This document shows positions 1 to 64,000 of a stretch of DNA of 64,000 nucleotides, piece by piece (positions within the stretch are counted from its first letter, which is position 1; every line of letters begins with the position of its first letter). Both the position numbers and the translations under genes were made by a program. The stretch is from Mucilaginibacter frigoritolerans (lineage in GTDB: Bacteria; Bacteroidota; Bacteroidia; Sphingobacteriales; Sphingobacteriaceae): positions 1 through 64,000 of the forward strand of contig NZ_VLLI01000004.1 of assembly GCF_007830615.1 (NCBI RefSeq), in the 5' to 3' direction. The notes under the pieces were generated by a model. The model worked only from the letters and a program-made list of their open reading frames with translations. It was not told the DNA's origin and made no database searches.

Positions 1-585
1 GACTACATAAAGCTTAACAGCTTTTCAGCGTCAGGGGTAACATGGGTGACACGCAGGCGAAGCAGGTCCGCTTATGATGTCCTGGAAGAATTGAATAATC
101 CGCATAAAGAAAAAGGGGTTATTGCAGACAAACGTATCCGCTTGGGTTACAGGGGCAGCAATCGCGTTTTAGGCAGAATCGTGCAATTCAAAAGCCCTGA
201 GAGCGGAGAGGTGTACGAGTTCCTAACCAATAATATGAAAATGAGTGCGATAACTATAACTGAGTTATATCGAAAACGCTGGCAAATAGAGCTGTTATTT
301 AAAAGAATGAAGCAAAACTATCCGATTAAATACTTTCTTGGTGACTCGGAGAATGCTATAAAGCTACAAATATGGTGCGCTCTGATAGCAGACTTAATAT
401 TAAAGATCATTAAGAAAGGAATAGCCGCTAAATGGTCTTTCGCTAATCTGGCTGCAATGATGCGCCTGCATCTTATGACGTATATAGATATACGTGGCTT
501 TCTAAAATCACCCGAAAAAGCATTGCAGAGCAAATTTTCAAACACCCAATCCGCCAAATCCCAACAACTGCTTTTTATTACATAG
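1..585 (+). CDS. IS4-family transposase, C-terminal part (5' end outside window)
   Basis: The frame is open from base 1, so the gene begins upstream of the window; about 194 codons remain. This part carries the end of the DDE catalytic domain. The IS4 signature Y-x2-R-x3-E-x6-K is present as Y90, R93, E97 and K104 counted from base 1, and E97 would be the third acidic catalytic residue. It is preceded by the family-typical stretch LTNN and followed by a hydrophobic tail. The protein would cut and rejoin DNA ends of its own insertion sequence. The right inverted repeat was not located in the roughly 140 bases after the stop. Whether the element is complete cannot be judged from this window. 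Confidence 0.88.
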   Translation, partial: DYIKLNSFSASGVTWVTRRRSRSAYDVLEELNNPHKEKGVIADKRIRLGYRGSNRVLGRIVQFKSPESGEVYEFLTNNMKMSAITITELYRKRWQIELLFKRMKQNYPIKYFLGDSENAIKLQIWCALIADLILKIIKKGIAAKWSFANLAAMMRLHLMTYIDIRGFLKSPEKALQSKFSNTQSAKSQQLLFIT

Positions 586-720
586 GGCCTGCTATCAGCA
601 TATTCCTATAAAACCGCCAAATTGTGATTTATTCATACATTTAAATTGTAGTCCTGTTTTTACCGGACAGTAATAGTCTCCGACTTCGGATGCTATAAGC
701 CTGTAGTCTGTGACTATTAT

Positions 721-759
721 AAACCAAAAAAGCCTCAAATCTTTCGACTCAAGGCTTTT
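721..759 (-). terminator. Intrinsic terminator of the tRNA-Met gene
   Basis: An 8-bp stem (bases 728-735 with 752-759) has weaker inner pairing and a GAAA loop. On the minus strand it is followed by a T-rich run (complement of 721-731). It lies 14 bases past the 3' end of the tRNA. Bases 586-720 hold no gene that I can support. Confidence 0.7.
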
Positions 760-772
760 AACTTTTAAAATG

Positions 773-846
773 TAGCGGGGAGCAGGATCGAACTGCCGAC
801 CTTAGGGTTATGAATCCTACGCTCTAACCATCTGAGCTACCCCGCC
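773..846 (-). tRNA. tRNA-Met (anticodon CAT)
   Basis: A 74-nt cloverleaf reads on the minus strand. The acceptor GGCGGGG pairs with CCCCGCT, the D-arm has GCTC/GAGC, the anticodon loop TTCATAA has CAT at 812-810, and the T-arm GGCAG/CTGCT has a TTCGATC loop. The innermost anticodon-stem pair (A/C) is mismatched. CCA is not encoded, so the 3' end must be added by enzyme. CAT could also mark a tRNA-Ile modified to lysidine; elongator Met is the simpler reading. An intrinsic terminator follows and a broken copy lies directly upstream. Confidence 0.9.
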
Positions 847-898
847 GGGTTTTATTATTATGGTTATATTTCAATTACGGTTACTTTCAGAACTGCCG

Positions 899-914
899 TC
901 CACCTTTAGGTGGA
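899..914. repeat. 16-bp palindrome, left copy
   Basis: A perfect inverted repeat of form TCC-(10-bp core)-GGA sits exactly where the intact tRNA copy has a 10-base segment (799-808). It shares its outer TCC...GGA and general make-up with the second palindrome at 946-961. Confidence 0.7.
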
Positions 915-945
915 TATGAATCCTACGCTCTAACCATCTGAGCTA

Positions 946-961
946 TCCGCCTTGTGGCGGA
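946..961. repeat. 16-bp palindrome, right copy
   Basis: An inverted repeat TCCGCC-TTGT-GGCGGA replaces the 10 bases (840-849) that hold the tRNA 5' acceptor strand in the intact copy. It is the same length and has the same outer bases as the palindrome at 899-914. Confidence 0.7.
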
Positions 962-1136
962 TTTATTTATTATGGTTCCATTTTTTAACAAACCCTTTGC
1001 TAATGCTTCAATAACACCTTTGCATTAATTAAAGCCGGGTCCGTTTTAAAAAGGTTTGCAAATATAGGATAAATTCGTTTTCTTTAGAAAAAATGTTAAC
1101 ATTTACATCTTTACTGGTATTCAATTATAAACGCCC

Positions 1137-1517
1137 ATGTCTGAAAAGAAGAAATTTACTATCGAATATGAAATAAAATCGTCTCCACGGATACTCTATG
1201 GCTTTTTAAATGAACCTAATGGGCTTACGCAATGGTTTGCTGATGATGTTAATATTAAAGATCAGCTTTACACCTTTACCTGGGACGGTGAACAGCAAAA
1301 AGCCAAGCTGCTGCTGCTGAAAGAAAACAAATTGGTGCGCTTCAGGTGGGTTGATGATGACCCGCAGTTCTATTTTGAGATGGAAATTCTTCAGGATGAA
1401 TTAACCAATGATGTAGCCCTTGCCATAACTGATTTTGCTGCAGAAGATGCCATAAGCGAACGCAAACTCATCTGGAATAACCAGGTGGAGTACCTGATAA
1501 GCGTTTTGGGAGCCTAA
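1137..1517 (+). CDS. START-like domain protein (SRPBCC fold, AHSA1-like)
   Basis: This is a 126-residue soluble protein. It opens with a beta strand (FTIEYEI) and an SSPRILYGFLNEPNGLTQWFADDV stretch split around residues 15-38, typical of the single-domain START/SRPBCC family found throughout Bacteroidota. The fold is a helix-grip with a hydrophobic cavity; no ligand is known for this subfamily. The length fits a single domain. The ATG at 1137 is the first in frame after the tRNA region. The gene stands alone, with the permease gene 99 bases downstream behind its own promoter-like box. Family is fairly sure; function is not known. Confidence 0.8.
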   Translation: MSEKKKFTIEYEIKSSPRILYGFLNEPNGLTQWFADDVNIKDQLYTFTWDGEQQKAKLLLLKENKLVRFRWVDDDPQFYFEMEILQDELTNDVALAITDFAAEDAISERKLIWNNQVEYLISVLGA

Positions 1518-1534
1518 AAAAATTTAATTATCCC

Positions 1535-1542
1535 TATTTTTG
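1535..1542 (+). promoter_or_regulatory. Bacteroidota -7 promoter box upstream of the LptF/G-type gene
   Basis: TATTTTTG matches the TAnnTTTG consensus exactly and lies 74 bases before the ATG at 1617. No good TTTG -33 box sits at the usual 19-21 base spacing; the nearest TTTG is 26 bases away. This is therefore a candidate only. Confidence 0.35.
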
Positions 1543-1616
1543 TACCGCAAATACATGTTGTGCCGTTATTGCTGTTAATATATGGCTGGGTTAATGGTAC
1601 AAACAAGGCGTTTTAA

Positions 1617-3041
1617 ATGAAAAAAATACATCTCTTATTACTTAAAGCTTTCATAAGGCCTTTTTTGGTTACCTTTCTTATTGTAATGTTTGTTTTGTTG
1701 ATGTTGTTTTTATTTAAATACATCGACGATTTGATAGGCAAAGGGTTTGAGTGGTATATTATATTGGAGTTAATGATGTATGCTTCAGCCACCAATGTGG
1801 CTATGGCCTTGCCATTATCAGTATTGCTTTCCTCCATTATGACTTATGGCAGCCTGGGCGAAAACTATGAACTGGTGGCTATTAAATCAGCCGGGATTTC
1901 ATTACGCAGGGCAATGGCGCCAATGTTGCTGGTTATAACACTATTGAGTATTACGGCCTTTCTTTTCTCAGATTATATGCTGCCCATAGCAAACCTTAAA
2001 TATTATTCTTTATTGTATGATGCCCGGCAGCAAAAATCAGCAAATTTTTTGCCCGAGGGGATATTCAGCCCTAGCTTTCCGGGTTATTCTATCAGGGTAA
2101 AAAGAAAAGATGCAGACGGGCAAACGCTGCATGATATAATGATATATACCAAAAATGCTGCGCAAAACAATACAGATGTACTTTTGGCAAAAGAAGGCAA
2201 GATGTACCGTACCCCTAGCGGACAATTTTTGGTTTTAAAACTGGAAGATGGAGTGAGTTATACTGAAACGCCTGGCAATTCAAATTATAATGTAAGGGAG
2301 CGTTTAATACGCCGCAGGTTTAAAGAAACAGAACAGCGCTTTGATATTTCGGGTATGAAATTGCATCGTACCGATGAAAGTGAGTTTAAATCGGCTTTGC
2401 AAATGATGAATTTGCAGCAGTTAAAAGATGTTGAGAATTTAAGCAGACGACAGGGAGACAGTACGGTACAAGCGGGCTTTAAGTTGATGACCAGCTACAT
2501 CAAATATTTTTATGTGCCTGCTAAGTCGGAAAGCGTAAAAAAATATGTTCCCTCTACTGGCTATCCGCTTGCAAATTTAAAAACCAATGAGCAAATAAGC
2601 GCCCTGCAAAATGCATCAAGCGAAGCGAGGTCTATCCAGGACCTGGTTAAAAGCAGGGCAGACAGGACTAAAGATCTTGCTAACAGCGTTCGCCGGGCCA
2701 TATTGGAGTATCAGAAAAAATTCACCTTATCTGCCGCATGTATTGCCTTGTTTTTGATAGGCGCACCACTAGGAGCCATCATCCGCAAAGGGGGATTGGG
2801 TTTACCTGTAGTAGTATCAGTTGTATTTTTCCTGATATATTATATCATATCAACCATTGGCGAAAAATCTGCCAAGGATGGCGACCTGTCTCCAATAATT
2901 GGTTCATGGGTAGCTATTTTCATTATAACGCCAATTGGTTTTTTCCTTTCCTATAAGGCCGCAACGGATTCTGTATTGTTTGATATGGAATCATATAAAC
3001 GCTTTTTTAATAAATTATTTAAACGGAAAGCTACAACGTAA
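1617..3041 (+). CDS. LptF/LptG family permease (YjgP/YjgQ)
   Basis: This 474-residue inner-membrane protein matches the LPS-export permease family, which together with LptB drives lipopolysaccharide from the inner membrane to the periplasmic bridge. It has the family layout: three N-terminal membrane segments (about residues 11-35, 46-72 and 100-122), a periplasmic beta-jellyroll-like middle with an inserted charged stretch (about 290-360), and three C-terminal segments (about 370-390, 398-420, 430-452). The cytoplasmic-loop motif ENYELVAIKSAGISL near residues 82-96 is the part that contacts LptB. LptF and LptG cannot be told apart by eye, so no symbol is given. ribBA follows 180 bases downstream on the same strand. 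Confidence 0.88.
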   Translation: MKKIHLLLLKAFIRPFLVTFLIVMFVLLMLFLFKYIDDLIGKGFEWYIILELMMYASATNVAMALPLSVLLSSIMTYGSLGENYELVAIKSAGISLRRAMAPMLLVITLLSITAFLFSDYMLPIANLKYYSLLYDARQQKSANFLPEGIFSPSFPGYSIRVKRKDADGQTLHDIMIYTKNAAQNNTDVLLAKEGKMYRTPSGQFLVLKLEDGVSYTETPGNSNYNVRERLIRRRFKETEQRFDISGMKLHRTDESEFKSALQMMNLQQLKDVENLSRRQGDSTVQAGFKLMTSYIKYFYVPAKSESVKKYVPSTGYPLANLKTNEQISALQNASSEARSIQDLVKSRADRTKDLANSVRRAILEYQKKFTLSAACIALFLIGAPLGAIIRKGGLGLPVVVSVVFFLIYYIISTIGEKSAKDGDLSPIIGSWVAIFIITPIGFFLSYKAATDSVLFDMESYKRFFNKLFKRKATT

Positions 3042-3159
3042 CCAGTTTTTTCGCTGTATTTATTGGGGTGAAAATTAAATTATAGGGGTGGGGCAACTCA
3101 TTCTATTATAACCCGGTACTTATTTACACAGTGAAGACCAGATTGACATTGTTATAGTT

Positions 3160-3167
3160 TAAATTTG
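3160..3167 (+). promoter_or_regulatory. Possible -7 promoter box upstream of ribBA
   Basis: TAAATTTG fits TAnnTTTG and is 54 bases before the ribBA ATG. A TTG at 3143-3145 is only 14 bases upstream, shorter than the usual 19-21. No FMN-riboswitch conserved segment is visible in 3042-3220. Confidence 0.3.
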
Positions 3168-3220
3168 TATATAAATAAAATTAAATATGCCCTGTAAAGG
3201 CGGGGATATTAACCTACAGT

Positions 3221-4423
3221 ATGCTAAATACAATAGAAGAAGCAATTGAAGCTATAAAAACCGGAAAAACCATTATTGTGGTTGATGATGAAGATCGCGA
3301 AAATGAAGGCGATTTTTTAACAGCAGCCCGTAATGCAACCCCCGAAACTATAAATTTCATGATTCGCCATGGTCGTGGTTTGGTTTGTGCGCCTATTTCA
3401 CAAAAACGCGCTAAAGAACTGGAGCTTGAACCAATGGTTAGTCATAACACCACCTCGCACGAAACTAATTTTACGGTATCTGTTGATTTACTGGCCGGAT
3501 GTACTACCGGTATTTCAGCATCTGACAGGTCAAGAACAACACTTGCCCTTATTGATCCTTTAACCAAGCCTGAAGATCTTGGGAGGCCGGGACATATATT
3601 CCCATTAATTGCAAAAGATGGTGGCGTACTGCGTCGCGCAGGCCATACAGAAGCCGCTATTGATCTGGCTGTAATGGCCGGTCTTGAACCTGCCGGTGTG
3701 ATATGTGAAATTATGAAAGAAGATGGCGAAATGGCCCGTTTACCTGACCTGTTGGAAATTGCAAAAGAATTTGATTTAAAAATTGTTTCTATAAAAGACC
3801 TTATTTCATACCGTTTGGCAACAGAATCATTGGTGCATAAGGATGTTTCGGTAAAAATGCCAACCGAGTGGGGTGATTTTGATATGATAGCCTATACCCA
3901 GGTTGACAATGGCGATAACCATCTGGCACTTGTAAAAGGTAGTTGGGAACCTGATGAACCTGTAATGGTACGCGTACACAGCTCTTGCGTAACCGGTGAT
4001 ATATTCGGATCATGCCGTTGTGATTGCGGGCCACAGCTTCATAAGGCCATGGAAATGATAAACCGCGAAGGCAAAGGGGTTATTATTTATATGAACCAGG
4101 AAGGCCGTGGCATTGGTCTTATTAATAAACTTAAGGCTTACCACCTGCAGGAAAACGGTATGGATACCGTTGAAGCAAACCTGGAGCTTGGTTTCAAAAT
4201 GGATCAACGCGACTATGGCGTTGGCGCACAAATATTGCGTAGCCTGGGCATTTCAAAAATGCGCTTAATGACCAATAATCCTAAAAAGAGAGCCGGCCTT
4301 ATTGGTTACGGATTGGAAGTGGTTGAAAACGTGCCTATTGAAATTGCACCTAACAAACATAACGAAGCTTATTTAAGAACCAAAAGAGATAAAATGGATC
4401 ATGCTATTATGCTTGATCATTGA
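3221..4423 (+). CDS. ribBA: Bifunctional 3,4-DHBP synthase / GTP cyclohydrolase II
   Basis: This 400-residue fusion enzyme supplies both starting units of riboflavin. Residues 1-200 are the RibB half, which converts ribulose 5-phosphate to 3,4-dihydroxy-2-butanone 4-phosphate; the acidic metal site [10 protein letters not shown] (22-31) and the HTE motif (142-144) are present. Residues 205-400 are the RibA half, which opens GTP to the diaminopyrimidine; the zinc ligands Cys256, Cys267 and Cys269 keep the family spacing (SSCVTGD...CRCDCG), and the GTP-binding segment NQEGRGIGL is at 292-300. Both active sites look intact. The gene overlaps the end of the convergent tamB-like gene by 7 bases. 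No riboswitch was seen upstream. Confidence 0.96.
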
Positions 4424-7400
4424 TCTTCATCAACCGGCTTAATATCATTATTATTTAAAGCTCCGGGGGTAGGTATTGGGTTTGGTTTTAATGGCTGCTT
4501 TTTCTTTTGCTTTCTGAAGATACTTTTGAAAAACTCATCAAAGCTGTCAAAATCGCGCTGATAAACCAAACCTAATCCGTTAACATACTGTACACTTAAC
4601 TGATCCTGCAATGTATTCAGGGTGGTGCTGTTTAATACACGATAGGAGTACCGGGCACTTAAATTGCCATCTTTCTGGATCAAATATTGCGCTTCAAAAT
4701 CCTTTGTAAGTTGATTGAAATTGGAGTTGAATAAAGTACCTCCGCTATTCTGGAAAAGGTCATTGCTGCCAATATTGCTATTAAACAAGCTTCCTGTAAA
4801 TACAAGCCTGTCCTTAACATGGTAGGAAGCACTAAAATCATTAATGGAGCGGATGTTTAAGTCAAAGCCTTTAATGTTTGACTGTGCAATAAAGCTGTTT
4901 AACTTGTTGAAAGTAAATTCGCTTATTACTTCTCCGGCTGTATTGACAACCTGATTGGTTAAGTTGCTATTGGCTCCATTTGAAAAATTGCGTCGAACAA
5001 TAATACTTAATGCCTGCTGACTACGGTTATTATTATCGGCCAGATAAGTACTCAAATCATCTTTTATTGAAGGGTCAAGTGGGAAATTAAAATCAAAGTT
5101 AATGTCGGGTTGTAAAAGTGTTTTGGTTAATATCAGTTCCGCCTGCACTAATTCGAGAGAATGTCCTTTAGGTGATTGTGAACCTGCTGCCTGGTAAAGT
5201 GGTGAAATATCTGTTCTTACTTCGTAAATGGCATTCAGGTTAATGCTTGCGTTTGAGGGGTTGCCCGTCCAGCGAATGGTACCGCCCTGGTTAACAGTAA
5301 AGTTTTTACTGATAAAGTTTTTTGCTGTAAACTCAAACTTGCCTGATGTAATTAAAAAATCGCCAAACATTTCAAAATCACCCAGACTGTTAATATTCAG
5401 TTTTAAATCGTTAGCCTGGCCGCTGCCTTCCAGCACCCCATAATCTGTTGTTATTTTTACAGTGGTTTTTTCATCTACAGTTAAGTCGAAATTCAGCGTA
5501 ACACCATTAAAGGCTCTATCCAGTGATGGCTTTTGTTTGGTAGTATCGTTATGACTAACAAATTTTATAAAATCGTACTCACCAACAGTTGAAGATGTAT
5601 TTAAAGGGATGTTAAATATGGTGCCTGCTTCAGTTTTGGCTTTAATATCAATCTTCATATTGTCAACAGGTCCGTTAAAACTAAATCTTCCGGTTCCATA
5701 GGCTGTGCCGAAATAAACGTGATTGTCTTTAAATGTAGTGTTTAGCGCCAACAGGTTCTTGGCGTTCAGCACCGCTTCAATATCCGGGTTGGATGGATCA
5801 TTCATGTCAACCGTTCCGTTTACAACGCCAGTGCCCTTCTTATTATCCTGTAGTACCATGTTTTTGATTTTTATAACACTATTGTCAACTTGAAGGGTGT
5901 CGGTAACTGTATAAGGTGTTTTCAGGTAAATAACCGTTACCCCGGTATTATCCAGTATAACCGTTCCATTTAGCTTAGGCTTTGATGGTGGTCCGGTTAA
6001 TTTAAGATTAGTTGAAATGGTACCCTTAACATCCGATACCAGATCCTTTATAAAAGGTTCAAAAATAATGGCTTCTGTTTTATCCATTTTAACAGCAAAG
6101 TCAAGATTGTCGTCCACGTCTTTTCCTATGTGATAGATACCATCAATATTCATGGTTTCCAAATCATGATTATTGATATTTAACTTAACGCTTGCCTGTG
6201 TACGGTCCGATCCTAAAACAGATTTAAGCTTAACGTCGCCAACCAGGGTTTTGTTCATTGTCAAAGAATCAATGCCTAAATCAGCATCAATGCCTGGTGA
6301 ATTTACAATGGAAGAAAATTTAACATCTCCGTTTAGTGTACCCTTTAATTTTATTCCGGATGTACGGGTAAGCTGATTAAAAGTGGCCATGCTGAATTTA
6401 TCAAATGATAACTTCAGAATATCATCAGGATTGTCAGAAATTAAACCATTTATCTTCACTTTCTGAGCACCATTGGATAACTCAAAGCCCGAAACTTCAG
6501 TTTTGCCATTTAGGAATCTTATTCTTACGTTTTCCTTTAGTCGCCAATATTCATGTTCCAATATTACCTCTGAAGGCAATAATTCCACCTTTGCTGTGGT
6601 ATCCCGGCCAAAATTCACCAAACCGTAAAGGTCAAGCTGGTTAACTGCATTCTTATCTGATAATTTGACGTTGAATTTTAAGCTGTCTTGGTTCAGAAAA
6701 TTACTGATGGTTATGTTTTTGATAACTAAACTATCCGTTATATCTACCTTACTTAATGACAAGTTGAGTCCCAAAGAATTATCAGTTGTATTTTCATCAA
6801 TAATAAAATCATGGAAAACTATTTTCCCATATTTTATGGTTTTGACATACGCGTTAACTACAGCTGTTTTGGTTTCTGAGTTAAACTGCCCATAAAATGT
6901 ACCCTGGTCGGGGATTTTCAGATCAGGTATCAAAATGGCCAAAATAGGATCCGTTTTCTTCAGCGTTAAATTGAAGGTGAAGTTTTGTGGTTTAGGGGTA
7001 ACTATTGTGGTTTTTAATGATGGGATGTATCTTTTTACAACTGTTTTAAAATATGATGGTAAAGTTGCCAGGTCATAATCCCCTTTTATTGAGCCCTCCG
7101 CTATGTCTGATTTTAGGGTGATTTCACGATCATGTATTGTGCCTTTTGCATTTACCAAAACGGAGTCAACCACATAATTGTTTCTTGGGTCAACTACCCG
7201 TATTTGCCTAAGCTCAACGTTCCCCGCTATATTGCTTAAATCATTGCCTGCAAAATGTGTTTTTAGTTGCGAGGTAAACATGATGGTATCGCTGCTGAGT
7301 TTTAGTGTATTCAGCCTGGCATTGGTTACATTGGCTGTAATATTGTAAACTGGTAACGTAGGATTTAAATCTACATTGCCGCTTAAATCCAGCTTAACAT

Positions 7401-8871
7401 TTTTATCATTGATAGTTATTTTGGCGTCGGCTGTTTTTTTATTAAAGGTGCCGTTTATCGTAAGATTTTGATAGTTATATCCATTAAATTCAGCCGATTG
7501 TACTTGTGCATTTAAATTTTCGCTGAGGTTTTTTAGGGCATCACCGCTTCCCTTAATGTTTGCCGTTAAAGTAGCACGGCCAAGGCTTTGCTCATCGAGC
7601 AAACCGCCAATATCAAATGCATAAGTATTCAGTTTTCCGCTATAGGATGGGACTCCTTTTTTATCAATTTTTAGGTTGATGTCTGAATCAAAACGGCCCA
7701 GCTTAGTTTTAAATGTACCATATGCCACAAAATCATTTTGCAAACCCGTAAAGCGTCCGGTAAAGTTAATATTGCCAAATTTTGAAATGATATCAGGCAC
7801 CTTTGCATTATGGGTGTCTGTAAACCTGCTGTACAGGTAATCCATGTCAGCTTTATTGGTTGCAATTTGATCGAAATTTAACTCAAGAAAGGTATTGTCC
7901 CAATCGGGTAGGCCACGCAGACTGAAGTCACCTTTTATATAAGTTGCTTTACCGCCGGTTACCAACAGGTTTTTCGCCTTCAGGTTATTTACATAGCCTT
8001 TAATGCGGCCGTCAACCCCTAAATCAAACTTAACATGATCCAGTCCATCGGTAAAAAAAGAAATATCGGTTGATGATATTTGCGAATTATGGAAATCGCC
8101 ATCCATATAAACCTTATCTTCAATGTGCGAGCCTACATCATCAAAGGTTTTAAACTTCATCCTGAAATAATTTTTAATGCTGGAGTGTTCTGTTAAGATG
8201 AACAGGTTTTGTGCCAGTATCTGGTTAGTATCTACCGTGGCAGCAGTATTAAGGTTTTTAATATAAAAGCCACTCTTTTCGCGCAGGGTAAGATTACTTA
8301 CATTTCCTTTAAAAAGGTGATTAACCAGATCCATGTTTTTGATTACAGCACTAAAGTTTTTAACGTCAACATCATCAAAGTTTACGCCTTTAATTACCGT
8401 ATCAACAAGGCTGTTTTTATAACGGAAGTGGAAGTTATTAATAGCTACTTTTTCAAAAATCACCTTCCATGGTTTACTTTTAGTTTTACTGGTATCGGGC
8501 GAACTGAAATAGTTTATTATAAAATCAAGATTGGAGCTGCTGTCTTTTAATTTTTTAAGATAAGCTGATCCATTATCCAGTTGTATCAGCTTAAAGTCAA
8601 TTGTCCGATGATCTGAGATATTAAAAATAGAGAGTTCGTTCAGATTAACCGCAAGCTTTGGAGTGCTTAGCAAAGTATCTTTTTGTTTATCCAATACATA
8701 AAAACCTTCCACCACTACTTCCGAAAATGGCTTGATATACAGGCTTTTGATGCCGATTTTTGTGTTTAGTTTTTCGGATAAATAGTCCGCAGCTTTTTTA
8801 GCTGCCCAGGTTTGTACAGGTTTGTATTGGAATATTAACAGCACTATGCTAAATATCAGCAAGATAACCAA
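4417..8871 (-). CDS. TamB-like translocation/assembly module protein (DUF490)
   Basis: This very long protein (1484 residues from the TTG at 8871) has one N-terminal membrane anchor and then a continuous run of short beta-strand repeats, as in AsmA/TamB bridge proteins thought to carry lipids or help barrel proteins between the membranes. The C-terminal 350 residues carry the TamB domain, with repeated inward-turned strands and a basic end ([11 protein letters not shown]). The annotated TTG would cut into the membrane anchor. The frame stays open up to codon 8920-8922, and an ATT at 8907 would give a more normal start ([12 protein letters not shown]). The end overlaps ribBA. Family is sure; start is uncertain. 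Confidence 0.88.
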
Positions 8872-9037
8872 TACTATACTTAGCGCTATTTTGAGTAGTT
8901 TTTTAATAACTTTGTCGTTTAATTATTGAGTTACTGAATAATTGAGTTAGTGAATGATTAAACAACATTTACAACAATATGGTTTAACAATAAATATCAA
9001 TAATTAATAACTTATACTTTAATTAATAAATTCAAAC

Positions 9038-10039
9038 TTGTCTGTAATATTAGCAATCGAATCTTCATGTGATGAAACCTCAGCGTCTGTTTGTGTTGAT
9101 GGGGTGATTTTAAGCAATGTTATTGCCAATCAAACCATACACGAAGCTTACGGAGGCGTTGTCCCTGAGCTTGCCTCAAGGGTTCATCAGCAAAATATTG
9201 TTCCTGCTGTACACCAAGCATTGTCAATCGCAAAAGTAAACAAAAATGACGTTGATGCAGTAGCATTTACACGCGGTCCGGGACTTTTAGGTTCGTTATT
9301 GGTTGGGGTATCATTTGCCAAGGCTTTTGCACTTGCAAAAAACATACCGCTTATTGATATTAACCACATGCAGGCCCATGTACTGGCACATTTTATCGGT
9401 GATCATAAGCCTGAATTTCCTTTTTTATGCCTCACCGTATCTGGGGGGCACACGCAAATAGTTTTGGTAAAAGATTATTTTGATATGGAAGTTATCGGCC
9501 AAACACTTGATGATGCTGCTGGCGAAGCAATGGACAAAACCAGCAAAATATTAGGCTTGCCTTATCCCGGCGGACCGTTAATTGATAAATATGCCCGTTT
9601 AGGTAACCCGGATAAATACCAGTTCCCTGAACCGCAAATTCCGGGATTTGATTTTAGCTTCAGTGGGATAAAAACAGCCATCCTTTATTTTATAAGGGAT
9701 AATGTTGCAGCTAACCCTGATTTTGTTCAGCAAAACTTAAATGACATTTGTGCCTCGGTTGAAAAACGTATTGCAACTATCCTGCTCAATAAATTAAGCA
9801 AGGCTGCAAAAGAATACGGTATAAAAGACATAGCCCTGGCAGGCGGAGTATCGGCCAATACCGGCCTACGCGAAAGCTTGCGTGCCTTATGCGAGAAAAA
9901 TAACTGGCGTAGTTTTATCCCTAAACTAGAATACTGTACCGATAATGCAGCCATGATAGCTATTGCCGGGTATCATAAATATTTAAAAGGAGAGTTCGTT
10001 AGCCAGGACGTTGCACCGCTGGCAAGAATGCCCCTTTAA
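9038..10039 (+). CDS. tsaD: tRNA N6-adenosine threonylcarbamoyltransferase TsaD
   Basis: This 333-residue ASKHA-fold enzyme transfers the threonylcarbamoyl group to A37 of ANN-decoding tRNAs, working with TsaB and TsaE. Hallmarks are ESSCDETS at 8-15, GGVVPELASRVH at 39-50, the metal-binding HMQAH at 110-114 (His110, His114) and SGGHT at 135-139, with a late SGIKTA and GGVSAN. Length is typical. The start is TTG at 9038; there is no ATG close by that keeps the ESSCDET strand. It is transcribed away from the tamB-like gene and followed 105 bases later by a small membrane-protein gene. Confidence 0.96.
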   Translation: MSVILAIESSCDETSASVCVDGVILSNVIANQTIHEAYGGVVPELASRVHQQNIVPAVHQALSIAKVNKNDVDAVAFTRGPGLLGSLLVGVSFAKAFALAKNIPLIDINHMQAHVLAHFIGDHKPEFPFLCLTVSGGHTQIVLVKDYFDMEVIGQTLDDAAGEAMDKTSKILGLPYPGGPLIDKYARLGNPDKYQFPEPQIPGFDFSFSGIKTAILYFIRDNVAANPDFVQQNLNDICASVEKRIATILLNKLSKAAKEYGIKDIALAGGVSANTGLRESLRALCEKNNWRSFIPKLEYCTDNAAMIAIAGYHKYLKGEFVSQDVAPLARMPL

Positions 10040-10144
10040 GAGTCGATAGGCCATGGACCATAGTCCATAGTTATTAAGAATACAATAATTATTAAAACTG
10101 AAATAGGCTATGGGTCACCGACCATAAACTATCAATAAAAAAAT

Positions 10145-10321
10145 ATGAACGCTCCATCTCTTATTTTCTGGGCAATTTTTGTACTGCCATTTGTTGTGTT
10201 TTTAGTTTGGCTGATGCGCCAGGATAAAAATAAACGCAATAGCAAAAATGGTTTAATTATACTGGCCATAATGGTTGTTGGTGCCATTGCTTACATGTAC
10301 TGGAAAACTAAAGGACTTTAG
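10145..10321 (+). CDS. Small two-helix membrane protein (58 aa), unknown
   Basis: A short open frame reads MNAPSLIFWAIFVLPF at its start and ends MYWKTKGL. It has two hydrophobic segments (about residues 6-24 and 37-52) joined by a basic, Asn/Lys-rich loop (RQDKNKRNSKN). The positive loop between the helices suggests both ends face outward, by the positive-inside rule. It begins with ATG 105 bases after tsaD and codon use looks like its neighbours. The membrane pattern makes coding likely. I do not recognise a family, and a function cannot be given. The 100 bases before it hold a degenerate word-repeat (ccatggacca / tagtccatag). Confidence 0.6.
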   Translation: MNAPSLIFWAIFVLPFVVFLVWLMRQDKNKRNSKNGLIILAIMVVGAIAYMYWKTKGL

Positions 10322-10431
10322 GTTTATTCCGGTTGTTTTAGAGGTTTGAAGAGTTGCAGGAATTTTATAAGTTTATAAAATCAATTTTCCTGTATTCCTA
10401 AAAATTCAATCTCCAAAATAAACCGGATACC

Positions 10432-12627
10432 ATGAAACCAATTAAATCTTTACTGCTTTTAGCTTTTTCTGTATTTTATTTTTCTGCATATGCCCAATTA
10501 GATAAGAAGGCTGCCGAGGCCTTAATTAAGCGGGTAGTGCCTACTGTGACCGATCGTTTTGTAGTAAACGAGATCCCTGCCGAAAATGGTAAAGATGTTT
10601 TTGAGCTGGAAAGTAAGGATGGTAAAATTATACTGAGCGGAAATAAGGCACTTTCAGTAGCTTCGGCATTGGGTTATTATTTAAAGTTTTTTTGTCATGA
10701 TGATTTTGGTTGGAACGGCAATAATACGCATCTCCCTACTGTATTGCCTGTAATAAAAGGTAAAATACATCATACTACTCCTTATAACTACCGTTACTAT
10801 CTTAATTACTGCACCTTTAACTATAGCATGGCCTGGTGGAACTGGGACCGCTGGCAAAAAGAGATTGACTGGATGGCCCTGAATGGCATTAATATGCCTT
10901 TGGCCATAACCGGCGAAGAAGCTATTTGGCGCGATGTTTACCACAATATGGGTTTTACCGATGCCGATCTGGACAGCTTTTTTAGTGGTCCGGCTTATTT
11001 TTCATGGTTATGGATGGGCAATTTGGATGGATGGGGCGGTCCGCTCCCAAAACATTGGATTGACAGCCATAAAGACTTACAAAAAATGATATTGCAGCGT
11101 GAGCGCGCTTTAGGAATGACACCTGTTTTACCGGCCTTTACCGGGCATGTGCCGCCATCATTTAAAGACAAATTCCCTAATGCCAAGCTCAAAAAAACCA
11201 ATTGGGGCCAGGGTTTTAATGATGTTTATTTACTTGATGCTGCCGACCCTATGTTTGGCGAAATAGGCAAGAAGTTTATTGAAGCACAAACAAAGGAATA
11301 CGGTACAGATCATTTGTACTCATCCGATACCTTTAACGAGAATACACCGCCTACCAATGATTCTACTTTTTTAAGTGGGGTGAGCAAAAAAATATTTCAG
11401 TCGATGACCGCTGCTGATACTAAAGCTGTTTGGGTAATGCAGGGCTGGTTGTTTTATAATGCAAGTGCATTTTGGCAGCCGCGGCAAATAAAGGCCCTGC
11501 TGGATGCGGTTCCGGATAACCAGATGATAATTCTTGATCTGTATACCGAAGAACACCCTGTATATAACCGAACCAATGATTACTACGGTAAACCATGGAT
11601 CTGGAACATGCTGCAAAACTTTGGTGGTAACGTAAGTATGGACGGCCGGATGGCGGTGGTAAGTAACGATCCTTTAAAGGCTTTAAATGCTTCAAAAAAC
11701 ATGGTGGGCATAGGTCTTACTCCCGAGGCCATTGAGCAAAACCCGGCATTGTATGAATTAATGCTGAGCAACGTTTGGCGCAATAACGCTATAGATACTA
11801 AAGACTGGTTAAATGATTATGCCGAAAGAAGATATGGCAAAAACAATGAGAAAATTAATGATGCCTGGGGCTTGTTATTGAAAAGCGTTTATGACACCGT
11901 TCCGCATCGTGGCGGGCCTTGTTCCATTATTTGCGGCAGGCCAGCTTTAAACGCCGGCAGTGATTGGCGGGTAGACACTACCATGAACTATGATCCTAAA
12001 AAACTGGTACAAGCCTGGAGTTTGTTCATCCAATCGGCAGATGAATTAAAAGGGAGCGATGGTTTTCAATATGATGTGGTTGATATTACCCGGCAGGTGC
12101 TGGCTAATTATGCCAATATCCTTCAGCCTAAAATTATTAAGGCTTATACCTTAAAAGATACCGCTGGGTTTAAAAAGTATAGCAGCGAATTTTTACAGCT
12201 GATGGATGATATGGATCAGCTACTAGGTACACGGCAGGATTTTTTATTGGGTAAATGGATCAGCGATGCCCGCTCAAATGGCATAACTCCGCAGGAAAGT
12301 GATTTGTATGAATTTAATGCCCGTGACCTGGTAACCCTTTGGGGCGGCAGAGATAACCCGCTGCACGAATATTCCAACCGTCAATGGAACGGCCTGATAA
12401 AAGGTTTTTATAAGCCCCGTTGGGAAATGTTTTTTGCCGCATTACATCAGTCATTAATAAACAATACACCGCTTGATAATAACGCTTTTGAAAATAAGGT
12501 GAAAGACTGGGAATGGCAATGGGTAAACAGCCATAACAAATATGTTGCTACTACAAACGGTAATGCTGTTGAAGTGGCAAGCCTTATTTTTGAAAAGTAT
12601 AATAAAAAAATTGAGCAGGCTTATTAA
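10432..12627 (+). CDS. Alpha-N-acetylglucosaminidase, GH89 (NAGLU family)
   Basis: This 731-residue exported glycoside hydrolase has a signal peptide (residues 1-21, ending AYAQ). It removes terminal alpha-linked N-acetylglucosamine. The NAGLU layout is complete: small N-terminal domain, then a TIM barrel starting near residue 115 with the family-typical YYLNYCTFNYSMAWWNWDRW and MALNGINMPLA segments, then a helical C-terminal domain. Two acidic residues at the positions expected to be catalytic are Glu303 (DTFNEN) and Glu432 (GLTPEAIEQN). In soil Bacteroidota such enzymes attack host or microbial glycans; no PUL partner lies next to it. A terminator hairpin follows. Confidence 0.93.
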   Translation: MKPIKSLLLLAFSVFYFSAYAQLDKKAAEALIKRVVPTVTDRFVVNEIPAENGKDVFELESKDGKIILSGNKALSVASALGYYLKFFCHDDFGWNGNNTHLPTVLPVIKGKIHHTTPYNYRYYLNYCTFNYSMAWWNWDRWQKEIDWMALNGINMPLAITGEEAIWRDVYHNMGFTDADLDSFFSGPAYFSWLWMGNLDGWGGPLPKHWIDSHKDLQKMILQRERALGMTPVLPAFTGHVPPSFKDKFPNAKLKKTNWGQGFNDVYLLDAADPMFGEIGKKFIEAQTKEYGTDHLYSSDTFNENTPPTNDSTFLSGVSKKIFQSMTAADTKAVWVMQGWLFYNASAFWQPRQIKALLDAVPDNQMIILDLYTEEHPVYNRTNDYYGKPWIWNMLQNFGGNVSMDGRMAVVSNDPLKALNASKNMVGIGLTPEAIEQNPALYELMLSNVWRNNAIDTKDWLNDYAERRYGKNNEKINDAWGLLLKSVYDTVPHRGGPCSIICGRPALNAGSDWRVDTTMNYDPKKLVQAWSLFIQSADELKGSDGFQYDVVDITRQVLANYANILQPKIIKAYTLKDTAGFKKYSSEFLQLMDDMDQLLGTRQDFLLGKWISDARSNGITPQESDLYEFNARDLVTLWGGRDNPLHEYSNRQWNGLIKGFYKPRWEMFFAALHQSLINNTPLDNNAFENKVKDWEWQWVNSHNKYVATTNGNAVEVASLIFEKYNKKIEQAY

Positions 12628-12649
12628 ATAGCTTAAATATAGATTATTG

Positions 12650-12683
12650 AATAGCGATGGGTTTTAAACTCATCGCTATTTTT
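12650..12683 (+). terminator. Intrinsic terminator after GH89 gene
   Basis: A 10-bp stem AATAGCGATG / CATCGCTATT (12650-12659 with 12671-12680) with an 11-base loop is followed by TTTG, 23 bases after the GH89 stop. The T tract is short. Confidence 0.65.
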
Positions 12684-12818
12684 GCTATGTAATTCCACGT
12701 AATAACCACTATTACTTGCCTTAAAATACCGTATTTCTACGTTATTTTTTCTTGTAAAATATTCTGTAATTTTAATCTCGCCTAATTAACCTTATTAATT
12801 ACCTAAACATGAAGCATC

Positions 12819-14633
12819 ATGTCAGCCACTAATTCATTAACCCAGCCTGCCCGGCAGGCTCCGCAACAGGACATCGACCGCAAACTGATTACCATACTTC
12901 CTGAAACTCCTTTTGGCAATATGGCGCTGGCCCTCTCTGGTGGTGGTTTTAGAGCTGCGGCATTTAGCCTGGGTGCAATATCCTACTTAAACCGTGGCTG
13001 GGTTGACACAGAGGATAATACCTTGCTTAAACATGTAACTTTTATTACCTCTACCTCTGGGGGCACTTTGGCCAATGCTTATTATACTTCATGTCTGTTT
13101 AAGCCGGGCTTTGTTTTTGATGTTTTTTATAATAACATGAAAAATTTTATGGATGGTGAAGGCCTGTTGGAGGAAGTTTGTGCCATTTTGAATGATCCAA
13201 AAAGATGGGACGAAGTTGGTGAGCAAACCGTTAACCTGAATGGTAAAATAGTGAAGCAAAAGGTAGAGAAGACACACAACCTTATTAATTCATTTGCCAA
13301 GGCTTATGATAAATTATTGTTTAATGACCCCCAGAATCCGAATAAAGGTTTGTTTGATGTTTATTTTGATAAAACAGAAAATCCTCATCTGCAAACCGTT
13401 TGTTTTAATGCTACCGAATTAAATAACGGTATTTCGTTCCGTTTTCAAACCAATGGGGATACCGATAGCATTCGAACCGTTGGTAACTATTACCTGCACT
13501 TTAATAATGCGGATGTTGCTCGCAAGCTAAAACTTGGTGACCTTGCAGCTACATCATCCTGCTTTCCGGGTGGGTTTGAGCCGATGATTTATCCGAATGA
13601 CTACATCCATCCGGGCCTTACAGATGTTAACCAGATGCTGAAAGCTATCGACTATAAAAACAATAACCCTTTAACCATCGATACCATTATTGAAGAACCA
13701 TTTTGCATGGTTGATGGCGGCGTGGTGGACAATCAGGGGATTTATAGTATGCTGATGGAAGATACTTACCGCGCTGATCATCCGCCTAAAAAACAGTTCG
13801 ACCTGATGATGGTATGTGATGTGGGTAGCTATTTTAATACTGCCTACAAAACGCCCCCGAAACTAAATGCATGGTGGCGGAATCTCAGCGTTGATAAATT
13901 CAAAAAGTTGCTACCCATAGGAGTAATTGTTTTTATCATCAGTACATTATTGGTTTGTTTAACAGATCATATATGGCGGCGCCTGGGTTTATTATTTCTA
14001 TTAAGCTCTGGTATTTATACCATTTTATATGTGCTGGTAGTTGTCTCATTCAATAACGCAATGGCTAGTCTGCAAACCACCTTCGGGAAAACCATAGCAA
14101 AGGTGGTTGGCTTTTTCTTTAAAACACCTTTAAATAATGTACAGCAAATGCTGGCTACCCGTTTAAATTCAATTTTAATGGTTACATCCGGCTTGTTTCT
14201 GAAACAGATAAGGAGGCAGTATTACAGTGAGTTTTACAATATGCCGGCTTACAAAGACAGGGTGTTATCCAATTATATTTATGAGTTTTCGGCCCAGCAC
14301 GATGCTACGCGTGTTGCTAACCTGAACACTAAAGATGTAGCCTGGTGGCCCGCAGTTGCTGATCGGTTGTCGCCAAGCGCTGTGATGCAGCAAATGGCCA
14401 CTACCGCTACCGGCATGGGCACCACCCTGTGGTTTGAACCCGGCAACCAAACCATGCGCGATGCTATTGTTGCCTGCGGACAGTTTACCATGTGCTATAA
14501 TCTGCTAAAAAGAATTTATCGTTTGGAAGTGATGGATGATAAATGGAAAACCGACCCTTCGTTACAAGATTTGAAGACTAGGCTGTTGACCGATTGGGAT
14601 AAATTTAAACAGCAACCTGGTTGGATGGCTTAA
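12819..14633 (+). CDS. Patatin-like phospholipase with an internal membrane hairpin
   Basis: This is a 604-residue protein. The patatin core shows the oxyanion loop SGGGFRAAAF (40-49), the nucleophile elbow TSTSGGT with Ser80 (77-83) and the dyad DGG with Asp299. The elbow is S-x-S-G-G instead of the textbook G-x-S-x-G, a form also known in some membrane-linked patatin relatives. Two membrane helices (about 364-382 and 388-411) interrupt the C-terminal half, so the enzyme is probably anchored in the inner membrane with the lipase domain in the cytoplasm; there is no signal peptide. The reaction would be acyl-ester hydrolysis of phospholipids. The gene stands alone. Lipase fold is quite sure; substrate unknown. 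Confidence 0.85.
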   Translation: MSATNSLTQPARQAPQQDIDRKLITILPETPFGNMALALSGGGFRAAAFSLGAISYLNRGWVDTEDNTLLKHVTFITSTSGGTLANAYYTSCLFKPGFVFDVFYNNMKNFMDGEGLLEEVCAILNDPKRWDEVGEQTVNLNGKIVKQKVEKTHNLINSFAKAYDKLLFNDPQNPNKGLFDVYFDKTENPHLQTVCFNATELNNGISFRFQTNGDTDSIRTVGNYYLHFNNADVARKLKLGDLAATSSCFPGGFEPMIYPNDYIHPGLTDVNQMLKAIDYKNNNPLTIDTIIEEPFCMVDGGVVDNQGIYSMLMEDTYRADHPPKKQFDLMMVCDVGSYFNTAYKTPPKLNAWWRNLSVDKFKKLLPIGVIVFIISTLLVCLTDHIWRRLGLLFLLSSGIYTILYVLVVVSFNNAMASLQTTFGKTIAKVVGFFFKTPLNNVQQMLATRLNSILMVTSGLFLKQIRRQYYSEFYNMPAYKDRVLSNYIYEFSAQHDATRVANLNTKDVAWWPAVADRLSPSAVMQQMATTATGMGTTLWFEPGNQTMRDAIVACGQFTMCYNLLKRIYRLEVMDDKWKTDPSLQDLKTRLLTDWDKFKQQPGWMA

Positions 14634-14721
14634 GCAAAGGATTGAGTAACATTATTATTGCCTGACGGGCGGTTGAATACTTTTTTAATATCTTGTGTGC
14701 TATTAAATAGCATTGATAAGC

Positions 14722-16344
14722 ATGGGCAAATTTTACAAATTATTCTCTACCGTTTTTTTAGCGTCGGCTGTTCATTTAGCCTTTGCACAGCAAATAAAAT
14801 TAAGCAAAGATGTTGAGCATGCCTTAACACTGGTTGATACTGCACAAATAAAGGCTGATATTACTTATTTGGCGGATGATAAGCTAAAGGGGCGCGCACC
14901 GGGTACTAAAGGTTTTCAGATGGCTGTTGACTATGTGATTGAACAATTAAAGGCACTGGATGTTAAACCTGCTGGCGAAAATAATACCTGGCTTCAGCAG
15001 GTGAAGCTTCGTAAGGCATTTACTAAAGACGTAGTTTTAACCTTAACAGGGCAACCAGATCTTAAAGCTGGTGCCGACTATATTATTTATCCCAATCCCG
15101 AATTGCCAAAGATAAGATTAAACGCTTCGCTGGCTTTTGCAGGTTATGGCATCAGCGAGCCATCATTAGGATATGATGATTATGATGGTTTGGACGTAAA
15201 GGGTAAAATAGTTTTGGTGATGCGTGGTGCTCCGGATAAATTTTCATCATCTGTTGCGGCTCACACCATGAATACCACCCAGATTTTGAAAGTGGCGGCC
15301 GAACACGGAGCTGTTGGTGTTATCATGGCTTCTACCGATTCGACTTCGCGCCTGCCAAATACCAGCAGGGGAATTTTTAGTGTGATGGATAAAGATGGTA
15401 GCGTTGCTGTTTCGCGTATTTATTATTCCAAACAGGTTGGTATATTTGGCGCAATTGGTTATAAATTGTTCAACCTTTTGTTGCTGAATAATGGCAAATC
15501 TATCCCATCAATAAGCGCACAGCTAAAAACAGGGCAGCCAGCATCGTTCAGTTTGCCGGTTAGTGCCGATGTTTCCTATTCATCCTTTTATCAGGATATT
15601 ATCAGCTATAATGTTGTTGGAAAAATAGAGGGATCAGATTCTGAATTAAAAAAGACATACATTGTACACAGCGCCCATTTGGATCATTTAGGAATTGGTA
15701 CCCCTGTTAAGGGCGATTCGATTTATAATGGCGCACATGATAATGCTTCGGGCGTGGCCAGTGTATTAAGTATTGCAAAGATCTACCAAAATATCAAAGT
15801 GAAACCTAAACGGTCAATGTTGCTGGTGTTGTTAACCGGCGAGGAATTAGGTGATTTGGGCTCTGGTTATTTTGCCAAACATCCAACCGTACCTGCAGGT
15901 AGTATGGTAGCCGATGTTAATACAGATATGCCCACCATTATTGCACCATTGTTATCAATAACCGCCCTTGGTGCCGAACACTCATCAATGATGAACCAGG
16001 TAAACGAAGCTGCCGGTTATTTAGGGCTAAGTGTTGAACCCGATCCCGAACCTAAGCAGGCTCGCTTTACACGAAGTGATCAGTATAGCTTTGTTTTACA
16101 GGGTATCCCGGCTATACACGTAAAATATGGCAGCAAAACAGCCGATGGGAAAAATAACCTGAATGATATGGTTGCTGTTTGGCGTGCCAAATATTACCAT
16201 AAACCGCAGGATGATATTAACGGAATTTTTGATTTTGGCGCCGGTAAAAAATATGCGCAGCTTAATTTCCTGATAGGCTACCTGATAGCGCAGGATCCGC
16301 AAAAGCCGGTTTGGAATACAGGAGATATATTTGAAGTGAAATAA
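14722..16344 (+). CDS. Exported M28 family zinc aminopeptidase with PA domain
   Basis: I prefer the ATG at 14722, which puts a clean signal peptide (MGKFYKLFST...AFAQ) at the start; the TTG at 14713 would only add three residues. A protease-associated (PA) domain sits around residues 125-275, inside the peptidase. The M28 zinc site follows: HSAHLDH, GAHDNASG, GEELGD, then DVNTDMP and a late His in PAIHVKYG, giving the His/Asp/Glu/Asp/His set of co-catalytic zinc peptidases. It likely trims amino acids or short peptides in the periplasm or at the surface. Length (540 aa) is normal. It stands alone, 25 bases from the convergent siderophore-interacting protein gene. Confidence 0.92.
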   Translation: MGKFYKLFSTVFLASAVHLAFAQQIKLSKDVEHALTLVDTAQIKADITYLADDKLKGRAPGTKGFQMAVDYVIEQLKALDVKPAGENNTWLQQVKLRKAFTKDVVLTLTGQPDLKAGADYIIYPNPELPKIRLNASLAFAGYGISEPSLGYDDYDGLDVKGKIVLVMRGAPDKFSSSVAAHTMNTTQILKVAAEHGAVGVIMASTDSTSRLPNTSRGIFSVMDKDGSVAVSRIYYSKQVGIFGAIGYKLFNLLLLNNGKSIPSISAQLKTGQPASFSLPVSADVSYSSFYQDIISYNVVGKIEGSDSELKKTYIVHSAHLDHLGIGTPVKGDSIYNGAHDNASGVASVLSIAKIYQNIKVKPKRSMLLVLLTGEELGDLGSGYFAKHPTVPAGSMVADVNTDMPTIIAPLLSITALGAEHSSMMNQVNEAAGYLGLSVEPDPEPKQARFTRSDQYSFVLQGIPAIHVKYGSKTADGKNNLNDMVAVWRAKYYHKPQDDINGIFDFGAGKKYAQLNFLIGYLIAQDPQKPVWNTGDIFEVK

Positions 16345-16368
16345 AATTAACAGGTTAAAAGCACAAGG

Positions 16369-17079
16369 CTATTTCCAAAAGCCCTGTGTTTTTACCTGTG
16401 TTGAGTTATATCCCTGCATCCTTAGCAGTTTGCGCAGTTGCAAAACCATGGTATGGTTACCGGCAATATAAAAAACGGTATTATCAAGTGTGTACTGCTG
16501 TTCAATAACCCATTGCATCAGGCTATTGTGCCCATAGGTGTCATTAACAGGTATCGGCTTTAAAGGTGACCTGAAATACTCATTGAACTGATCCCGATGC
16601 TGCTCATTGTTTATTAATATAGCTCCTGAAAACCGGGTGGCAGGTAATACCATTTGCTGCAGGGCCAGTAAGTGACCAATACTGCTTTCATCGCCCAGGC
16701 CAATAACGGCAGGTGTTTCGGCAGGTGCATGCTCGGTAGATTTTATTTTGAAGTAAGATACCGTGTCATTTGTTTTAAGACTTAGAGCCCACTGGCTGCC
16801 GGGGCCTTTGTGCGCGGCATCAATAAATAGTGTACATGTACAGGTTTCAGTATCCCAGCCTGATGGAGTATAATCTCGGTAAGCAAAATCGCCTACTTTA
16901 AATTTAATGTAAGGAATTTCCTTCCATTGACTCATATCTGCAAAAGGAAGATGCAAATCAACTTCCAGCAAGGTTGATGGTTCCCAGTACCGGACTTCCA
17001 AAACCCGGCCTGTTTGCAGAGTAGGCTCAAACAGCGCTCCTGCTTTTTTCTTTAATTTGTTTAAGGTAGATGTTTCCAT
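16369..17079 (-). CDS. Siderophore-interacting protein (FAD-linked ferric reductase, ViuB-like)
   Basis: This 236-residue cytoplasmic protein of the SIP/ViuB family uses FAD and NAD(P)H to reduce ferric siderophores so that iron is released. The FAD domain shows the family motif RDYTPS (near residue 69) preceded by a beta-barrel, and the C-terminal half is a Rossmann-like NAD(P)H domain (GLGDESSIG, then a terminal FYIAGNHTMV). It lies downstream of and codirectional with an AraC-type regulator (72-base gap), which suggests that regulator controls it. No siderophore receptor or transporter is next door. Confidence 0.85.
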   Translation of the reverse strand: METSTLNKLKKKAGALFEPTLQTGRVLEVRYWEPSTLLEVDLHLPFADMSQWKEIPYIKFKVGDFAYRDYTPSGWDTETCTCTLFIDAAHKGPGSQWALSLKTNDTVSYFKIKSTEHAPAETPAVIGLGDESSIGHLLALQQMVLPATRFSGAILINNEQHRDQFNEYFRSPLKPIPVNDTYGHNSLMQWVIEQQYTLDNTVFYIAGNHTMVLQLRKLLRMQGYNSTQVKTQGFWK

Positions 17080-17151
17080 GTGGTTTTTTATATTACAAAG
17101 AAACAGCAGATGAATGCCCGGAACAATGGCTTGTTCCCGGTAATGATAGGA

Positions 17152-18018
17152 CTATTTACGGTAACGTATCCTGAATTCGAGCGCAGTTACGTTAGCGGCT
17201 CTTTTAAATAATCTCGAAAAATACGCATGATCCTCATATCCCAACGAGTGGGCTACTTCTTTTACGGTTAACTGGCTGTAATATAAAAGGCGTTTGGCTT
17301 CCAGCATTACTTCATAAGTGATCCAGTAGCTAACGGTAAATCCGGTGATCTTTTTTAAAGCTTCGTTTAAATAAGATTCAGAAACATTAAGTAGTTCGGC
17401 GTATTCTGACGGGCTTTTTATAGTTTTTAAATTTTGAACCAATAATTTCTTAAATTCCTGCGACAGCTGAGCCGGCCGGGATGGCCTGGCAATAGCATTG
17501 CTTGCACAATTAAAGTAACTGGCCGCTATTGCTAAAAAGGCTTTTAATAAAGAATGAACAATAGCATTATAAAATGGGTTTTCGTTGCATTCCCTGTATT
17601 TTTCTTCAAGTAAATGTAGTAGTCTGCTGCATTGGCCAAACTGCTCTTCGTTTAGTGCTATTGGTTTTTGAAGTAAAAGATGGTCTTCAAATACATTACG
17701 GCAACTGGGTGGTATAATCAGCGGATCGATGGCGATGAACCATCCTGCAGCGGCCCCGTTTCTTATCCTGTAATGTACCTGCCCGGGCAGGATATAATAA
17801 ATGGAAGCAGGAGTTAAGAACAACTCGTCAAAGTCAATCATTAATGAGGCATTGCCTGTTTCCATCAAAAAGAAGATGTAATGATCATCGCGATGAGCAC
17901 CTAATGGTTCTTCTTTTTGTACTTCATCTTTTTTGAAATATTTTATTTCTACCCCGCCGCTTGTCCTGTCATTCAGTTGGTGGATAGGGATGTCTTTTAC
18001 TGATGCAGATTGATTCAT
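17152..18018 (-). CDS. AraC-family transcriptional regulator
   Basis: About 288 residues from the ATG at 18018; the frame can be extended to TTG 18045 but the longer start looks less natural. The N-terminal half is a cupin-like sensor (AHRDDHYIFFLMETGNASLMIDFDELFLTPAS). The C-terminal 100 residues hold two helix-turn-helix motifs; the second has the typical EVAHSLGYEDHAYFSRLFKR split around residues 249-268. It likely senses a small molecule and binds upstream DNA. Since the next gene on the same strand is a siderophore-interacting protein, iron or siderophore use is the natural guess for its target. A strong terminator separates it from the M1 peptidase gene upstream. Confidence 0.9.
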   Translation of the reverse strand: MNQSASVKDIPIHQLNDRTSGGVEIKYFKKDEVQKEEPLGAHRDDHYIFFLMETGNASLMIDFDELFLTPASIYYILPGQVHYRIRNGAAAGWFIAIDPLIIPPSCRNVFEDHLLLQKPIALNEEQFGQCSRLLHLLEEKYRECNENPFYNAIVHSLLKAFLAIAASYFNCASNAIARPSRPAQLSQEFKKLLVQNLKTIKSPSEYAELLNVSESYLNEALKKITGFTVSYWITYEVMLEAKRLLYYSQLTVKEVAHSLGYEDHAYFSRLFKRAANVTALEFRIRYRK

Positions 18019-18047
18019 AAACACAAAGCTATCAATCCAAAACAAAA

Positions 18048-18082
18048 AACCCGCTAATCACTTTAAATGTGACCAGCGGGTT
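18048..18082 (-). terminator. Intrinsic terminator after the M1 peptidase gene
   Basis: AACCCGCT (18048-18055) pairs with AGCGGGTT (18075-18082). On the minus strand it is followed by a T-rich run (complement of 18041-18049). It separates the M1 peptidase gene from araC. Confidence 0.75.
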
Positions 18083-18105
18083 ATTATTTTAAGCAGATGG
18101 ATGGT

Positions 18106-20508
18106 TTATTTTCCGCTGCCGTTTGATACTTGCATAGGGTTTACACCGCTTGATTGGCCGCGCGCAGTGCCGGCACCTACTTTTTGTTTAAATACCTGGA
18201 ATTTTGAAGGTTCAGGTAATTTACCCCAATAGTTATTGGTTTCGTCAATATCAGCAGTTTCACGGAATGGATCTATTAAAATAGAGGCTACTTCCTTGTC
18301 CTGTACATAAAATTTAGATACATGGTTTTCATTCAGGCGCCAAATTTGAGCTGGGATACGGTCAATTTGTTTGGTGCCATCAACATAAGTAAACTGTACA
18401 ATTATTGGCATTACTAAACCACCTTTATTGCTGAAGTTAAGCTCATAGAAATATTTGTTCGCAAATTTTGCTTTTTCTTCGTCCGTAAATGGCTCAGGAG
18501 CAGCATTAGCAGTGGTTTTTGCCAGGGTCATGTCTCTGAATTTTGAGCTGTCGGTGGCTGCCAGTCCACGGTCATATTTCCAGTAAAAGTCACGTACCGA
18601 AGTATCTTTATCTACATAAAACTGAATGGTTTTATCTTCACGGTTTCTCACCTTTGAGATATCTTCATAGTTGTTAACTATCGGCGCAGCTACTTTATTT
18701 GCAGCTGGTCTTCTGCCAAACTGAGCAGGAATATCTCCATTGATATCAGCTTTAGCAACTTTTACAGAGTCAAGGGAGATATCAACTGGGTCGGTTCCGT
18801 AAAACCAGCCTCTCCAAAACCAATCCAGGTTTTCGCCACTTGCATCTTCCATCGTTCTGAAAAAGTCCGCCGGTGTAGGGTGCTTAAATTCCCATCGACG
18901 GGCATATTCTTTAAATGCGTAATCAAATAATTCACGGCCCATAATGGTTTCACGTAAAATATTTAATCCTGTTGCTGGTTTGGTATAAGCGTTTGGTCCA
19001 AATCTTACAATATCTTCAGAGTTGGTCATGATAGGCTCCAATTCATTTTTTGGCAGCTTCATGTAATCAACCTGAGTATAAGCAGCACCTTTTTTGCTTG
19101 GGAATTTATTGTCCCAAAGCTCTTCGGTTAAGTATTCAACAAATGAGTTTAAGCCTTCATCCATCCATGACCATTGGCGCTCATCGCTATTAACAATCAT
19201 TGGGAAGAAGTTGTGCCCAACCTCATGGATAATTACACCGATCATACCATTTTTGGTGCTTTCGCTGTAAGTTCCATCTTTTTCTGTACGGCCATTGTTA
19301 AAGCAAATCATTGGGTATTCCATCCCGTTTGATGCCTCAACACTTTGTGCTACCGGGTAAGGGTAAGGGAATGTAAAGTGCGAATAGGTTTTTATAGTGT
19401 GTGCTATTAAGCGGGTTGAATATTTACGGTATAAACCATAAGCCTCTTTACCATAATAGCTCATACACATTACGTTTTTGCCATCAATATCCTGGCCCAT
19501 ACCATCCCATATAAACTTACGTGATGATGTCCATGCAAAGTCGCGCACGTTGTTTGCCTGGAAAACGTATGTTTTGGTGGTTTTGCTTGGATTAGCTTCT
19601 GCTTTTTGAGCTTCGGCTAAAGTAACAATCTCCACAGGTACTTTTGAAGTTTTTGCCTGGGTGTATCTTGCTAATTGTGAGGGAGTTAAAACAGATGCAT
19701 AGTTAATACATTCGCCGGTGCCACCAACCACGTGATCGGCAGGAACAGTCATCTGGACTTTAAAGTTACCAAAGGTTAAAGCAAATTCGCCACGACCTGT
19801 AAACTGATGGTTTTGCCATCCCTGAAAATCACTGTAAACGCAAAGGCGTGGATACCACTGTGTCATGGTGAACAGGTAGTTGCCATCGGCAGGGAAAAAC
19901 TCGTAGCCTCCACGACCACCAAGAGTAAGCCTGTCGGATATTTTGTAGGTCCATTTAATATTAAACACCATGTGCTGACCTGGTTTTAAAGCCGCAGGCA
20001 AATCAATACGCATCATGGTTTTGTTAATGATGTAAGGAAGATTTTTTCCTAAAGCATCGGTAATGCTTAATATTTTATCACCATAACCGTTATCGGTAGT
20101 ATTGATTTCAGCTTTTTCCAATTGTGCAGAACCGGCCACCTTTGGCATAGTTGTGCTAGTTTGGTAATTGGCATTGTTTAAATTGTTATGCTGATTTTCA
20201 TCCAGCTGTAACCAGATATAATCCAATGGATCTGGCGAGTTGTTGTAATAGGTAACTGTTTCGGCACCAGAAAGCTCCAGCTTTTTTTCGTCCAGGCTGC
20301 ATTTAATGTCGTAGTCGGCACGTTGTTGCCAGTATTTTGCTCCCGGCGCTCCGCTGGCGGTACGCTGCTCGTTTGGCGTAGGCAGGATGGTACCCAATTG
20401 CTCAAACTTGTTACCATGATTGCTGCCTGGGTTGTTATGAATGTCCTGGGCAACCGTAACACCTGTAACTGTACAGGTGATGAGTAGTGCTGTAAAAACT
20501 TTTTTCAT
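18106..20508 (-). CDS. Exported M1 family zinc metallopeptidase
   Basis: An 800-residue protein with a signal peptide (residues 1-20, ending VAQ). The zinc site is intact: HEVGH at 428-432 with the third ligand Glu451 (WMDEGLNS) 19 residues after the second His, as in aminopeptidase N. The substrate-binding motif GMEYP (395-399) stands where the family has GxMEN. A beta-rich N-terminal domain precedes the catalytic domain and a long beta-rich C-terminal region follows, as in the gluzincin-like M1 proteins of Bacteroidota. It likely cleaves peptides in the periplasm. HupE and DUF6702 genes lie just upstream, a neighbourhood I recall in related genomes. A terminator follows. Confidence 0.92.
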   Translation of the reverse strand: MKKVFTALLITCTVTGVTVAQDIHNNPGSNHGNKFEQLGTILPTPNEQRTASGAPGAKYWQQRADYDIKCSLDEKKLELSGAETVTYYNNSPDPLDYIWLQLDENQHNNLNNANYQTSTTMPKVAGSAQLEKAEINTTDNGYGDKILSITDALGKNLPYIINKTMMRIDLPAALKPGQHMVFNIKWTYKISDRLTLGGRGGYEFFPADGNYLFTMTQWYPRLCVYSDFQGWQNHQFTGRGEFALTFGNFKVQMTVPADHVVGGTGECINYASVLTPSQLARYTQAKTSKVPVEIVTLAEAQKAEANPSKTTKTYVFQANNVRDFAWTSSRKFIWDGMGQDIDGKNVMCMSYYGKEAYGLYRKYSTRLIAHTIKTYSHFTFPYPYPVAQSVEASNGMEYPMICFNNGRTEKDGTYSESTKNGMIGVIIHEVGHNFFPMIVNSDERQWSWMDEGLNSFVEYLTEELWDNKFPSKKGAAYTQVDYMKLPKNELEPIMTNSEDIVRFGPNAYTKPATGLNILRETIMGRELFDYAFKEYARRWEFKHPTPADFFRTMEDASGENLDWFWRGWFYGTDPVDISLDSVKVAKADINGDIPAQFGRRPAANKVAAPIVNNYEDISKVRNREDKTIQFYVDKDTSVRDFYWKYDRGLAATDSSKFRDMTLAKTTANAAPEPFTDEEKAKFANKYFYELNFSNKGGLVMPIIVQFTYVDGTKQIDRIPAQIWRLNENHVSKFYVQDKEVASILIDPFRETADIDETNNYWGKLPEPSKFQVFKQKVGAGTARGQSSGVNPMQVSNGSGK

Positions 20509-20601
20509 TTTATTATTGTTATCAGATCAGTTTTAATTAAATGTCAGAGGTTGATAAAGATCACCCTCCGGAGTGTAGTCCTTCTATATTACTCAAACGA
20601 A

Positions 20602-21180
20602 TTAAAATGGAAGTCTTTCCATCGCCATCTTTAAAGCGAGTGCAAATACTCCCGATGACAGGAAAAAAATCCAGTCCCTTCTTTTTACTTTCAGAAAATT
20701 TAAAAATAATATGCCTGTTATTAAAATAATAGCCACTACAAATATTTGCCCGGCCTCTAACCCAATGTTAAAGCCGAAAAGGCCCCAGCCAATAGTTTGA
20801 TCCTGAGCCAGCATAATACGGATGGCATTTGCAAAACCCATTCCGTGGATAAGGCCAAAACACAAAGCAAGGTAATAATTTATCCTTGCACTTTTACCTT
20901 CCCTATCTACCTGAAACAGGTTGTTGAGGGCGGTAACAAAAATGGTACAGGGAATTAAAAACTCCACCCATTTGCTGGAAAAACGGATAACATCATACAC
21001 GCTCAACGCCAGGGTTAAGGAGTGACCGATGGTAAACGCGGTAACCAGGATCAATACACGCTTAATATCACCAATAGTGTATACGCATGCCAGGGCCAGG
21101 ATAAACAGCTGATGATCTAAAGCATCTTTGCTGATGATATGTTCCCAGCCCATCTTAAAATAAAAAAGAAAATCGGACAT
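20602..21180 (-). CDS. HupE/UreJ family membrane protein
   Basis: A 192-residue protein with six or so membrane segments. It carries the family signatures DALDHQLFILALA near the start, the membrane motif TAFTIGHSLTLAL and the second motif LCFGLIHGMGFAN, with conserved His residues inside the membrane that could bind a metal. HupE/UreJ proteins are linked elsewhere to nickel uptake for hydrogenase or urease, but no such enzyme is nearby, so the substrate here is open. It is divergent from the DUF6702 gene (65-base shared upstream region) and lies 93 bases upstream of the M1 peptidase gene on the same strand. Confidence 0.85.
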   Translation of the reverse strand: MSDFLFYFKMGWEHIISKDALDHQLFILALACVYTIGDIKRVLILVTAFTIGHSLTLALSVYDVIRFSSKWVEFLIPCTIFVTALNNLFQVDREGKSARINYYLALCFGLIHGMGFANAIRIMLAQDQTIGWGLFGFNIGLEAGQIFVVAIILITGILFLNFLKVKRRDWIFFLSSGVFALALKMAMERLPF

Positions 21181-21245
21181 TGCGAACTCACCATTGAAAG
21201 CCTAAATTTAAGGCGATTTTTTTACTATAAAAACAGGGATACGCT

Positions 21246-21770
21246 ATGTGGGCCATAATTTATAAACCGCTATTATATTGTTACATATTTTGGGGAGCTT
21301 TTGCGCCTGTAAATCATAAAACTAAGGTGTTTCACCCTATACATGTAAGCACTACCAATGTTGAATACAATAAACAGGATGGTAAGCTGGAAGTAATCTG
21401 CACTATTTTTACAGACGATTTTGAAGCTGCTTTGGCTAAGCAATACCATGCAAAAACTGATTTAAGCAAAGCCGAAATGCACGCAGCGATGGATGCTTTG
21501 GTGAAAAGCTATCTGGAGCAAAATTTACATATCAAAACTGGCGACAATGCTTCAAAGCTAAACTACCTGGGCTTCGAGATTAACCGGGAAGCCACAGATA
21601 TTTACCTGGAATCGGAAAAAACAGCATCGCCTAAAAAGGTGGCTGTAGAGGTGAGCCTGCTGCATAACCTTTTTGATGATCAGATTAATATTGTACATAT
21701 TACAGTAAACGGGGTACGCAAAAGCGAAAAACTGGATTATCCAGATAAAAAAATAGAACAGGTGTTTTAA
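21246..21770 (+). CDS. DUF6702 family exported protein
   Basis: 174 residues with an N-terminal hydrophobic segment (about 5-20) that fits a signal peptide or anchor. The mature part begins KVFHPIHVSTTNVEYN and continues as alternating strands (LEVICTIFTDDFE), which I recognise as the DUF6702 family of Bacteroidota. Function is unknown. It is transcribed away from a HupE-like gene, with an M1 peptidase beyond; the three often seem to travel together, which hints at a shared extracytoplasmic job. The gene ends 12 bases from the convergent CPBP gene. Confidence 0.75.
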   Translation: MWAIIYKPLLYCYIFWGAFAPVNHKTKVFHPIHVSTTNVEYNKQDGKLEVICTIFTDDFEAALAKQYHAKTDLSKAEMHAAMDALVKSYLEQNLHIKTGDNASKLNYLGFEINREATDIYLESEKTASPKKVAVEVSLLHNLFDDQINIVHITVNGVRKSEKLDYPDKKIEQVF

Positions 21771-21782
21771 AGATATCTTGGT

Positions 21783-22670
21783 TTAATGTAAAAGTTTTTT
21801 GACCATCCGGCTTTTATACAAATAATAGAGCATAGCAATCACAGTTAGATAAATAACAAATACGGGCATACTTGCTTCAATGCCAAAACCCTCGCTGTTA
21901 AGCAGAAAACTATGTGTGATTAATTTAAACGCCCAGATAGAACCATTGGCATCTTTCTGTGTTGATGAAATAGAGATGATTTTACCAATGAAAAAAATAT
22001 CCCATATAAAATGGGTTATTGCGGCATACCATATCACTTTGGTATAAAAATAGATCCAGGAGAACATAGCGCCAGCTATAATACCACCCAAAACTACTAT
22101 GCAAATACTAAAAGGATCAAATGAGGATAGCATAGTAATGTGTACTAACCCAAATATCAGCGAGGTTATAAAAATGGTTAACGCAGTTGAGTATTTGCTT
22201 TTAATGATCATAAATAAATGGCCGCGGAATAATATTTCTTCAGTTAATCCTGCCGCCAGCGAAACAGAAATCCATTTTATAAAAATAAATAACTTATTGC
22301 TGCCACTTAATGAAACTGTGTGATTAAACGGAGTAATAAAATGAAACAGGTAATAAAATAGCAATACAGCTATTGGCAGCAAAAAACTAATACCTGTCCA
22401 TTTTAAAATATTAATCAGCCTTAGCCTGCCGTAAATAACAGTAGGATTGTAAGCTTTTATTACTTTTCCTGCAAAAAAATGTAGCGAAATGATGGTTAAC
22501 GGAACTTTCAGAAAAAGCTCCCTTACCACCGTTTTAAGTACACCAAAATGGATCCACGAAGTAAGTATATTGCAAACAACGGCCACCGATACGAAAATAA
22601 GGATGCATAATATTGTAAACAGGATAATTTTACCTGTTGACAATGGCTTAAATGTTAATTGTATGTTCAT
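21783..22670 (-). CDS. CPBP family intramembrane glutamic/metalloprotease
   Basis: 295 residues, about eight membrane helices. The Abi/CPBP active-site motifs are present: EEILFRG near residue 143 (motif 1), FGLVH near 170 (motif 2) and a late AITHFIWDI near 218 (motif 3). Members cut CAAX-like or other membrane substrates; the substrate here is unknown. The start is ATG at 22670. Just upstream (22701-22725) lies an inverted repeat ACATAG-N5-CTATGT that resembles the sequence in front of the padR operon, so the neighbouring PadR protein may repress this gene as well as its own operon. Confidence 0.88.
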   Translation of the reverse strand: MNIQLTFKPLSTGKIILFTILCILIFVSVAVVCNILTSWIHFGVLKTVVRELFLKVPLTIISLHFFAGKVIKAYNPTVIYGRLRLINILKWTGISFLLPIAVLLFYYLFHFITPFNHTVSLSGSNKLFIFIKWISVSLAAGLTEEILFRGHLFMIIKSKYSTALTIFITSLIFGLVHITMLSSFDPFSICIVVLGGIIAGAMFSWIYFYTKVIWYAAITHFIWDIFFIGKIISISSTQKDANGSIWAFKLITHSFLLNSEGFGIEASMPVFVIYLTVIAMLYYLYKSRMVKKLLH

Positions 22671-22700
22671 GATTTTTAGTTACTTTAATTAGTAGTGCTT

Positions 22701-22725
22701 AATACATAGTATAGCTATGTGTATT
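22701..22725. promoter_or_regulatory. Candidate PadR operator upstream of the CPBP gene
   Basis: The inverted repeat ACATAG (22704-22709) / CTATGT (22715-22720) has a 5-base spacer and is flanked by AAT...ATT. The ACATAG half-site recurs at 23663-23668 in front of padR. It lies between the end of the padR-HAAS operon and the CPBP start. Confidence 0.45.
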
Positions 22726-22737
22726 ATCAAAAAAAAG

Positions 22738-23316
22738 CTATTTACGTTTAAGTAAACGAAATAGCAGAGTATTTAAAAAATAAAAGATGACGATTAATAT
22801 GGCTACAACCGGAATAAACCAATTGCCTAATAATTCGGCCGCGTTGTTTGGCAAATCACTAATAAAGCCAAAAGCAAAGAGATGGCCATTACCAATAAAC
22901 AAGCCTGTATGATTCGGATAGATTAGTTTAGCAATGATTAAAATGCCAAACGCTGTTATTGATAAATAAAGAATAGCAACTAATACAAAGCCTATCCCAT
23001 TTGATATATTAAGATACAAAGCCTGTATAATATGGCGCGGATTAAAAGTGCGGGTTGCCTGTTTAACTTTTTTATCGGCTACCAAAGGCTGTAATACTTC
23101 TTCAGGAGCCCCAAAGTTTTGCAACGCGTTTACCAGTACTTCTACTTCTGTTTGAGGCGTAGTATTTTGAGTAGCTTCATAAATATGGCTGTTTACTTCC
23201 ATCATTATTTCTAGCTGATCATTTAACGGAAGCGTACGTGTGCAACGGGTTACACGGTTAAAGTAATCATCATAAATTTTTTGAGCGGTAGGCGTAGTGA
23301 AATTTAGTTTTTTCAT
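22738..23316 (-). CDS. HAAS-domain membrane protein paired with PadR
   Basis: 192 residues. The first 90 form a helical cytosolic domain (YDDYFNRVTRCTRTLP, then FGAPEEVLQPLV) of the HAAS/DUF1700 kind, commonly encoded right after PadR regulators and thought to sense membrane or envelope state. Then come three membrane helices (about 103-127, 146-160, 166-185) and a basic end (RLLKRK). The start ATG overlaps the padR stop by 4 bases (ATGA), a sign of translational coupling. The role is likely as signalling partner of PadR, from context. Confidence 0.75.
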   Translation of the reverse strand: MKKLNFTTPTAQKIYDDYFNRVTRCTRTLPLNDQLEIMMEVNSHIYEATQNTTPQTEVEVLVNALQNFGAPEEVLQPLVADKKVKQATRTFNPRHIIQALYLNISNGIGFVLVAILYLSITAFGILIIAKLIYPNHTGLFIGNGHLFAFGFISDLPNNAAELLGNWFIPVVAILIVIFYFLNTLLFRLLKRK

Positions 23317-23648
23317 TTTTGAAGTTTATTGATAGCTGTTTCTAAGGTTGACCATATCTTTTTCATTTCCTGCAAGGTTTCCCTTCCTTCAGTAGTTAAT
23401 GTATAGTATTTACGGGGTATGCCCGATTCCTGCTCTATCCACTTTGATTCAACGATACCGTCGGTTTTTAGCCTGTTGAGTAAGGGGTATAAGGTACCTT
23501 CGGCAACTTCCAGTGTGGTATGAATTTTTATTTCCTGCACCAATTCATAACCGTAATATTCCTTTTCATCCAAAATAATGAGGATGATGTAGGATAGCGT
23601 TCCCTTTTTTACCTGGGAGAACCAGTTTTGCACAAATTCAATATTCAT
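23313..23648 (-). CDS. PadR family transcriptional regulator
   Basis: 111 residues from the ATG at 23648; the ATG at 23666 would add six residues and is less likely since it lies inside the putative operator. It is a winged-helix protein: LSYIILIILDEKEYYGYELV, the recognition region EGTLYPLLNRL, and the wing KYYTLTTEGRE, followed by a C-terminal dimerisation helix. Such short PadR proteins usually repress membrane-protein genes until a ligand or envelope stress appears. It is cotranscribed with the HAAS gene (4-base overlap). Palindromes in its own upstream region suggest self-repression. Confidence 0.93.
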   Translation of the reverse strand: MNIEFVQNWFSQVKKGTLSYIILIILDEKEYYGYELVQEIKIHTTLEVAEGTLYPLLNRLKTDGIVESKWIEQESGIPRKYYTLTTEGRETLQEMKKIWSTLETAINKLQK

Positions 23649-23660
23649 ATAACAAATATA

Positions 23661-23696
23661 ATACATAGTTATGCAATGTACAATACATTGCTATGC
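23661..23696. promoter_or_regulatory. Candidate PadR self-operator
   Basis: GCAATGTA (23673-23680) and TACATTGC (23684-23691) form a perfect 8-bp inverted repeat with spacer CAA, flanked by ATACATAGTTAT on one side and TATGC on the other. The ACATAG element repeats in front of the CPBP gene. The I42 gene is divergent, so the site could affect it too. Confidence 0.5.
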
Positions 23697-23790
23697 TTTT
23701 TTTATAAAAAAATCGACGCTAATCATTAACTTAGGTTGGATAAGGGAAACGCTATTTTGATTTTAAAACACTAATTGAATAACTAAGCTT

Positions 23791-24219
23791 ATGGATGGTA
23801 TACAGTTAAATGTGTTTTATAAAGTACTGTTTGTGTTTTTTACAGTTGCTTTTATGTTGATCTTCTGCGGCCAGAAACCTATTTCTGAGCAGAAAAGGCA
23901 AGCCACGAGTATTACTGAAAAAGATTCGGGAAAAACCTTGCGCTTATTAACGGGGCAGCAATTTACATTAACACTTCCTGATAGAATTGATGGAGGTTAC
24001 CGTTTTAATAAGATACAATTTGATACTACAATTTTAAAAGTGGACAAACATGTTGAGCATTTACCTGCTGCCGGTGAAGCTTTGGGGAAGCCGGGACAAG
24101 CCATATGGTGGTTTATCGGTCTTAAAAAAGGTAAGACGATAGTCAAAATTACCATAAGCCGTCCATGGAAAAAAGCGGATTCTATTACTGTTTTCTCTGA
24201 TACGGTTATGGTTAGATGA
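23791..24219 (+). CDS. Chagasin-like cysteine protease inhibitor (I42 family), exported
   Basis: 142 residues. An N-terminal hydrophobic stretch (about 10-26) ends in LIFC, a non-ideal lipobox, so it is exported and possibly a lipoprotein. The mature domain matches the chagasin/ICP fold: loop 1 region GGYRF (68-72, in place of NPTTGYxW), a Gly-rich loop GKPGQAIWWF (99-108) and the hallmark RPW (124-126). These three loops block the active site of papain-type proteases. The next gene on the same strand is a papain-like protease, which supports the call. The NPTTG loop is poorly kept, so strength of inhibition is uncertain. Confidence 0.72.
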   Translation: MDGIQLNVFYKVLFVFFTVAFMLIFCGQKPISEQKRQATSITEKDSGKTLRLLTGQQFTLTLPDRIDGGYRFNKIQFDTTILKVDKHVEHLPAAGEALGKPGQAIWWFIGLKKGKTIVKITISRPWKKADSITVFSDTVMVR

Positions 24220-24675
24220 TTTAGAAAGGCCCAAAATCAAAAAAAAACAAAAAAATATCTTTTTTTTCGATCATCTATTATTTTACCTGAAAACATTATT
24301 TTGGAATGATTTAGGGGTAAAATAATCCTGATTTTGTACTTAATACCTTTGTTTTTAGAAAAAACACAAGTAAATATTGAAAAGTAGATATTGTTTTGTA
24401 ACGGAAAAATTGCAAAATAGTTTTTTTTGTAAAAAAAGTATATTGTTTAATAGTTAATTTATTAAATATTATAAATCTGACAGTATTTTTCTGATAAGTA
24501 ATCAATTTTGTTTTCTTAAATGTTCACAATCAGTTGTTTGTTTTAAATAATTCATTTTAAAATTGAAATTTTCATATTTTTTAATTTCGAGTAAATTGCT
24601 TATTATTATAAAATATTATCGATAATCAATAATTTATGTCAATTTAATTAACTATTAATCATTAAATGTGAAAAA
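24220..24675 (+). other. 456-bp very AT-rich non-coding stretch
   Basis: There is no supportable gene between the I42 and C1 protease genes. The stretch is rich in A/T runs. It holds an exact -7 box TACCTTTG at 24344-24351, which would give a leader of roughly 320 bases for the protease gene. The only sizeable frame (24311-24505, minus strand) has the low-complexity make-up expected of AT-rich chance frames. Confidence 0.6.
24344..24351 (+). promoter_or_regulatory. Possible -7 promoter box of the C1 protease gene
   Basis: TACCTTTG is an exact TAnnTTTG match, but no TTTG box lies 19-21 bases upstream. A TTTTG lies only 8 bases upstream. Confidence 0.35.
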
Positions 24676-25626
24676 ATGAAAACTCACCTAAAACTTACCT
24701 CAGTTTTGACTGCAGTTACTGCAATGTTCATGCTTTACGGATGCTCTAAAAACCAGATTAAACCTGCTGAGCAAACCCCAACCACTACTGCCGTTGTTGG
24801 CCATCATGTGTATGGTTTGTTACCAACCGCGCCAGAGGATTATAATAGTGTACCTAAATACTCTATTGACGCGTTTAAATCAAAGTTTAATGCTTATGCA
24901 ACAACACCGGCACCAGCGGTATTATCATTGGCCACACCCGCTGTGCGTGATCAGGGTCAAATCGGATCATGTACTGGTTTTTGCGGATCAGAAGCTTATG
25001 AAATTCTGTACAATTACAAATATGGGGCGTTTCCACCAATTGTAAGTCCGGCTTTTCTTTATTACGAAGAACGGGTTAACATATTGGGAGAAAAAATAAC
25101 TGTTGATGATGGCGCTACTATGCTTAATATTGACCAGGCTTTAATTAAATATGGTATTACTTCAGAAGCCCTGATGCCGTATCCAAGCAGCGATGTATCA
25201 ACAGCCTATAAAACACCTCCAACCGCGGCTGCAATTTCATATGCCCTTAATTACAAAATAAGCGGTTATACCCTAATTAATACGGGTGATACAGCAGCTG
25301 TTAAAAATTGCATCAGAAATAACATCCCTGTTATGATGGGGCTGAATGTTTATGATAATTCAAGCTATACTTACTTTGAGGGCCTGAATACTACAAGTTA
25401 CACCTACAATCCATTAACCAGTACCGGTGCATTGGTTAAGGGCTTAACCCTTCTTGGTGGCCATGCAACCCCAATTGTTGGCTATGATGATACCAAAAAA
25501 GCATTCCTGGTTCAAAACTCATGGAGTGCTTCATGGGGGCTTAACGGGTTTTATTATATGCCTTATACAGTATTCAGCAGTACTAAGATTGTACCGCAAG
25601 GGGGCGTTTATTACGCAACTTTATAA
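24676..25626 (+). CDS. Papain-like cysteine protease (C1 family), lipoprotein
   Basis: 316 residues. A type II signal peptide ends at Cys23 (MLYGC), so the enzyme is a lipid-anchored envelope or surface protein. All C1 catalytic positions are present: oxyanion Gln93 in RDQGQIGSC, nucleophile Cys99, His263 in LGGHATPIVGYDD and Asn281 in QNSWSASWG. The region between the signal and residue 85 may act as a short prodomain. It would cut proteins outside the cytoplasm. The gene just upstream encodes a chagasin-like inhibitor of this very protease class, and a histidine kinase gene follows. A good terminator closes the transcript. Confidence 0.93.
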   Translation: MKTHLKLTSVLTAVTAMFMLYGCSKNQIKPAEQTPTTTAVVGHHVYGLLPTAPEDYNSVPKYSIDAFKSKFNAYATTPAPAVLSLATPAVRDQGQIGSCTGFCGSEAYEILYNYKYGAFPPIVSPAFLYYEERVNILGEKITVDDGATMLNIDQALIKYGITSEALMPYPSSDVSTAYKTPPTAAAISYALNYKISGYTLINTGDTAAVKNCIRNNIPVMMGLNVYDNSSYTYFEGLNTTSYTYNPLTSTGALVKGLTLLGGHATPIVGYDDTKKAFLVQNSWSASWGLNGFYYMPYTVFSSTKIVPQGGVYYATL

Positions 25627-25641
25627 AAAGCTCAATTCCTT

Positions 25642-25676
25642 AAAAGCCGGGGTAGCATGCCTATGCCCGGCTTTTT
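25642..25676 (+). terminator. Intrinsic terminator after the C1 protease gene
   Basis: AAAAGCCGGG (25642-25651) pairs with CCCGGCTTTT (25666-25675), followed by T, 15 bases after the stop. Confidence 0.8.
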
Positions 25677-25859
25677 ATGACCATTTTTTAAGTTTTAGGG
25701 CCGATTTAGGAATGTCTTTTCATTATATTCCCGTGGGGAATGTTTCAATTGGGGAAATAAATTAAATTTTAAATAAATTTGACCTGATTAAATACTTGAT
25801 CATTAAAACTATTATTAACGTTATTGTTATATTGCTGTAACAAAAACATAATCAATACA

Positions 25860-27725
25860 ATGAAAAAACTGGTTTCAATTTTTTCTTTATTGGTGTTATG
25901 GGGCGCTTTATGTTACGGACAAATTGAAAATATAAGGAAACTGCAAAAACAGCTACCTTTTATTAACGACAGCCTACGTTATGTTGATGCGTTGAACAGG
26001 TTGGCAATGCTATCCTATGAGAATAATGTTGACTCTACTTTTTTTTATACAGAAAAGGCCCGCAATATAGCCAGCAGGCTGCGGTATGCAAAAGGTTTGG
26101 CCGATGCTGCCAATAATCTTGGCATAGTTTACGATATGAAGGGCAATTTGCAATTGGCCCTCAGGTATTACAATAATGCCTACAACCGCTACCAAAATAT
26201 TCATGATACGGCAAATATGGTAGAGGCCGTTATGAATATTGCTATGGTTTATCAGGAGCTCGGCAGAAATCAGAAAGCAATAAATGAATACAAAAAAGCT
26301 ATTGCCACGGGTTCAAATCTGAGCCGAGATTCCATCCTATCCATATTGTACTATAATTATCTGATACAATATCGCGGTAGCATACCAGCAGATTCTATTC
26401 CATTTTACCTTAACAAAGCCAAAGGAATTGCCACAAAATATAAAGACCGCAGGGTATTACTGGCCATTGAACAGTTAACTGCCGATACCTATATTAAAGA
26501 TAATCAACATGACAAAGGTATAACCTTGTTAAAACAAGCTGCTTCGGACGCGATAAAAAGCAAGCTATACTATATGAGCCTTGATATTTTGATTGAGCTG
26601 GGCGATTTGTATGCTCCAACCGACTCTGCTACTGCGGTAAGTTATTATAAAGAAGGTCTTAATATTACTGAGCAAAAAGAATACAGGGTTTATAACGAAT
26701 TAATATCGAAAAAGCTATACAATTTTTATGCATCAAAAAACGATATCAAACAGGCGTTTTATTATAGCCGGAAATTGATTGAATTACATGAAGAGCAGGA
26801 AAAAGTAGATAATGCTTCGGGTGTTGATTTTATAGAATACGCCTTGAAAGATCAACAACTGGAATCAGCACGTGTACAATCTAAGTATGAGTTATGGTTT
26901 TTATTTCTGGCAGTACTAGTATGTATGCTTACCATCATTATTCTGCTGGTTTTATGGCGTAGCTGGAAACAATTGCGCAAAACTTCGGGTGCTTTAAGGC
27001 TACAGTTTGACCAATCTGAAGATACCATGGAGGCGCTTGAGGTGATGAATAAAAACTATGCAAGGCTAATTAAAGTGGTAGCACACGATCTTAGAAACCC
27101 AATCAGCGCCATTAATAGCATCAGTGATATGCTAGAGCCGGATGAAAAATTGCCTGCCGATATGAAAGAGCTGATGGGCCTGATACGGATAAGCAGTAAA
27201 AATAGCATTGACCTTATTAATGATTTATTGCAAACTGATTTTGATCAGGAGCAGCATTTTAAAATGGAAGTGCTTAATATAGATGAGTTGCTTGGCGAAT
27301 GCCTGAGCCTGCTCAACTTTAGAGCTAAAGATAAAAATCAGCAGTTGATATTGAATGCTAAGGCAGGGGTAAATATTATTGGAGACCGTGAGAAGCTTTG
27401 GCGGGTAATTAATAACCTGGTAGTTAATGCAATGAAGTTTAGTCCGGAAGAAGGTGAAATTTATGTTGAGAGCACATTATCAGGAAATAATGTAATAATA
27501 GCTGTAAAAGACACGGGAATGGGCATACCTGCAGATATTCAAAGTAAAGTATTTGATCCGTTTACAACCGCCAAACGCAATGGCACTAATGGCGAGCAGC
27601 CATTTGGCCTGGGTTTGTTTATAAGCAAACAGATTGTTGATGCACATAAAGGTAAAATCTGGCTGGAGAGCGAAACTGAAAAGGGCTCAGTTTTTTATGT
27701 AGAATTACCAGCGTTAGAAAAGTAG
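25860..27725 (+). CDS. Exported TPR-containing sensor histidine kinase
   Basis: 621 residues from ATG 25860, where a signal peptide (MKKLVSIFSLLVLWGALCYG) begins; the TTG at 25824 is less likely. The periplasmic part is a chain of tetratricopeptide repeats (about residues 25-340), then one membrane helix (about 350-370) and a coiled coil. The HisKA box VVAHDLRNPISAIN carries the phosphorylated His, and the ATPase domain shows the N box (NNLVVNAMKFS), DTGMGIP and GLGLFIS. This is the TPR-type kinase common in Bacteroidota. No response regulator lies next to it; a hybrid kinase gene converges on it with a 9-base gap. The signal is unknown. Confidence 0.93.
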   Translation: MKKLVSIFSLLVLWGALCYGQIENIRKLQKQLPFINDSLRYVDALNRLAMLSYENNVDSTFFYTEKARNIASRLRYAKGLADAANNLGIVYDMKGNLQLALRYYNNAYNRYQNIHDTANMVEAVMNIAMVYQELGRNQKAINEYKKAIATGSNLSRDSILSILYYNYLIQYRGSIPADSIPFYLNKAKGIATKYKDRRVLLAIEQLTADTYIKDNQHDKGITLLKQAASDAIKSKLYYMSLDILIELGDLYAPTDSATAVSYYKEGLNITEQKEYRVYNELISKKLYNFYASKNDIKQAFYYSRKLIELHEEQEKVDNASGVDFIEYALKDQQLESARVQSKYELWFLFLAVLVCMLTIIILLVLWRSWKQLRKTSGALRLQFDQSEDTMEALEVMNKNYARLIKVVAHDLRNPISAINSISDMLEPDEKLPADMKELMGLIRISSKNSIDLINDLLQTDFDQEQHFKMEVLNIDELLGECLSLLNFRAKDKNQQLILNAKAGVNIIGDREKLWRVINNLVVNAMKFSPEEGEIYVESTLSGNNVIIAVKDTGMGIPADIQSKVFDPFTTAKRNGTNGEQPFGLGLFISKQIVDAHKGKIWLESETEKGSVFYVELPALEK

Positions 27726-27734
27726 TCAACGAGC

Positions 27735-29468
27735 TTAATGCCTTAATTGTTTTTGAATACTTAAACGTAATTCATGAGGTTGAAATGGTTTTAGTATACA
27801 ATCGCTAAAGCCACTCGCTAGCAAATCTGCAAGCATTTGTTCATCCACAAGCGAGGCTGTTACTGCAATAACCGGAATATGAGGATATGTTTTTTTCATT
27901 TCATAAATGGCTATATATCCATTCATCACCGGCATTTCCAAATCCATTAATATAATGTGGTAGTTATGGTCGTTTGTAAGGCTATTGAGTGCTTCCTGTC
28001 CATTATTAGTGCAGGTAACAAATGCTTTAAAGTCGGTTAATACTTTTTTAGCAATCATCATGTTAATCTTGTTATCCTCTACCAATAATATTCTGATACC
28101 CGACAGGTCATCTTCTGAAAATACAGGTGTCTCAGTAATGTCTTGCAGGTCAAGAGTATAATCAAATGTGAGGTCAAAACTAAATGTACTTCCTTTGCCT
28201 TTTTCGCTATCCAAAGTAAGCGTTCCGCCCATTAATTTTAACAGGCGGGTACTAATGCTGAGTCCTAATCCGGTGCCGGTAAGTTGCTTCGCATTTTCAT
28301 CATACACCTGCCAAAAGCCTTCATATATTTTTTCTTTATCAGCCTTATCAAGCCCTATACCTGTATCCTGAATACTGAATTTTACATTAATAGTTTTGCT
28401 GTCTTTTTTATGGCATTTAACTTTCAATTTGATGGAGCCCTGGTTAGTAAGCTTAAGGGCGTTAATAAAAAGATTATTTAAAACCTGCCCCAGCAATGTG
28501 CCATCAGCAAAAATTAAAACATCTGCCTGAGGGTCAATTTCAAGTTTTAATTCAACCTTCTTCGCTTTGGCCAAAGCAATAAATGGAGTGCTTATATTGA
28601 TAAGTAATTGACGGAGATTAATTTTTTCTGAGTGAATATCGAGTTTACCTGCTTCAATTTTGTTAAAATCAAGAATGTCGTTTATCAGTAGTAGCATGTC
28701 ATCAGAGCAGGATCTGATGATTTCAATATACTCTTCCTTTTTAACCACATCAGGTTCATTTTTGAGCAAACTAACTACGCCGATAATACCATTTAGAGGA
28801 GTACGTAACTCATGCCCCATAGTAGCCAAAAACTGTGTTTTTGTATTGATAACCTTGTTGCTTTGTTCCACCAATTCATCAATATATTTCTTCTCGAACA
28901 AAGTGTACAACGTGGCAAAAACAATAGTTGAGCAAATAGCAGCTACCCGGTTCATCAGTGCCAGTTTCCCTATTTGGGCAGATGTGAAATCTTCCAATGG
29001 TTTTACATATTTACCAATGCAGATACAAATAATAAAAGATGCAATGATGATGGAAAGGAAAATGAGCGATTTGCTGAACGGCGTTTTTTTAAGATCGATA
29101 AGCAATGGCACCGAGATAAGTAAGGGGAAAAAATATAAATATTGATCAGATTGCAAACCCTCTAAACAAGCCGAAAAGACCAATAGAGCACACACCATTG
29201 AAATAATAGCAATGGTTAAATCCTTAATATCGCCATTATATTTTAACAGCATAAACATCAGGATAGAAAAGCAAAAGCAGGCAACCAGGAATGATGACAC
29301 ATACATTTTTATGCCGGCATCATAAAAAGACAAAATAATACCGGTAAGCAATATGGCTACACCGAGCTGATAAGTGCGTTTGGGTACCTCTTTTATGTCG
29401 AAAAGCGGATCGAGGTGCTTATGGCCGTGTTTAACCTGCTGATGATATTTATCTGTGATTTTTCCCAC
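27735..29468 (-). CDS. Hybrid sensor histidine kinase / response regulator
   Basis: 577 residues. Five or six membrane segments (about 35-190) form the input part, with no large outside domain. HisKA holds His219 in MGHELRTPLNG; the ATPase domain has DTGIGLD and GTGLGLSIS; the C-terminal receiver domain begins ILLVEDN and its phosphoacceptor is Asp509 (MDLEMPVMNGY). No DNA-binding domain follows, so the signal must pass on by further phosphotransfer or direct contact. The start is GTG at 29468. It faces the TPR kinase gene tail to tail; whether they share a pathway is unknown. Confidence 0.93.
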   Translation of the reverse strand: MGKITDKYHQQVKHGHKHLDPLFDIKEVPKRTYQLGVAILLTGIILSFYDAGIKMYVSSFLVACFCFSILMFMLLKYNGDIKDLTIAIISMVCALLVFSACLEGLQSDQYLYFFPLLISVPLLIDLKKTPFSKSLIFLSIIIASFIICICIGKYVKPLEDFTSAQIGKLALMNRVAAICSTIVFATLYTLFEKKYIDELVEQSNKVINTKTQFLATMGHELRTPLNGIIGVVSLLKNEPDVVKKEEYIEIIRSCSDDMLLLINDILDFNKIEAGKLDIHSEKINLRQLLINISTPFIALAKAKKVELKLEIDPQADVLIFADGTLLGQVLNNLFINALKLTNQGSIKLKVKCHKKDSKTINVKFSIQDTGIGLDKADKEKIYEGFWQVYDENAKQLTGTGLGLSISTRLLKLMGGTLTLDSEKGKGSTFSFDLTFDYTLDLQDITETPVFSEDDLSGIRILLVEDNKINMMIAKKVLTDFKAFVTCTNNGQEALNSLTNDHNYHIILMDLEMPVMNGYIAIYEMKKTYPHIPVIAVTASLVDEQMLADLLASGFSDCILKPFQPHELRLSIQKQLRH

Positions 29469-29652
29469 CTTGAGGTTCTGCTTTTTTAATTTTTTTAACG
29501 GCTAAGTATAAATTAGCATAAGGGCAACAAATATAAAGATAACTTACATATAGTATATTTAATAATATCATCAGCTATTAAGTAATATACTATTATAATA
29601 TATGAAATATTTAAGAGTGAAGCAAGAAAAGAAGATATGTGTAAACAGGGCT

Positions 29653-29701
29653 ACTGCGCCACGTGAGCAGGGTGGCGTACCTGGCGCAGTTTGTTTTTTT
29701 T
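29653..29701 (+). terminator. Orphan hairpin with T tract in the 29.5-29.9 kb gap
   Basis: ACTGCGCCA (29653-29661) pairs perfectly with TGGCGCAGT (29682-29690), followed by TTG and eight T. A competing helix CGCCAC (29657-29662) / GTGGCG (29672-29677) is also possible. No plus-strand gene lies upstream within 1.9 kb, so it either ends a small RNA or is a relic. The rest of 29469-29912 holds no gene that I can support. Confidence 0.5.
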
Positions 29702-29727
29702 AAAAAATTCGGCAAGTTTAGAGATTG

Positions 29728-29752
29728 CTGTCCCGAAATAAGTTCGGGACAG
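29728..29752. repeat. 10-bp inverted repeat of dispersed intergenic type
   Basis: CTGTCCCGAA (29728-29737) and TTCGGGACAG (29743-29752) with spacer ATAAG form a perfect palindrome. It looks like the short GC-rich palindromic repeats often scattered between genes in this phylum. No T tract follows, so it is not an obvious terminator. Confidence 0.55.
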
Positions 29753-29912
29753 GCGTTCCTCACAAAGACGATAAAAGAGCCTTCTTAAATACAGCCCTGC
29801 TTATCAACATCCAAATACTGTTAAAACACGGGTTGTGTGAGTGGAAATATTAACCCAATATTTGCTAGGTATACTAAACCTTATCACAATATCAAACCTC
29901 TTTTATAAATTA

Positions 29913-30815
29913 TTATTTTTCAATAGTATTAGTAATTGTTATGGTTGAATAGGTTTTGCTTTCAGAAGTATCGCCGTTAACAGAAAGATCAGAAATTGTT
30001 TCTGTTTTAAATGTTCCGTTTAAAATCAGCATGGATTTGGCATCAATTTGTAACGCACCTTCAAAAGTTTTTTGCCTTTTCTTTAAACCAAGCATTAAAC
30101 CATCCGGTGCGCCCTGGGCATTGAGCTGGTTGTTCTGTTTTTTATATAGCTCTGTACTTTTTATCGATATTGAAAAACTATTTCCATTAATGTTTGCAAC
30201 AATAAATTCGGTTTGTATGGTGCGGTCATTTAGCTCAACAACTTCGTTCCAATGGGCATCTTTTTCAATTTTTATGGATGCAGGAGGGTTTAATATCAGG
30301 CCGTTCCAGTAAAAGGAGCTTTCGTAAACCGGCAAATCATTATTCCAAACTTTATCCGTTTTATTGATAGCCGTTGCTTCGCCTGTTGCAGGTACCGTAT
30401 GTGTCGATTTTTTATCCAGCACATCTACATAACTTTTTACCCAGTTTTGGGTGCCATCGGTTGATTCGAATGTGTTGTCAGAATCATACTTCTCCAAACC
30501 TACCGGGCCATCTACGGCAAGCTGAATCCTTTTTAGTTTTTTTGAAACGGTAAAACCATTGTCGGATGTCTTTTCAACAACAGTTTCCCAAGTTGCTTTT
30601 ACGTTTTTTACAGGCCCTGAACTTGCTTTCGGTTGACCAGCATCAGCGGGTCTGTCGCCTACTGCTATGGGGCTGCTGGCGTGGCTTGTGCTTTCTATTA
30701 CAGAGGTGATTTTATTGCCTCCAAGTGTATTTAAATTGGGGTTAAAAACCTGATTCTGTGCAAAGGAGAGCAAACTCCACATCAATAATACAACAAAGGT
30801 TAAGGCAGTTTTCAT
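29913..30815 (-). CDS. Exported protein of unknown function (possibly DUF6263-like)
   Basis: 300 residues with a clean signal peptide (residues 1-19, ending SFAQ). The mature part is polar and strand-rich. A low-complexity linker (about 45-70, rich in Ser, Pro, Ala) comes first, then repeated two-strand patterns and a closing set of strands (YSTITITNTIEK). The style resembles the DUF6263 group of exported beta proteins, but I am not sure. No catalytic motif is visible. It lies downstream of and codirectional with the outer-membrane barrel gene (55-base gap), so the two may be cotranscribed and work together at the cell surface. Confidence 0.65.
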   Translation of the reverse strand: MKTALTFVVLLMWSLLSFAQNQVFNPNLNTLGGNKITSVIESTSHASSPIAVGDRPADAGQPKASSGPVKNVKATWETVVEKTSDNGFTVSKKLKRIQLAVDGPVGLEKYDSDNTFESTDGTQNWVKSYVDVLDKKSTHTVPATGEATAINKTDKVWNNDLPVYESSFYWNGLILNPPASIKIEKDAHWNEVVELNDRTIQTEFIVANINGNSFSISIKSTELYKKQNNQLNAQGAPDGLMLGLKKRQKTFEGALQIDAKSMLILNGTFKTETISDLSVNGDTSESKTYSTITITNTIEK

Positions 30816-30870
30816 TTTGTTTTAAATGTTTTATTGTTAAACGGTTTCATTTGTAATTACTTATATGCGC

Positions 30871-33603
30871 TTATTTTTTCCATTTTTCGGGGTAAAAGGT
30901 AAATCCCACGTTAAAATATCGCTGCAAATAATTGTATGATGATGTTGTCTTTTGTGTGATCCCCACATTGATCAGCTTAATTTCATCAACATTGAATAAA
31001 TTGCTTACGCCAGCATTAATTTGCCATTGCTTTTCTTTACCCAGGTATTCATATAAATAAAAATTGGTAACCGGCTTAATAGTGCTTCCCATGGCATTGG
31101 TGTACAGGTAAATCCATTTGGTTGAAAATTTATAATAAAGGCCATCTGTAAGCTTACTATCGTCCTTTAATTCAAAATTGAAACGACTGGACGAGCCGGC
31201 ATAAGTTGTAGCAGAAGATGTTTTGTTAATAATGGCCTGAACACTTAAATTAAGGCTATGCTCGCGACTGATGTTTACTTTTAAACCAACCTGCGGACTT
31301 ATTGCCATTAATTCAAGCGGCGTAACAATTTGTTCGTTGAGTTGATATTGTTTGGACCATAAATAGAACAGGAAGAAATATGGATTGAACAACTTGCCTG
31401 GATTAAACCTGAAATAAGAAAGGGTACCGGTTACCTGTTGAGCATTTTTATATTGAGTGGATGTTTGTAAGGGGAATTCACCTCCGGTAAAAAGGTAATT
31501 GTCTATTACCGGTTGATTAGTTACTGCATAATTGAGCAATAAGCCTACAGAACCAATTCCGCGTATAAAAAGATCGGTATTAAGTTCGTATTTGTTGCTC
31601 AGATATGGACTAAGCATTGGGTTGCCCCTGTAAACCTGCTGCACCGAACTACTATCCGTAACGGGTAATAAATTATTGGTTGGCGGCGTATTTTCCTCCT
31701 TTATATACCTGAACGATATTTTTGATTTATTAAAAATGTAACCTAAATAAATACCGGGTAAAAAGGATACCCGGTTAAAACTGTTATAAACGGTATCGGC
31801 CGAACGAGCCAGCCAATTAGTATTTAACGCTCCTACACCTGTTATAATGCTCAGGTTGCCCGATTTGTAAAATAAGAAAGCCTGAACCGTGGTTTGATTA
31901 TTTTGAATACGGAAATCATTAACGCTTAAAGGGGCGCTAAAAATATCTACACCGTTATCAGTTACGTTTTGGCCGGTGCGGTTGATGGTACTGCTGCTTA
32001 GCAACGTGCTTAATCTGAAATCAACCAGTAACCTGTGGCTAAGCGATGTGCTGTGTTGTGCAGCGGCAAAGTAATTGTAATTGGTGCCGGTTTGAAATAT
32101 TTGGTTATTATTTGAAAGCAAATCATCACTCAAATCCTGATTGGAGTAACGGTTATTGTAGTTAGTATTATTAATTAACAAGCCTGCGGAAAGGGTTGTT
32201 TTTTCGGCAGCTTTAGGGTAACGGTGTTCCCATTCGCCCTTCAAAAAAACTAAATTATTTTTGTTGGTGATTTTTTGGGTATTGTCGATAACGGCATTAT
32301 TAACAAGAGTGTCAGTGTGGTTATATAACGAGTTAGCAGATTGATCCGAAGGATTTGCATGGTTATTAACCTCTTGTAATACCAGTTTAGCACTGATGCT
32401 GTTTTTGTCATCAAGTGTCCATTTAAGAGCACTTTGACCAATAAAGTTGTAATTACTGTTTTGGGTTAATGTGTTTTTAGTATCCTGGCTTATAAGCTCG
32501 CCCAGACTGCTCAACGTGTTTGAATATTCATTAATATTACTTTTATCATAACTGGTAAGCAAGTAAGAGTTCCAGTCAACTTTTTTATATTTTTTACTGA
32601 AGTTTAAACCACCGGATACAGTTTGATGAATGCCCTTTGTAAAAAACGGAAACCTGTCGCCAATTTGATTAAGACTGTTTAGCGGATCTTCAACCTTAGC
32701 ATCATAATATAGTTTTTGTGTACCCAAAGTATTGGTATTGTCGTTATTGAAATTTACCAACTGCAGGTATTCGCCGGGTGATAATACCTGCTGATTTTGG
32801 TTGTTATAGTTAAAAAAGCCCGTTAAAAAACCGGCAGGCTTAATCTGGTTAAATTTTAAGCCTGTATTATAACGGCCAGTGGTCCCGGCCTGGCCATATG
32901 CTTCGCCATAAACACCATCTTTTTTATCTTTCTTTAATCTTAAATTCAGCTCAACCCCGTTTTCTCCTTCACCGGTTAAATTTAAAACTTCAACATCCTT
33001 CAGCATGTCTGCTCGTAGGTTTTCAAGAGTGGCTTTCGCATTTCCACCGAATAATTCAACGCCATCCACTTTTATTTTATCCACATTTTTACCAAGTACG
33101 TTTACGTTGCCTGCACTGCCTACAGAAAAGCCTGGTAATTTATCAACCAGGTCAGTAGCACTGGCATGTGGCTGGGTATGTATACTATCAACCGGTATCA
33201 CCAATGTATCGCCGCGTTTATAAGGGGCACGCTGTGCATTTATGGTCACATCCTTTAATTGAAATGGGGCTTCATCAATATAAATTACTTTAGTGGTGTT
33301 GTTTTTCAAGGTATCTGAGCGCCAGTAAAAATCGGTCAGGTGGTAGCCTGCTTTGTACACTACTGCACGGTAAAGCACATTTGTTGCACCTTCAATTTTA
33401 ATCAAAGTATCAGTTGTAAGATGGTTAAACGTCAATTTTAATATGGCATCTGCATAAATCTGCAAATCAACAGGTGATTTACCTGAAGATAAGTTACTGT
33501 TTTTGCTTTGTATAATCTTTAGGCTGATGGATTTTTTTTCCTGCGCAAATAATTTAACCGAAAAAAAAAGCGCAAAAAACAATAAAATCAAGTGGTGTTT
33601 CAA
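30871..33603 (-). CDS. Outer-membrane beta-barrel protein, TonB-dependent receptor-like
   Basis: 910 residues with signal peptide (1-20). The start is TTG at 33603, with no ATG nearby in frame. After a carboxypeptidase-like beta-sandwich (about 25-120) comes a short plug-like domain (ATDLVDKLPGFSVG, then KIKVDGVELFGGN, about 145-225), then a large beta-barrel of repeated amphipathic strands ending in an aromatic residue motif (NVGFTFYPEKW). This is the OMP_b-brl_3 type of receptor common in Sphingobacteriaceae. No TonB box or SusD partner is seen, so it may not take up glycans. The substrate is unknown. An exported protein gene follows on the same strand. Confidence 0.85.
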   Translation of the reverse strand: MKHHLILLFFALFFSVKLFAQEKKSISLKIIQSKNSNLSSGKSPVDLQIYADAILKLTFNHLTTDTLIKIEGATNVLYRAVVYKAGYHLTDFYWRSDTLKNNTTKVIYIDEAPFQLKDVTINAQRAPYKRGDTLVIPVDSIHTQPHASATDLVDKLPGFSVGSAGNVNVLGKNVDKIKVDGVELFGGNAKATLENLRADMLKDVEVLNLTGEGENGVELNLRLKKDKKDGVYGEAYGQAGTTGRYNTGLKFNQIKPAGFLTGFFNYNNQNQQVLSPGEYLQLVNFNNDNTNTLGTQKLYYDAKVEDPLNSLNQIGDRFPFFTKGIHQTVSGGLNFSKKYKKVDWNSYLLTSYDKSNINEYSNTLSSLGELISQDTKNTLTQNSNYNFIGQSALKWTLDDKNSISAKLVLQEVNNHANPSDQSANSLYNHTDTLVNNAVIDNTQKITNKNNLVFLKGEWEHRYPKAAEKTTLSAGLLINNTNYNNRYSNQDLSDDLLSNNNQIFQTGTNYNYFAAAQHSTSLSHRLLVDFRLSTLLSSSTINRTGQNVTDNGVDIFSAPLSVNDFRIQNNQTTVQAFLFYKSGNLSIITGVGALNTNWLARSADTVYNSFNRVSFLPGIYLGYIFNKSKISFRYIKEENTPPTNNLLPVTDSSSVQQVYRGNPMLSPYLSNKYELNTDLFIRGIGSVGLLLNYAVTNQPVIDNYLFTGGEFPLQTSTQYKNAQQVTGTLSYFRFNPGKLFNPYFFLFYLWSKQYQLNEQIVTPLELMAISPQVGLKVNISREHSLNLSVQAIINKTSSATTYAGSSSRFNFELKDDSKLTDGLYYKFSTKWIYLYTNAMGSTIKPVTNFYLYEYLGKEKQWQINAGVSNLFNVDEIKLINVGITQKTTSSYNYLQRYFNVGFTFYPEKWKK

Positions 33604-33703
33604 TAAAAAAGGTTTTGATTAAAAGTACTTAATTACAACGATAAAAAACAGGATCTATGTAGGTATTGGTTAGGTTAACGACGCCAGATTTTAGAAATAA
33701 TTA

Positions 33704-33988
33704 TTACTGAGCGTAAAGAACAATTAGCAGAACACCCGAACTTGGATCATAAACCCAGTAGCCTATTATATTGCCATCGCCATCGGTAACGTATCCATAA
33801 GGCAATTGAATGGCTGCAATATTATTTAAAGTAGCAGCATATTGAACTGTGGCATGAGCAGATAATAATTCACTAACGGCATAATTATGACCTGATACTG
33901 GTGCTGACACTTTTGCGGTTAGTGCATTTGCTTTAGTAATGGCCGAAGCGGCGATTACTAAAAAAAGGATTAGGATTGCTTTTTTCAT
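33704..33988 (-). CDS. Small exported protein (94 aa), unknown
   Basis: A signal peptide (MKKAILILFLVIAASAITKA) is followed by a 74-residue mature part. The C-terminal half has a repeated two-strand pattern, LPYGYVTDGDGNIIGYWVYDP, broken by DGDG, which looks like a beta-hairpin turn. I do not recognise a family. A normal ATG start and a clean signal peptide make a real gene likely. It is upstream of and codirectional with the outer-membrane barrel gene, 100 bases away, and may be a surface accessory. Confidence 0.65.
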   Translation of the reverse strand: MKKAILILFLVIAASAITKANALTAKVSAPVSGHNYAVSELLSAHATVQYAATLNNIAAIQLPYGYVTDGDGNIIGYWVYDPSSGVLLIVLYAQ

Positions 33989-34388
33989 GGTTTTTATGAT
34001 TTAAGTGTAATTAAAAATTAAATACTACATAGCCCCTGTATTAAGTCGTTAACTTTTAATAAATATAAGTACATGAAAGTTTAAAATCAACATTTTCAGT
34101 TAATTAAAGTGTTTTTATTTTTTTCGTAAAAAAAGTGGTTGTAGATATGCTGTTTTTAACAAAAATGTAATGCGTGGACGAGAATAATGCCGATTCTCTT
34201 CCTTATATCAATTTGTGTAAATTAAGTTTTGGCTCTGTTATATAAATATCCTGGCAATTACAGAAACGTAATTCTACTTAGTAAAATACAGTTAAAATAC
34301 TGTCTAAAAGTTTATTATATAATATTAGTTTTACTAGATAACTTATCAAAGCAGTAATAATAAATATTAATTAACCTAAACTTTCATC
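33989..34388. other. 400-bp AT-rich intergenic region, divergent promoters
   Basis: No gene is supportable here. The region lies between divergent genes. Two TAAAATAC copies at 34281-34300 flank a small inverted repeat (ACAGT...ACTGT), and GAGAAT/ATTCTC pair around 34180-34198. None is strong enough to name. Confidence 0.5.
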
Positions 34389-35876
34389 ATGAAAAAAAAA
34401 CTACTCTTAGCAATATCGGCAATGATATTGGCCCATTGGTGCAACGCCCAATCAGTAACATCACCAACAGTAACATTGCATGGCTCTTATATTACAACCG
34501 GCGATGTTTCTGTAAATCCTTATTTAGAACGGGCCGCAAAACCTACAGATTCATCCATCCATTTCAGGATAAAAAAAGGAACCAAATTTTATGTTAATCA
34601 GCAAATAACTGTTGGAAATACTATTACCGGATATGTAGTGACTGTTTGGGACTTTAATGATACCGATACTGTTCACGAAAATTTTTACGCCAGTCTGCGT
34701 CAGGCTCAAAAAGGACGCACAGCAACAAATGATTCCACCTTGGCGGCAAAACTCGCCACAAAAAAGGAGGCCATTAAGTCAAACGTTGCTGATTCTGCCG
34801 CCGCGGCAAAAAAAGCCGATACGTTGAAGGTTAACCTAGCAAATGCTCAAAAAATGGTTTCAAGTGCTTCAACAAAGCTGTTAACCACGGCCTTAAAAGT
34901 AAATGCGGAAAAAACGCTGGCGCCGAAGCCTGTGGGAAATAGCCCAAAACCTGTTGCTAAACCTGAGGTTGCCAACTTTGTGGATGCACAAACTAAGCTG
35001 AAACTAGGCGATGCCGCACCGTCAATAAAGGCTAACCTTATCAGCGCTGTGCTAAAACTATCTGTTATACCTGACACTACGCTGGCAAACTCGAAAGCAG
35101 AATATGTAGCGTTTAAAAAGCAGTACGATGACCTGAAAAGCGAATTGGACGAAGCCACACGTGAAGTAGATACTAAAACAAAAACCCTATTGGGACTTCG
35201 TTCAGATTTACAGCAAACTAAGGCAGCTGCAGTAGCTGCTGCACAGACTAATACTCCGTTGGCAGATCCTAATATTTATAAACGAACAAAAGAGCAATTA
35301 GGCGAGAAAGCAGATACTCCGGCTGATCCAGCCAGCCCGTATGCTGCGTTTGCCGACTTAGAATATGTAAACTCATGGGGTAATGGCTGGTCGTTTTTTA
35401 TGAGTGCACAGGATTTTTCAGCCAATTCGGTAGTGTTTTATCCTACGAGCTATACCTTTACGTGGGGGTTTCTCACCTTACCTATAAAATTGCGTTTTGA
35501 TAATTCACTTAGCGGCGGTCGTTTTAACTTTGAACAGAATTTAAATTTCGGTTTAACGGCCGGTATCAAACAACAACTTCAACGTATTGATGACGTATCA
35601 CTCAATTATCTTGGCGGACTGTCGGTTGTTAATGTTCCTTTAAATAATGCCTCAACAGCTCCGGCTGGTACAGCTACATCAACTGCCGCGGTTTCACTAT
35701 CGGGAGGGGTAATGTTTCAGTATGCTAAGTTCCAAATGGGTGTTTTTATTGGATGGGATTTCGCGGGCGATCATGCTTATCAATTTTCTTACCAGGGCAG
35801 GCCATGGCTCGGTTTCGCTATTGGCTTGAGCTTATTTGGTGCAAGCCAAACTACGGCAACAGCACAATCACAATAA
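34389..35876 (+). CDS. Exported three-part protein: beta domain, Ala-rich coiled coil, barrel-like end
   Basis: 495 residues, signal peptide 1-20 (ending CNAQ). Residues about 20-100 form a small beta domain; about 105-310 are Ala/Lys/Thr-rich helices likely to form a long coiled coil, broken by a Pro-rich linker (PKPVGNSPKPVAKPE); about 320-495 show alternating amphipathic strands with aromatic girdles (YVNSWGNGWSFFMSAQDF, WGFLTLPIKLRFDN) and end in Gln-rich tail. The C-terminal part resembles a small outer-membrane barrel. I do not recognise the family. A long terminator hairpin follows the stop. It might anchor in the outer membrane and reach into the periplasm; this is inference only. Confidence 0.65.
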   Translation: MKKKLLLAISAMILAHWCNAQSVTSPTVTLHGSYITTGDVSVNPYLERAAKPTDSSIHFRIKKGTKFYVNQQITVGNTITGYVVTVWDFNDTDTVHENFYASLRQAQKGRTATNDSTLAAKLATKKEAIKSNVADSAAAAKKADTLKVNLANAQKMVSSASTKLLTTALKVNAEKTLAPKPVGNSPKPVAKPEVANFVDAQTKLKLGDAAPSIKANLISAVLKLSVIPDTTLANSKAEYVAFKKQYDDLKSELDEATREVDTKTKTLLGLRSDLQQTKAAAVAAAQTNTPLADPNIYKRTKEQLGEKADTPADPASPYAAFADLEYVNSWGNGWSFFMSAQDFSANSVVFYPTSYTFTWGFLTLPIKLRFDNSLSGGRFNFEQNLNFGLTAGIKQQLQRIDDVSLNYLGGLSVVNVPLNNASTAPAGTATSTAAVSLSGGVMFQYAKFQMGVFIGWDFAGDHAYQFSYQGRPWLGFAIGLSLFGASQTTATAQSQ

Positions 35877-35888
35877 GATTGTAATTTC

Positions 35889-35939
35889 CTGTCTGTGATA
35901 TTTGAGGTTTTGCATCCCAAATGTCACAGACAGCTTTTT
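35889..35939 (+). terminator. Intrinsic terminator
   Basis: A 16-bp stem with one mismatch (35889-35904 with 35918-35933, CTGTCTGTGA.../...TCACAGACAG) is followed by CTTTTTT. It closes the three-part exported protein gene and faces the convergent pbpC end. Confidence 0.85.
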
Positions 35940-35962
35940 TCTATATTTCAGGTTGAAAATCT

Positions 35963-38356
35963 TTACTTCCCTTTATCCAAGACCTCAAATTTAACCTGCA
36001 AACTATTGCCATCTCCATCAACCAGGGTTAAGGTATGATGTCCCGGCGGCGGGTTAAGTGCCACCTGATGGAAATCTTTGGTGACGCTGATATATTGATT
36101 ATCCAGGTGCCAGAAAATTTTCATGCCCGGTTGACGATGTGCGGCATTGCAAATCATGCGTCCGCGTTTGCCATCGGCTTCCAGCGGTATATAAATTTTG
36201 GCATCATCTTTTGGGTAAATAAGCTCCATCGGCTGCCCCTTATCTGCATTCATGCAATCGACCCTGAAGGGAGGTAGCGTATGATACTGGTAGTTTTTAC
36301 TTTTATAATAATACTCCATGGCTGGTGGCAAAATAAACCAGCTTTTATTTACAATCTGGTCTGGCGGTACACAATCACTATTTACCTGCCACTGTCCGCT
36401 TTTGTCCAGATGTACCAACTGATGATACGGGCACACCGGTGAGCGTGCGCCGCCCGCAGGTACAAGCATTTCGTCGGTATTGGTGCAGTATTCACCCGCG
36501 CGGTAGCCACTCTCATGGCAAACCTTAATTTTTACCATTTCACCGGCGGGCATATCAAACCAGTCGCGCGTAACAGGCAATTGGCGAAAGATCTCGAACA
36601 TGGCCGGTGCCGCAGTATTGATGCCCGTTAGCCCGGTGCGACCTTCACCGCTGGCATTGCCCACCCAAACTCCCACCACATATTTGGGGGTTATACCAAT
36701 GGCCCATCCATCCCTAAAGCCAAAGCTGGTGCCTGTTTTCCACGCAATGCGCTGGGTTGATCCAAATTGCTGCCACAGCATTTCCTCACCCGGTCTCATT
36801 ACTTCTTCCATGGCTTGCATGGTATAATAAATGGAGCCAGCATCTAATAATCCTGCGGACTCTAACTGAGGCTTTTGGGTTTCAGACTTGGCATAAACTG
36901 GAGAATGGTAATCCGCCGGGTTGTACTTGCCATTGTATTTTTTATAATGATCCAGCACTCGGGCCATATCCGCATATGCGCCGGAGAGTTCCCACAAAGA
37001 ATTCTCGCCACCGCCTAAAATCAGCGATAAGCCATAATAATCAGCAGGCTGCTTTAATGTTGTGATGCCTGCTTTTTTCAGCAGATCGTAAAAGCGTTCA
37101 TACTTGTATTTCTGCAACATTTTTACAGCAGGCACATTTAGTGAGCGGGCCAGCGCCCGTGATGCAGGTACCGCGCCATCATATCCCAAATCGAAATTTT
37201 CCGGATGGTAACCGGCTATTTGCGTAGGGATATCGGGCATCAGGCTGTTGGGCAATATAAACCCATCATGCAGCATGGCAGTATATAACAAAGGTTTTAA
37301 CGTACTGCCGGGGCTGCGTGGTGCGTTCACTATATCCACACTGCTTTGCATCAGGGTGTCTTCCGGGTGATAAATATTTCCTGCGTAGGCCAGTGCTGCG
37401 CCGCTTTCCACATCCAATACTACAGCAGCAATATTATTAATATGATTGGCAGCCAGCACAGCGTGGTGCCGTTCCAAAATGTCATTTACCTGTTGCTGCA
37501 ATTCTGCTTTTATAGTGGTGGTAATGCGCGTTGGCCCCTTATATTTTCCGGCCTGACAATCTTCTTTAAACCGTTCCAGCAGATGAGGCGCCAATTGGGG
37601 TAATGGTACCGGTTTATCAGGCATTGGTTCCTGTTTGGACAGGTAGGCTGTATTTTTATCAATGATACCTTGTTGTGCCAGTTTATCCAATAATAAATTA
37701 CGTTTTTTGAGGAGAATGGCCCTGTTTTTCCCCGGATGCACCAGTGAAGGTGAATTAGGCAGTACCGCCAAGGCCGCCATCTCTCCCCAGGATAGTTGCG
37801 AGGGCCCGCGGCCAAAATATCGCCATGAAGCAGCATCTAATCCAACCACATTGCTGCCAAAAGGGGCGTTGCTGGCGTACATGGCCAAAATATCCTGTTT
37901 GCTGTGGGTAAGTTCCAGGCGCATGGCCATAATCATCTCCAAAAGCTTATTGAAAAAAGTACGCTGATGATGTGTAGCAATGCGGATCACCTGCATGGTA
38001 ATGGTACTGCCGCCGCTGCTCACATGCCTGGCCTTTATGTTCTGCCTTATGGCACGTCCGAAAGCCAAAAAATCAACTCCCGGGTGATGCTCAAAGCGTT
38101 TATCTTCAAAAGCGATAATGCATTGTTTGAATTTTTCGGGCACAATGGAATCATACGGAAAGCGCCATTGCCCGTCGGAAGCAATGGCGGCACCTAATAG
38201 CTGTCCCTGGTCGTCATCAATAATGTACGACGTTGGGGTTTTAAACAAATGCCGGGGCAGGCAAAACCAAAATAATATAGATGCAACTAAAGCATGTGCA
38301 ATAAGCACCTTCCTTGGCCTGCTTAGCCAACCCGGTTTTTTAAAAGAAAAACGCAT
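35963..38356 (-). CDS. pbpC: Penicillin-binding protein 1C
   Basis: 797 residues, one membrane anchor (about 17-33). The GT51 glycosyltransferase domain has catalytic Glu84 in FEDKRFEHHPG and the GGSTITMQ motif (115-122). The transpeptidase domain has Ser351-x-x-Lys354 (SPGSTLKP), SLN (405-407) and KTG (540-542), followed by the C-terminal BiPBP_C domain (about 700-797). It polymerises and may cross-link peptidoglycan. It lies 8 bases after the alpha-2-macroglobulin gene on the same strand, the well-known pairing in which the macroglobulin is thought to trap invading proteases while PBP1C repairs the wall. All key residues are present. Confidence 0.95.
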   Translation of the reverse strand: MRFSFKKPGWLSRPRKVLIAHALVASILFWFCLPRHLFKTPTSYIIDDDQGQLLGAAIASDGQWRFPYDSIVPEKFKQCIIAFEDKRFEHHPGVDFLAFGRAIRQNIKARHVSSGGSTITMQVIRIATHHQRTFFNKLLEMIMAMRLELTHSKQDILAMYASNAPFGSNVVGLDAASWRYFGRGPSQLSWGEMAALAVLPNSPSLVHPGKNRAILLKKRNLLLDKLAQQGIIDKNTAYLSKQEPMPDKPVPLPQLAPHLLERFKEDCQAGKYKGPTRITTTIKAELQQQVNDILERHHAVLAANHINNIAAVVLDVESGAALAYAGNIYHPEDTLMQSSVDIVNAPRSPGSTLKPLLYTAMLHDGFILPNSLMPDIPTQIAGYHPENFDLGYDGAVPASRALARSLNVPAVKMLQKYKYERFYDLLKKAGITTLKQPADYYGLSLILGGGENSLWELSGAYADMARVLDHYKKYNGKYNPADYHSPVYAKSETQKPQLESAGLLDAGSIYYTMQAMEEVMRPGEEMLWQQFGSTQRIAWKTGTSFGFRDGWAIGITPKYVVGVWVGNASGEGRTGLTGINTAAPAMFEIFRQLPVTRDWFDMPAGEMVKIKVCHESGYRAGEYCTNTDEMLVPAGGARSPVCPYHQLVHLDKSGQWQVNSDCVPPDQIVNKSWFILPPAMEYYYKSKNYQYHTLPPFRVDCMNADKGQPMELIYPKDDAKIYIPLEADGKRGRMICNAAHRQPGMKIFWHLDNQYISVTKDFHQVALNPPPGHHTLTLVDGDGNSLQVKFEVLDKGK

Positions 38357-38364
38357 GCTCTCAA

Positions 38365-41300
38365 TTACTTTTTCACTTCAACCCAACGGCCTTTTTGCAG
38401 AGCGTTGATAGTTGAATTATACATCGCCTCGCAATAGGTAGCTGGTAAATAATAGCGGCCGGTATAGGCAGCATTCAGCATTACATAATACGTAACCTGC
38501 TGTCCTTCGTCTAACCCAAAATAAGTATTCACCCTGTCGTCCCTTATGTCTTGGTAGTTTGATGCGGATGATTTAAACGCCTCGTCATTATTCAGCATCC
38601 TTGTATTCAATATCTCCCATCCCGAAGGGAAGATCTGTGTAAGTGCCATGTTATCATACCTGCCCCGGTGTCCTGGGTTGGCGATAGTTACCTGTGCTAC
38701 AAAATCAGTTCCCTGTTTAAGGTTATTGATGTCTATAGGCTGGCCCTTCATGGTGATATAGTTTACTTTCATCTTTAAAATATCATCATTATTAACACTT
38801 GCCGGTTCCTGGCCCGGTGCAGGTTGTCCCTGTTGGATGAGCCTCAGGTATAAAATATTTTTACCGATATTTTTAATGGACGCTTTGCCTCCGTTAACCG
38901 GCAGATTAGCTTGCCACAAGTAAGAGGCTGAGTTAACCGGGCTATTTCCATAAATAAACTGCAGCTTATTGCCATTTTTATTTTGTCCGCAATATTCTGC
39001 AATAGCCAATAAGGCATAAGCTGTGGTTTGCGTACTGTACCAATCATCCTGCGATAAATGGGACGCCACTGTTTGCAGCATGCCGGCCGCTTTTTGATGC
39101 TGATCCAATAAGGTTAATGATTCCAGTATCATGGCCTCATCACGTAAGTCAGACCCATAGGTGCCGTATAGCTGGTAATAAGGTTTGATAGTTAATGGCA
39201 AGCCATTAATCATTTGTAGGCCTTCTTCTGGTTGCCCAGCCAGTTTATAAGCTGCCGCCAATCGCCATTTTGCCTGCGGACTTAAATATTTAAATTCCTT
39301 AAGTCTGTTCATTGCACCGAGTTCGGGTACGCGGGCCAGAGCCAGTAAATAAAGACGATAAGCCTGCACCAAATCTGATCCGTAAAAACTACGGGTATCA
39401 GGTGCCCAGTTTACCGCTTTTTGCCGTTGATAGCGTTTCCATCCATCTAAAAATCCTACTGGCAAGCTATAACCATTTGCCTGTGCCGCCAGCATAAAGT
39501 TACCTGCATAATTGGTGCACCATTCATCTACCTCGCTTTCGCCTGGCCAGTAACTTAAACCGCCAGATGGTGTCTGGAAATTGGTTAACCTGCTGATAGC
39601 TGCTTTTATGTTGCGCTCGGCGGATGCTTTTTGTTGTGGGGTTAAATCGGTAAGCTGATCCAAATACAACTGCGGGAATGCTGCTGATGTGGTTTGCTCT
39701 ACACAACCGTGCGGATAATCAATCAGGTACGATAAGCGTTTAGCCAGATTAAGGGATGGTACGGATGATACTTCCAGTGTAGCCTTATTGGTGCCCGCCA
39801 TACCTATCTGTGCATAGGCTTCGCTCCAAACCTCACCCGGTTTTAACTCTTTTCCGGTTATTTTGGTGATCGGCGGGTTCGGATTGCGTACATTCAATTC
39901 AACATCATAGCTGGCGGTTTCGCTGCCACTTGTTGCTGTTATTTTAACCTTGCCTATACCTACAAAATCCTTCACATCCAGATCAAAAGTAGCCAACTGA
40001 TCGCCAGGGGCATTGAAGGTAAGTGTTTGCTTGTCCCTGCCCTGCAAATTGCTGAATGCGTTTGATTGAACCTGTACAGTAACCGTTTTAATACTGTTCT
40101 CCATAGCAAATACCGTAACCGGCAACTTGATTTTTTCAGTAGGACCTAAAACGCGAGGCAAAGTAGCCAGCAGCATCAAAGGTTTTTTAACGGCCACGGC
40201 TTTTTCACTAAATCCATAAGCGCCATTATGACCTGCAATAACCATTGTTCTTACAGAGCCTATGTATTGAGGCAGCGTGAAGCTATGTGTTTGTTTTTCG
40301 CCCGCATTTAAATGGAATGGTCCCAGAAATTTTACTACAGGTTTAAACCTGTTAACAGATACATTTTTATTGTTACCCAGTGATTCATCACCACCGATAC
40401 TCAATATCCGTTCCAGATCGCCACCATAAGCGCCGATTACAAAATCAAACAGATCCCAGGTTTTAACGCCAAGGGCTTCGCGGGCATAAAAGGTTTGGTG
40501 CGGGTTAGGGGTTTTAAAATTAGTCAGATCGAGCAGCCCTTCATCCACAATTGCTACGGTATAGGTCATCTCTTTACCATGTGCCTCTGATACGGTGATG
40601 GATGTTTTACTTTCCGGTCTTATTTTATCAGGCATGCCGATAACCGGTTTTAAAACCGTTGCAGGATCATCCACTGTTAAAGGAATTACGCCGTACATGC
40701 GTATAGGCAAATCGTTTACAGTTTGTGAGTGATGCTGTAACATGGTTACGTTTACAAAAACGTTTGGCGCCATGCTGCCATCTACCTTAAACTGATAAAT
40801 GGTTTGCCCCTGGTGCGTATCAACCCAAACCGACTTAAGCACCTTACTGCCATTCTCAAAACTGATTAAAGCACGACCATCATTTCCTGTCGGGATGGTA
40901 AGCGTTGCGGTTTCACCCACTTTGTAGCTTTTTTTGTCGGATGTAAAAGAGAGCATGGTGGCGTTGGTAGCGTTAGTTTGCTGAAGGCGTTCGGCCCAGT
41001 CAACATAAACTATTTTACCTGTGGAGTGCCCTGTTTGCTGATCCTTAATCCTGATGAGGTACCTGCCCCAGTTATCTTGTTTTACTTTCAGGTTCCATGT
41101 ACCGCGACCGTTAGTCAGATCTACCGTTTGGGTACTTATCAGGTTGTTATATTGGTTTTGGGTAAAGTTGCTCAGATCATCACCTGTTTGATCCCACCAC
41201 CAGCGCCATTGTATTTTGTATAGCTCAACGGTTACGCTTCGGCTACCCGGAAATGGGTTGCCATTTACATCAACATCAGCAATATCAATAGGATTATCCT

Positions 41301-43953
41301 GATCTACATTCAGCATACCGCTATATTCGCTGCCTTCGGGTGTTTTAATGCCTACATAACCGGTGTAAGCATTGTAAGGAAGCGCCACTTGTTGTATGCT
41401 GAAGTTGCCGCCTGGTTCAAATACTTTTACTAAAAAATTGGCTCTCAGTTGTCCGGGCGCCTGCTTCTCCACATGGATATTTGCATCAATGGCCGCTGTA
41501 CCTTCAGCATTAAGCCGCCCGTCAAACACGGTTTGTGTTTGGGTATTGAATGCAAGGGTTGGGTCATCAAAAACATAATCTTTAAACCCCTTAAAGCTGG
41601 TAGGCAGTGCACTCACAAAGGCATCAACCTTTGCTTTTAAATTCTGGGCTATACCACCAAACAGCCAGGTTGATTTCAATACACCATTTGCACCGCTACC
41701 CTTGGTAAGTGAAGTTTTACCACCGAAAGAAAGGTCAATTTTCAACCTATTAGGCATAATGGTTTCTACCTTAATGGGCTTTTCAAACTGGGCGCCCCCA
41801 ACTTTTACTTTGGCTGTCCAGGTGCCGGTGGGTGAACCGGTAGTAGTGGCCGTGTGGAAACTGTAGAAGCCATCAATGGCGCTGGTGCGGATAATGCGCC
41901 GGTACAATTGCCCTTGCGGATTGTACAATTCAAATTGAACTGGGTGATCTGGCGGAAGTGTCTTTAATTTATCTTCCAGAATAAATGAAACAAAAATGGA
42001 ATCACCAGGGCGCCAAACGCCGCGTTCGCCATAAATAAATCCTTTAAGTCCGTTTTGAATCTGCTCGCCGCCCACATCAAATTTTGACAGGGCAAGGGCA
42101 CTGCCATCATCCAGTTTTAAATAGCCTCGTTCTTCGCCTTTTTTAGCTAATAACAGGTACGGCTTGCGTTTAATAGTGAAGTTGGCAAAACCATTATCAT
42201 CAGAACTCACTTTGGTGATGATCTGTTTCTGATAATCAAGCAAGGTTAGTTCAACTCCGGCCATTGGCGAGGCGTTAATAATATTGGTTGTGGCAATCAG
42301 CATATGGTTATCACTGCCATATTTCGCTATCAGGCCTATATTGGAGGCAATGATGTTGCGACTTGCCCATTTATCTTTAGTGTAAAAAGAAGTACTGCAA
42401 GGGTCATCTTTTTCATCCCATTTATATCCCTGCGGATAATAGCTGTCATAACGGCTCCAAAAGGCATCATCTTCATCTATTTTGTTGCCGTATGAATCAT
42501 TATCTCCTTCATAACCTTCGCCTTCTTCATCACTCACTGTACTGCTGCTGTTATCAGAAGCCTTAACTTTAACCTTGCAGTTAAAAAGGGAATATTCTTT
42601 CCTGAACCCAATAATCACCCGGTAAATAGCCCCCGGTTCGGTATGCATCAGATGGTCCAGATCCAGCATAAAGCGCTTCTTTTTGGTTAGGTCGAGGGTT
42701 TTATCATCATCCAGCCTGATGGTAGTTTGTACCACAGGTTTGGCAACCTGCCTTAATTGCTGCTCGCCCGAAAGATCATTGTTTTGCAGAAACTGGGGTA
42801 CATTGCTTTCATATATTTTAATAATGCTTACATCAACAGCCTTCAGGTTAGCTGCTTCAAACGGCAGCATTAACCTGCCCGAATCAGGCAATATTACCCC
42901 TTTGCCCGGAATAGTTACTTCGGGCAAACGGTTCTCAAAAAACAAATTAGCCAAATAGGGCGCGTTAATTTTATTATGGGAGATGTCTTTAACACCTTCA
43001 TTTACAAAAGCAATGTAATCGCCCTGCAAATGATCGGGGGCATAAACCTTCACCTTGCTGCCATCAATAGTATAAGCGGCATCGTTAATATTCCGGATTC
43101 CTGTCAGGCCATTCAGCTCCTGGCCCACCATTATCGGGTTAGAAAACTGTATTTCTACATATTGATCCTGATCCTGCACGGCACGGATATCGAGCACCCT
43201 GAAAATACCAATGGCAGGGATATCAAATGCCTGGTTGCTGCTTTTCTCCATATTTAATGTTGAGCCATCCCAGGATACCAGTAATTGCGAAGAACCGGAT
43301 GCCGGTCTGCTGATATTATCAATAGTAAAAGTGTGGGTGTTATTGGCATTATCGTGCTGCCAGGTGACGGTTACTTCCGACGGGTATTTTTTGGTAATTA
43401 TCCTTTCAACCCTCTCTGGATCTTCAGTGTCTGAAGTTTTAATAACACCGCTTAGCTTCATTTTATCAAGTGAAGTGCTGGTTGCGGTTTGTAATCCGTT
43501 AAATTCAATGGTGAAATCGGGCTTAATGGTTTGGAACCAGAAATTAAAATGCTGCAGATCCCCAGGTACGCTGGCTACCTTGCCAAGGTCAAATTTTGCC
43601 TCATAAAATTTGTCGGCTTCCATTTCTGTTTCCGGCTTAAAGGCTATGGTTTGGGCATCAACCCAATAAGCTTTTCCCGCCACAGCAGGCGAAAAACTAA
43701 AGGAGCCATCAGGTAGTGGTTCGTTTTGCGCATGGCTGGTTTTAACTTCATTGGCCAGCTTTATGCGGATGATACCCTTCCGCGAAACAATACCCGAAGT
43801 ATACGATTCAATATACTTGCTAAACGCCGGATTGACGCTGGTTTTATGCTGGCGTTTTACCAGTAAAGTAATAGCAGTTAAAAAAATAATAAACACTACA
43901 GCAGCGCTGGTAAGCTGTTTACGCGATAAATTAAGGCTTGGGAAAAGGTTCAT
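38365..43953 (-). CDS. Bacterial alpha-2-macroglobulin (thioester type)
   Basis: About 1862 residues from the ATG at 43953; a GTG at 43971 would add six but overlaps a promoter-like box, so I prefer the ATG. An N-terminal hydrophobic segment (SAAVVFIIFLTAITLLV) anchors or exports it. A string of macroglobulin beta domains leads to the thioester motif GCVEQ, whose Cys, Glu and Gln are at about 1417, 1419 and 1420, so the covalent trap is intact. It would entangle proteases that breach the outer membrane. The gene is followed at 8 bases by pbpC in one operon, its classic partner. Confidence 0.93.
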   Translation of the reverse strand: MNLFPSLNLSRKQLTSAAVVFIIFLTAITLLVKRQHKTSVNPAFSKYIESYTSGIVSRKGIIRIKLANEVKTSHAQNEPLPDGSFSFSPAVAGKAYWVDAQTIAFKPETEMEADKFYEAKFDLGKVASVPGDLQHFNFWFQTIKPDFTIEFNGLQTATSTSLDKMKLSGVIKTSDTEDPERVERIITKKYPSEVTVTWQHDNANNTHTFTIDNISRPASGSSQLLVSWDGSTLNMEKSSNQAFDIPAIGIFRVLDIRAVQDQDQYVEIQFSNPIMVGQELNGLTGIRNINDAAYTIDGSKVKVYAPDHLQGDYIAFVNEGVKDISHNKINAPYLANLFFENRLPEVTIPGKGVILPDSGRLMLPFEAANLKAVDVSIIKIYESNVPQFLQNNDLSGEQQLRQVAKPVVQTTIRLDDDKTLDLTKKKRFMLDLDHLMHTEPGAIYRVIIGFRKEYSLFNCKVKVKASDNSSSTVSDEEGEGYEGDNDSYGNKIDEDDAFWSRYDSYYPQGYKWDEKDDPCSTSFYTKDKWASRNIIASNIGLIAKYGSDNHMLIATTNIINASPMAGVELTLLDYQKQIITKVSSDDNGFANFTIKRKPYLLLAKKGEERGYLKLDDGSALALSKFDVGGEQIQNGLKGFIYGERGVWRPGDSIFVSFILEDKLKTLPPDHPVQFELYNPQGQLYRRIIRTSAIDGFYSFHTATTTGSPTGTWTAKVKVGGAQFEKPIKVETIMPNRLKIDLSFGGKTSLTKGSGANGVLKSTWLFGGIAQNLKAKVDAFVSALPTSFKGFKDYVFDDPTLAFNTQTQTVFDGRLNAEGTAAIDANIHVEKQAPGQLRANFLVKVFEPGGNFSIQQVALPYNAYTGYVGIKTPEGSEYSGMLNVDQDNPIDIADVDVNGNPFPGSRSVTVELYKIQWRWWWDQTGDDLSNFTQNQYNNLISTQTVDLTNGRGTWNLKVKQDNWGRYLIRIKDQQTGHSTGKIVYVDWAERLQQTNATNATMLSFTSDKKSYKVGETATLTIPTGNDGRALISFENGSKVLKSVWVDTHQGQTIYQFKVDGSMAPNVFVNVTMLQHHSQTVNDLPIRMYGVIPLTVDDPATVLKPVIGMPDKIRPESKTSITVSEAHGKEMTYTVAIVDEGLLDLTNFKTPNPHQTFYAREALGVKTWDLFDFVIGAYGGDLERILSIGGDESLGNNKNVSVNRFKPVVKFLGPFHLNAGEKQTHSFTLPQYIGSVRTMVIAGHNGAYGFSEKAVAVKKPLMLLATLPRVLGPTEKIKLPVTVFAMENSIKTVTVQVQSNAFSNLQGRDKQTLTFNAPGDQLATFDLDVKDFVGIGKVKITATSGSETASYDVELNVRNPNPPITKITGKELKPGEVWSEAYAQIGMAGTNKATLEVSSVPSLNLAKRLSYLIDYPHGCVEQTTSAAFPQLYLDQLTDLTPQQKASAERNIKAAISRLTNFQTPSGGLSYWPGESEVDEWCTNYAGNFMLAAQANGYSLPVGFLDGWKRYQRQKAVNWAPDTRSFYGSDLVQAYRLYLLALARVPELGAMNRLKEFKYLSPQAKWRLAAAYKLAGQPEEGLQMINGLPLTIKPYYQLYGTYGSDLRDEAMILESLTLLDQHQKAAGMLQTVASHLSQDDWYSTQTTAYALLAIAEYCGQNKNGNKLQFIYGNSPVNSASYLWQANLPVNGGKASIKNIGKNILYLRLIQQGQPAPGQEPASVNNDDILKMKVNYITMKGQPIDINNLKQGTDFVAQVTIANPGHRGRYDNMALTQIFPSGWEILNTRMLNNDEAFKSSASNYQDIRDDRVNTYFGLDEGQQVTYYVMLNAAYTGRYYLPATYCEAMYNSTINALQKGRWVEVKK

Positions 43954-43972
43954 ATTGAGTGGGATGTTCACT

Positions 43973-43980
43973 CAAATATA
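43973..43980 (-). promoter_or_regulatory. -7 promoter box of the alpha-2-macroglobulin/pbpC operon
   Basis: TATATTTG on the minus strand matches TAnnTTTG. Transcription would then start near 43966, between the GTG (43971) and the ATG (43953), which favours the ATG. The nearest TTG (43994-43996) is only 13 bases upstream, short of the usual spacing. Confidence 0.4.
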
Positions 43981-44202
43981 ATGATGTTAACCACAATGTT
44001 TAACGAATAATACGATTGTATGAAAATATATTTTTTGCCTTTATGCCGACTGATTACCAGTGATTTTTAGCATAGATAGAACATACAAAACTTAAATTTT
44101 CCAAGCGTTCATATTACAGCTCAAATTTGTTACATTAAGTTTCTGTTAACTAGCCTAATCCATGATAAGCAATCAGTAATTTTGATTTCTATTTAATTCA
44201 AT

Positions 44203-46641
44203 ATGAAATTAAAACTGATTCTTTGCATTGCTGCTGCGGGCGTTACGTTAAATTCGTTTGCTCAAACTCCGGGGAAAATTGCCGAAACCGGGCAGGTGTT
44301 ATTACCTAATGGATGGAAGTTGAGCCCTGCCGGATATAAATCACTTCCGCTAGGCGATTTGCCCCTTAATATGCAGCTTTCTGCCTCAGGCAAACTGATG
44401 GCAGTAACCAATAATGGCCAAAGCACCCAATCCATACAATTAATTGACCCTAAAAGCGAAGAGCAACTGGATGAGAAAATTGTAGGTAAATCGTGGTACG
44501 GTTTAGCTTTTAGTCGTGATGAAAGCAAACTATATGCTTCCGGAGGCAATGATAATTGGATTGTGGCCTTTCACTTACAGAACAATAAAATAGGCAGGGC
44601 CGATACTATTAAATTGGGTAACCCGTGGCCCCAAAATAAAATTTGCCCTACCGGTATCGCTGTAAATAAATCAAACACCAAACTGTATACCGTTACTAAA
44701 GAAGATAGTGCGCTATATATTATTGATCCGGCTAGCTTAAAAGTAGTAAACCGGGTTAAATTAGCTGCCGAAGCCTATAGCTGCATCCTATCGCCCGATG
44801 AAAAAACGCTTTATATTTCTATATGGGGTGGCAGTGAAGTAACCTGCTATAACACCCAAACCGGCGAAATGAATAACATGAAAGCGGGTAGTCATCCTAA
44901 CGAGTTATTATTAAACAAAACCGGATCAATTTTATATGTGGCCAACGCTAATGACAATTCGGTGTCGGTTATCAATACAAAAACGCATAAAACTATTGAG
45001 GTTATCTCTACAGCGTTGTATCCAACAAAGTTGACCGGATCAACCACCAATGGTTTGGCGCTTTCCCCTGATGGCAAAACACTTTACATTGCCAATGCCG
45101 ATAATAATTGCCTTGCAGTATTTGACGTAAGCAAAACAGGCAGTAGCCAGAGCCGTGGGTTTATCCCAGTGGGCTGGTACCCAACCGTAGTGAAAGCCCT
45201 GGGTAGTAAAATATTGGTTGCAAATGGCAAAGGCTTTACCTCAATGGCCAATCCAAAAGGTCCACAACCAATAAAGAAAGCCGACAACAGTGGCTATCAA
45301 AAAGGAGCAGTGAACAGCAAGGAACAATATATCGGCGGTTTATTTAAAGGCACGCTGTCATTTATCAATGCACCTGAAGAAGCACAGTTGAAAGTTTATA
45401 CCAAACAGGTATATGCCAATACGCCTTTTAACGATAAAGTAACCGCTTTAGCAGCTGGTGTAGAAGGTAATCCTATCCCTCGTCGTGTAGGCGATAAATC
45501 GCCTATTAAACATGTGTTTTATATTATTAAAGAAAACCGCACATACGATCAGGTTTTGGGCGATATGCCGCAGGGCAACGGCGATACTTCACTTTGTATT
45601 TTCGGTAACAAGGTTACGCCCAATCACCATGCTATAGCCAACGAGTTTGTTTTACTGGATAATTTTTATGTTGACGCCGAGGTAAGTGCCGATGGCCACA
45701 ACTGGAGCACCGCCGCCTATGCGACAGATTTTATTGAAAAAACATGGCCCACCAGCTATGGCGGTCGCGGTGGTAATTACGATTCTGAAGGTACCCGCCG
45801 AGCAGGCGATCCGCGCGATGGCTACATTTGGGATTATTGTAAAAGAGCAGGTGTAAGCTACCGCACCTATGGTGAATTTGCCGACGATTATAAGCCAAAT
45901 ATTAAAGTTTTAGAAGGCCACTATTGTGTACAATCGCCTAGCTTCGACCTCAATATTAAAGACATTAAACGCGAGGCAATTTGGGAACACGATTTTGACT
46001 CACTGGTAAATATCAACGCCGTTCCGCAGTTAAGCACTGTGCGCATTTCAAACGATCATACCAGCGGCCAGCATCGCGGTGCTATATCGCCAATTGCTGC
46101 CGTGGGTGATAATGACCAGGCCATCGGTCTTTTCCTGGAGCACTTGTCAAAAAGTCCTATCTGGAAAGAATCAGTAGTGTTTATTTTAGAGGATGACGCC
46201 CAAAACGGCCCCGATCATATCGATGCACACCGCTCGCCCGTATTTGTTGCCGGCCCATTTGTAAAACGCAATGCTGTTATTCACGATATGTATTCTACCT
46301 CCGGAGTACTACGCACCATCGAACTTATCCTTGGCTTACCACCAATGAGCCAGTATGATGCTGCTGCTGTTCCACTATATGATTGCTTTAACAATACACC
46401 CGATCTTTCAACCTATACGGCTAAACCTGCGCAGGTTGACTTGGAGCAACGTAACGTAGCCGTAAATGAAAGCAGCAAAAAATCACAATCTTTTAACCTG
46501 GCGAAAGAAGACGCTGTACCCGATCTTTTATTGAACGAGGTAATATGGAAATATGTAAAAGGCGAAAATGCTACTTTACCGGCTCCAAAACGTAGTGCTT
46601 TTGTAATACTGGAAAAAAAGAAAAAGGATGACGATGATTAA
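44203..46641 (+). CDS. Exported beta-propeller / phosphoesterase fusion (YncE-like plus PF04185-type)
   Basis: 812 residues with signal peptide 1-20. Residues about 50-350 are a YVTN-type seven-bladed propeller with repeated LSPDGKTLYIAN-like units. Residues about 435-740 are a phosphoesterase of the alkaline-phosphatase/phospholipase C superfamily: KHVFYIIKENRTYDQVLGD holds the Glu-Asn-Thr metal/nucleophile region, then SADGHNWS, and FILEDDAQNGPDHIDAHRSP supplies further metal-binding acids and His. The substrate, a phosphate ester outside the cytoplasm, is unknown. The C-terminal tail is highly charged (KKKKDDDD). It is divergent from the macroglobulin operon and stands alone. Confidence 0.88.
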   Translation: MKLKLILCIAAAGVTLNSFAQTPGKIAETGQVLLPNGWKLSPAGYKSLPLGDLPLNMQLSASGKLMAVTNNGQSTQSIQLIDPKSEEQLDEKIVGKSWYGLAFSRDESKLYASGGNDNWIVAFHLQNNKIGRADTIKLGNPWPQNKICPTGIAVNKSNTKLYTVTKEDSALYIIDPASLKVVNRVKLAAEAYSCILSPDEKTLYISIWGGSEVTCYNTQTGEMNNMKAGSHPNELLLNKTGSILYVANANDNSVSVINTKTHKTIEVISTALYPTKLTGSTTNGLALSPDGKTLYIANADNNCLAVFDVSKTGSSQSRGFIPVGWYPTVVKALGSKILVANGKGFTSMANPKGPQPIKKADNSGYQKGAVNSKEQYIGGLFKGTLSFINAPEEAQLKVYTKQVYANTPFNDKVTALAAGVEGNPIPRRVGDKSPIKHVFYIIKENRTYDQVLGDMPQGNGDTSLCIFGNKVTPNHHAIANEFVLLDNFYVDAEVSADGHNWSTAAYATDFIEKTWPTSYGGRGGNYDSEGTRRAGDPRDGYIWDYCKRAGVSYRTYGEFADDYKPNIKVLEGHYCVQSPSFDLNIKDIKREAIWEHDFDSLVNINAVPQLSTVRISNDHTSGQHRGAISPIAAVGDNDQAIGLFLEHLSKSPIWKESVVFILEDDAQNGPDHIDAHRSPVFVAGPFVKRNAVIHDMYSTSGVLRTIELILGLPPMSQYDAAAVPLYDCFNNTPDLSTYTAKPAQVDLEQRNVAVNESSKKSQSFNLAKEDAVPDLLLNEVIWKYVKGENATLPAPKRSAFVILEKKKKDDDD

Positions 46642-46722
46642 TTTCTAGTTTGATGTCTTTGGATTTTAAATAAAAACAAATTCATAATTTAGACGGTTGT
46701 TTATAACCAACCCCTTTTTCCT

Positions 46723-47589
46723 ATGGCCGTATTAGAAAATGACTTTTTAAAGGTAGAGATCAGCACAAAAGGAGCGCAATTAAGTTCCCTTCACAACAAA
46801 GCAACCCAAACCGAACACATGTGGCAGGCCGATGCAAATATCTGGCCATGGCATGCCCCTAATCTGTTCCCGGTGGTAGGTGGTTTAATTAATGATGAAC
46901 TGCTGGTTAATGGAAAGACTTATCATATGGCGCGCCACGGATTTGCAAGGCAATCGGAGTTTATTTTGTTAGAGAGCGATGATCAGCATGCAATTTTCTC
47001 GCTACCTAATTCTGAAAATACTTTACAGGTGTATCCTTATAAGTATGATTTTCAGGTAATATACACGCTTATTGATAATGCGTTGAGGTTAACCTACAAA
47101 TTGATCAATCACGATAAACAAACCATCTGGTTTTCGGTAGGCGGGCACCCCGCCTTCAATGTTCCTTTTAACAAAGGCGAAAACTATGAAGATTATTATA
47201 TTGAATTTGAAACAGACGAAAAATTAGAAACACACCTGTTATCAAAAGAAGGCTTTTTTAATGGCGAGGTTCATCCTGTGCCTACTCCTAAAAACAGGCT
47301 TTACCTAACCCGTAATCTGTTTGATGCCGATGCATTAGTATTTAAAAATCTGCGCTCAAGAGAGGTTTGCATTAAAAGTGATAAACATGACCAGTCTCTT
47401 TCAGTAGAATTTCCACACTTTAATTACCTGGGAATTTGGGCCAAAGGCGGTGCAGATTTCGTTTGCATTGAGCCCTGGCTGGGTTGTGCAGACACCGCCG
47501 GTAAACATGTAGACATCAGCCAAAAAGAAGATATCCAGAAACTGGCACCTGGGCATGTTTTTGAAGCCGCATTTTTTATCAGTATTTAA
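46723..47589 (+). CDS. Aldose 1-epimerase family protein (LacX-like)
   Basis: 288 residues, soluble, no signal peptide. It has the galactose-mutarotase beta-sandwich: GAQLSSLHNK near the start, then ARHGFARQSEF (about residues 67-77), the catalytic-region motif VGGHPAFNVPF (about 140-150) and FVCIEPWLG (about 246-254), the last holding the expected catalytic Glu. It would interconvert alpha and beta anomers of an aldose. The next gene begins 11 bases later on the same strand, so the two may be cotranscribed, although the functions do not obviously match. Confidence 0.88.
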   Translation: MAVLENDFLKVEISTKGAQLSSLHNKATQTEHMWQADANIWPWHAPNLFPVVGGLINDELLVNGKTYHMARHGFARQSEFILLESDDQHAIFSLPNSENTLQVYPYKYDFQVIYTLIDNALRLTYKLINHDKQTIWFSVGGHPAFNVPFNKGENYEDYYIEFETDEKLETHLLSKEGFFNGEVHPVPTPKNRLYLTRNLFDADALVFKNLRSREVCIKSDKHDQSLSVEFPHFNYLGIWAKGGADFVCIEPWLGCADTAGKHVDISQKEDIQKLAPGHVFEAAFFISI

Positions 47590-47600
47590 GTCAATAATTC

Positions 47601-48362
47601 ATGATTTCAGACCCAACCAAAAGATTTACTGACAGGGTTGATAATTATGTAAAATATCGCCCTAACTATCCTGATGAAGTGATTTCTTATCTGCAAAAGG
47701 AATGCGGGCTAACCAGTAATTCGGTAATTGCTGATGTTGGCGCGGGAACCGGCATATTTACCGGTTTGCTGTTGAATAAAGGCTATAAAGTTTATGCTGT
47801 TGAGCCAAATGAGGCCATGTTGCAGGCGGCTATTGATCAGTATGGTAATAATTCCCAATTTATACCTGTAAATGGCACTGCCGAGGCAACAACCTTGCCT
47901 ATAAACACAATTGACTTAATAGTTTGTGCCCAGGCATTCCATTGGTTTAACGAAGAAAAAACAGCAGTTGAGTTTAAAAGAATATTGAAAACAGGTGTAA
48001 AGGCAGCCCTGGTATGGAACAATCGTTTACCCGATGCTGATGAATTTTCAAAAGCTTATGAAAACCTTTTGAAGCAGGATGCTATCGATTATAACAAAGT
48101 TAATCACCGCAAAATAGGAGAAATTAATTTTAAGCGCTTTTTTAAAGATGGTAATTACTCGGTAACCAAGTTTCCCAATGAACAGGTTTTTGATTTGGAT
48201 GGACTTTTTGGGCGGACATTCTCCTCATCCTATGTTCCGGCTGAAGGAAGCGAAGAAGGAGGAAAATTCAGAACACTGTTAAAAGATGTTTTTGACCGCT
48301 ATAATCAAAACGGGCAGGTAAGCTTTCATTACCAAACAGAAATTTACATGGGCGAAGTTTAA
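47601..48362 (+). CDS. Class I SAM-dependent methyltransferase
   Basis: 253 residues. The SAM-binding motif I is DVGAGTGIFTGLL (about residues 45-57), followed by the acidic strand end VYAVEPNEAML and motif IV IDLIVCAQAFHWF (about 106-118), typical of the UbiE/COQ5-like Methyltransf_11 group. The CAQAFHWF version occurs in small-molecule methyltransferases of the trans-aconitate/biotin type. The substrate is unknown. It follows the aldose epimerase gene by 11 bases and ends 2 bases from the convergent TPR gene. Confidence 0.9.
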   Translation: MISDPTKRFTDRVDNYVKYRPNYPDEVISYLQKECGLTSNSVIADVGAGTGIFTGLLLNKGYKVYAVEPNEAMLQAAIDQYGNNSQFIPVNGTAEATTLPINTIDLIVCAQAFHWFNEEKTAVEFKRILKTGVKAALVWNNRLPDADEFSKAYENLLKQDAIDYNKVNHRKIGEINFKRFFKDGNYSVTKFPNEQVFDLDGLFGRTFSSSYVPAEGSEEGGKFRTLLKDVFDRYNQNGQVSFHYQTEIYMGEV

Positions 48363-48364
48363 GC

Positions 48365-49135
48365 TCAAGCGGTTCTTTCAGTTTCAGGTATTTTCTTGAT
48401 TCCCTCTTTAGCTTTGTTAAACCAGGTACGGTTGGCTTTTCTTTCAACAGCACCTAACTGGGATTCTTCATCCAGCATATCTTTAAAAACTTGCCAGGCA
48501 TCTTTTTCGCGGCCAACCCGAACTAAAAACAAGCCATATTGATAACGCGGCTCGTAATAGGAGTAGCGACCCTTCATGGCTTTAAATTCATTTTCAGCCT
48601 GTTCCAATTCACCCAGATTTTCCAGCGAAAGTGCGTAAACAATATGGGCCTTTGAGCGGGCAAACTGTGGTAGTTTATATAATTTTTCCCCTAGTGGGAT
48701 TACCTCACTATAACGCTGCTGATTAAAATAAGCAATTATTAACTGCGCCATAACATGCTCGTTTTCGGCAAAAGCGCCGGTAAGACTGCCGGTATATAAA
48801 TCAATGGCCTTATCTGTGAAGCCCGCTGCCAGGTAAGCGTCGGCAAGACTTATCTTATTAGCGAAAGTATCAGAAAAACGCAGTTGCTCTTCCAGCTTTT
48901 TGATCTTTAAGCCTGGGTTCAAAACCTCGCTAACATTTACATTAATAGTTGGCTTTATATAGCTTCTGCGATTTGAAAGTATTTCTTTATAAATGTAGAA
49001 TGCGCTACCTAAAAGAGGTAAAAATATAATGAAAAAAATCCAGTTGTTTAAAGTGCCTCTGCGGTAACTGTGTACAGCACAATAAATCTGCAAGGCAATA
49101 ATCAAATAGTAATAGGATCCGTAGTTGAAAAACAT
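48365..49135 (-). CDS. Membrane-anchored TPR protein
   Basis: 256 residues. Two N-terminal membrane helices (about 8-24 and 32-51, the latter IFFIIFLPLLGSAFYIYK, similar to the PLDc_N anchor) are followed by a cytosolic helical part with tetratricopeptide-like repeats (ADAYLAAGFTDKAIDLYTG, then QQRYSEVIPLGEKLYKL and LENLGELEQAENEFKAM). No catalytic motif is visible. It probably acts as a scaffold at the inner membrane. It reads away from the fluoride-channel gene and shares that upstream region. Confidence 0.75.
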   Translation of the reverse strand: MFFNYGSYYYLIIALQIYCAVHSYRRGTLNNWIFFIIFLPLLGSAFYIYKEILSNRRSYIKPTINVNVSEVLNPGLKIKKLEEQLRFSDTFANKISLADAYLAAGFTDKAIDLYTGSLTGAFAENEHVMAQLIIAYFNQQRYSEVIPLGEKLYKLPQFARSKAHIVYALSLENLGELEQAENEFKAMKGRYSYYEPRYQYGLFLVRVGREKDAWQVFKDMLDEESQLGAVERKANRTWFNKAKEGIKKIPETERTA

Positions 49136-49252
49136 CTGTTAGTTTTATATTATTGTGATAATAATATCCAAAAATAAAAAAATAACGCATTAAGCGATAT
49201 GTTTTAGTTGGAGGGGATGTGAATAGTGTAGTAAATTGTTCACTTACGCTAA

Positions 49253-49283
49253 TTGGTTTTTTATAAAAATAAAACCTACCTTG
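49253..49283 (+). promoter_or_regulatory. Promoter of the fluoride riboswitch / CLC-F transcript
   Basis: TTG at 49253-49255 and TACCTTG at 49277-49283 are 21 bases apart, which fits the Bacteroidota layout (TTTG, 19-21 bases, TAnnTTTG) with small deviations. Transcription would begin around 49287-49290, exactly at the 5' edge of the aptamer. Confidence 0.5.
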
Positions 49284-49285
49284 CA

Positions 49286-49338
49286 GCAGGAAATGGTGTC
49301 TTCCTTTTAAAAACCGCGTTTGCTGATGGCGCCTGCAA
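49286..49338 (+). promoter_or_regulatory. Fluoride riboswitch (crcB motif)
   Basis: The aptamer shows the crcB-motif consensus in order. GGAA (49289-49292) pairs with TTCC (49301-49304) around ATGGTGTC. The loop part GGTGTC (49295-49300) can pair with GGCGCC (49328-49333) as the pseudoknot, with two G-U pairs. The conserved AAACCGC (49311-49317) and GCTGATGG (49322-49329) are both present. It is followed 7 bases on by a terminator hairpin and then by a CLC-F type channel gene, the classic target. Fluoride binding should prevent termination and switch the channel gene on. Confidence 0.85.
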
Positions 49339-49344
49339 TACCCC

Positions 49345-49378
49345 TCCACAGGAATAAATCTGTTGGACAATTTTTTTT
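49345..49378 (+). terminator. Riboswitch-controlled terminator
   Basis: TCCACAG (49345-49351) pairs with CTGTTGGA (49360-49367) with one bulged base, and eight T follow after ACAA (49371-49378). It lies between the fluoride aptamer and the channel gene and is the likely expression platform. Confidence 0.75.
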
Positions 49379-49494
49379 GCAGGTGAAATTTTTAAACAAT
49401 TATTCAAACAAGACACTATTTTTACCGGGAAACTCTATCCCGCTACCCCATGTTTTCAACAGCCTTTCTTATAACCTTCAAATAATAATCTGCA

Positions 49495-50904
49495 ATGACT
49501 GAAAATAATTCCTTTTCATTTAAAGAGCATATTGCCATTTTTAAACAGCTAGTACGGTGGACAATATTAGTATTCCCTGTTGCCATAGCTATTGGCAGTA
49601 TGGTAGCCTTTTTTCTATGGCTACTTAGTACGGCCATTCATTTCAGGTTCAGTCATCCATGGCTGTTGTTTTTGTTGCCATTAGCGGGTTTATTAATTCA
49701 TTTTATTTATCAATCGGTAGGTAAATCATCCGAAAAAGGCAATAACCTCATCACCGAACAAATTCATGAGGCGGGGGGCGGTATACCTAAAAGGATGGCG
49801 CCCATTATTTTAATTACTACCGTTATTACCCATTTATTCGGTGGTTCTGCCGGGCGCGAGGGTACGGCAGTGCAGATTGGCGGCAGCATAGCCGCAATGT
49901 TTGGCAGATGGTTTAAACTAAAAGGCGTAGACATTCGCATCATACTAATAGCTGGGGTTGCAGCCGGTTTCGGGGCTGTTTTCGGTACGCCGGTCACCGG
50001 AGCCGTATTTGCTATGGAAGTACTAACCATTGGCAAGATTCAATACCACGCGCTCATCCCGGCCTTAATTGCAGCCGTAATTGGCGATTTAACGGTTAAA
50101 GCCTGGCACGTAACCCATGTACAATACCATATTGATCCAATAGCACCGGGTGTTAATTTATTCACTGGTTTTTTTCATTTCGATGTTTTGTTGTTGGGTA
50201 AGGTAATTATCTCATCAGCTGCATTTGGCTTGGCCAGTTTTTTATTCGCCCGTATGGTGCACGAAATAAAAGCTGTTTGCATTAAACTGTTTAAGTATAA
50301 ATGGATGATCCCTGTTTTTGGCGGCTTAGTGATTATTGGCATTACCCTGCTTATTGGCAAGCCCGATTATTTAAGCTTAGGGGTTGATGCAGAGCATCCG
50401 GGAGCCGTAACCATTCCATCTGCATTCAGTGCAGGAGGTGCTGATACCTGGAGCTGGCTATGGAAAACCATTTATACTACTATTACGCTGGGTACAGGGT
50501 TTAAAGGTGGGGAGGTAACACCCTTGTTTTATATTGGTGCTACATTGGGTAACACACTATCGCAATTATTAAATGCGCCGGTAAGTCTTTTTGCGGCACT
50601 GGGTTTCATTGCCGTATTCTCGGGTGCTACCAACACGCCATTAGCCTGTACCTTTATGGGGGTTGAACTTTTTGGTGGCGAACATGTGCTGCTATTTGCC
50701 GTGGCTTGTTTTACAGCTTATATTTTTAGCGGGCATTCGGGCATTTATAGTGCACAGCGTATCGGTGTTCCTAAAGTGCCGGATGATGGTTATATGGATG
50801 AATCCTCGCTGGCAGAAGCTATGAAGCGGAGGGGATACCTGCACCAAAAGCTTCGCAGATACCGTCTTTCATTTAAAAAAAGTGATGGGTTGGGGAATAG
50901 TTAA
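49495..50904 (+). CDS. CLC-type fluoride channel/antiporter (CLC-F, EriC-F)
   Basis: 469 residues, about 16-18 membrane segments. The gating region GGSAGREGTAVQ (116-127) carries Glu122; the GREGT form, together with RMAPIILITTVITHLFGG before it, matches the fluoride-specific CLC-F branch and not GREGP of chloride transporters. Later motifs FGTPVTGAVFAMEV and GTGFKGGEVTPLFYIGA complete the two-fold repeat. It expels F- in exchange for H+. A fluoride riboswitch and terminator sit directly upstream, which independently supports the substrate. The start is ATG 49495. It ends 31 bases from the convergent TetR gene. Confidence 0.92.
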   Translation: MTENNSFSFKEHIAIFKQLVRWTILVFPVAIAIGSMVAFFLWLLSTAIHFRFSHPWLLFLLPLAGLLIHFIYQSVGKSSEKGNNLITEQIHEAGGGIPKRMAPIILITTVITHLFGGSAGREGTAVQIGGSIAAMFGRWFKLKGVDIRIILIAGVAAGFGAVFGTPVTGAVFAMEVLTIGKIQYHALIPALIAAVIGDLTVKAWHVTHVQYHIDPIAPGVNLFTGFFHFDVLLLGKVIISSAAFGLASFLFARMVHEIKAVCIKLFKYKWMIPVFGGLVIIGITLLIGKPDYLSLGVDAEHPGAVTIPSAFSAGGADTWSWLWKTIYTTITLGTGFKGGEVTPLFYIGATLGNTLSQLLNAPVSLFAALGFIAVFSGATNTPLACTFMGVELFGGEHVLLFAVACFTAYIFSGHSGIYSAQRIGVPKVPDDGYMDESSLAEAMKRRGYLHQKLRRYRLSFKKSDGLGNS

Positions 50905-50935
50905 TGTACTTATATCTGTGGAGATTTAAAGACGG

Positions 50936-51544
50936 TCAAATATTCATAATCTGTTTCATCCATATGGGGATTAATTTTTTGCGCTCCTGCATCAGCTGAT
51001 AGAACTCATCGCTGTTAAAATTTCCGGTTTGGAGCAACTGTGGCCGGGTTAAAAATGGAAACATAATCATGCCCGAAATATTCCAGACCAGGTTTATGGG
51101 GTGGAAATTGATTTTACCATCTGTTTCCAAAGCCCGGAGTTGTTTGGCAAAATGTGAATTGACCAATAATTTTATGTTACTGATTACAGGTAATTTGGTT
51201 GAGCCGGCCATCACTTCGTTCACCATAAAAAACGGAAAGTCTGGATTTTCCAACACCTGGTCAATATAGTAGCCAACACAAACTTCTATTTTTTCAAACA
51301 GGGAGGTGTTTTCATCATTTAATACAGGCTCTACTTTGTTAAATAGCTTCTGAATGCTTTCTTCCATAATAAAGGCAAACAGTTTTTCTTTACTGCGGAA
51401 ATAATAGTTAATGGAAGCCACATTAATATCAGCCTCGGTAGCAATATCCCGAATGGTAGTAGCCAGAAATCCCTTTTTTGTAAAGATCATTCTGGCTGCA
51501 TCCTTTATTCTTTCTTCTGTTGAAACGTCTGTTGCTTCTGTCAT
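50936..51544 (-). CDS. TetR family transcriptional regulator
   Basis: 202 residues from ATG 51544; the ATG at 51583 would add 13 hydrophobic residues before the DNA-binding domain and is less likely. The helix-turn-helix is RIKDAARMIFTKKGF, then TIRDIATEADINVASINYYF, the classic TetR pattern. The C-terminal ligand/dimer domain is of the TetR_C type. It follows the DHA2 efflux gene by 55 bases on the same strand, so it is probably cotranscribed and represses the pair. Two copies of AATCAATCGATT upstream of the efflux gene are likely operators. Confidence 0.92.
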   Translation of the reverse strand: MTEATDVSTEERIKDAARMIFTKKGFLATTIRDIATEADINVASINYYFRSKEKLFAFIMEESIQKLFNKVEPVLNDENTSLFEKIEVCVGYYIDQVLENPDFPFFMVNEVMAGSTKLPVISNIKLLVNSHFAKQLRALETDGKINFHPINLVWNISGMIMFPFLTRPQLLQTGNFNSDEFYQLMQERKKLIPIWMKQIMNI

Positions 51545-51599
51545 AATTATTTCAAATTTAATTATTGCAGAACAAATAATCATTTAAATAAATTTGAGG

Positions 51600-53147
51600 C
51601 TAGTGAGCATCTGCAATGGCTTTCTGGCCTTTTCTGAATGGAGCCAGGTAAAGCAGTGGAATGCTGATGAGCATAACTATACCAACAACCCAATAAGCAT
51701 CGTTATAGCTCAGTAATGCACTTTGCTGGTTAACAACACCATCAATAGCGCGGTAAGCTAAATTGGTAGCATCCAGAAAGGATTTGCCTTTAGCCATAAA
51801 AGCATGTACATAGCCATTAAATCTTTCAGTATAATAAGGATTATAAATATTAACATAACTTAAAAGGTTATTACGGTGTGTAGCTGAGCGGACGTGTATT
51901 AGTGTAGTTAGGCCTGCAATACCAAATGACCCGCCTAGTTGGCGCATCATATTGTTGAGGCCGGTACCCTGGCCAATTTCATGTCCCTTTAAGCCACCTA
52001 TGGCCAAAGTGGTAAGTGGTACAAATAGCAAGGCTAAACCAATACCCCTTATGGCTAAGGGCCAGAAAAAGTCGCCGGTGCCGGTAGCTAGTGTTGAATG
52101 GCTGAGCATAGAGGAGAAAATAAAAAATAAAATCATACCCGCAGTTGCCATAAATTGAGCAGGTACACCTTTATTGAGCATAATACCGATAAAAGGCATC
52201 GTGAGTACAGTAAACATCCCACCAGGAAATAAAATTTCGCCGGTTTGCTGTGCCGTAAAACCCAGTAAGCTCTGGCAAAATACCGGGAATACAAAAGTCG
52301 ATCCATACAAACCTACCCCCAAAACAAAGGAGGTAAACATCCCGGCGGAAAAGCTCCTGTTCCGCATAATTTTAAAATTTACTATTGGATGGTCGGTGCT
52401 CAACTCACGCCAGATAAAAAGCAACAGGCCCAATACCGCAGTAACTGTTAGTACAATAATATAGTTGGTTGAAAACCAGTCTTCATCTTCACCTTTTTCC
52501 AATATAGTTTGCAGGCTGCCTACAGCTATGGCTAATAAAGCAATTCCCCACCAGTCAATCGGCTTATCCCTGCCGGTTCTGGGTGTTGTCCTCACAAATA
52601 GGTAAGTGAACGTTGCAGCCAAACATCCAACGGGGATATTTACATAAAAGATCCAGCGCCAGGCAGCATGATCCGTAATATAGCCACCAATAGTTGGACC
52701 GATGGTAGGGCCTACAACCGCACCAAGACCAAACAGAGCTGTAGCTGTACCAACCTGATCGGCCGGCCAGGTATCTAACAAAATAGCCTGGGCTGTTGAA
52801 AGTAAACCACCGCCCGCAAAGCCCTGCAATACACGAAAGCCGATAAGTTCTGTAAGGCTATGTGCATTTCCGCATAGAAAAGAAGCAATGGTAAATAAAA
52901 TGATGGAAGCTAAAAAATAGCTCTTTCGTCCAAAAAAACTACCCAGCCAGCCCGACATGGGCAAAATAATAACGTTAGCCACGCTGTAGCCGGTAACTAC
53001 CCAGGCCGCATCGGTTAGTGTGGCGCCAAGGTTTCCCTGTATTTGAGGGATAGAGACGTTTACAATAGTGGTATCAATTAATTCCAGCAGCGAAGCTGTA
53101 ATTACAGTAATGGTAATAATCCATTTTCTAAATCCGGTTTCAGCCAT
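51600..53147 (-). CDS. DHA2 family multidrug efflux MFS transporter (EmrB/QacA type)
   Basis: 515 residues with 14 membrane segments, the DHA2 topology. The N-terminal part has the family motif LDTTIVNVSIPQIQGNLG and motif A-like GSFFGRKSYFLAS; motif C GAVVGPTIGPTIGGYI is present near residues 140-155 and is typical of drug/proton antiporters. It would export drugs or other hydrophobic compounds using the proton gradient. No membrane-fusion or TolC gene is adjacent, so an EmrA-like partner must lie elsewhere, if used. The TetR gene follows downstream. Two operator-like repeats lie 50-91 bases upstream of the ATG. Confidence 0.93.
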   Translation of the reverse strand: MAETGFRKWIITITVITASLLELIDTTIVNVSIPQIQGNLGATLTDAAWVVTGYSVANVIILPMSGWLGSFFGRKSYFLASIILFTIASFLCGNAHSLTELIGFRVLQGFAGGGLLSTAQAILLDTWPADQVGTATALFGLGAVVGPTIGPTIGGYITDHAAWRWIFYVNIPVGCLAATFTYLFVRTTPRTGRDKPIDWWGIALLAIAVGSLQTILEKGEDEDWFSTNYIIVLTVTAVLGLLLFIWRELSTDHPIVNFKIMRNRSFSAGMFTSFVLGVGLYGSTFVFPVFCQSLLGFTAQQTGEILFPGGMFTVLTMPFIGIMLNKGVPAQFMATAGMILFFIFSSMLSHSTLATGTGDFFWPLAIRGIGLALLFVPLTTLAIGGLKGHEIGQGTGLNNMMRQLGGSFGIAGLTTLIHVRSATHRNNLLSYVNIYNPYYTERFNGYVHAFMAKGKSFLDATNLAYRAIDGVVNQQSALLSYNDAYWVVGIVMLISIPLLYLAPFRKGQKAIADAH

Positions 53148-53196
53148 TTTAATATGTATTTCGGTTGATATTCATTTTAAAAACAAAAACAAAATT

Positions 53197-53238
53197 AATC
53201 AATCGATTAATTAAAACAACTGTTTGAATCAATCGATT
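53197..53238. promoter_or_regulatory. Paired TetR operator candidates
   Basis: The 12-mer AATCAATCGATT occurs twice, at 53197-53208 and 53227-53238, exactly 30 bases apart. Each contains the palindrome AATCGATT, and the right copy extends to CAATCGATTG. The spacing is near three DNA turns, so two dimers could sit on the same face. The sites lie in front of the efflux gene that leads the tetR operon, and also upstream of the divergent antiporter gene. Confidence 0.55.
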
Positions 53239-53445
53239 GGACTTATGGCATTTTTATGACGAAGCATAACGGGGAGTAACCTTTCAGCAAATGGAGCAAG
53301 AGTGTTTTTTATGAATATTAAGATTAATGATAGTTTCTATTTACTTTGCTTATTCAAGTATCTGGTAATAAATGGATGGCAAAATGAGAAGAGGGATGGA
53401 CAGACGAACGAACTTTATATCCGGCTTTATAAAAAAATAAACAAT

Positions 53446-54693
53446 ATGGGAAACTATAGCATTGTATTAATTATACTGGCCATTATGATCAGTCTTTCGG
53501 CTCTTGCTGAAAGGATAAAGTTACCCTACCCGGTATTATTGGTACTGGGAGGTATAGCTATAGGTTTTTTTCCGTGGTTGCCCAATATATCCCTAGATCC
53601 GGAAATTATCTTCCTGATTTTTTTACCCCCATTGCTATTTGAGGCCGCATTTAACATATCCTTTGGCGAATTCAAAACTAATATTAACACCATTGGCACG
53701 TTGGCCATATCCCTGGTGTTTTTAACAACCGTGGGTATAGCAGTTGCTGCACATTACATGATTCCGGGCATGACTTGGCCGCTTTCCTTTGTTTTGGGTG
53801 CTATATTATCAGCGACTGATAGCGTAGCCGCAACCAGCATTACCAAAGGACTTAACCTTCAGCATAAAACCATTACCATACTGGAGGGCGAAAGCCTGGT
53901 GAACGATGCCTCGGCATTAGTGGCTTACCGGTTTGCTGTGGCAGCAGTAACAGGTGTTACATTTGTATTATGGAAAGCTTCCATCCAATTTGTAGGGCTG
54001 ATGGCGGGTGGGTTATTGGTTGGCTATGTAATGGCTAAAATATTAACCTTTGTTTTGGATAGGGTAAAACAAAATAACTTGGTTATTATCAGTTTTATGC
54101 TTTTGCAGCCTTTCATTACTTATGTGGTTGCCGAAGATCTGCATGTATCAGGGGTTATAGCCGTGGTTACTCTGGGTTTAATAATGGCACGGGTTAAAAA
54201 TAAAGAGGTACCGGTTAGTTTACGGCAACAGTCCAAATCAATATGGGAAATCATTATTTTTTTACTGAACGGGTTGATTTTTATCCTAATCGGTTTACAA
54301 CTGCCTTTTGTGGTTAAAAGCATCCATAGTAATTATGTACTGCTGCAATATGTTGGCTATGCATTTATCATAACGATAACGGCTTTATTGCTAAGAATGG
54401 CTCGTGTATTTCTGCAAAAAATAAATCTTCAGCGCGCCTTTAAAAAAGGGCGTAAAAAAGTAACCGAGGATGCCCTGCTCGATTTTAAAAACAGTCTGAT
54501 CATCAGTTGGTCGGGCATGCGGGGAATAGTGTCCTTAGCCATTGCCATAGGGTTGCCGATTACGTTAAGTGATGGTACACCATTTCCTGAGCGTTCTGCC
54601 ATTATTTTCATTTCAGTGATAGTGGTTCTTTTTACATTGATTGGACAGGGGCTTACTTTGCCCTGGCTGGTAAAGCGATTGAAAATTAAATAA
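53446..54693 (+). CDS. CPA1 family Na+/H+ antiporter
   Basis: 415 residues from ATG 53446 (MGNYSIVLIILAIMISL); the frame is open further up to TTG/ATG codons near 53302 but that part is polar and unlike the family. About 12 membrane helices. CPA1 hallmarks are LPPLLFEAAFNI (about residues 60-71), ATDSVAATSI with the transport Asp, and LEGESLVNDASALV; SWSGMRGIVSLA near the end is also typical. It swaps sodium (or potassium) for protons across the inner membrane. No C-terminal regulatory domain follows. It reads away from the efflux operon. Confidence 0.92.
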   Translation: MGNYSIVLIILAIMISLSALAERIKLPYPVLLVLGGIAIGFFPWLPNISLDPEIIFLIFLPPLLFEAAFNISFGEFKTNINTIGTLAISLVFLTTVGIAVAAHYMIPGMTWPLSFVLGAILSATDSVAATSITKGLNLQHKTITILEGESLVNDASALVAYRFAVAAVTGVTFVLWKASIQFVGLMAGGLLVGYVMAKILTFVLDRVKQNNLVIISFMLLQPFITYVVAEDLHVSGVIAVVTLGLIMARVKNKEVPVSLRQQSKSIWEIIIFLLNGLIFILIGLQLPFVVKSIHSNYVLLQYVGYAFIITITALLLRMARVFLQKINLQRAFKKGRKKVTEDALLDFKNSLIISWSGMRGIVSLAIAIGLPITLSDGTPFPERSAIIFISVIVVLFTLIGQGLTLPWLVKRLKIK

Positions 54694-54737
54694 CCTGATT
54701 GGAGTAAGTATATTTGTTACTATAAACCAATTACGAG

Positions 54738-55151
54738 ATGAAAGCAGTAAACATTACACTGACCTTTAATGGCCAAACAGAAGAGGCCTTTAATTTTTAT
54801 AAATCCGTTTTCGGCGGAGAATTTATTCATATACAGAGGATGAAGGATATACCAGGTCCGGAGCCTGTTGTAGGCGCGGAAGGAGAAAAAATTCTTCACG
54901 TAGCCTTACCTATTGGCGGTGCCGTTTTAAACGGAATGGATATTCCGCAGGGCCGCCCGCAGAGTAACCGGGGAGATAATTTTATGATAACCCTTGAAAC
55001 CGAAAGCGAAGACGAAACTACCAAAATATTTAACGGATTGGCTGAAGGCGGCTTTGTAATGATGCCCCTTGCTCAACAGTTTTGGGCTACCTATTTTGGG
55101 ATGGTAAAAGACAAGTTCGGTATTCAGTGGATGTTAAGTTATATTAAATAA
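54738..55151 (+). CDS. VOC family protein (PhnB/glyoxalase-like)
   Basis: 137 residues. Two beta-alpha-beta-beta-beta repeats of the vicinal oxygen chelate fold: LTFNGQTEEAFNFYKSVFGG at the start and LETESEDETTKIFNGLAEGG in the second half, ending KDKFGIQWMLSYI. This is the PhnB-like subgroup, which lacks obvious metal ligands and usually has no known reaction. It lies 44 bases after the antiporter gene on the same strand, possibly cotranscribed. A terminator follows 70 bases later. Confidence 0.9.
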   Translation: MKAVNITLTFNGQTEEAFNFYKSVFGGEFIHIQRMKDIPGPEPVVGAEGEKILHVALPIGGAVLNGMDIPQGRPQSNRGDNFMITLETESEDETTKIFNGLAEGGFVMMPLAQQFWATYFGMVKDKFGIQWMLSYIK

Positions 55152-55220
55152 GTCGGTTCGTTATTTATAAAATCCAGCGTAGCCGCTTTTTTTGAATTCG
55201 AAAGAACAATAATCTATCGT

Positions 55221-55243
55221 ACCGGGTTTATACCCGGTTTTTT
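55221..55243 (+). terminator. Intrinsic terminator after VOC gene
   Basis: ACCGGGT (55221-55227) pairs with ACCCGGT (55232-55238), loop TTAT, then TTTTT. Confidence 0.85.
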
Positions 55244-55332
55244 ATTGCTCAAGTTTAACAGCTATTGCGTTGCATTGATAAATTTTCCTACATTTAAATT
55301 TACAAAAACTTCACCAATATTTAACCCTTAAC

Positions 55333-55995
55333 TTGGACTCACTATTTAACGTAAGCACTACACAAAACATTTATGGTAATGAATTACTGAAACTTAGCCT
55401 TTCGGTAATCATCGGCTGCACGCTCGGTCTTGAACGCGAAATAAGAGGCAAGTCAGCAGGCTTCCGTACGCTTGCTTTAATATGTTTTGGTGCCACTATT
55501 TTTACCATATGTTCCTATCTGTTAGGTGTTGAAGATAACCGCGACAGGATAGCTGCCAACGTCCTTACCGGTGTAGGTTTTCTGGGTGCAGGGGTTATAT
55601 ACCGTACCAATGTCTCTATTTCGGGTATTACCACGGCTGCATCTATATGGGTAGCCGCAGCTATTGGTATGTTTATCGGTATTGGCGATTACCTGCTTGC
55701 TATTATTTCCGCTGGATTTTCTTTAATCATCTTGTATGTTTTGGATTTTGTTCAGCTGCGGATTGATTACCGGTTTGAACATCGTAATTACACTGTTGTT
55801 TTTACACGGGAAATAGAGGTTGAGACATTTTATGAATATGCAAAATCACTCAGTATCAAATTTCATAAAACAAAACTCTACCGAAAGGATAACCAGATAA
55901 CCATTGAATTTGAAGTATCTGGCAAGGAATTTAATCTGCATTTCTTTAACAAATGGCTCTTGGAAAATAAGATGGTCATTTCCTTTGAGTGGTAA
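55333..55995 (+). CDS. MgtC/SapB family membrane protein
   Basis: 220 residues from TTG 55333. Four or five N-terminal membrane helices hold the family motifs LGLEREIRGKSAGFRT (about residues 33-48) and TGVGFLGAGVIYR (about 79-91), then TAASIWVAAAIGM. The C-terminal 70 residues form a soluble ACT-like domain (YTVVFTREIEVETFYEY). MgtC proteins are tied to growth at low magnesium and to virulence in pathogens; here the role is unknown. It is followed 36 bases later by a DUF2252 gene on the same strand. No ATG start gives the full first helix. Confidence 0.9.
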   Translation: MDSLFNVSTTQNIYGNELLKLSLSVIIGCTLGLEREIRGKSAGFRTLALICFGATIFTICSYLLGVEDNRDRIAANVLTGVGFLGAGVIYRTNVSISGITTAASIWVAAAIGMFIGIGDYLLAIISAGFSLIILYVLDFVQLRIDYRFEHRNYTVVFTREIEVETFYEYAKSLSIKFHKTKLYRKDNQITIEFEVSGKEFNLHFFNKWLLENKMVISFEW

Positions 55996-56031
55996 ACAAA
56001 TCTGGTAATTAAATTAAATCACAAATAAAAT

Positions 56032-57243
56032 ATGTCTGCACTCGCTGAAAGATTGGAAGCATTTAATGACAAGTTAATACCTGCCATGGTTCAGCTTAAA
56101 TACAAGCACATGGCCGAAAGTGCTTTCCGCTTTTTGAGAGGTACATGCCACCTGTTTTATGAAGATTTGAGCAAGGCAAAAGACTTTCCATCATCGCCCA
56201 ATACCTGGATCAGCGGTGATTTGCATCTCGAAAACTTTGGGAGTTTTAAGGGCAACAACCGCATGGTTTATTTTGACCTGAATGATTTTGATGAGGCCAT
56301 GCTGGCTCCGGCAGCCTGGGAAGTGGTAAGGGTACTGACCAGTATTTTTGTGGCTTTTGATACCTTGAAGATTGATAAGGCGGAAGCGAAAAAAACAGCA
56401 AAATTATTCCTTTCAACCTATAGCGAAATACTGGCTTGTGGTAAAGCTTATTACATTGATCCGCGTACTGCCGAAGGGATAGTCAGAAGCTTTTTAAAGA
56501 GCATTAAGAAACGCAAGGAGAGTGACCTGATTAAAAAGATTGCCGATGAAAAAGGTGATCAATTCAAAATAAAAATTGATAATCGTACGCATTTTGAGCT
56601 GGACAAAAAACTCCGGGCTGAACTGATATCCCATTTAACAGAATGGCTGAAAAGTAAAAACGGGTGGGCTAGTGATTATACCGTGAAAGATGCCGCTTTC
56701 CGTGTAGCCGGTACAGGTAGTATCGGGCTTAAGCGTTATATGTTTTTATTACAGAGCAATAAAAATAAAAAGAAGTACCTGCTGGTAGAAATGAAAGAGG
56801 CTGCTCCATCATCTCTCGCCCCTTATAATATTGTTAATCAATCCGATTGGGCATCGCAGGCCGAGCGGGTGGTAACGTTAAAACACCGGATGCAAAATAT
56901 TTCGCCGGCATTGTTGAGCCCTAACGTTTTTAATGGTGATATTTACGTATTGCAGGAGATGCAGCCGCTTGCTGATAAAATCAGCTTTGAATCTATAGCA
57001 ACAAAAAATGATTGCCTTGAACTGGTAATTAAAGATATGGCTTTACTTACTGCTTCAGCACAGATCCGCAGCGGCGGTATTCAACACTCAGCCATAATTG
57101 ATGAGTTGATGGCTTTTGGCAAACAAACAACATGGCAGCAACCTTTATTGGATTATGCCATTAATTATTCAAAACAAGTTACTAAAGATTATAATCAGTT
57201 TATGGCTGATTATAAAAGTATTACGGCTTCTGCCGGTACCTAG
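56032..57243 (+). CDS. DUF2252 family protein with kinase-like motifs
   Basis: 403 residues, cytosolic. The N-terminal part has SGDLHLENFGSF (61-72) and YFDLNDFDEA (80-89), which look like the catalytic loop (D-x-H-x2-N) and metal-binding DFD of aminoglycoside phosphotransferase-like kinases. Much later come a Gly-rich segment RVAGTGSIG (223-231), a candidate ATP-binding Lys254 in LVEMKEA and Glu277 in a helix. In a normal kinase these come first, so the order looks circularly permuted. This is my reading of motifs; the family's activity is not known to me. It follows mgtC by 36 bases and may be in the same operon. Confidence 0.85.
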   Translation: MSALAERLEAFNDKLIPAMVQLKYKHMAESAFRFLRGTCHLFYEDLSKAKDFPSSPNTWISGDLHLENFGSFKGNNRMVYFDLNDFDEAMLAPAAWEVVRVLTSIFVAFDTLKIDKAEAKKTAKLFLSTYSEILACGKAYYIDPRTAEGIVRSFLKSIKKRKESDLIKKIADEKGDQFKIKIDNRTHFELDKKLRAELISHLTEWLKSKNGWASDYTVKDAAFRVAGTGSIGLKRYMFLLQSNKNKKKYLLVEMKEAAPSSLAPYNIVNQSDWASQAERVVTLKHRMQNISPALLSPNVFNGDIYVLQEMQPLADKISFESIATKNDCLELVIKDMALLTASAQIRSGGIQHSAIIDELMAFGKQTTWQQPLLDYAINYSKQVTKDYNQFMADYKSITASAGT

Positions 57244-57291
57244 GGAAACCAATTAACCGATTATAGTTTGTTTTTTTAATTTTTTAGAATT

Positions 57292-58680
57292 ATGTCAGAC
57301 CGCCGAAAGTTTTTGAAGCAGTTGGGGGGCACCGTTGTGCTTTCTTCTGCCGCACTTTCAAGCTTTGCAGCTATGGAAGATCATGAAAGGAGAATATTAC
57401 AAGCCCCAAAAAGGATTAGCTCAAACGATAAAATACGCATAGCCACTATTGGTATGGGTATTATGGGCAATAATGATACCCGCGCTGCATTAAGCTGCCC
57501 CGGTGTTGAACTGGTGGGCTGTTGCGACTTGTACCAGGGGAGATTGCAGCATGCCAAAGAAGTGTTTGGTGCAAATATCTTCACCACGTCAGACTATCGG
57601 GAGATTTTGGACCGAAAAGACATTGATGCCGTAATTGTTGCCACTAGCGATAACTGGCACAGTACCATTGCTATTGAAGCCATGCATAAAGGCAAAGCTG
57701 TTTACAGCGAAAAGCCCATGGTGCATTATATCAGCGAAGGATTAAACGAGATTAAAGCGCAGCAAGAAACCAAGGCTATATTTCAGGTAGGCAGCCAGCG
57801 GGTAAGCAGTTTAGCATTTTTAAAGGCAAAGGAATTATACCAGGCAGGAGCCATAGGACAAATAAATTCTGTAGAAGCTTCTTTTAACCGCCAGGATGCG
57901 TTAGGTGCCTGGCAATATACCATTCCGCTGGATGCTTCACCGCAAACGGTTAACTGGGACCGGTTCCAGGCGATGGAAAAAACAAAGCTGCCTTACGAAA
58001 GCAACCGTTTTTTTAGGTGGCGCAATTACCGCGAATACGGTACGGGTGTTGCCGGCGATTTATTTGTGCACCTGTTATCGGGCATTCATTTTATAACTGA
58101 CTCAAAAGGGCCGGATAAAATTTATTCCATTGGTGGTACTTATTACTGGAAGGATGGGAGAAATGTTCCGGACGTGATGACTGCCGTTATTGAATACCCC
58201 AATACAAAAGAACATCCTGCATTCCAGGTAGCGTTGCGGGTTAATTTTATCAGTGGTGAAGGTGAGCGTTCATCCACAAAAATAATAGGCTCTGAAGGAG
58301 TGATCGACTTGGATGATGACCAGGGTTTTACCATCCACAAAAATAAAATGGCGGCAGCTCCCGGTATAGGCGGGTGGGATTCACTAGGCACCTTTACCGA
58401 AGCCATGCAGAAACAATTGCTGGATAATTATAATACCAAATATTCAGATGCTGATAAGCAAAGGCCGGTGTTGCCGGGGGTAACCTATCAATCGCCGGCA
58501 GGGTACAATTCATCAAATGATCATTTTGCCAATTTTATGGATTCCATTCGTAATGGCAAGCCTGTTGTGGAGGATGCAGTTTTCGGTTTTAGGGCCGCAG
58601 CACCATGTTTGGCTTGTAACGATAGTTACTTCCAAAACAAAGTGATCCATTGGGATCCGGAGAATATGCGCTTGATTTAA
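57292..58680 (+). CDS. Gfo/Idh/MocA family oxidoreductase, Tat-exported
   Basis: 462 residues. The N-terminus MSDRRKFLKQLGGTVVLSSA is a twin-arginine signal (RRKFLK), so the enzyme is probably exported folded with its cofactor. The Rossmann domain starts IRIATIGMGIMGNND (about residues 47-61), and the EKP motif (SEKPM, about 139-143) holds the conserved Lys. The C-terminal alpha/beta domain binds the substrate, usually a sugar or inositol. It would do NAD(P)-linked oxidation or reduction. It precedes a GH97 gene that is convergent, so a shared sugar route is possible but unproved. A bidirectional terminator lies between them. Confidence 0.9.
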   Translation: MSDRRKFLKQLGGTVVLSSAALSSFAAMEDHERRILQAPKRISSNDKIRIATIGMGIMGNNDTRAALSCPGVELVGCCDLYQGRLQHAKEVFGANIFTTSDYREILDRKDIDAVIVATSDNWHSTIAIEAMHKGKAVYSEKPMVHYISEGLNEIKAQQETKAIFQVGSQRVSSLAFLKAKELYQAGAIGQINSVEASFNRQDALGAWQYTIPLDASPQTVNWDRFQAMEKTKLPYESNRFFRWRNYREYGTGVAGDLFVHLLSGIHFITDSKGPDKIYSIGGTYYWKDGRNVPDVMTAVIEYPNTKEHPAFQVALRVNFISGEGERSSTKIIGSEGVIDLDDDQGFTIHKNKMAAAPGIGGWDSLGTFTEAMQKQLLDNYNTKYSDADKQRPVLPGVTYQSPAGYNSSNDHFANFMDSIRNGKPVVEDAVFGFRAAAPCLACNDSYFQNKVIHWDPENMRLI

Positions 58681-58684
58681 AAAA

Positions 58685-58724
58685 ACAAAAGGCGAAGGAT
58701 CTATGAAAATCTTTCGCCTTTTGT
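58685..58724. terminator. Bidirectional terminator between the oxidoreductase and GH97 genes
   Basis: ACAAAAGGCGAA (58685-58696) pairs with TTCGCCTTTTGT (58713-58724); A and T runs lie on both outer sides. It serves the two convergent genes. Confidence 0.75.
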
Positions 58725-58742
58725 CGAAGCGTGAAGCTCAAG

Positions 58743-58762
58743 TCCTCTCCTCCCGGAGAGGA
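58743..58762. repeat. Short palindrome of dispersed intergenic type
   Basis: TCCTCTCC (58743-58750) and GGAGAGGA (58755-58762) with a 4-base loop are followed by TTTAGGTGAGG. The wording resembles short repeats scattered between genes in related Bacteroidota. Confidence 0.45.
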
Positions 58763-58774
58763 TTTAGGTGAGGC

Positions 58775-60739
58775 TTATTGCTTCTCAAACCTCGCTGCCC
58801 AGCCACCGCCTGATGCCATTTTGATGGTCAGTTTGTCTTTGGCAGTTACGGTGACCACCTTTTTGGTATAATCAGTACCATCACGATCGGCATTTATGCC
58901 GTCTTCAAATACAGTGGCTTTATAATTGCCATCGCCTAAAAATGAAAGATCAACGGTTATTTCACGTGGGGTCCAGTTGGTCATGGCACCGGCATACCAG
59001 GTGGTTCCTTTTTTACGGGCCATGCTGATAAAATCACCAACCTTACCATCTAACGCAACGGTAGTATCAAAAGTGGTAGGTATAGCATCTATAAAATCGG
59101 TGCTTTCCTGCTCACGCTGATAAATAGTCGGATTGTCTGCCAGCATTTGCAACGGAGCCTCAAATATAGCGTACATAGCCAACTGATGACTACGTGTACC
59201 TTGTGTCATCGGGTTTGAATTTACAGGTCTGAAATTACTTTTTGATGCATTGCGCATACCACCCGGGGTATAATCCATTGGACCCGACATCATACGGATA
59301 AAAGGAATGCTCACATCATAACCGGGTTGGTTATCAACGCCCCATTTCATATTTTCCAAACCTTTTACGCCTTCGCAGTTCACAATATTTGGCCAGGTGC
59401 GTTGTATACCACTTGGTTTATACATACCATGGTAGTCAACCATTAAATGATGAGCAGCAGCTTTTTGGGCAATTTCGTATAATGAGCTCACCATTTTCTG
59501 ATCATCGCGATCAATAAAATCAATCTTAAAACCTTTTACGCCCATTTGCTCAAACTTGGTAAACAAACCTTCAGTGTCGCGAGTAATGCCATACCAGGTT
59601 GACCATAAAATAACGCCTATGTTTTTTTGCTTTCCATAATCAACTACTTGTTGCACATCCAGCTTCAATTTGTTCAGGTCGCCATCGTCAGACCATCCTT
59701 CATCAATAATAATATACTCCAGTTTATTTGCTGCCGCGAAGTCAATGTAGTATTTATAAGTAGGCACGTTAATGCCGGCTTTAAAGTCAACATGGGTAAG
59801 GTTCCAGTCGTTCCACCAGTCCCAGGCTACTTTGCCCGGTTTAATCCATGATAAATCAGCGATTTTTGATGGTTCAGCCAAACGTTGCATCATGTCGTTA
59901 TCAGCCAGTTGCTTATCCTCGGTGCTGATTACCACCACGCGCCATGGGAAGCTGCGGGTTCCACTGGTTTTGGCGATATAATTTGTGCGGCTTTTTACAG
60001 AATAATTGATGCGGTTTAAAAACTCTTCAGTTGGGTATGGTGCAAATACCCCATGTAGATTTTGGCCTGCTCCGGGGGTTAAATACATACCCGGATAATC
60101 CTGCAAGTCGGCTTCCAGTATAGCAGCCTTTATAGAATTCCCAACATCAACCAGTACCGGTAAAAATGCCAGTGTATCTTTTTTAATTGCTGATAAATTG
60201 ATATTATCATAATGCGCCTCAAACGAGCTGTTGAATTTATCTTTGTTGCGATAATCACTAGCAAATGGCAAAAAGGCCTTGTCATCATCTTTGAAATTAA
60301 AATTCGCTTCTTCGTTTATAATAGTGATCTCTCCTTTTTTCTGGGTGAAGAACCTGTAGGCTACACCATCATTATAGGCTCTTAAAATAAGGCCATAATC
60401 GCCTTTAAAAGTTAAAGTTAACTGATTGTAGTTGTTGCTTACCGAAGCTTTTTTATATATGGGCGTATTGATTGTTTCACTTACAGAAACCGATGCTGAT
60501 TTTTTTACTATTGCATTTTTACCTAATACTTCTCCATCAGCCAGGTCGATGGCTATTGACGATGGCGTGATTATTTCGGTACTTTCGTGCTTAACTGACC
60601 AGTTGATAGCGCTACCCGTGGATACCGTTAAATTTGTTTTGCCATCCGGCGATTTTACAGAAAAGGTTTTGTTTGATTGAGCCAGCACCATCCCGAAAGG
60701 AAAAAAGGTGCAGATCAGTGCAATAGCTTTAAATTTCAT
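58775..60739 (-). CDS. Glycoside hydrolase family 97, likely retaining type
   Basis: 654 residues with signal peptide (1-20). N-terminal beta-sandwich (about 25-290), then a TIM barrel (WIKPGKVAWDWWND near 298; YIIIDEGWSDDGDLN near 342) and a C-terminal beta domain. On strand 4 the sequence is FKIDFIDRDDQ with Asp407, the position where retaining GH97 enzymes carry the nucleophile; inverting SusB-type enzymes lack it. Candidate acid/base is Glu462 (LENMKW) or Glu456. By this it is more likely an alpha-galactosidase-like retaining enzyme than SusB. No SusC/D genes are adjacent. The retaining call rests on remembered family features. Confidence 0.9.
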   Translation of the reverse strand: MKFKAIALICTFFPFGMVLAQSNKTFSVKSPDGKTNLTVSTGSAINWSVKHESTEIITPSSIAIDLADGEVLGKNAIVKKSASVSVSETINTPIYKKASVSNNYNQLTLTFKGDYGLILRAYNDGVAYRFFTQKKGEITIINEEANFNFKDDDKAFLPFASDYRNKDKFNSSFEAHYDNINLSAIKKDTLAFLPVLVDVGNSIKAAILEADLQDYPGMYLTPGAGQNLHGVFAPYPTEEFLNRINYSVKSRTNYIAKTSGTRSFPWRVVVISTEDKQLADNDMMQRLAEPSKIADLSWIKPGKVAWDWWNDWNLTHVDFKAGINVPTYKYYIDFAAANKLEYIIIDEGWSDDGDLNKLKLDVQQVVDYGKQKNIGVILWSTWYGITRDTEGLFTKFEQMGVKGFKIDFIDRDDQKMVSSLYEIAQKAAAHHLMVDYHGMYKPSGIQRTWPNIVNCEGVKGLENMKWGVDNQPGYDVSIPFIRMMSGPMDYTPGGMRNASKSNFRPVNSNPMTQGTRSHQLAMYAIFEAPLQMLADNPTIYQREQESTDFIDAIPTTFDTTVALDGKVGDFISMARKKGTTWYAGAMTNWTPREITVDLSFLGDGNYKATVFEDGINADRDGTDYTKKVVTVTAKDKLTIKMASGGGWAARFEKQ

Positions 60740-60842
60740 CTGATAATAATTGAGGTTTTAATCGTGGTTTATAATTAAAACCGAAACTAAATAAATTACC
60801 CTATATTATATAATGTAATTTTGACATTTTTTAGCAGGATTT

Positions 60843-61011
60843 TGCGCTCGCATAGTCGACTCACCCGGTCGACGCTTCGCTGGACCTGTCCTCTCTCCGG
60901 CAAGCCGCAAAGAGGGTAGGAAAAAATAAAAAAAAGTAAATCTTCCCAGCCCTCTTTATGACTTGTCGTAGAGGGTGAACGAGCGAAGCGATGTTCGGTC
61001 AGCTATGCGCC
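60843..61011. repeat. Imperfect long inverted repeat between GH97 and M23 genes
   Basis: A left arm (60843-60916) reads GCATAG ... CGCTTCGCT ... AAAGAGGG. The right arm (60950-61011), read on the other strand, repeats the same words in the same order: GCATAG ... CGCTTCGCT ... AAAGAGGG. The arms are about 60-70 bases and roughly two-thirds alike, around a 33-base A-rich centre. It could form a long stem in the RNA leader of the GH97 gene or after the M23 gene. It looks like a small palindromic (MITE-like) element. Confidence 0.6.
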
Positions 61012-61029
61012 AGAGAAGACAAGCGATAA

Positions 61030-61734
61030 TCACTCATTAACCGTCGCCGGAAATCTCAATATCAATTGCGGATCGGGAATGTTTTGAAGATATTTTTCTT
61101 TTTCAGAGTAACGGCAAACGCCGGGATAATCGCCTTTTTTGCCTTCCATATCAAACATGAGCTGAAAGTGCAGGTGCGGCGGCCAGTTTCCATTTTCGGA
61201 AATATTGCCAAATGTTGCCAGTGGCTGATTGATGCTTACCGGCATGCCTACACTCAATTCATCGAGGCTTTTACGACTAAGGTGGCCGTACAAAGTGTAA
61301 AGCTTTAAACCATCAAGGTTATGTTCTAAGATGATGGCAGGGCCGTAGTCGCCAAAGTTATTGTTATCATTAAAGCTATGCACTTTACCTTGCAAGGGTA
61401 CATAGACGGGCGTACCTGGTTGAGCCCATATATCTACACCTAAATGCAGGCGGCGAGGTTCGTCGCTTGTGTCAAAATGTTTGCTGCGGGCGTAAATGGT
61501 GCGATGTTCCATGTAACCGCCAATACCATATTTACAATTGTTTTTTTGCAATTGCTCATCAATCCAAATACTGAATTTAGCTGTATCACCAAAAGTTTCG
61601 GCGCTTAATTCAGTATTACTTGCGGTAAAATTGAAATGGTACAAGCTATCAGTAGTTGCGTCAAAATCAACTACTTTTCCAACAAGTTGCGGGTTAGTCT
61701 TTAGGTATTGGTTTAGCAGAACGTGGGCATCCAT
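61030..61734 (-). CDS. M23 family peptidase (LytM-like), atypical
   Basis: 234 residues without an obvious signal peptide. The zinc site of M23 is present: His and Asp in LHLGVDIW (about 102-109), and PHLHFQL (about 191-197) with the HxH pair; the usual YGHLS is there too (about 155). It would cut peptide cross-links of peptidoglycan or other Gly-rich peptides, but the lack of a signal peptide is odd for that job. It follows rbfA by 10 bases on the same strand, the last gene of an operon-like set. Confidence 0.85.
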   Translation of the reverse strand: MDAHVLLNQYLKTNPQLVGKVVDFDATTDSLYHFNFTASNTELSAETFGDTAKFSIWIDEQLQKNNCKYGIGGYMEHRTIYARSKHFDTSDEPRRLHLGVDIWAQPGTPVYVPLQGKVHSFNDNNNFGDYGPAIILEHNLDGLKLYTLYGHLSRKSLDELSVGMPVSINQPLATFGNISENGNWPPHLHFQLMFDMEGKKGDYPGVCRYSEKEKYLQNIPDPQLILRFPATVNE

Positions 61735-61744
61735 TAAATTATAA

Positions 61745-62116
61745 CTATTCTGTGTCTGGTTGCCGGTCTTCCTTGCTTATTTTTTCAAATATTTTATCCA
61801 TGCGCTCAACATATTCGCCGGTATCATCTACAAAAAACTCCAGCTGAGGAATTACCCTAACCTGGTCCTTTATACGGGCACCTAGTTTATACCTTATTTC
61901 GGATGAATGTGATTTAATGGTTTGCAGGGCCAGCTGCGAATTGGTATTGTTAAAAAAGCTTAAAAATATCCGTGCAATAGCTAAATCCGGCGTAACCCTT
62001 ACCTTGGTAATGGTGATTAGTGTGTTGGGTAAATAGTTAATCCCTTCGCGCTGAAATATCGCTGCAAGGTCCTGTTGTATTACTCCTGCAAATTTTTGCT
62101 GACGTTTTGATTCCAT
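61745..62116 (-). CDS. rbfA: 30S ribosome-binding factor RbfA
   Basis: 123 residues. A single KH-like domain with family features: an N-terminal helix KRQQKFAGVIQQDLAAIFQ, the strand VRVTPDLAIARIFLSF, and a C-terminal stretch RYKLGARIKDQVRVIPQLEFFVDD. RbfA helps the late maturation of the 16S rRNA 5' end in the small subunit. It is 122 bases after the NlpE-like lipoprotein gene and 10 before the M23 gene, all on the minus strand. Length is normal. Confidence 0.95.
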   Translation of the reverse strand: MESKRQQKFAGVIQQDLAAIFQREGINYLPNTLITITKVRVTPDLAIARIFLSFFNNTNSQLALQTIKSHSSEIRYKLGARIKDQVRVIPQLEFFVDDTGEYVERMDKIFEKISKEDRQPDTE

Positions 62117-62238
62117 GATTTTCTTTGAGCTGAAAGGTAAAAGCAGAAAGCTTAAAGCTAATATCTTTCGCGTAATTCTTTGTAAATTCTTTTGTTTTTA
62201 TTCCCGTTTTCCAGCTTTCAGTTCAAAAAGTGATCCGC

Positions 62239-62604
62239 TTAATTACACTTATCCTGCGGAATTACTTTTGTTATTTTTACTAGTTTTTTTACTACCAGCG
62301 TACTATCATATTCTGATCCGAGGCCGTCCTTGCCCGATTTTACCTTTACGCCTTCTACCTCAACATAAACCGGCAAATAAGGTTTTTCGAAATTTAATTG
62401 AGAGTATTTTAATTCCAGTTGGCGTGAACTATCCGTTACCCAAAACTCGGTGCCGTTATCGCAATCCTTAAATGATTTTACTTCGGGCCCAAAACTATAA
62501 ACCCCTTTATAAATAAGCGGTTTATCATTGCCAGAATTGCCCTTGCAGGCAAAAAAAGCCATAGGTGCTATAAATAGTAAATATTTTACAGGCCTTAATT
62601 GCAT
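62239..62604 (-). CDS. Small lipoprotein resembling the NlpE C-terminal domain
   Basis: 121 residues. The signal ends MAFFAC (Cys19), a likely lipobox. The mature part is a small OB-like beta domain: LIYKGVYSFGPEVKSFKDC, then TEFWVTDSSRQLELKY, PYLPVYVEVEGVKV and LVVKKLVKITK. This pattern matches the C-terminal half of NlpE, an outer-membrane lipoprotein that signals envelope stress. It starts 12 bases after the LolC-type permease gene, which suggests coupling. Function in this organism is not known. Confidence 0.7.
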   Translation of the reverse strand: MQLRPVKYLLFIAPMAFFACKGNSGNDKPLIYKGVYSFGPEVKSFKDCDNGTEFWVTDSSRQLELKYSQLNFEKPYLPVYVEVEGVKVKSGKDGLGSEYDSTLVVKKLVKITKVIPQDKCN

Positions 62605-62616
62605 AAGATAGAAATA

Positions 62617-63843
62617 TTATAAATCCTGTTTAATGTCGTTTAGTCCTTTGATACTTAACCTTGCGCTTATGCCTGATGCAATAACAGCTATTGCACCAAC
62701 GGTTAAAAATACCAGGCCAAAGTCCGAAAGTCTTAATGCTACGGGGTATGCATCCATTACTGTCATCCGCGAACCCATTTTTACCAAACCAAAACGTTGT
62801 TGCAATATACAAAATATCAAACCTAAAACTATACCTGCAATACATCCTATTATGGATATCATCATCCCCTCAAAAAAGAATATGCCCTGAATAAGTTGTT
62901 TGTTGGCTCCTAAACTGGTTAAAACGGCAATATCTTTCCGTTTATCAATTACCAGCATGGTTAATGAGCCTATGATATTAAATATGGCAATAATCAGCAC
63001 AAAAGTTAATATCATAAATATAAACCAGCGCTCATAGTTTAATGTTTTATAAAGTTCGGTATCCTGCTCCCTTCGGTTCTTTACGGTAAAATCTGTGCCT
63101 ATTTTATTTTGGATGGAAAGCTGCACCTGATCAATATTAGTGCCTTTTTTGTAATCAATCTCAATGGATGATACATTTACCGGCTGACCCAATAAATCGC
63201 GTACAAAGCCAATTGGAGCTACGATGTTATCATCAAATTGTTGTTCAATGGCGAATACACCCGATGGATAAATGGAACGTACCACAAACTCATCCAACGG
63301 ATTGGTACCTGGCCGCGAATCCCGCCTGGGGGCGTATATCTCTAAAGGAGCAAACTGGTCGTGTATGTTTATACTCAGGCTGCTTTGTATGTTTGAACCA
63401 ATAACAGCGTAGTTTTTCCCTTCGGCTTTTAACGTAAATGAACCGCTTTGAATAGTACTATCCAGTTGTGGATTTTTTAAAAATTCATCACTTACGCCTC
63501 TTATGGTTCCGATGTATGGCTTGTTATCATACCTGATCAGCGCTTTTTCCTGTAAAACTTCGGTATAGGAAAATACTTTGGGGTCACGATGCAATGAATT
63601 AAAGTATACGGTGTTTGGATTAAACGTTTTACCCAGCCGTGGTTCTATTTTTATTTCAGGAGTAAAGTTGCTGTACAGGGACAGAATCACTTCTTCAAAG
63701 CCATTAAACACCGATAGAATAATAATTAAAGCTGCACTACCAATTAAAACCCCCAGCATGGAAATGCCCGAGATGATATTAATGGCATGCATTTTCTTAA
63801 GCGAAAATAAATACCTTTTTGCTATGTAAACGGAAGTGTTCAA
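62617..63843 (-). CDS. LolC/LolE-type ABC transporter permease (FtsX fold)
   Basis: 408 residues from TTG 63843 (no in-frame ATG gives the full first helix). One N-terminal membrane helix (about 20-47), a large periplasmic MacB-like core (about 50-265), then three C-terminal helices (about 270-298, 318-345, 375-398), the lipoprotein-releasing LolC/E layout. Such permeases pull lipoproteins from the inner membrane for delivery to the outer membrane. No LolD ATPase gene is adjacent. The gene is followed by an NlpE-like lipoprotein gene at 12 bases and then rbfA, so it heads an operon-like set. Confidence 0.88.
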   Translation of the reverse strand: MNTSVYIAKRYLFSLKKMHAINIISGISMLGVLIGSAALIIILSVFNGFEEVILSLYSNFTPEIKIEPRLGKTFNPNTVYFNSLHRDPKVFSYTEVLQEKALIRYDNKPYIGTIRGVSDEFLKNPQLDSTIQSGSFTLKAEGKNYAVIGSNIQSSLSINIHDQFAPLEIYAPRRDSRPGTNPLDEFVVRSIYPSGVFAIEQQFDDNIVAPIGFVRDLLGQPVNVSSIEIDYKKGTNIDQVQLSIQNKIGTDFTVKNRREQDTELYKTLNYERWFIFMILTFVLIIAIFNIIGSLTMLVIDKRKDIAVLTSLGANKQLIQGIFFFEGMMISIIGCIAGIVLGLIFCILQQRFGLVKMGSRMTVMDAYPVALRLSDFGLVFLTVGAIAVIASGISARLSIKGLNDIKQDL

Positions 63844-63927
63844 ATGGTGGGTGAATTTTTAATTGATTGAATTTAATAGGTGACCGGTTTTTTAACCAAT
63901 GAACTATTGAACAGGTGGATTAATGGA

Positions 63928-64000
63928 CTAAGTTAAAAAAGGATTATTTTGTTTTTCGTATTCTATAGTAGTTTCAGGGCCATGGCCAGGGTATACGGTG
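63928..64000 (-). CDS. MBL-fold metallohydrolase, C-terminal end (start outside window)
   Basis: Only about 24 codons lie in the window, reading in from the right edge to a TAG stop at 63928-63930. They read TVYPGHGPETTI and then EYEKQNNPFLT, the standard end of glyoxalase-II-like MBL hydrolases; the His in PGHGP is the last metal ligand. No more can be said of substrate. The LolC-type gene lies downstream on the same strand after 84 bases. Confidence 0.8.
   Translation of the reverse strand, partial: TVYPGHGPETTIEYEKQNNPFLT

Follow-up and report, generated by a model that had tools for sequence, protein, structure and literature searches.

Our analysis points to a fluoride riboswitch in Mucilaginibacter frigoritolerans that probably works at the level of translation, as an ON switch: fluoride would uncover the GUG at which a short leader ORF begins, and the CLC-F gene behind it would be translated by coupling. 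The identities of the aptamer and of the protein, a competing stem placed at the start codons of related loci and a stop/start junction recurring among them were established by computation; beyond these, we infer that the RNA binds fluoride, that the start codon is released, and that ribosomes use the GUG and reinitiate. Positions refer to the window, that is, the whole stretch of 64,000 nucleotides analyzed, and the features discussed are the following.

49277..49283, plus strand: predicted promoter box TACCTTG (letters; near-fixed distance to GGAAATG in relatives)
49280..49342, plus strand: fluoride riboswitch aptamer RF01734 (covariance model)
49295..49300, plus strand: pseudoknot strand 1, GGTGTC (read in the sequence)
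49328..49333, plus strand: pseudoknot strand 2, GGCGCC (read in the sequence)
49330..49338, plus strand: 5' arm of the competing stem, CGCCTGCAA (RNA CGCCUGCAA) (MFE fold; conserved)
49345..49367, plus strand: inner hairpin, the terminator stem of the earlier note (MFE fold, pairing probabilities, relatives)
49371..49378, plus strand: T8 run (letters; a run of eight in the window only, among 65 loci)
49377..49385, plus strand: 3' arm of the competing stem, TTGCAGGTG (RNA UUGCAGGUG), holding the GTG start (MFE fold; conserved)
49383..49502, plus strand: 39-codon leader ORF, GTG to TGA (letters, stop-position statistics; no Pfam match)
49495..50904, plus strand: CLC-F fluoride/proton antiporter gene, 469 aa, by homology (Pfam, structure scores, tree)

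The 64-kb window was compared with the Rfam covariance models, the earlier note having proposed the fluoride model for 49250-49400, and RF01734 matched over its full length (model positions 1-64 of 64) with 45.7 bits, above the gathering score of 34, and an E value of 1.8e-9; the only other match at gathering level was a tRNA gene at 773-846 on the minus strand (62.2 bits). The parts of the crcB motif described in that note were all found in order, namely the P1 stem (GGAA 49289-49292 with TTCC 49301-49304), a pseudoknot in which the P1 loop and the 3' strand form six pairs, two of them G-U, and the AAACCGC and GCTGATGG segments. The element is thus a fluoride riboswitch upstream of a fluoride-exporter gene, resembling RF01734 in its full-length match, its conserved aptamer parts and its genomic place, and its RNA would be expected to bind fluoride.

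A promoter had also been proposed at the edge of the aptamer. The letters are as described (TTG 49253-49255, then 21 bases, then TACCTTG 49277-49283, which we take to be a promoter element of the Bacteroidota -7 type), and a TA..TT box such as TACCTTGC, TATATTGC, TATATTAGC or TATCTTTGC was counted by hand in 23 of 25 close leaders, window included, at a nearly constant distance from the downstream GGAAATG, the exceptions being L148 and L046; the upstream TTG, however, was not conserved among those 25. The box is the part of the proposal that holds, and it is predicted to set the start of the RNA close to the edge of the aptamer. An additional closing stem (TTGCAG 49281-49286 with CTGCAA 49334-49339) was considered and dropped, its first half being probably absent from the RNA because it overlaps the conserved promoter box.

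The protein belongs to the CLC family (Voltage_CLC, 228.8 bits by Pfam), and when compared with solved structures it scored 206.5 bits against the CLC-F antiporter 6d0j and 24.8 bits against the best chloride CLCs. Its gate motif reads GREGT, as the earlier note had seen, compared with GREGV in 6d0j and GREGP in ClcA (3ejz). In a tree of 29 rows, 6d0j and 18 GREGT rows, the window among them, formed one side with support 100/99, ClcA and nine further rows falling on the other; a long-branch warning was issued for each of the two PDB rows, and 4 of the 22 loci sampled (L329, L331, L337, L340) yielded no row by the filter. The protein did not group with chloride CLCs, and it is, by homology only, a CLC-F fluoride/proton antiporter, so the name "channel" used earlier has to give way. 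It shares with 6d0j the GREG gate region as well as the side of the tree, and differs from it in carrying T where 6d0j carries V; its transport of fluoride is assigned by that homology. Among named genomes the nearest match was from Mucilaginibacter sp. X4EP1 (90%), a soil isolate represented among our loci by L170 and L220, most of the next ones belonging to Mucilaginibacter or Pedobacter.

RF01734 matched only once in the 5.66 Mb genome and no match to CrcB was obtained there, so that a second fluoride riboswitch and a CrcB exporter were both discarded. One further CLC gene is present (L072:1000-2781, minus strand, G000:C12), which has GLEAP where ClcA has GREGP and groups in the tree with ClcA; since the RF01734 match is single, none lies beside this gene.

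We also found an element absent from the earlier note, as is the ORF at 49383-49502: a competing stem of 9 bp that encloses the inner hairpin and whose 3' arm ends with GTG 49383-49385. The stem and the aptamer pseudoknot share the bases CGCC 49330-49333. Its predicted pairing probability fell from 0.90-1.00 in the free RNA to 0-0.13 when the pseudoknot strands were blocked, four of the nine pairs being barred by the folding constraint itself.

To follow this element in relatives we collected 193 loci and analyzed 190, after dropping L193 and L195, whose core was not found by the pattern, and L071, a weak match whose core was not found either. At an E value of at most 0.001, RF01734 had a match in 132 of the 149 genus genomes, and in 65 of 151 and 55 of 395 genomes sampled from the family and the phylum, respectively. 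In 109 of the 190 loci CLC-F starts between -4 and +17 nt from where the 3' arm ends; in 12 a different ORF, 80 aa or longer, starts in the same span and in 40 a short ORF does, some of the short ones being cut by contig ends (e.g. L074, L096). The remaining loci comprise 16 with no stem by the rule, 8 set aside and 5 with neither ATG nor GTG in the span. A bare ATG or GTG is expected there by chance 44% of the time, and for that reason it is the 109 CLC-F starts and the shuffles that carry the weight.

Compared with shuffles, the aptamer 3' strand was complementary to the leader at p<=0.05 in 107 of 157 loci and in 48 of 67 leader clusters, with p 0.007 for the window; in the other 33 of the 190 loci no CLC-F was located within range, and these were left out of the comparison. 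With the 16 stemless loci and the 8 set aside again excluded, over 87 distinct arm pairs we counted 79 changes on both sides of a pair (shuffle mean 20.7, maximum 46; at most 32 in slid registers), and 78.6% of cells were paired compared with a shuffle maximum of 73.7. The pair-type count, 20, was not above that of the shuffles (mean 18.6, maximum 23). All these figures are to be read knowing that each stem was selected for being the best one, a choice that biases the controls in the stems' favor.

A start triplet lies within the stem itself in 65 loci, and it is GTG in 64 of them. In at least five of the 64 (L024, L038, L060, L097, L111) CLC-F begins at the following ATG. The sole ATG, that of L059, comes with a matching CGTC core, and three CGTC loci retain GTG through a U-G pair. 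From here an ORF whose peptide drifts leads towards CLC-F, fused in frame to it in some relatives and ending on its start codon in others. We see about an even chance that the start codon is itself a part of the riboswitch, the GGUG copying a pseudoknot strand, competing for CGCC and opening this drifting track; such a copy would explain why GUG has been retained in the group.

In the window, the leader ORF that begins at GTG ends at TGA 49500-49502, where it overlaps the CLC-F ATG 49495-49497 in the junction ATGACTGA. In 28 loci, counting the window (31 loci less L055, L094 and L182, whose best stem lies inside CLC-F), a leader ORF of 15-77 codons begins at the start in the stem, and 27 of the 28 stop between -20 and +30 nt from the first CLC-F ATG, when 2.9 would be expected from shuffled leaders; the same is true of 17 of 18 clusters at 70% identity. 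According to a hand count, the other two frames reach this zone in 0/28 and 5/28. The window's own ORF reaches the ATG with a shuffle p of 0.21, thus the case rests on the set of loci. When the window is compared with its 90% relative L170, the leaders differ by indels of 1, 5, 1, 1 and 4 bases, yet both keep 39 codons.

In 13 relatives the GTG is in frame with CLC-F. Two of them have an ATG before the conserved core, at codon 23 or 36; the other 11 have none, and in these the protein likely starts at the GTG, or else at a TTG or later GTG. A function for the leader peptide was considered and set aside, as it has no Pfam match and its pN/pS was 0.64 pooled over five pairs (0.29 to 1.95 in single pairs); selection on the peptide appears weak at best.

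A fortuitous leader ORF, with CLC-F starting alone at 49495 and the stem acting distantly or not at all, would be compatible with that p of 0.21, with a peptide that is neither conserved nor matched in Pfam and with a CLC-F AUG predicted to be 0.69 unpaired in the free state. It accounts poorly, however, for leader ORFs ending at the CLC-F start in nearly every locus and cluster, for the behavior of the other two frames and for the GTG as the likely CLC-F start in 11 of the 13 in-frame relatives, and we regard it as very improbable.

Two relatives in which no aptamer was detected were inspected by eye. L327, a near relative from genome G270, has kept GCAGGTG and a 24-codon GTG ORF ending in a TGA that overlaps the CLC-F ATG, which speaks for the translational reading; GCAGGTG was not found in the upstream stretch inspected in L326, which speaks against it.

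The translational reading that we favor would proceed as follows. Without fluoride, the aptamer 3' strand CGCCUGCAA would pair with UUGCAGGUG and bury the GUG of the leader ORF, the GGUG at the start site (49382-49385), a copy of the GGUG in the aptamer loop, being its rival for the same CGCC. Fluoride stabilizes the pseudoknot in the fluoride riboswitches that have been studied. With fluoride, the pseudoknot would hold CGCC 49330-49333, the stem would lose its base and, as CGCC is taken away from GGUG 49382-49385, the GUG should open and ribosomes could start there. They would read the leader ORF to its UGA and restart at the overlapping CLC-F AUG (AUGACUGA), and the antiporter made would expel fluoride. 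The start of the leader ORF is in this way predicted to be hidden by a stem that excludes the aptamer through the shared CGCC, and because the pseudoknot and the start-hiding stem share these bases, ON is the expected direction. The earlier note had also predicted that fluoride switches the gene on; the direction agrees, though not the route it gave, through blocked termination.

Opening of the start codon is the weakest step by computation. With the pseudoknot strands blocked, the predicted unpaired probability of the GUG rose from 0.00 to only 0.19, a change that we rejected as proof of switching, that of 49381-49388 went from 0.26 to 0.28 and that of the CLC-F AUG fell from 0.69 to 0.51; the pseudoknot, the ribosome and co-transcriptional folding are outside the model of the fold program. 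The weak opening of the GUG is due to GGUGAAA gaining another partner downstream, as GGTGAAA 49382-49388 can pair with a TTTTTACC-like stretch at about 49420-49428 once the competing stem is barred, a pairing that could limit how far the start codon opens. Over 156 loci the mean unpaired probability of the start region went from 0.34 to 0.41; it increased in 119 loci, with a gain of 0.2 or more in 19. The Mucilaginibacter lineage makes little use of Shine-Dalgarno sites.

As for termination, the hairpin and the eight T that the earlier note had taken for a terminator are both present, at 49345-49367 (arms TCCACAG 49345-49351 and CTGTTGGA 49360-49367) and 49371-49378; the role assigned to them was not confirmed. 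On that account the hairpin and T8 would end transcription in the absence of fluoride and fluoride would prevent it, much as terminators are common in other fluoride riboswitches according to the portions of PMC2864571 and PMC13273304 retrieved. The hairpin, however, lies outside the aptamer (49280-49342) without overlap and, being downstream of it, can form together with it: in a fold of 49285-49560 six of its seven pairs were at 0.80 or more and the remaining one at 0.48 whether or not the pseudoknot strands were blocked, so this is not a stem that excludes the aptamer. The stem is bulged, three bases (CAA) separate it from T8, and the consensus scanner did not list the hairpin with T8.

Among the 65 loci with a start triplet in the stem, seven combine an inner hairpin at -4 kcal/mol or lower with at least six U of 8; the window is one of them, and its near relatives L170, L185, L187, L160 and L161 make up five more. 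Four of these six have no U run longer than 3, and U-rich tails are kept in the six nearest leaders, i.e. those of the window and five near relatives. The hairpin of L170 is stronger (-11.3 kcal/mol), and six U follow AATAA there; in contrast, the near relatives L045, L151 and L162 retain the hairpin although none of their U runs exceeds 3, and T8 itself is found in 1 of the 65. By eye, the hairpin appears to be kept with altered letters in L170, L162, L045 and L160, and perhaps it serves to bring the two arms of the stem together.

As six of the seven U-rich loci are the window and near relatives, a weak terminator may act in this small group; as a terminator in general the hairpin is not convincing. 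Switching by blocked termination does not fit a hairpin that is no competitor of the aptamer, followed by a T run that is not conserved, when the element that does compete holds a conserved start codon and sits on the gene starts of relatives, and we consider this mechanism unlikely.

Slightly better placed, although still improbable, is a linked effect in which the leader ORF left untranslated without fluoride would allow Rho or a weak U-rich site to end the transcript, so that mRNA and protein fall together. A dual layout of this kind is reported, in the part of PMC12810186 available, for the pe20 Mbox of M. tuberculosis, and the near relatives do keep U-rich tails; on the other hand, nothing in the sequence comparison requires it.

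The platforms of fluoride riboswitches are described as sometimes terminators and sometimes presumably translational (retrieved part of PMC8814607). Many members of RF01734 carry a terminator overlapping the aptamer (excerpts of PMC2864571), unlike the window, where the platform is a stem over the start of a leader ORF. Terminator platforms have been characterized, and when transcription by E. coli RNA polymerase was assayed, 323 of 1901 fluoride riboswitches proved functional (sections of PMC13273304 retrieved), a figure that says little about how many of the others work. For one sizeable set, that of Mucilaginibacter with its kin, our loci suggest a stem over the start codon as the answer.

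The closest parallel is the ppe2 B12 riboswitch of M. tuberculosis, for which the retrieved text of PMC11260477 describes a translated uORF, termination-reinitiation and a gene that depends on translation of the leader. Both place a riboswitch on a leader whose stop overlaps the next start, as seen in ATGACTGA in the window and in the 27 of 28 loci above; the dependence shown for ppe2 would hold in the window by analogy. They differ in that ppe2 is an OFF switch for B12, whereas the window would be an ON switch for fluoride, and in that the start codon of the window is an arm of the stem competing with the aptamer, with leader and gene sharing a frame in 13 relatives. The pe20 Mbox likewise has, in the available part of PMC12810186, a translational platform over a small upstream ORF, as we propose here; it responds to Mg, a Rho-dependent part has been shown and its peptide is conserved, unlike the leader peptide of the window. 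The passages seen of PMC12121620 and PMC2258182 have no bearing on a start-hiding leader ORF, and among the matches listed, in open-licence literature only, none described this layout for fluoride. The aptamer, the antiporter family and riboswitch-controlled coupled leaders were thus known, and our results suggest that the fluoride case of a coupled leader ORF is new, adding fluoride to the design reported for B12 and Mg switches of mycobacteria. The relatives form a natural series, from direct CLC-F start to fused N-terminus to coupled ORF.

The phylum survey is descriptive only, as by a hand count 17 of its 43 loci had a core that the pattern failed to pick up. Among distant Bacteroidota, inspection by eye showed that the aptamer CUCCU can pair with AGGAGU just before the start codon in L196 and L200, and that the matching arm runs into a terminator-like U run in L313 and L304. 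In L163 (G266:C146) the aptamer precedes a CrcB-family gene (104.5 bits), and its contig has two aptamer matches about 1 kb apart.

In L030, L129 and L039 the start in the stem opens a membrane-like protein of 240-246 aa, the one in L030 matching PAP2 with 47 bits. The switch at L037:2243-4896 precedes an operon with an enolase gene just before CLC-F, both confirmed by Pfam, and by eye the same operon was also seen in L032, L039, L054 and L056. In the window, the region that follows CLC-F (50936-54693) holds minus-strand genes for a TetR regulator and an MFS transporter, followed by a plus-strand gene for a sodium/hydrogen exchanger.
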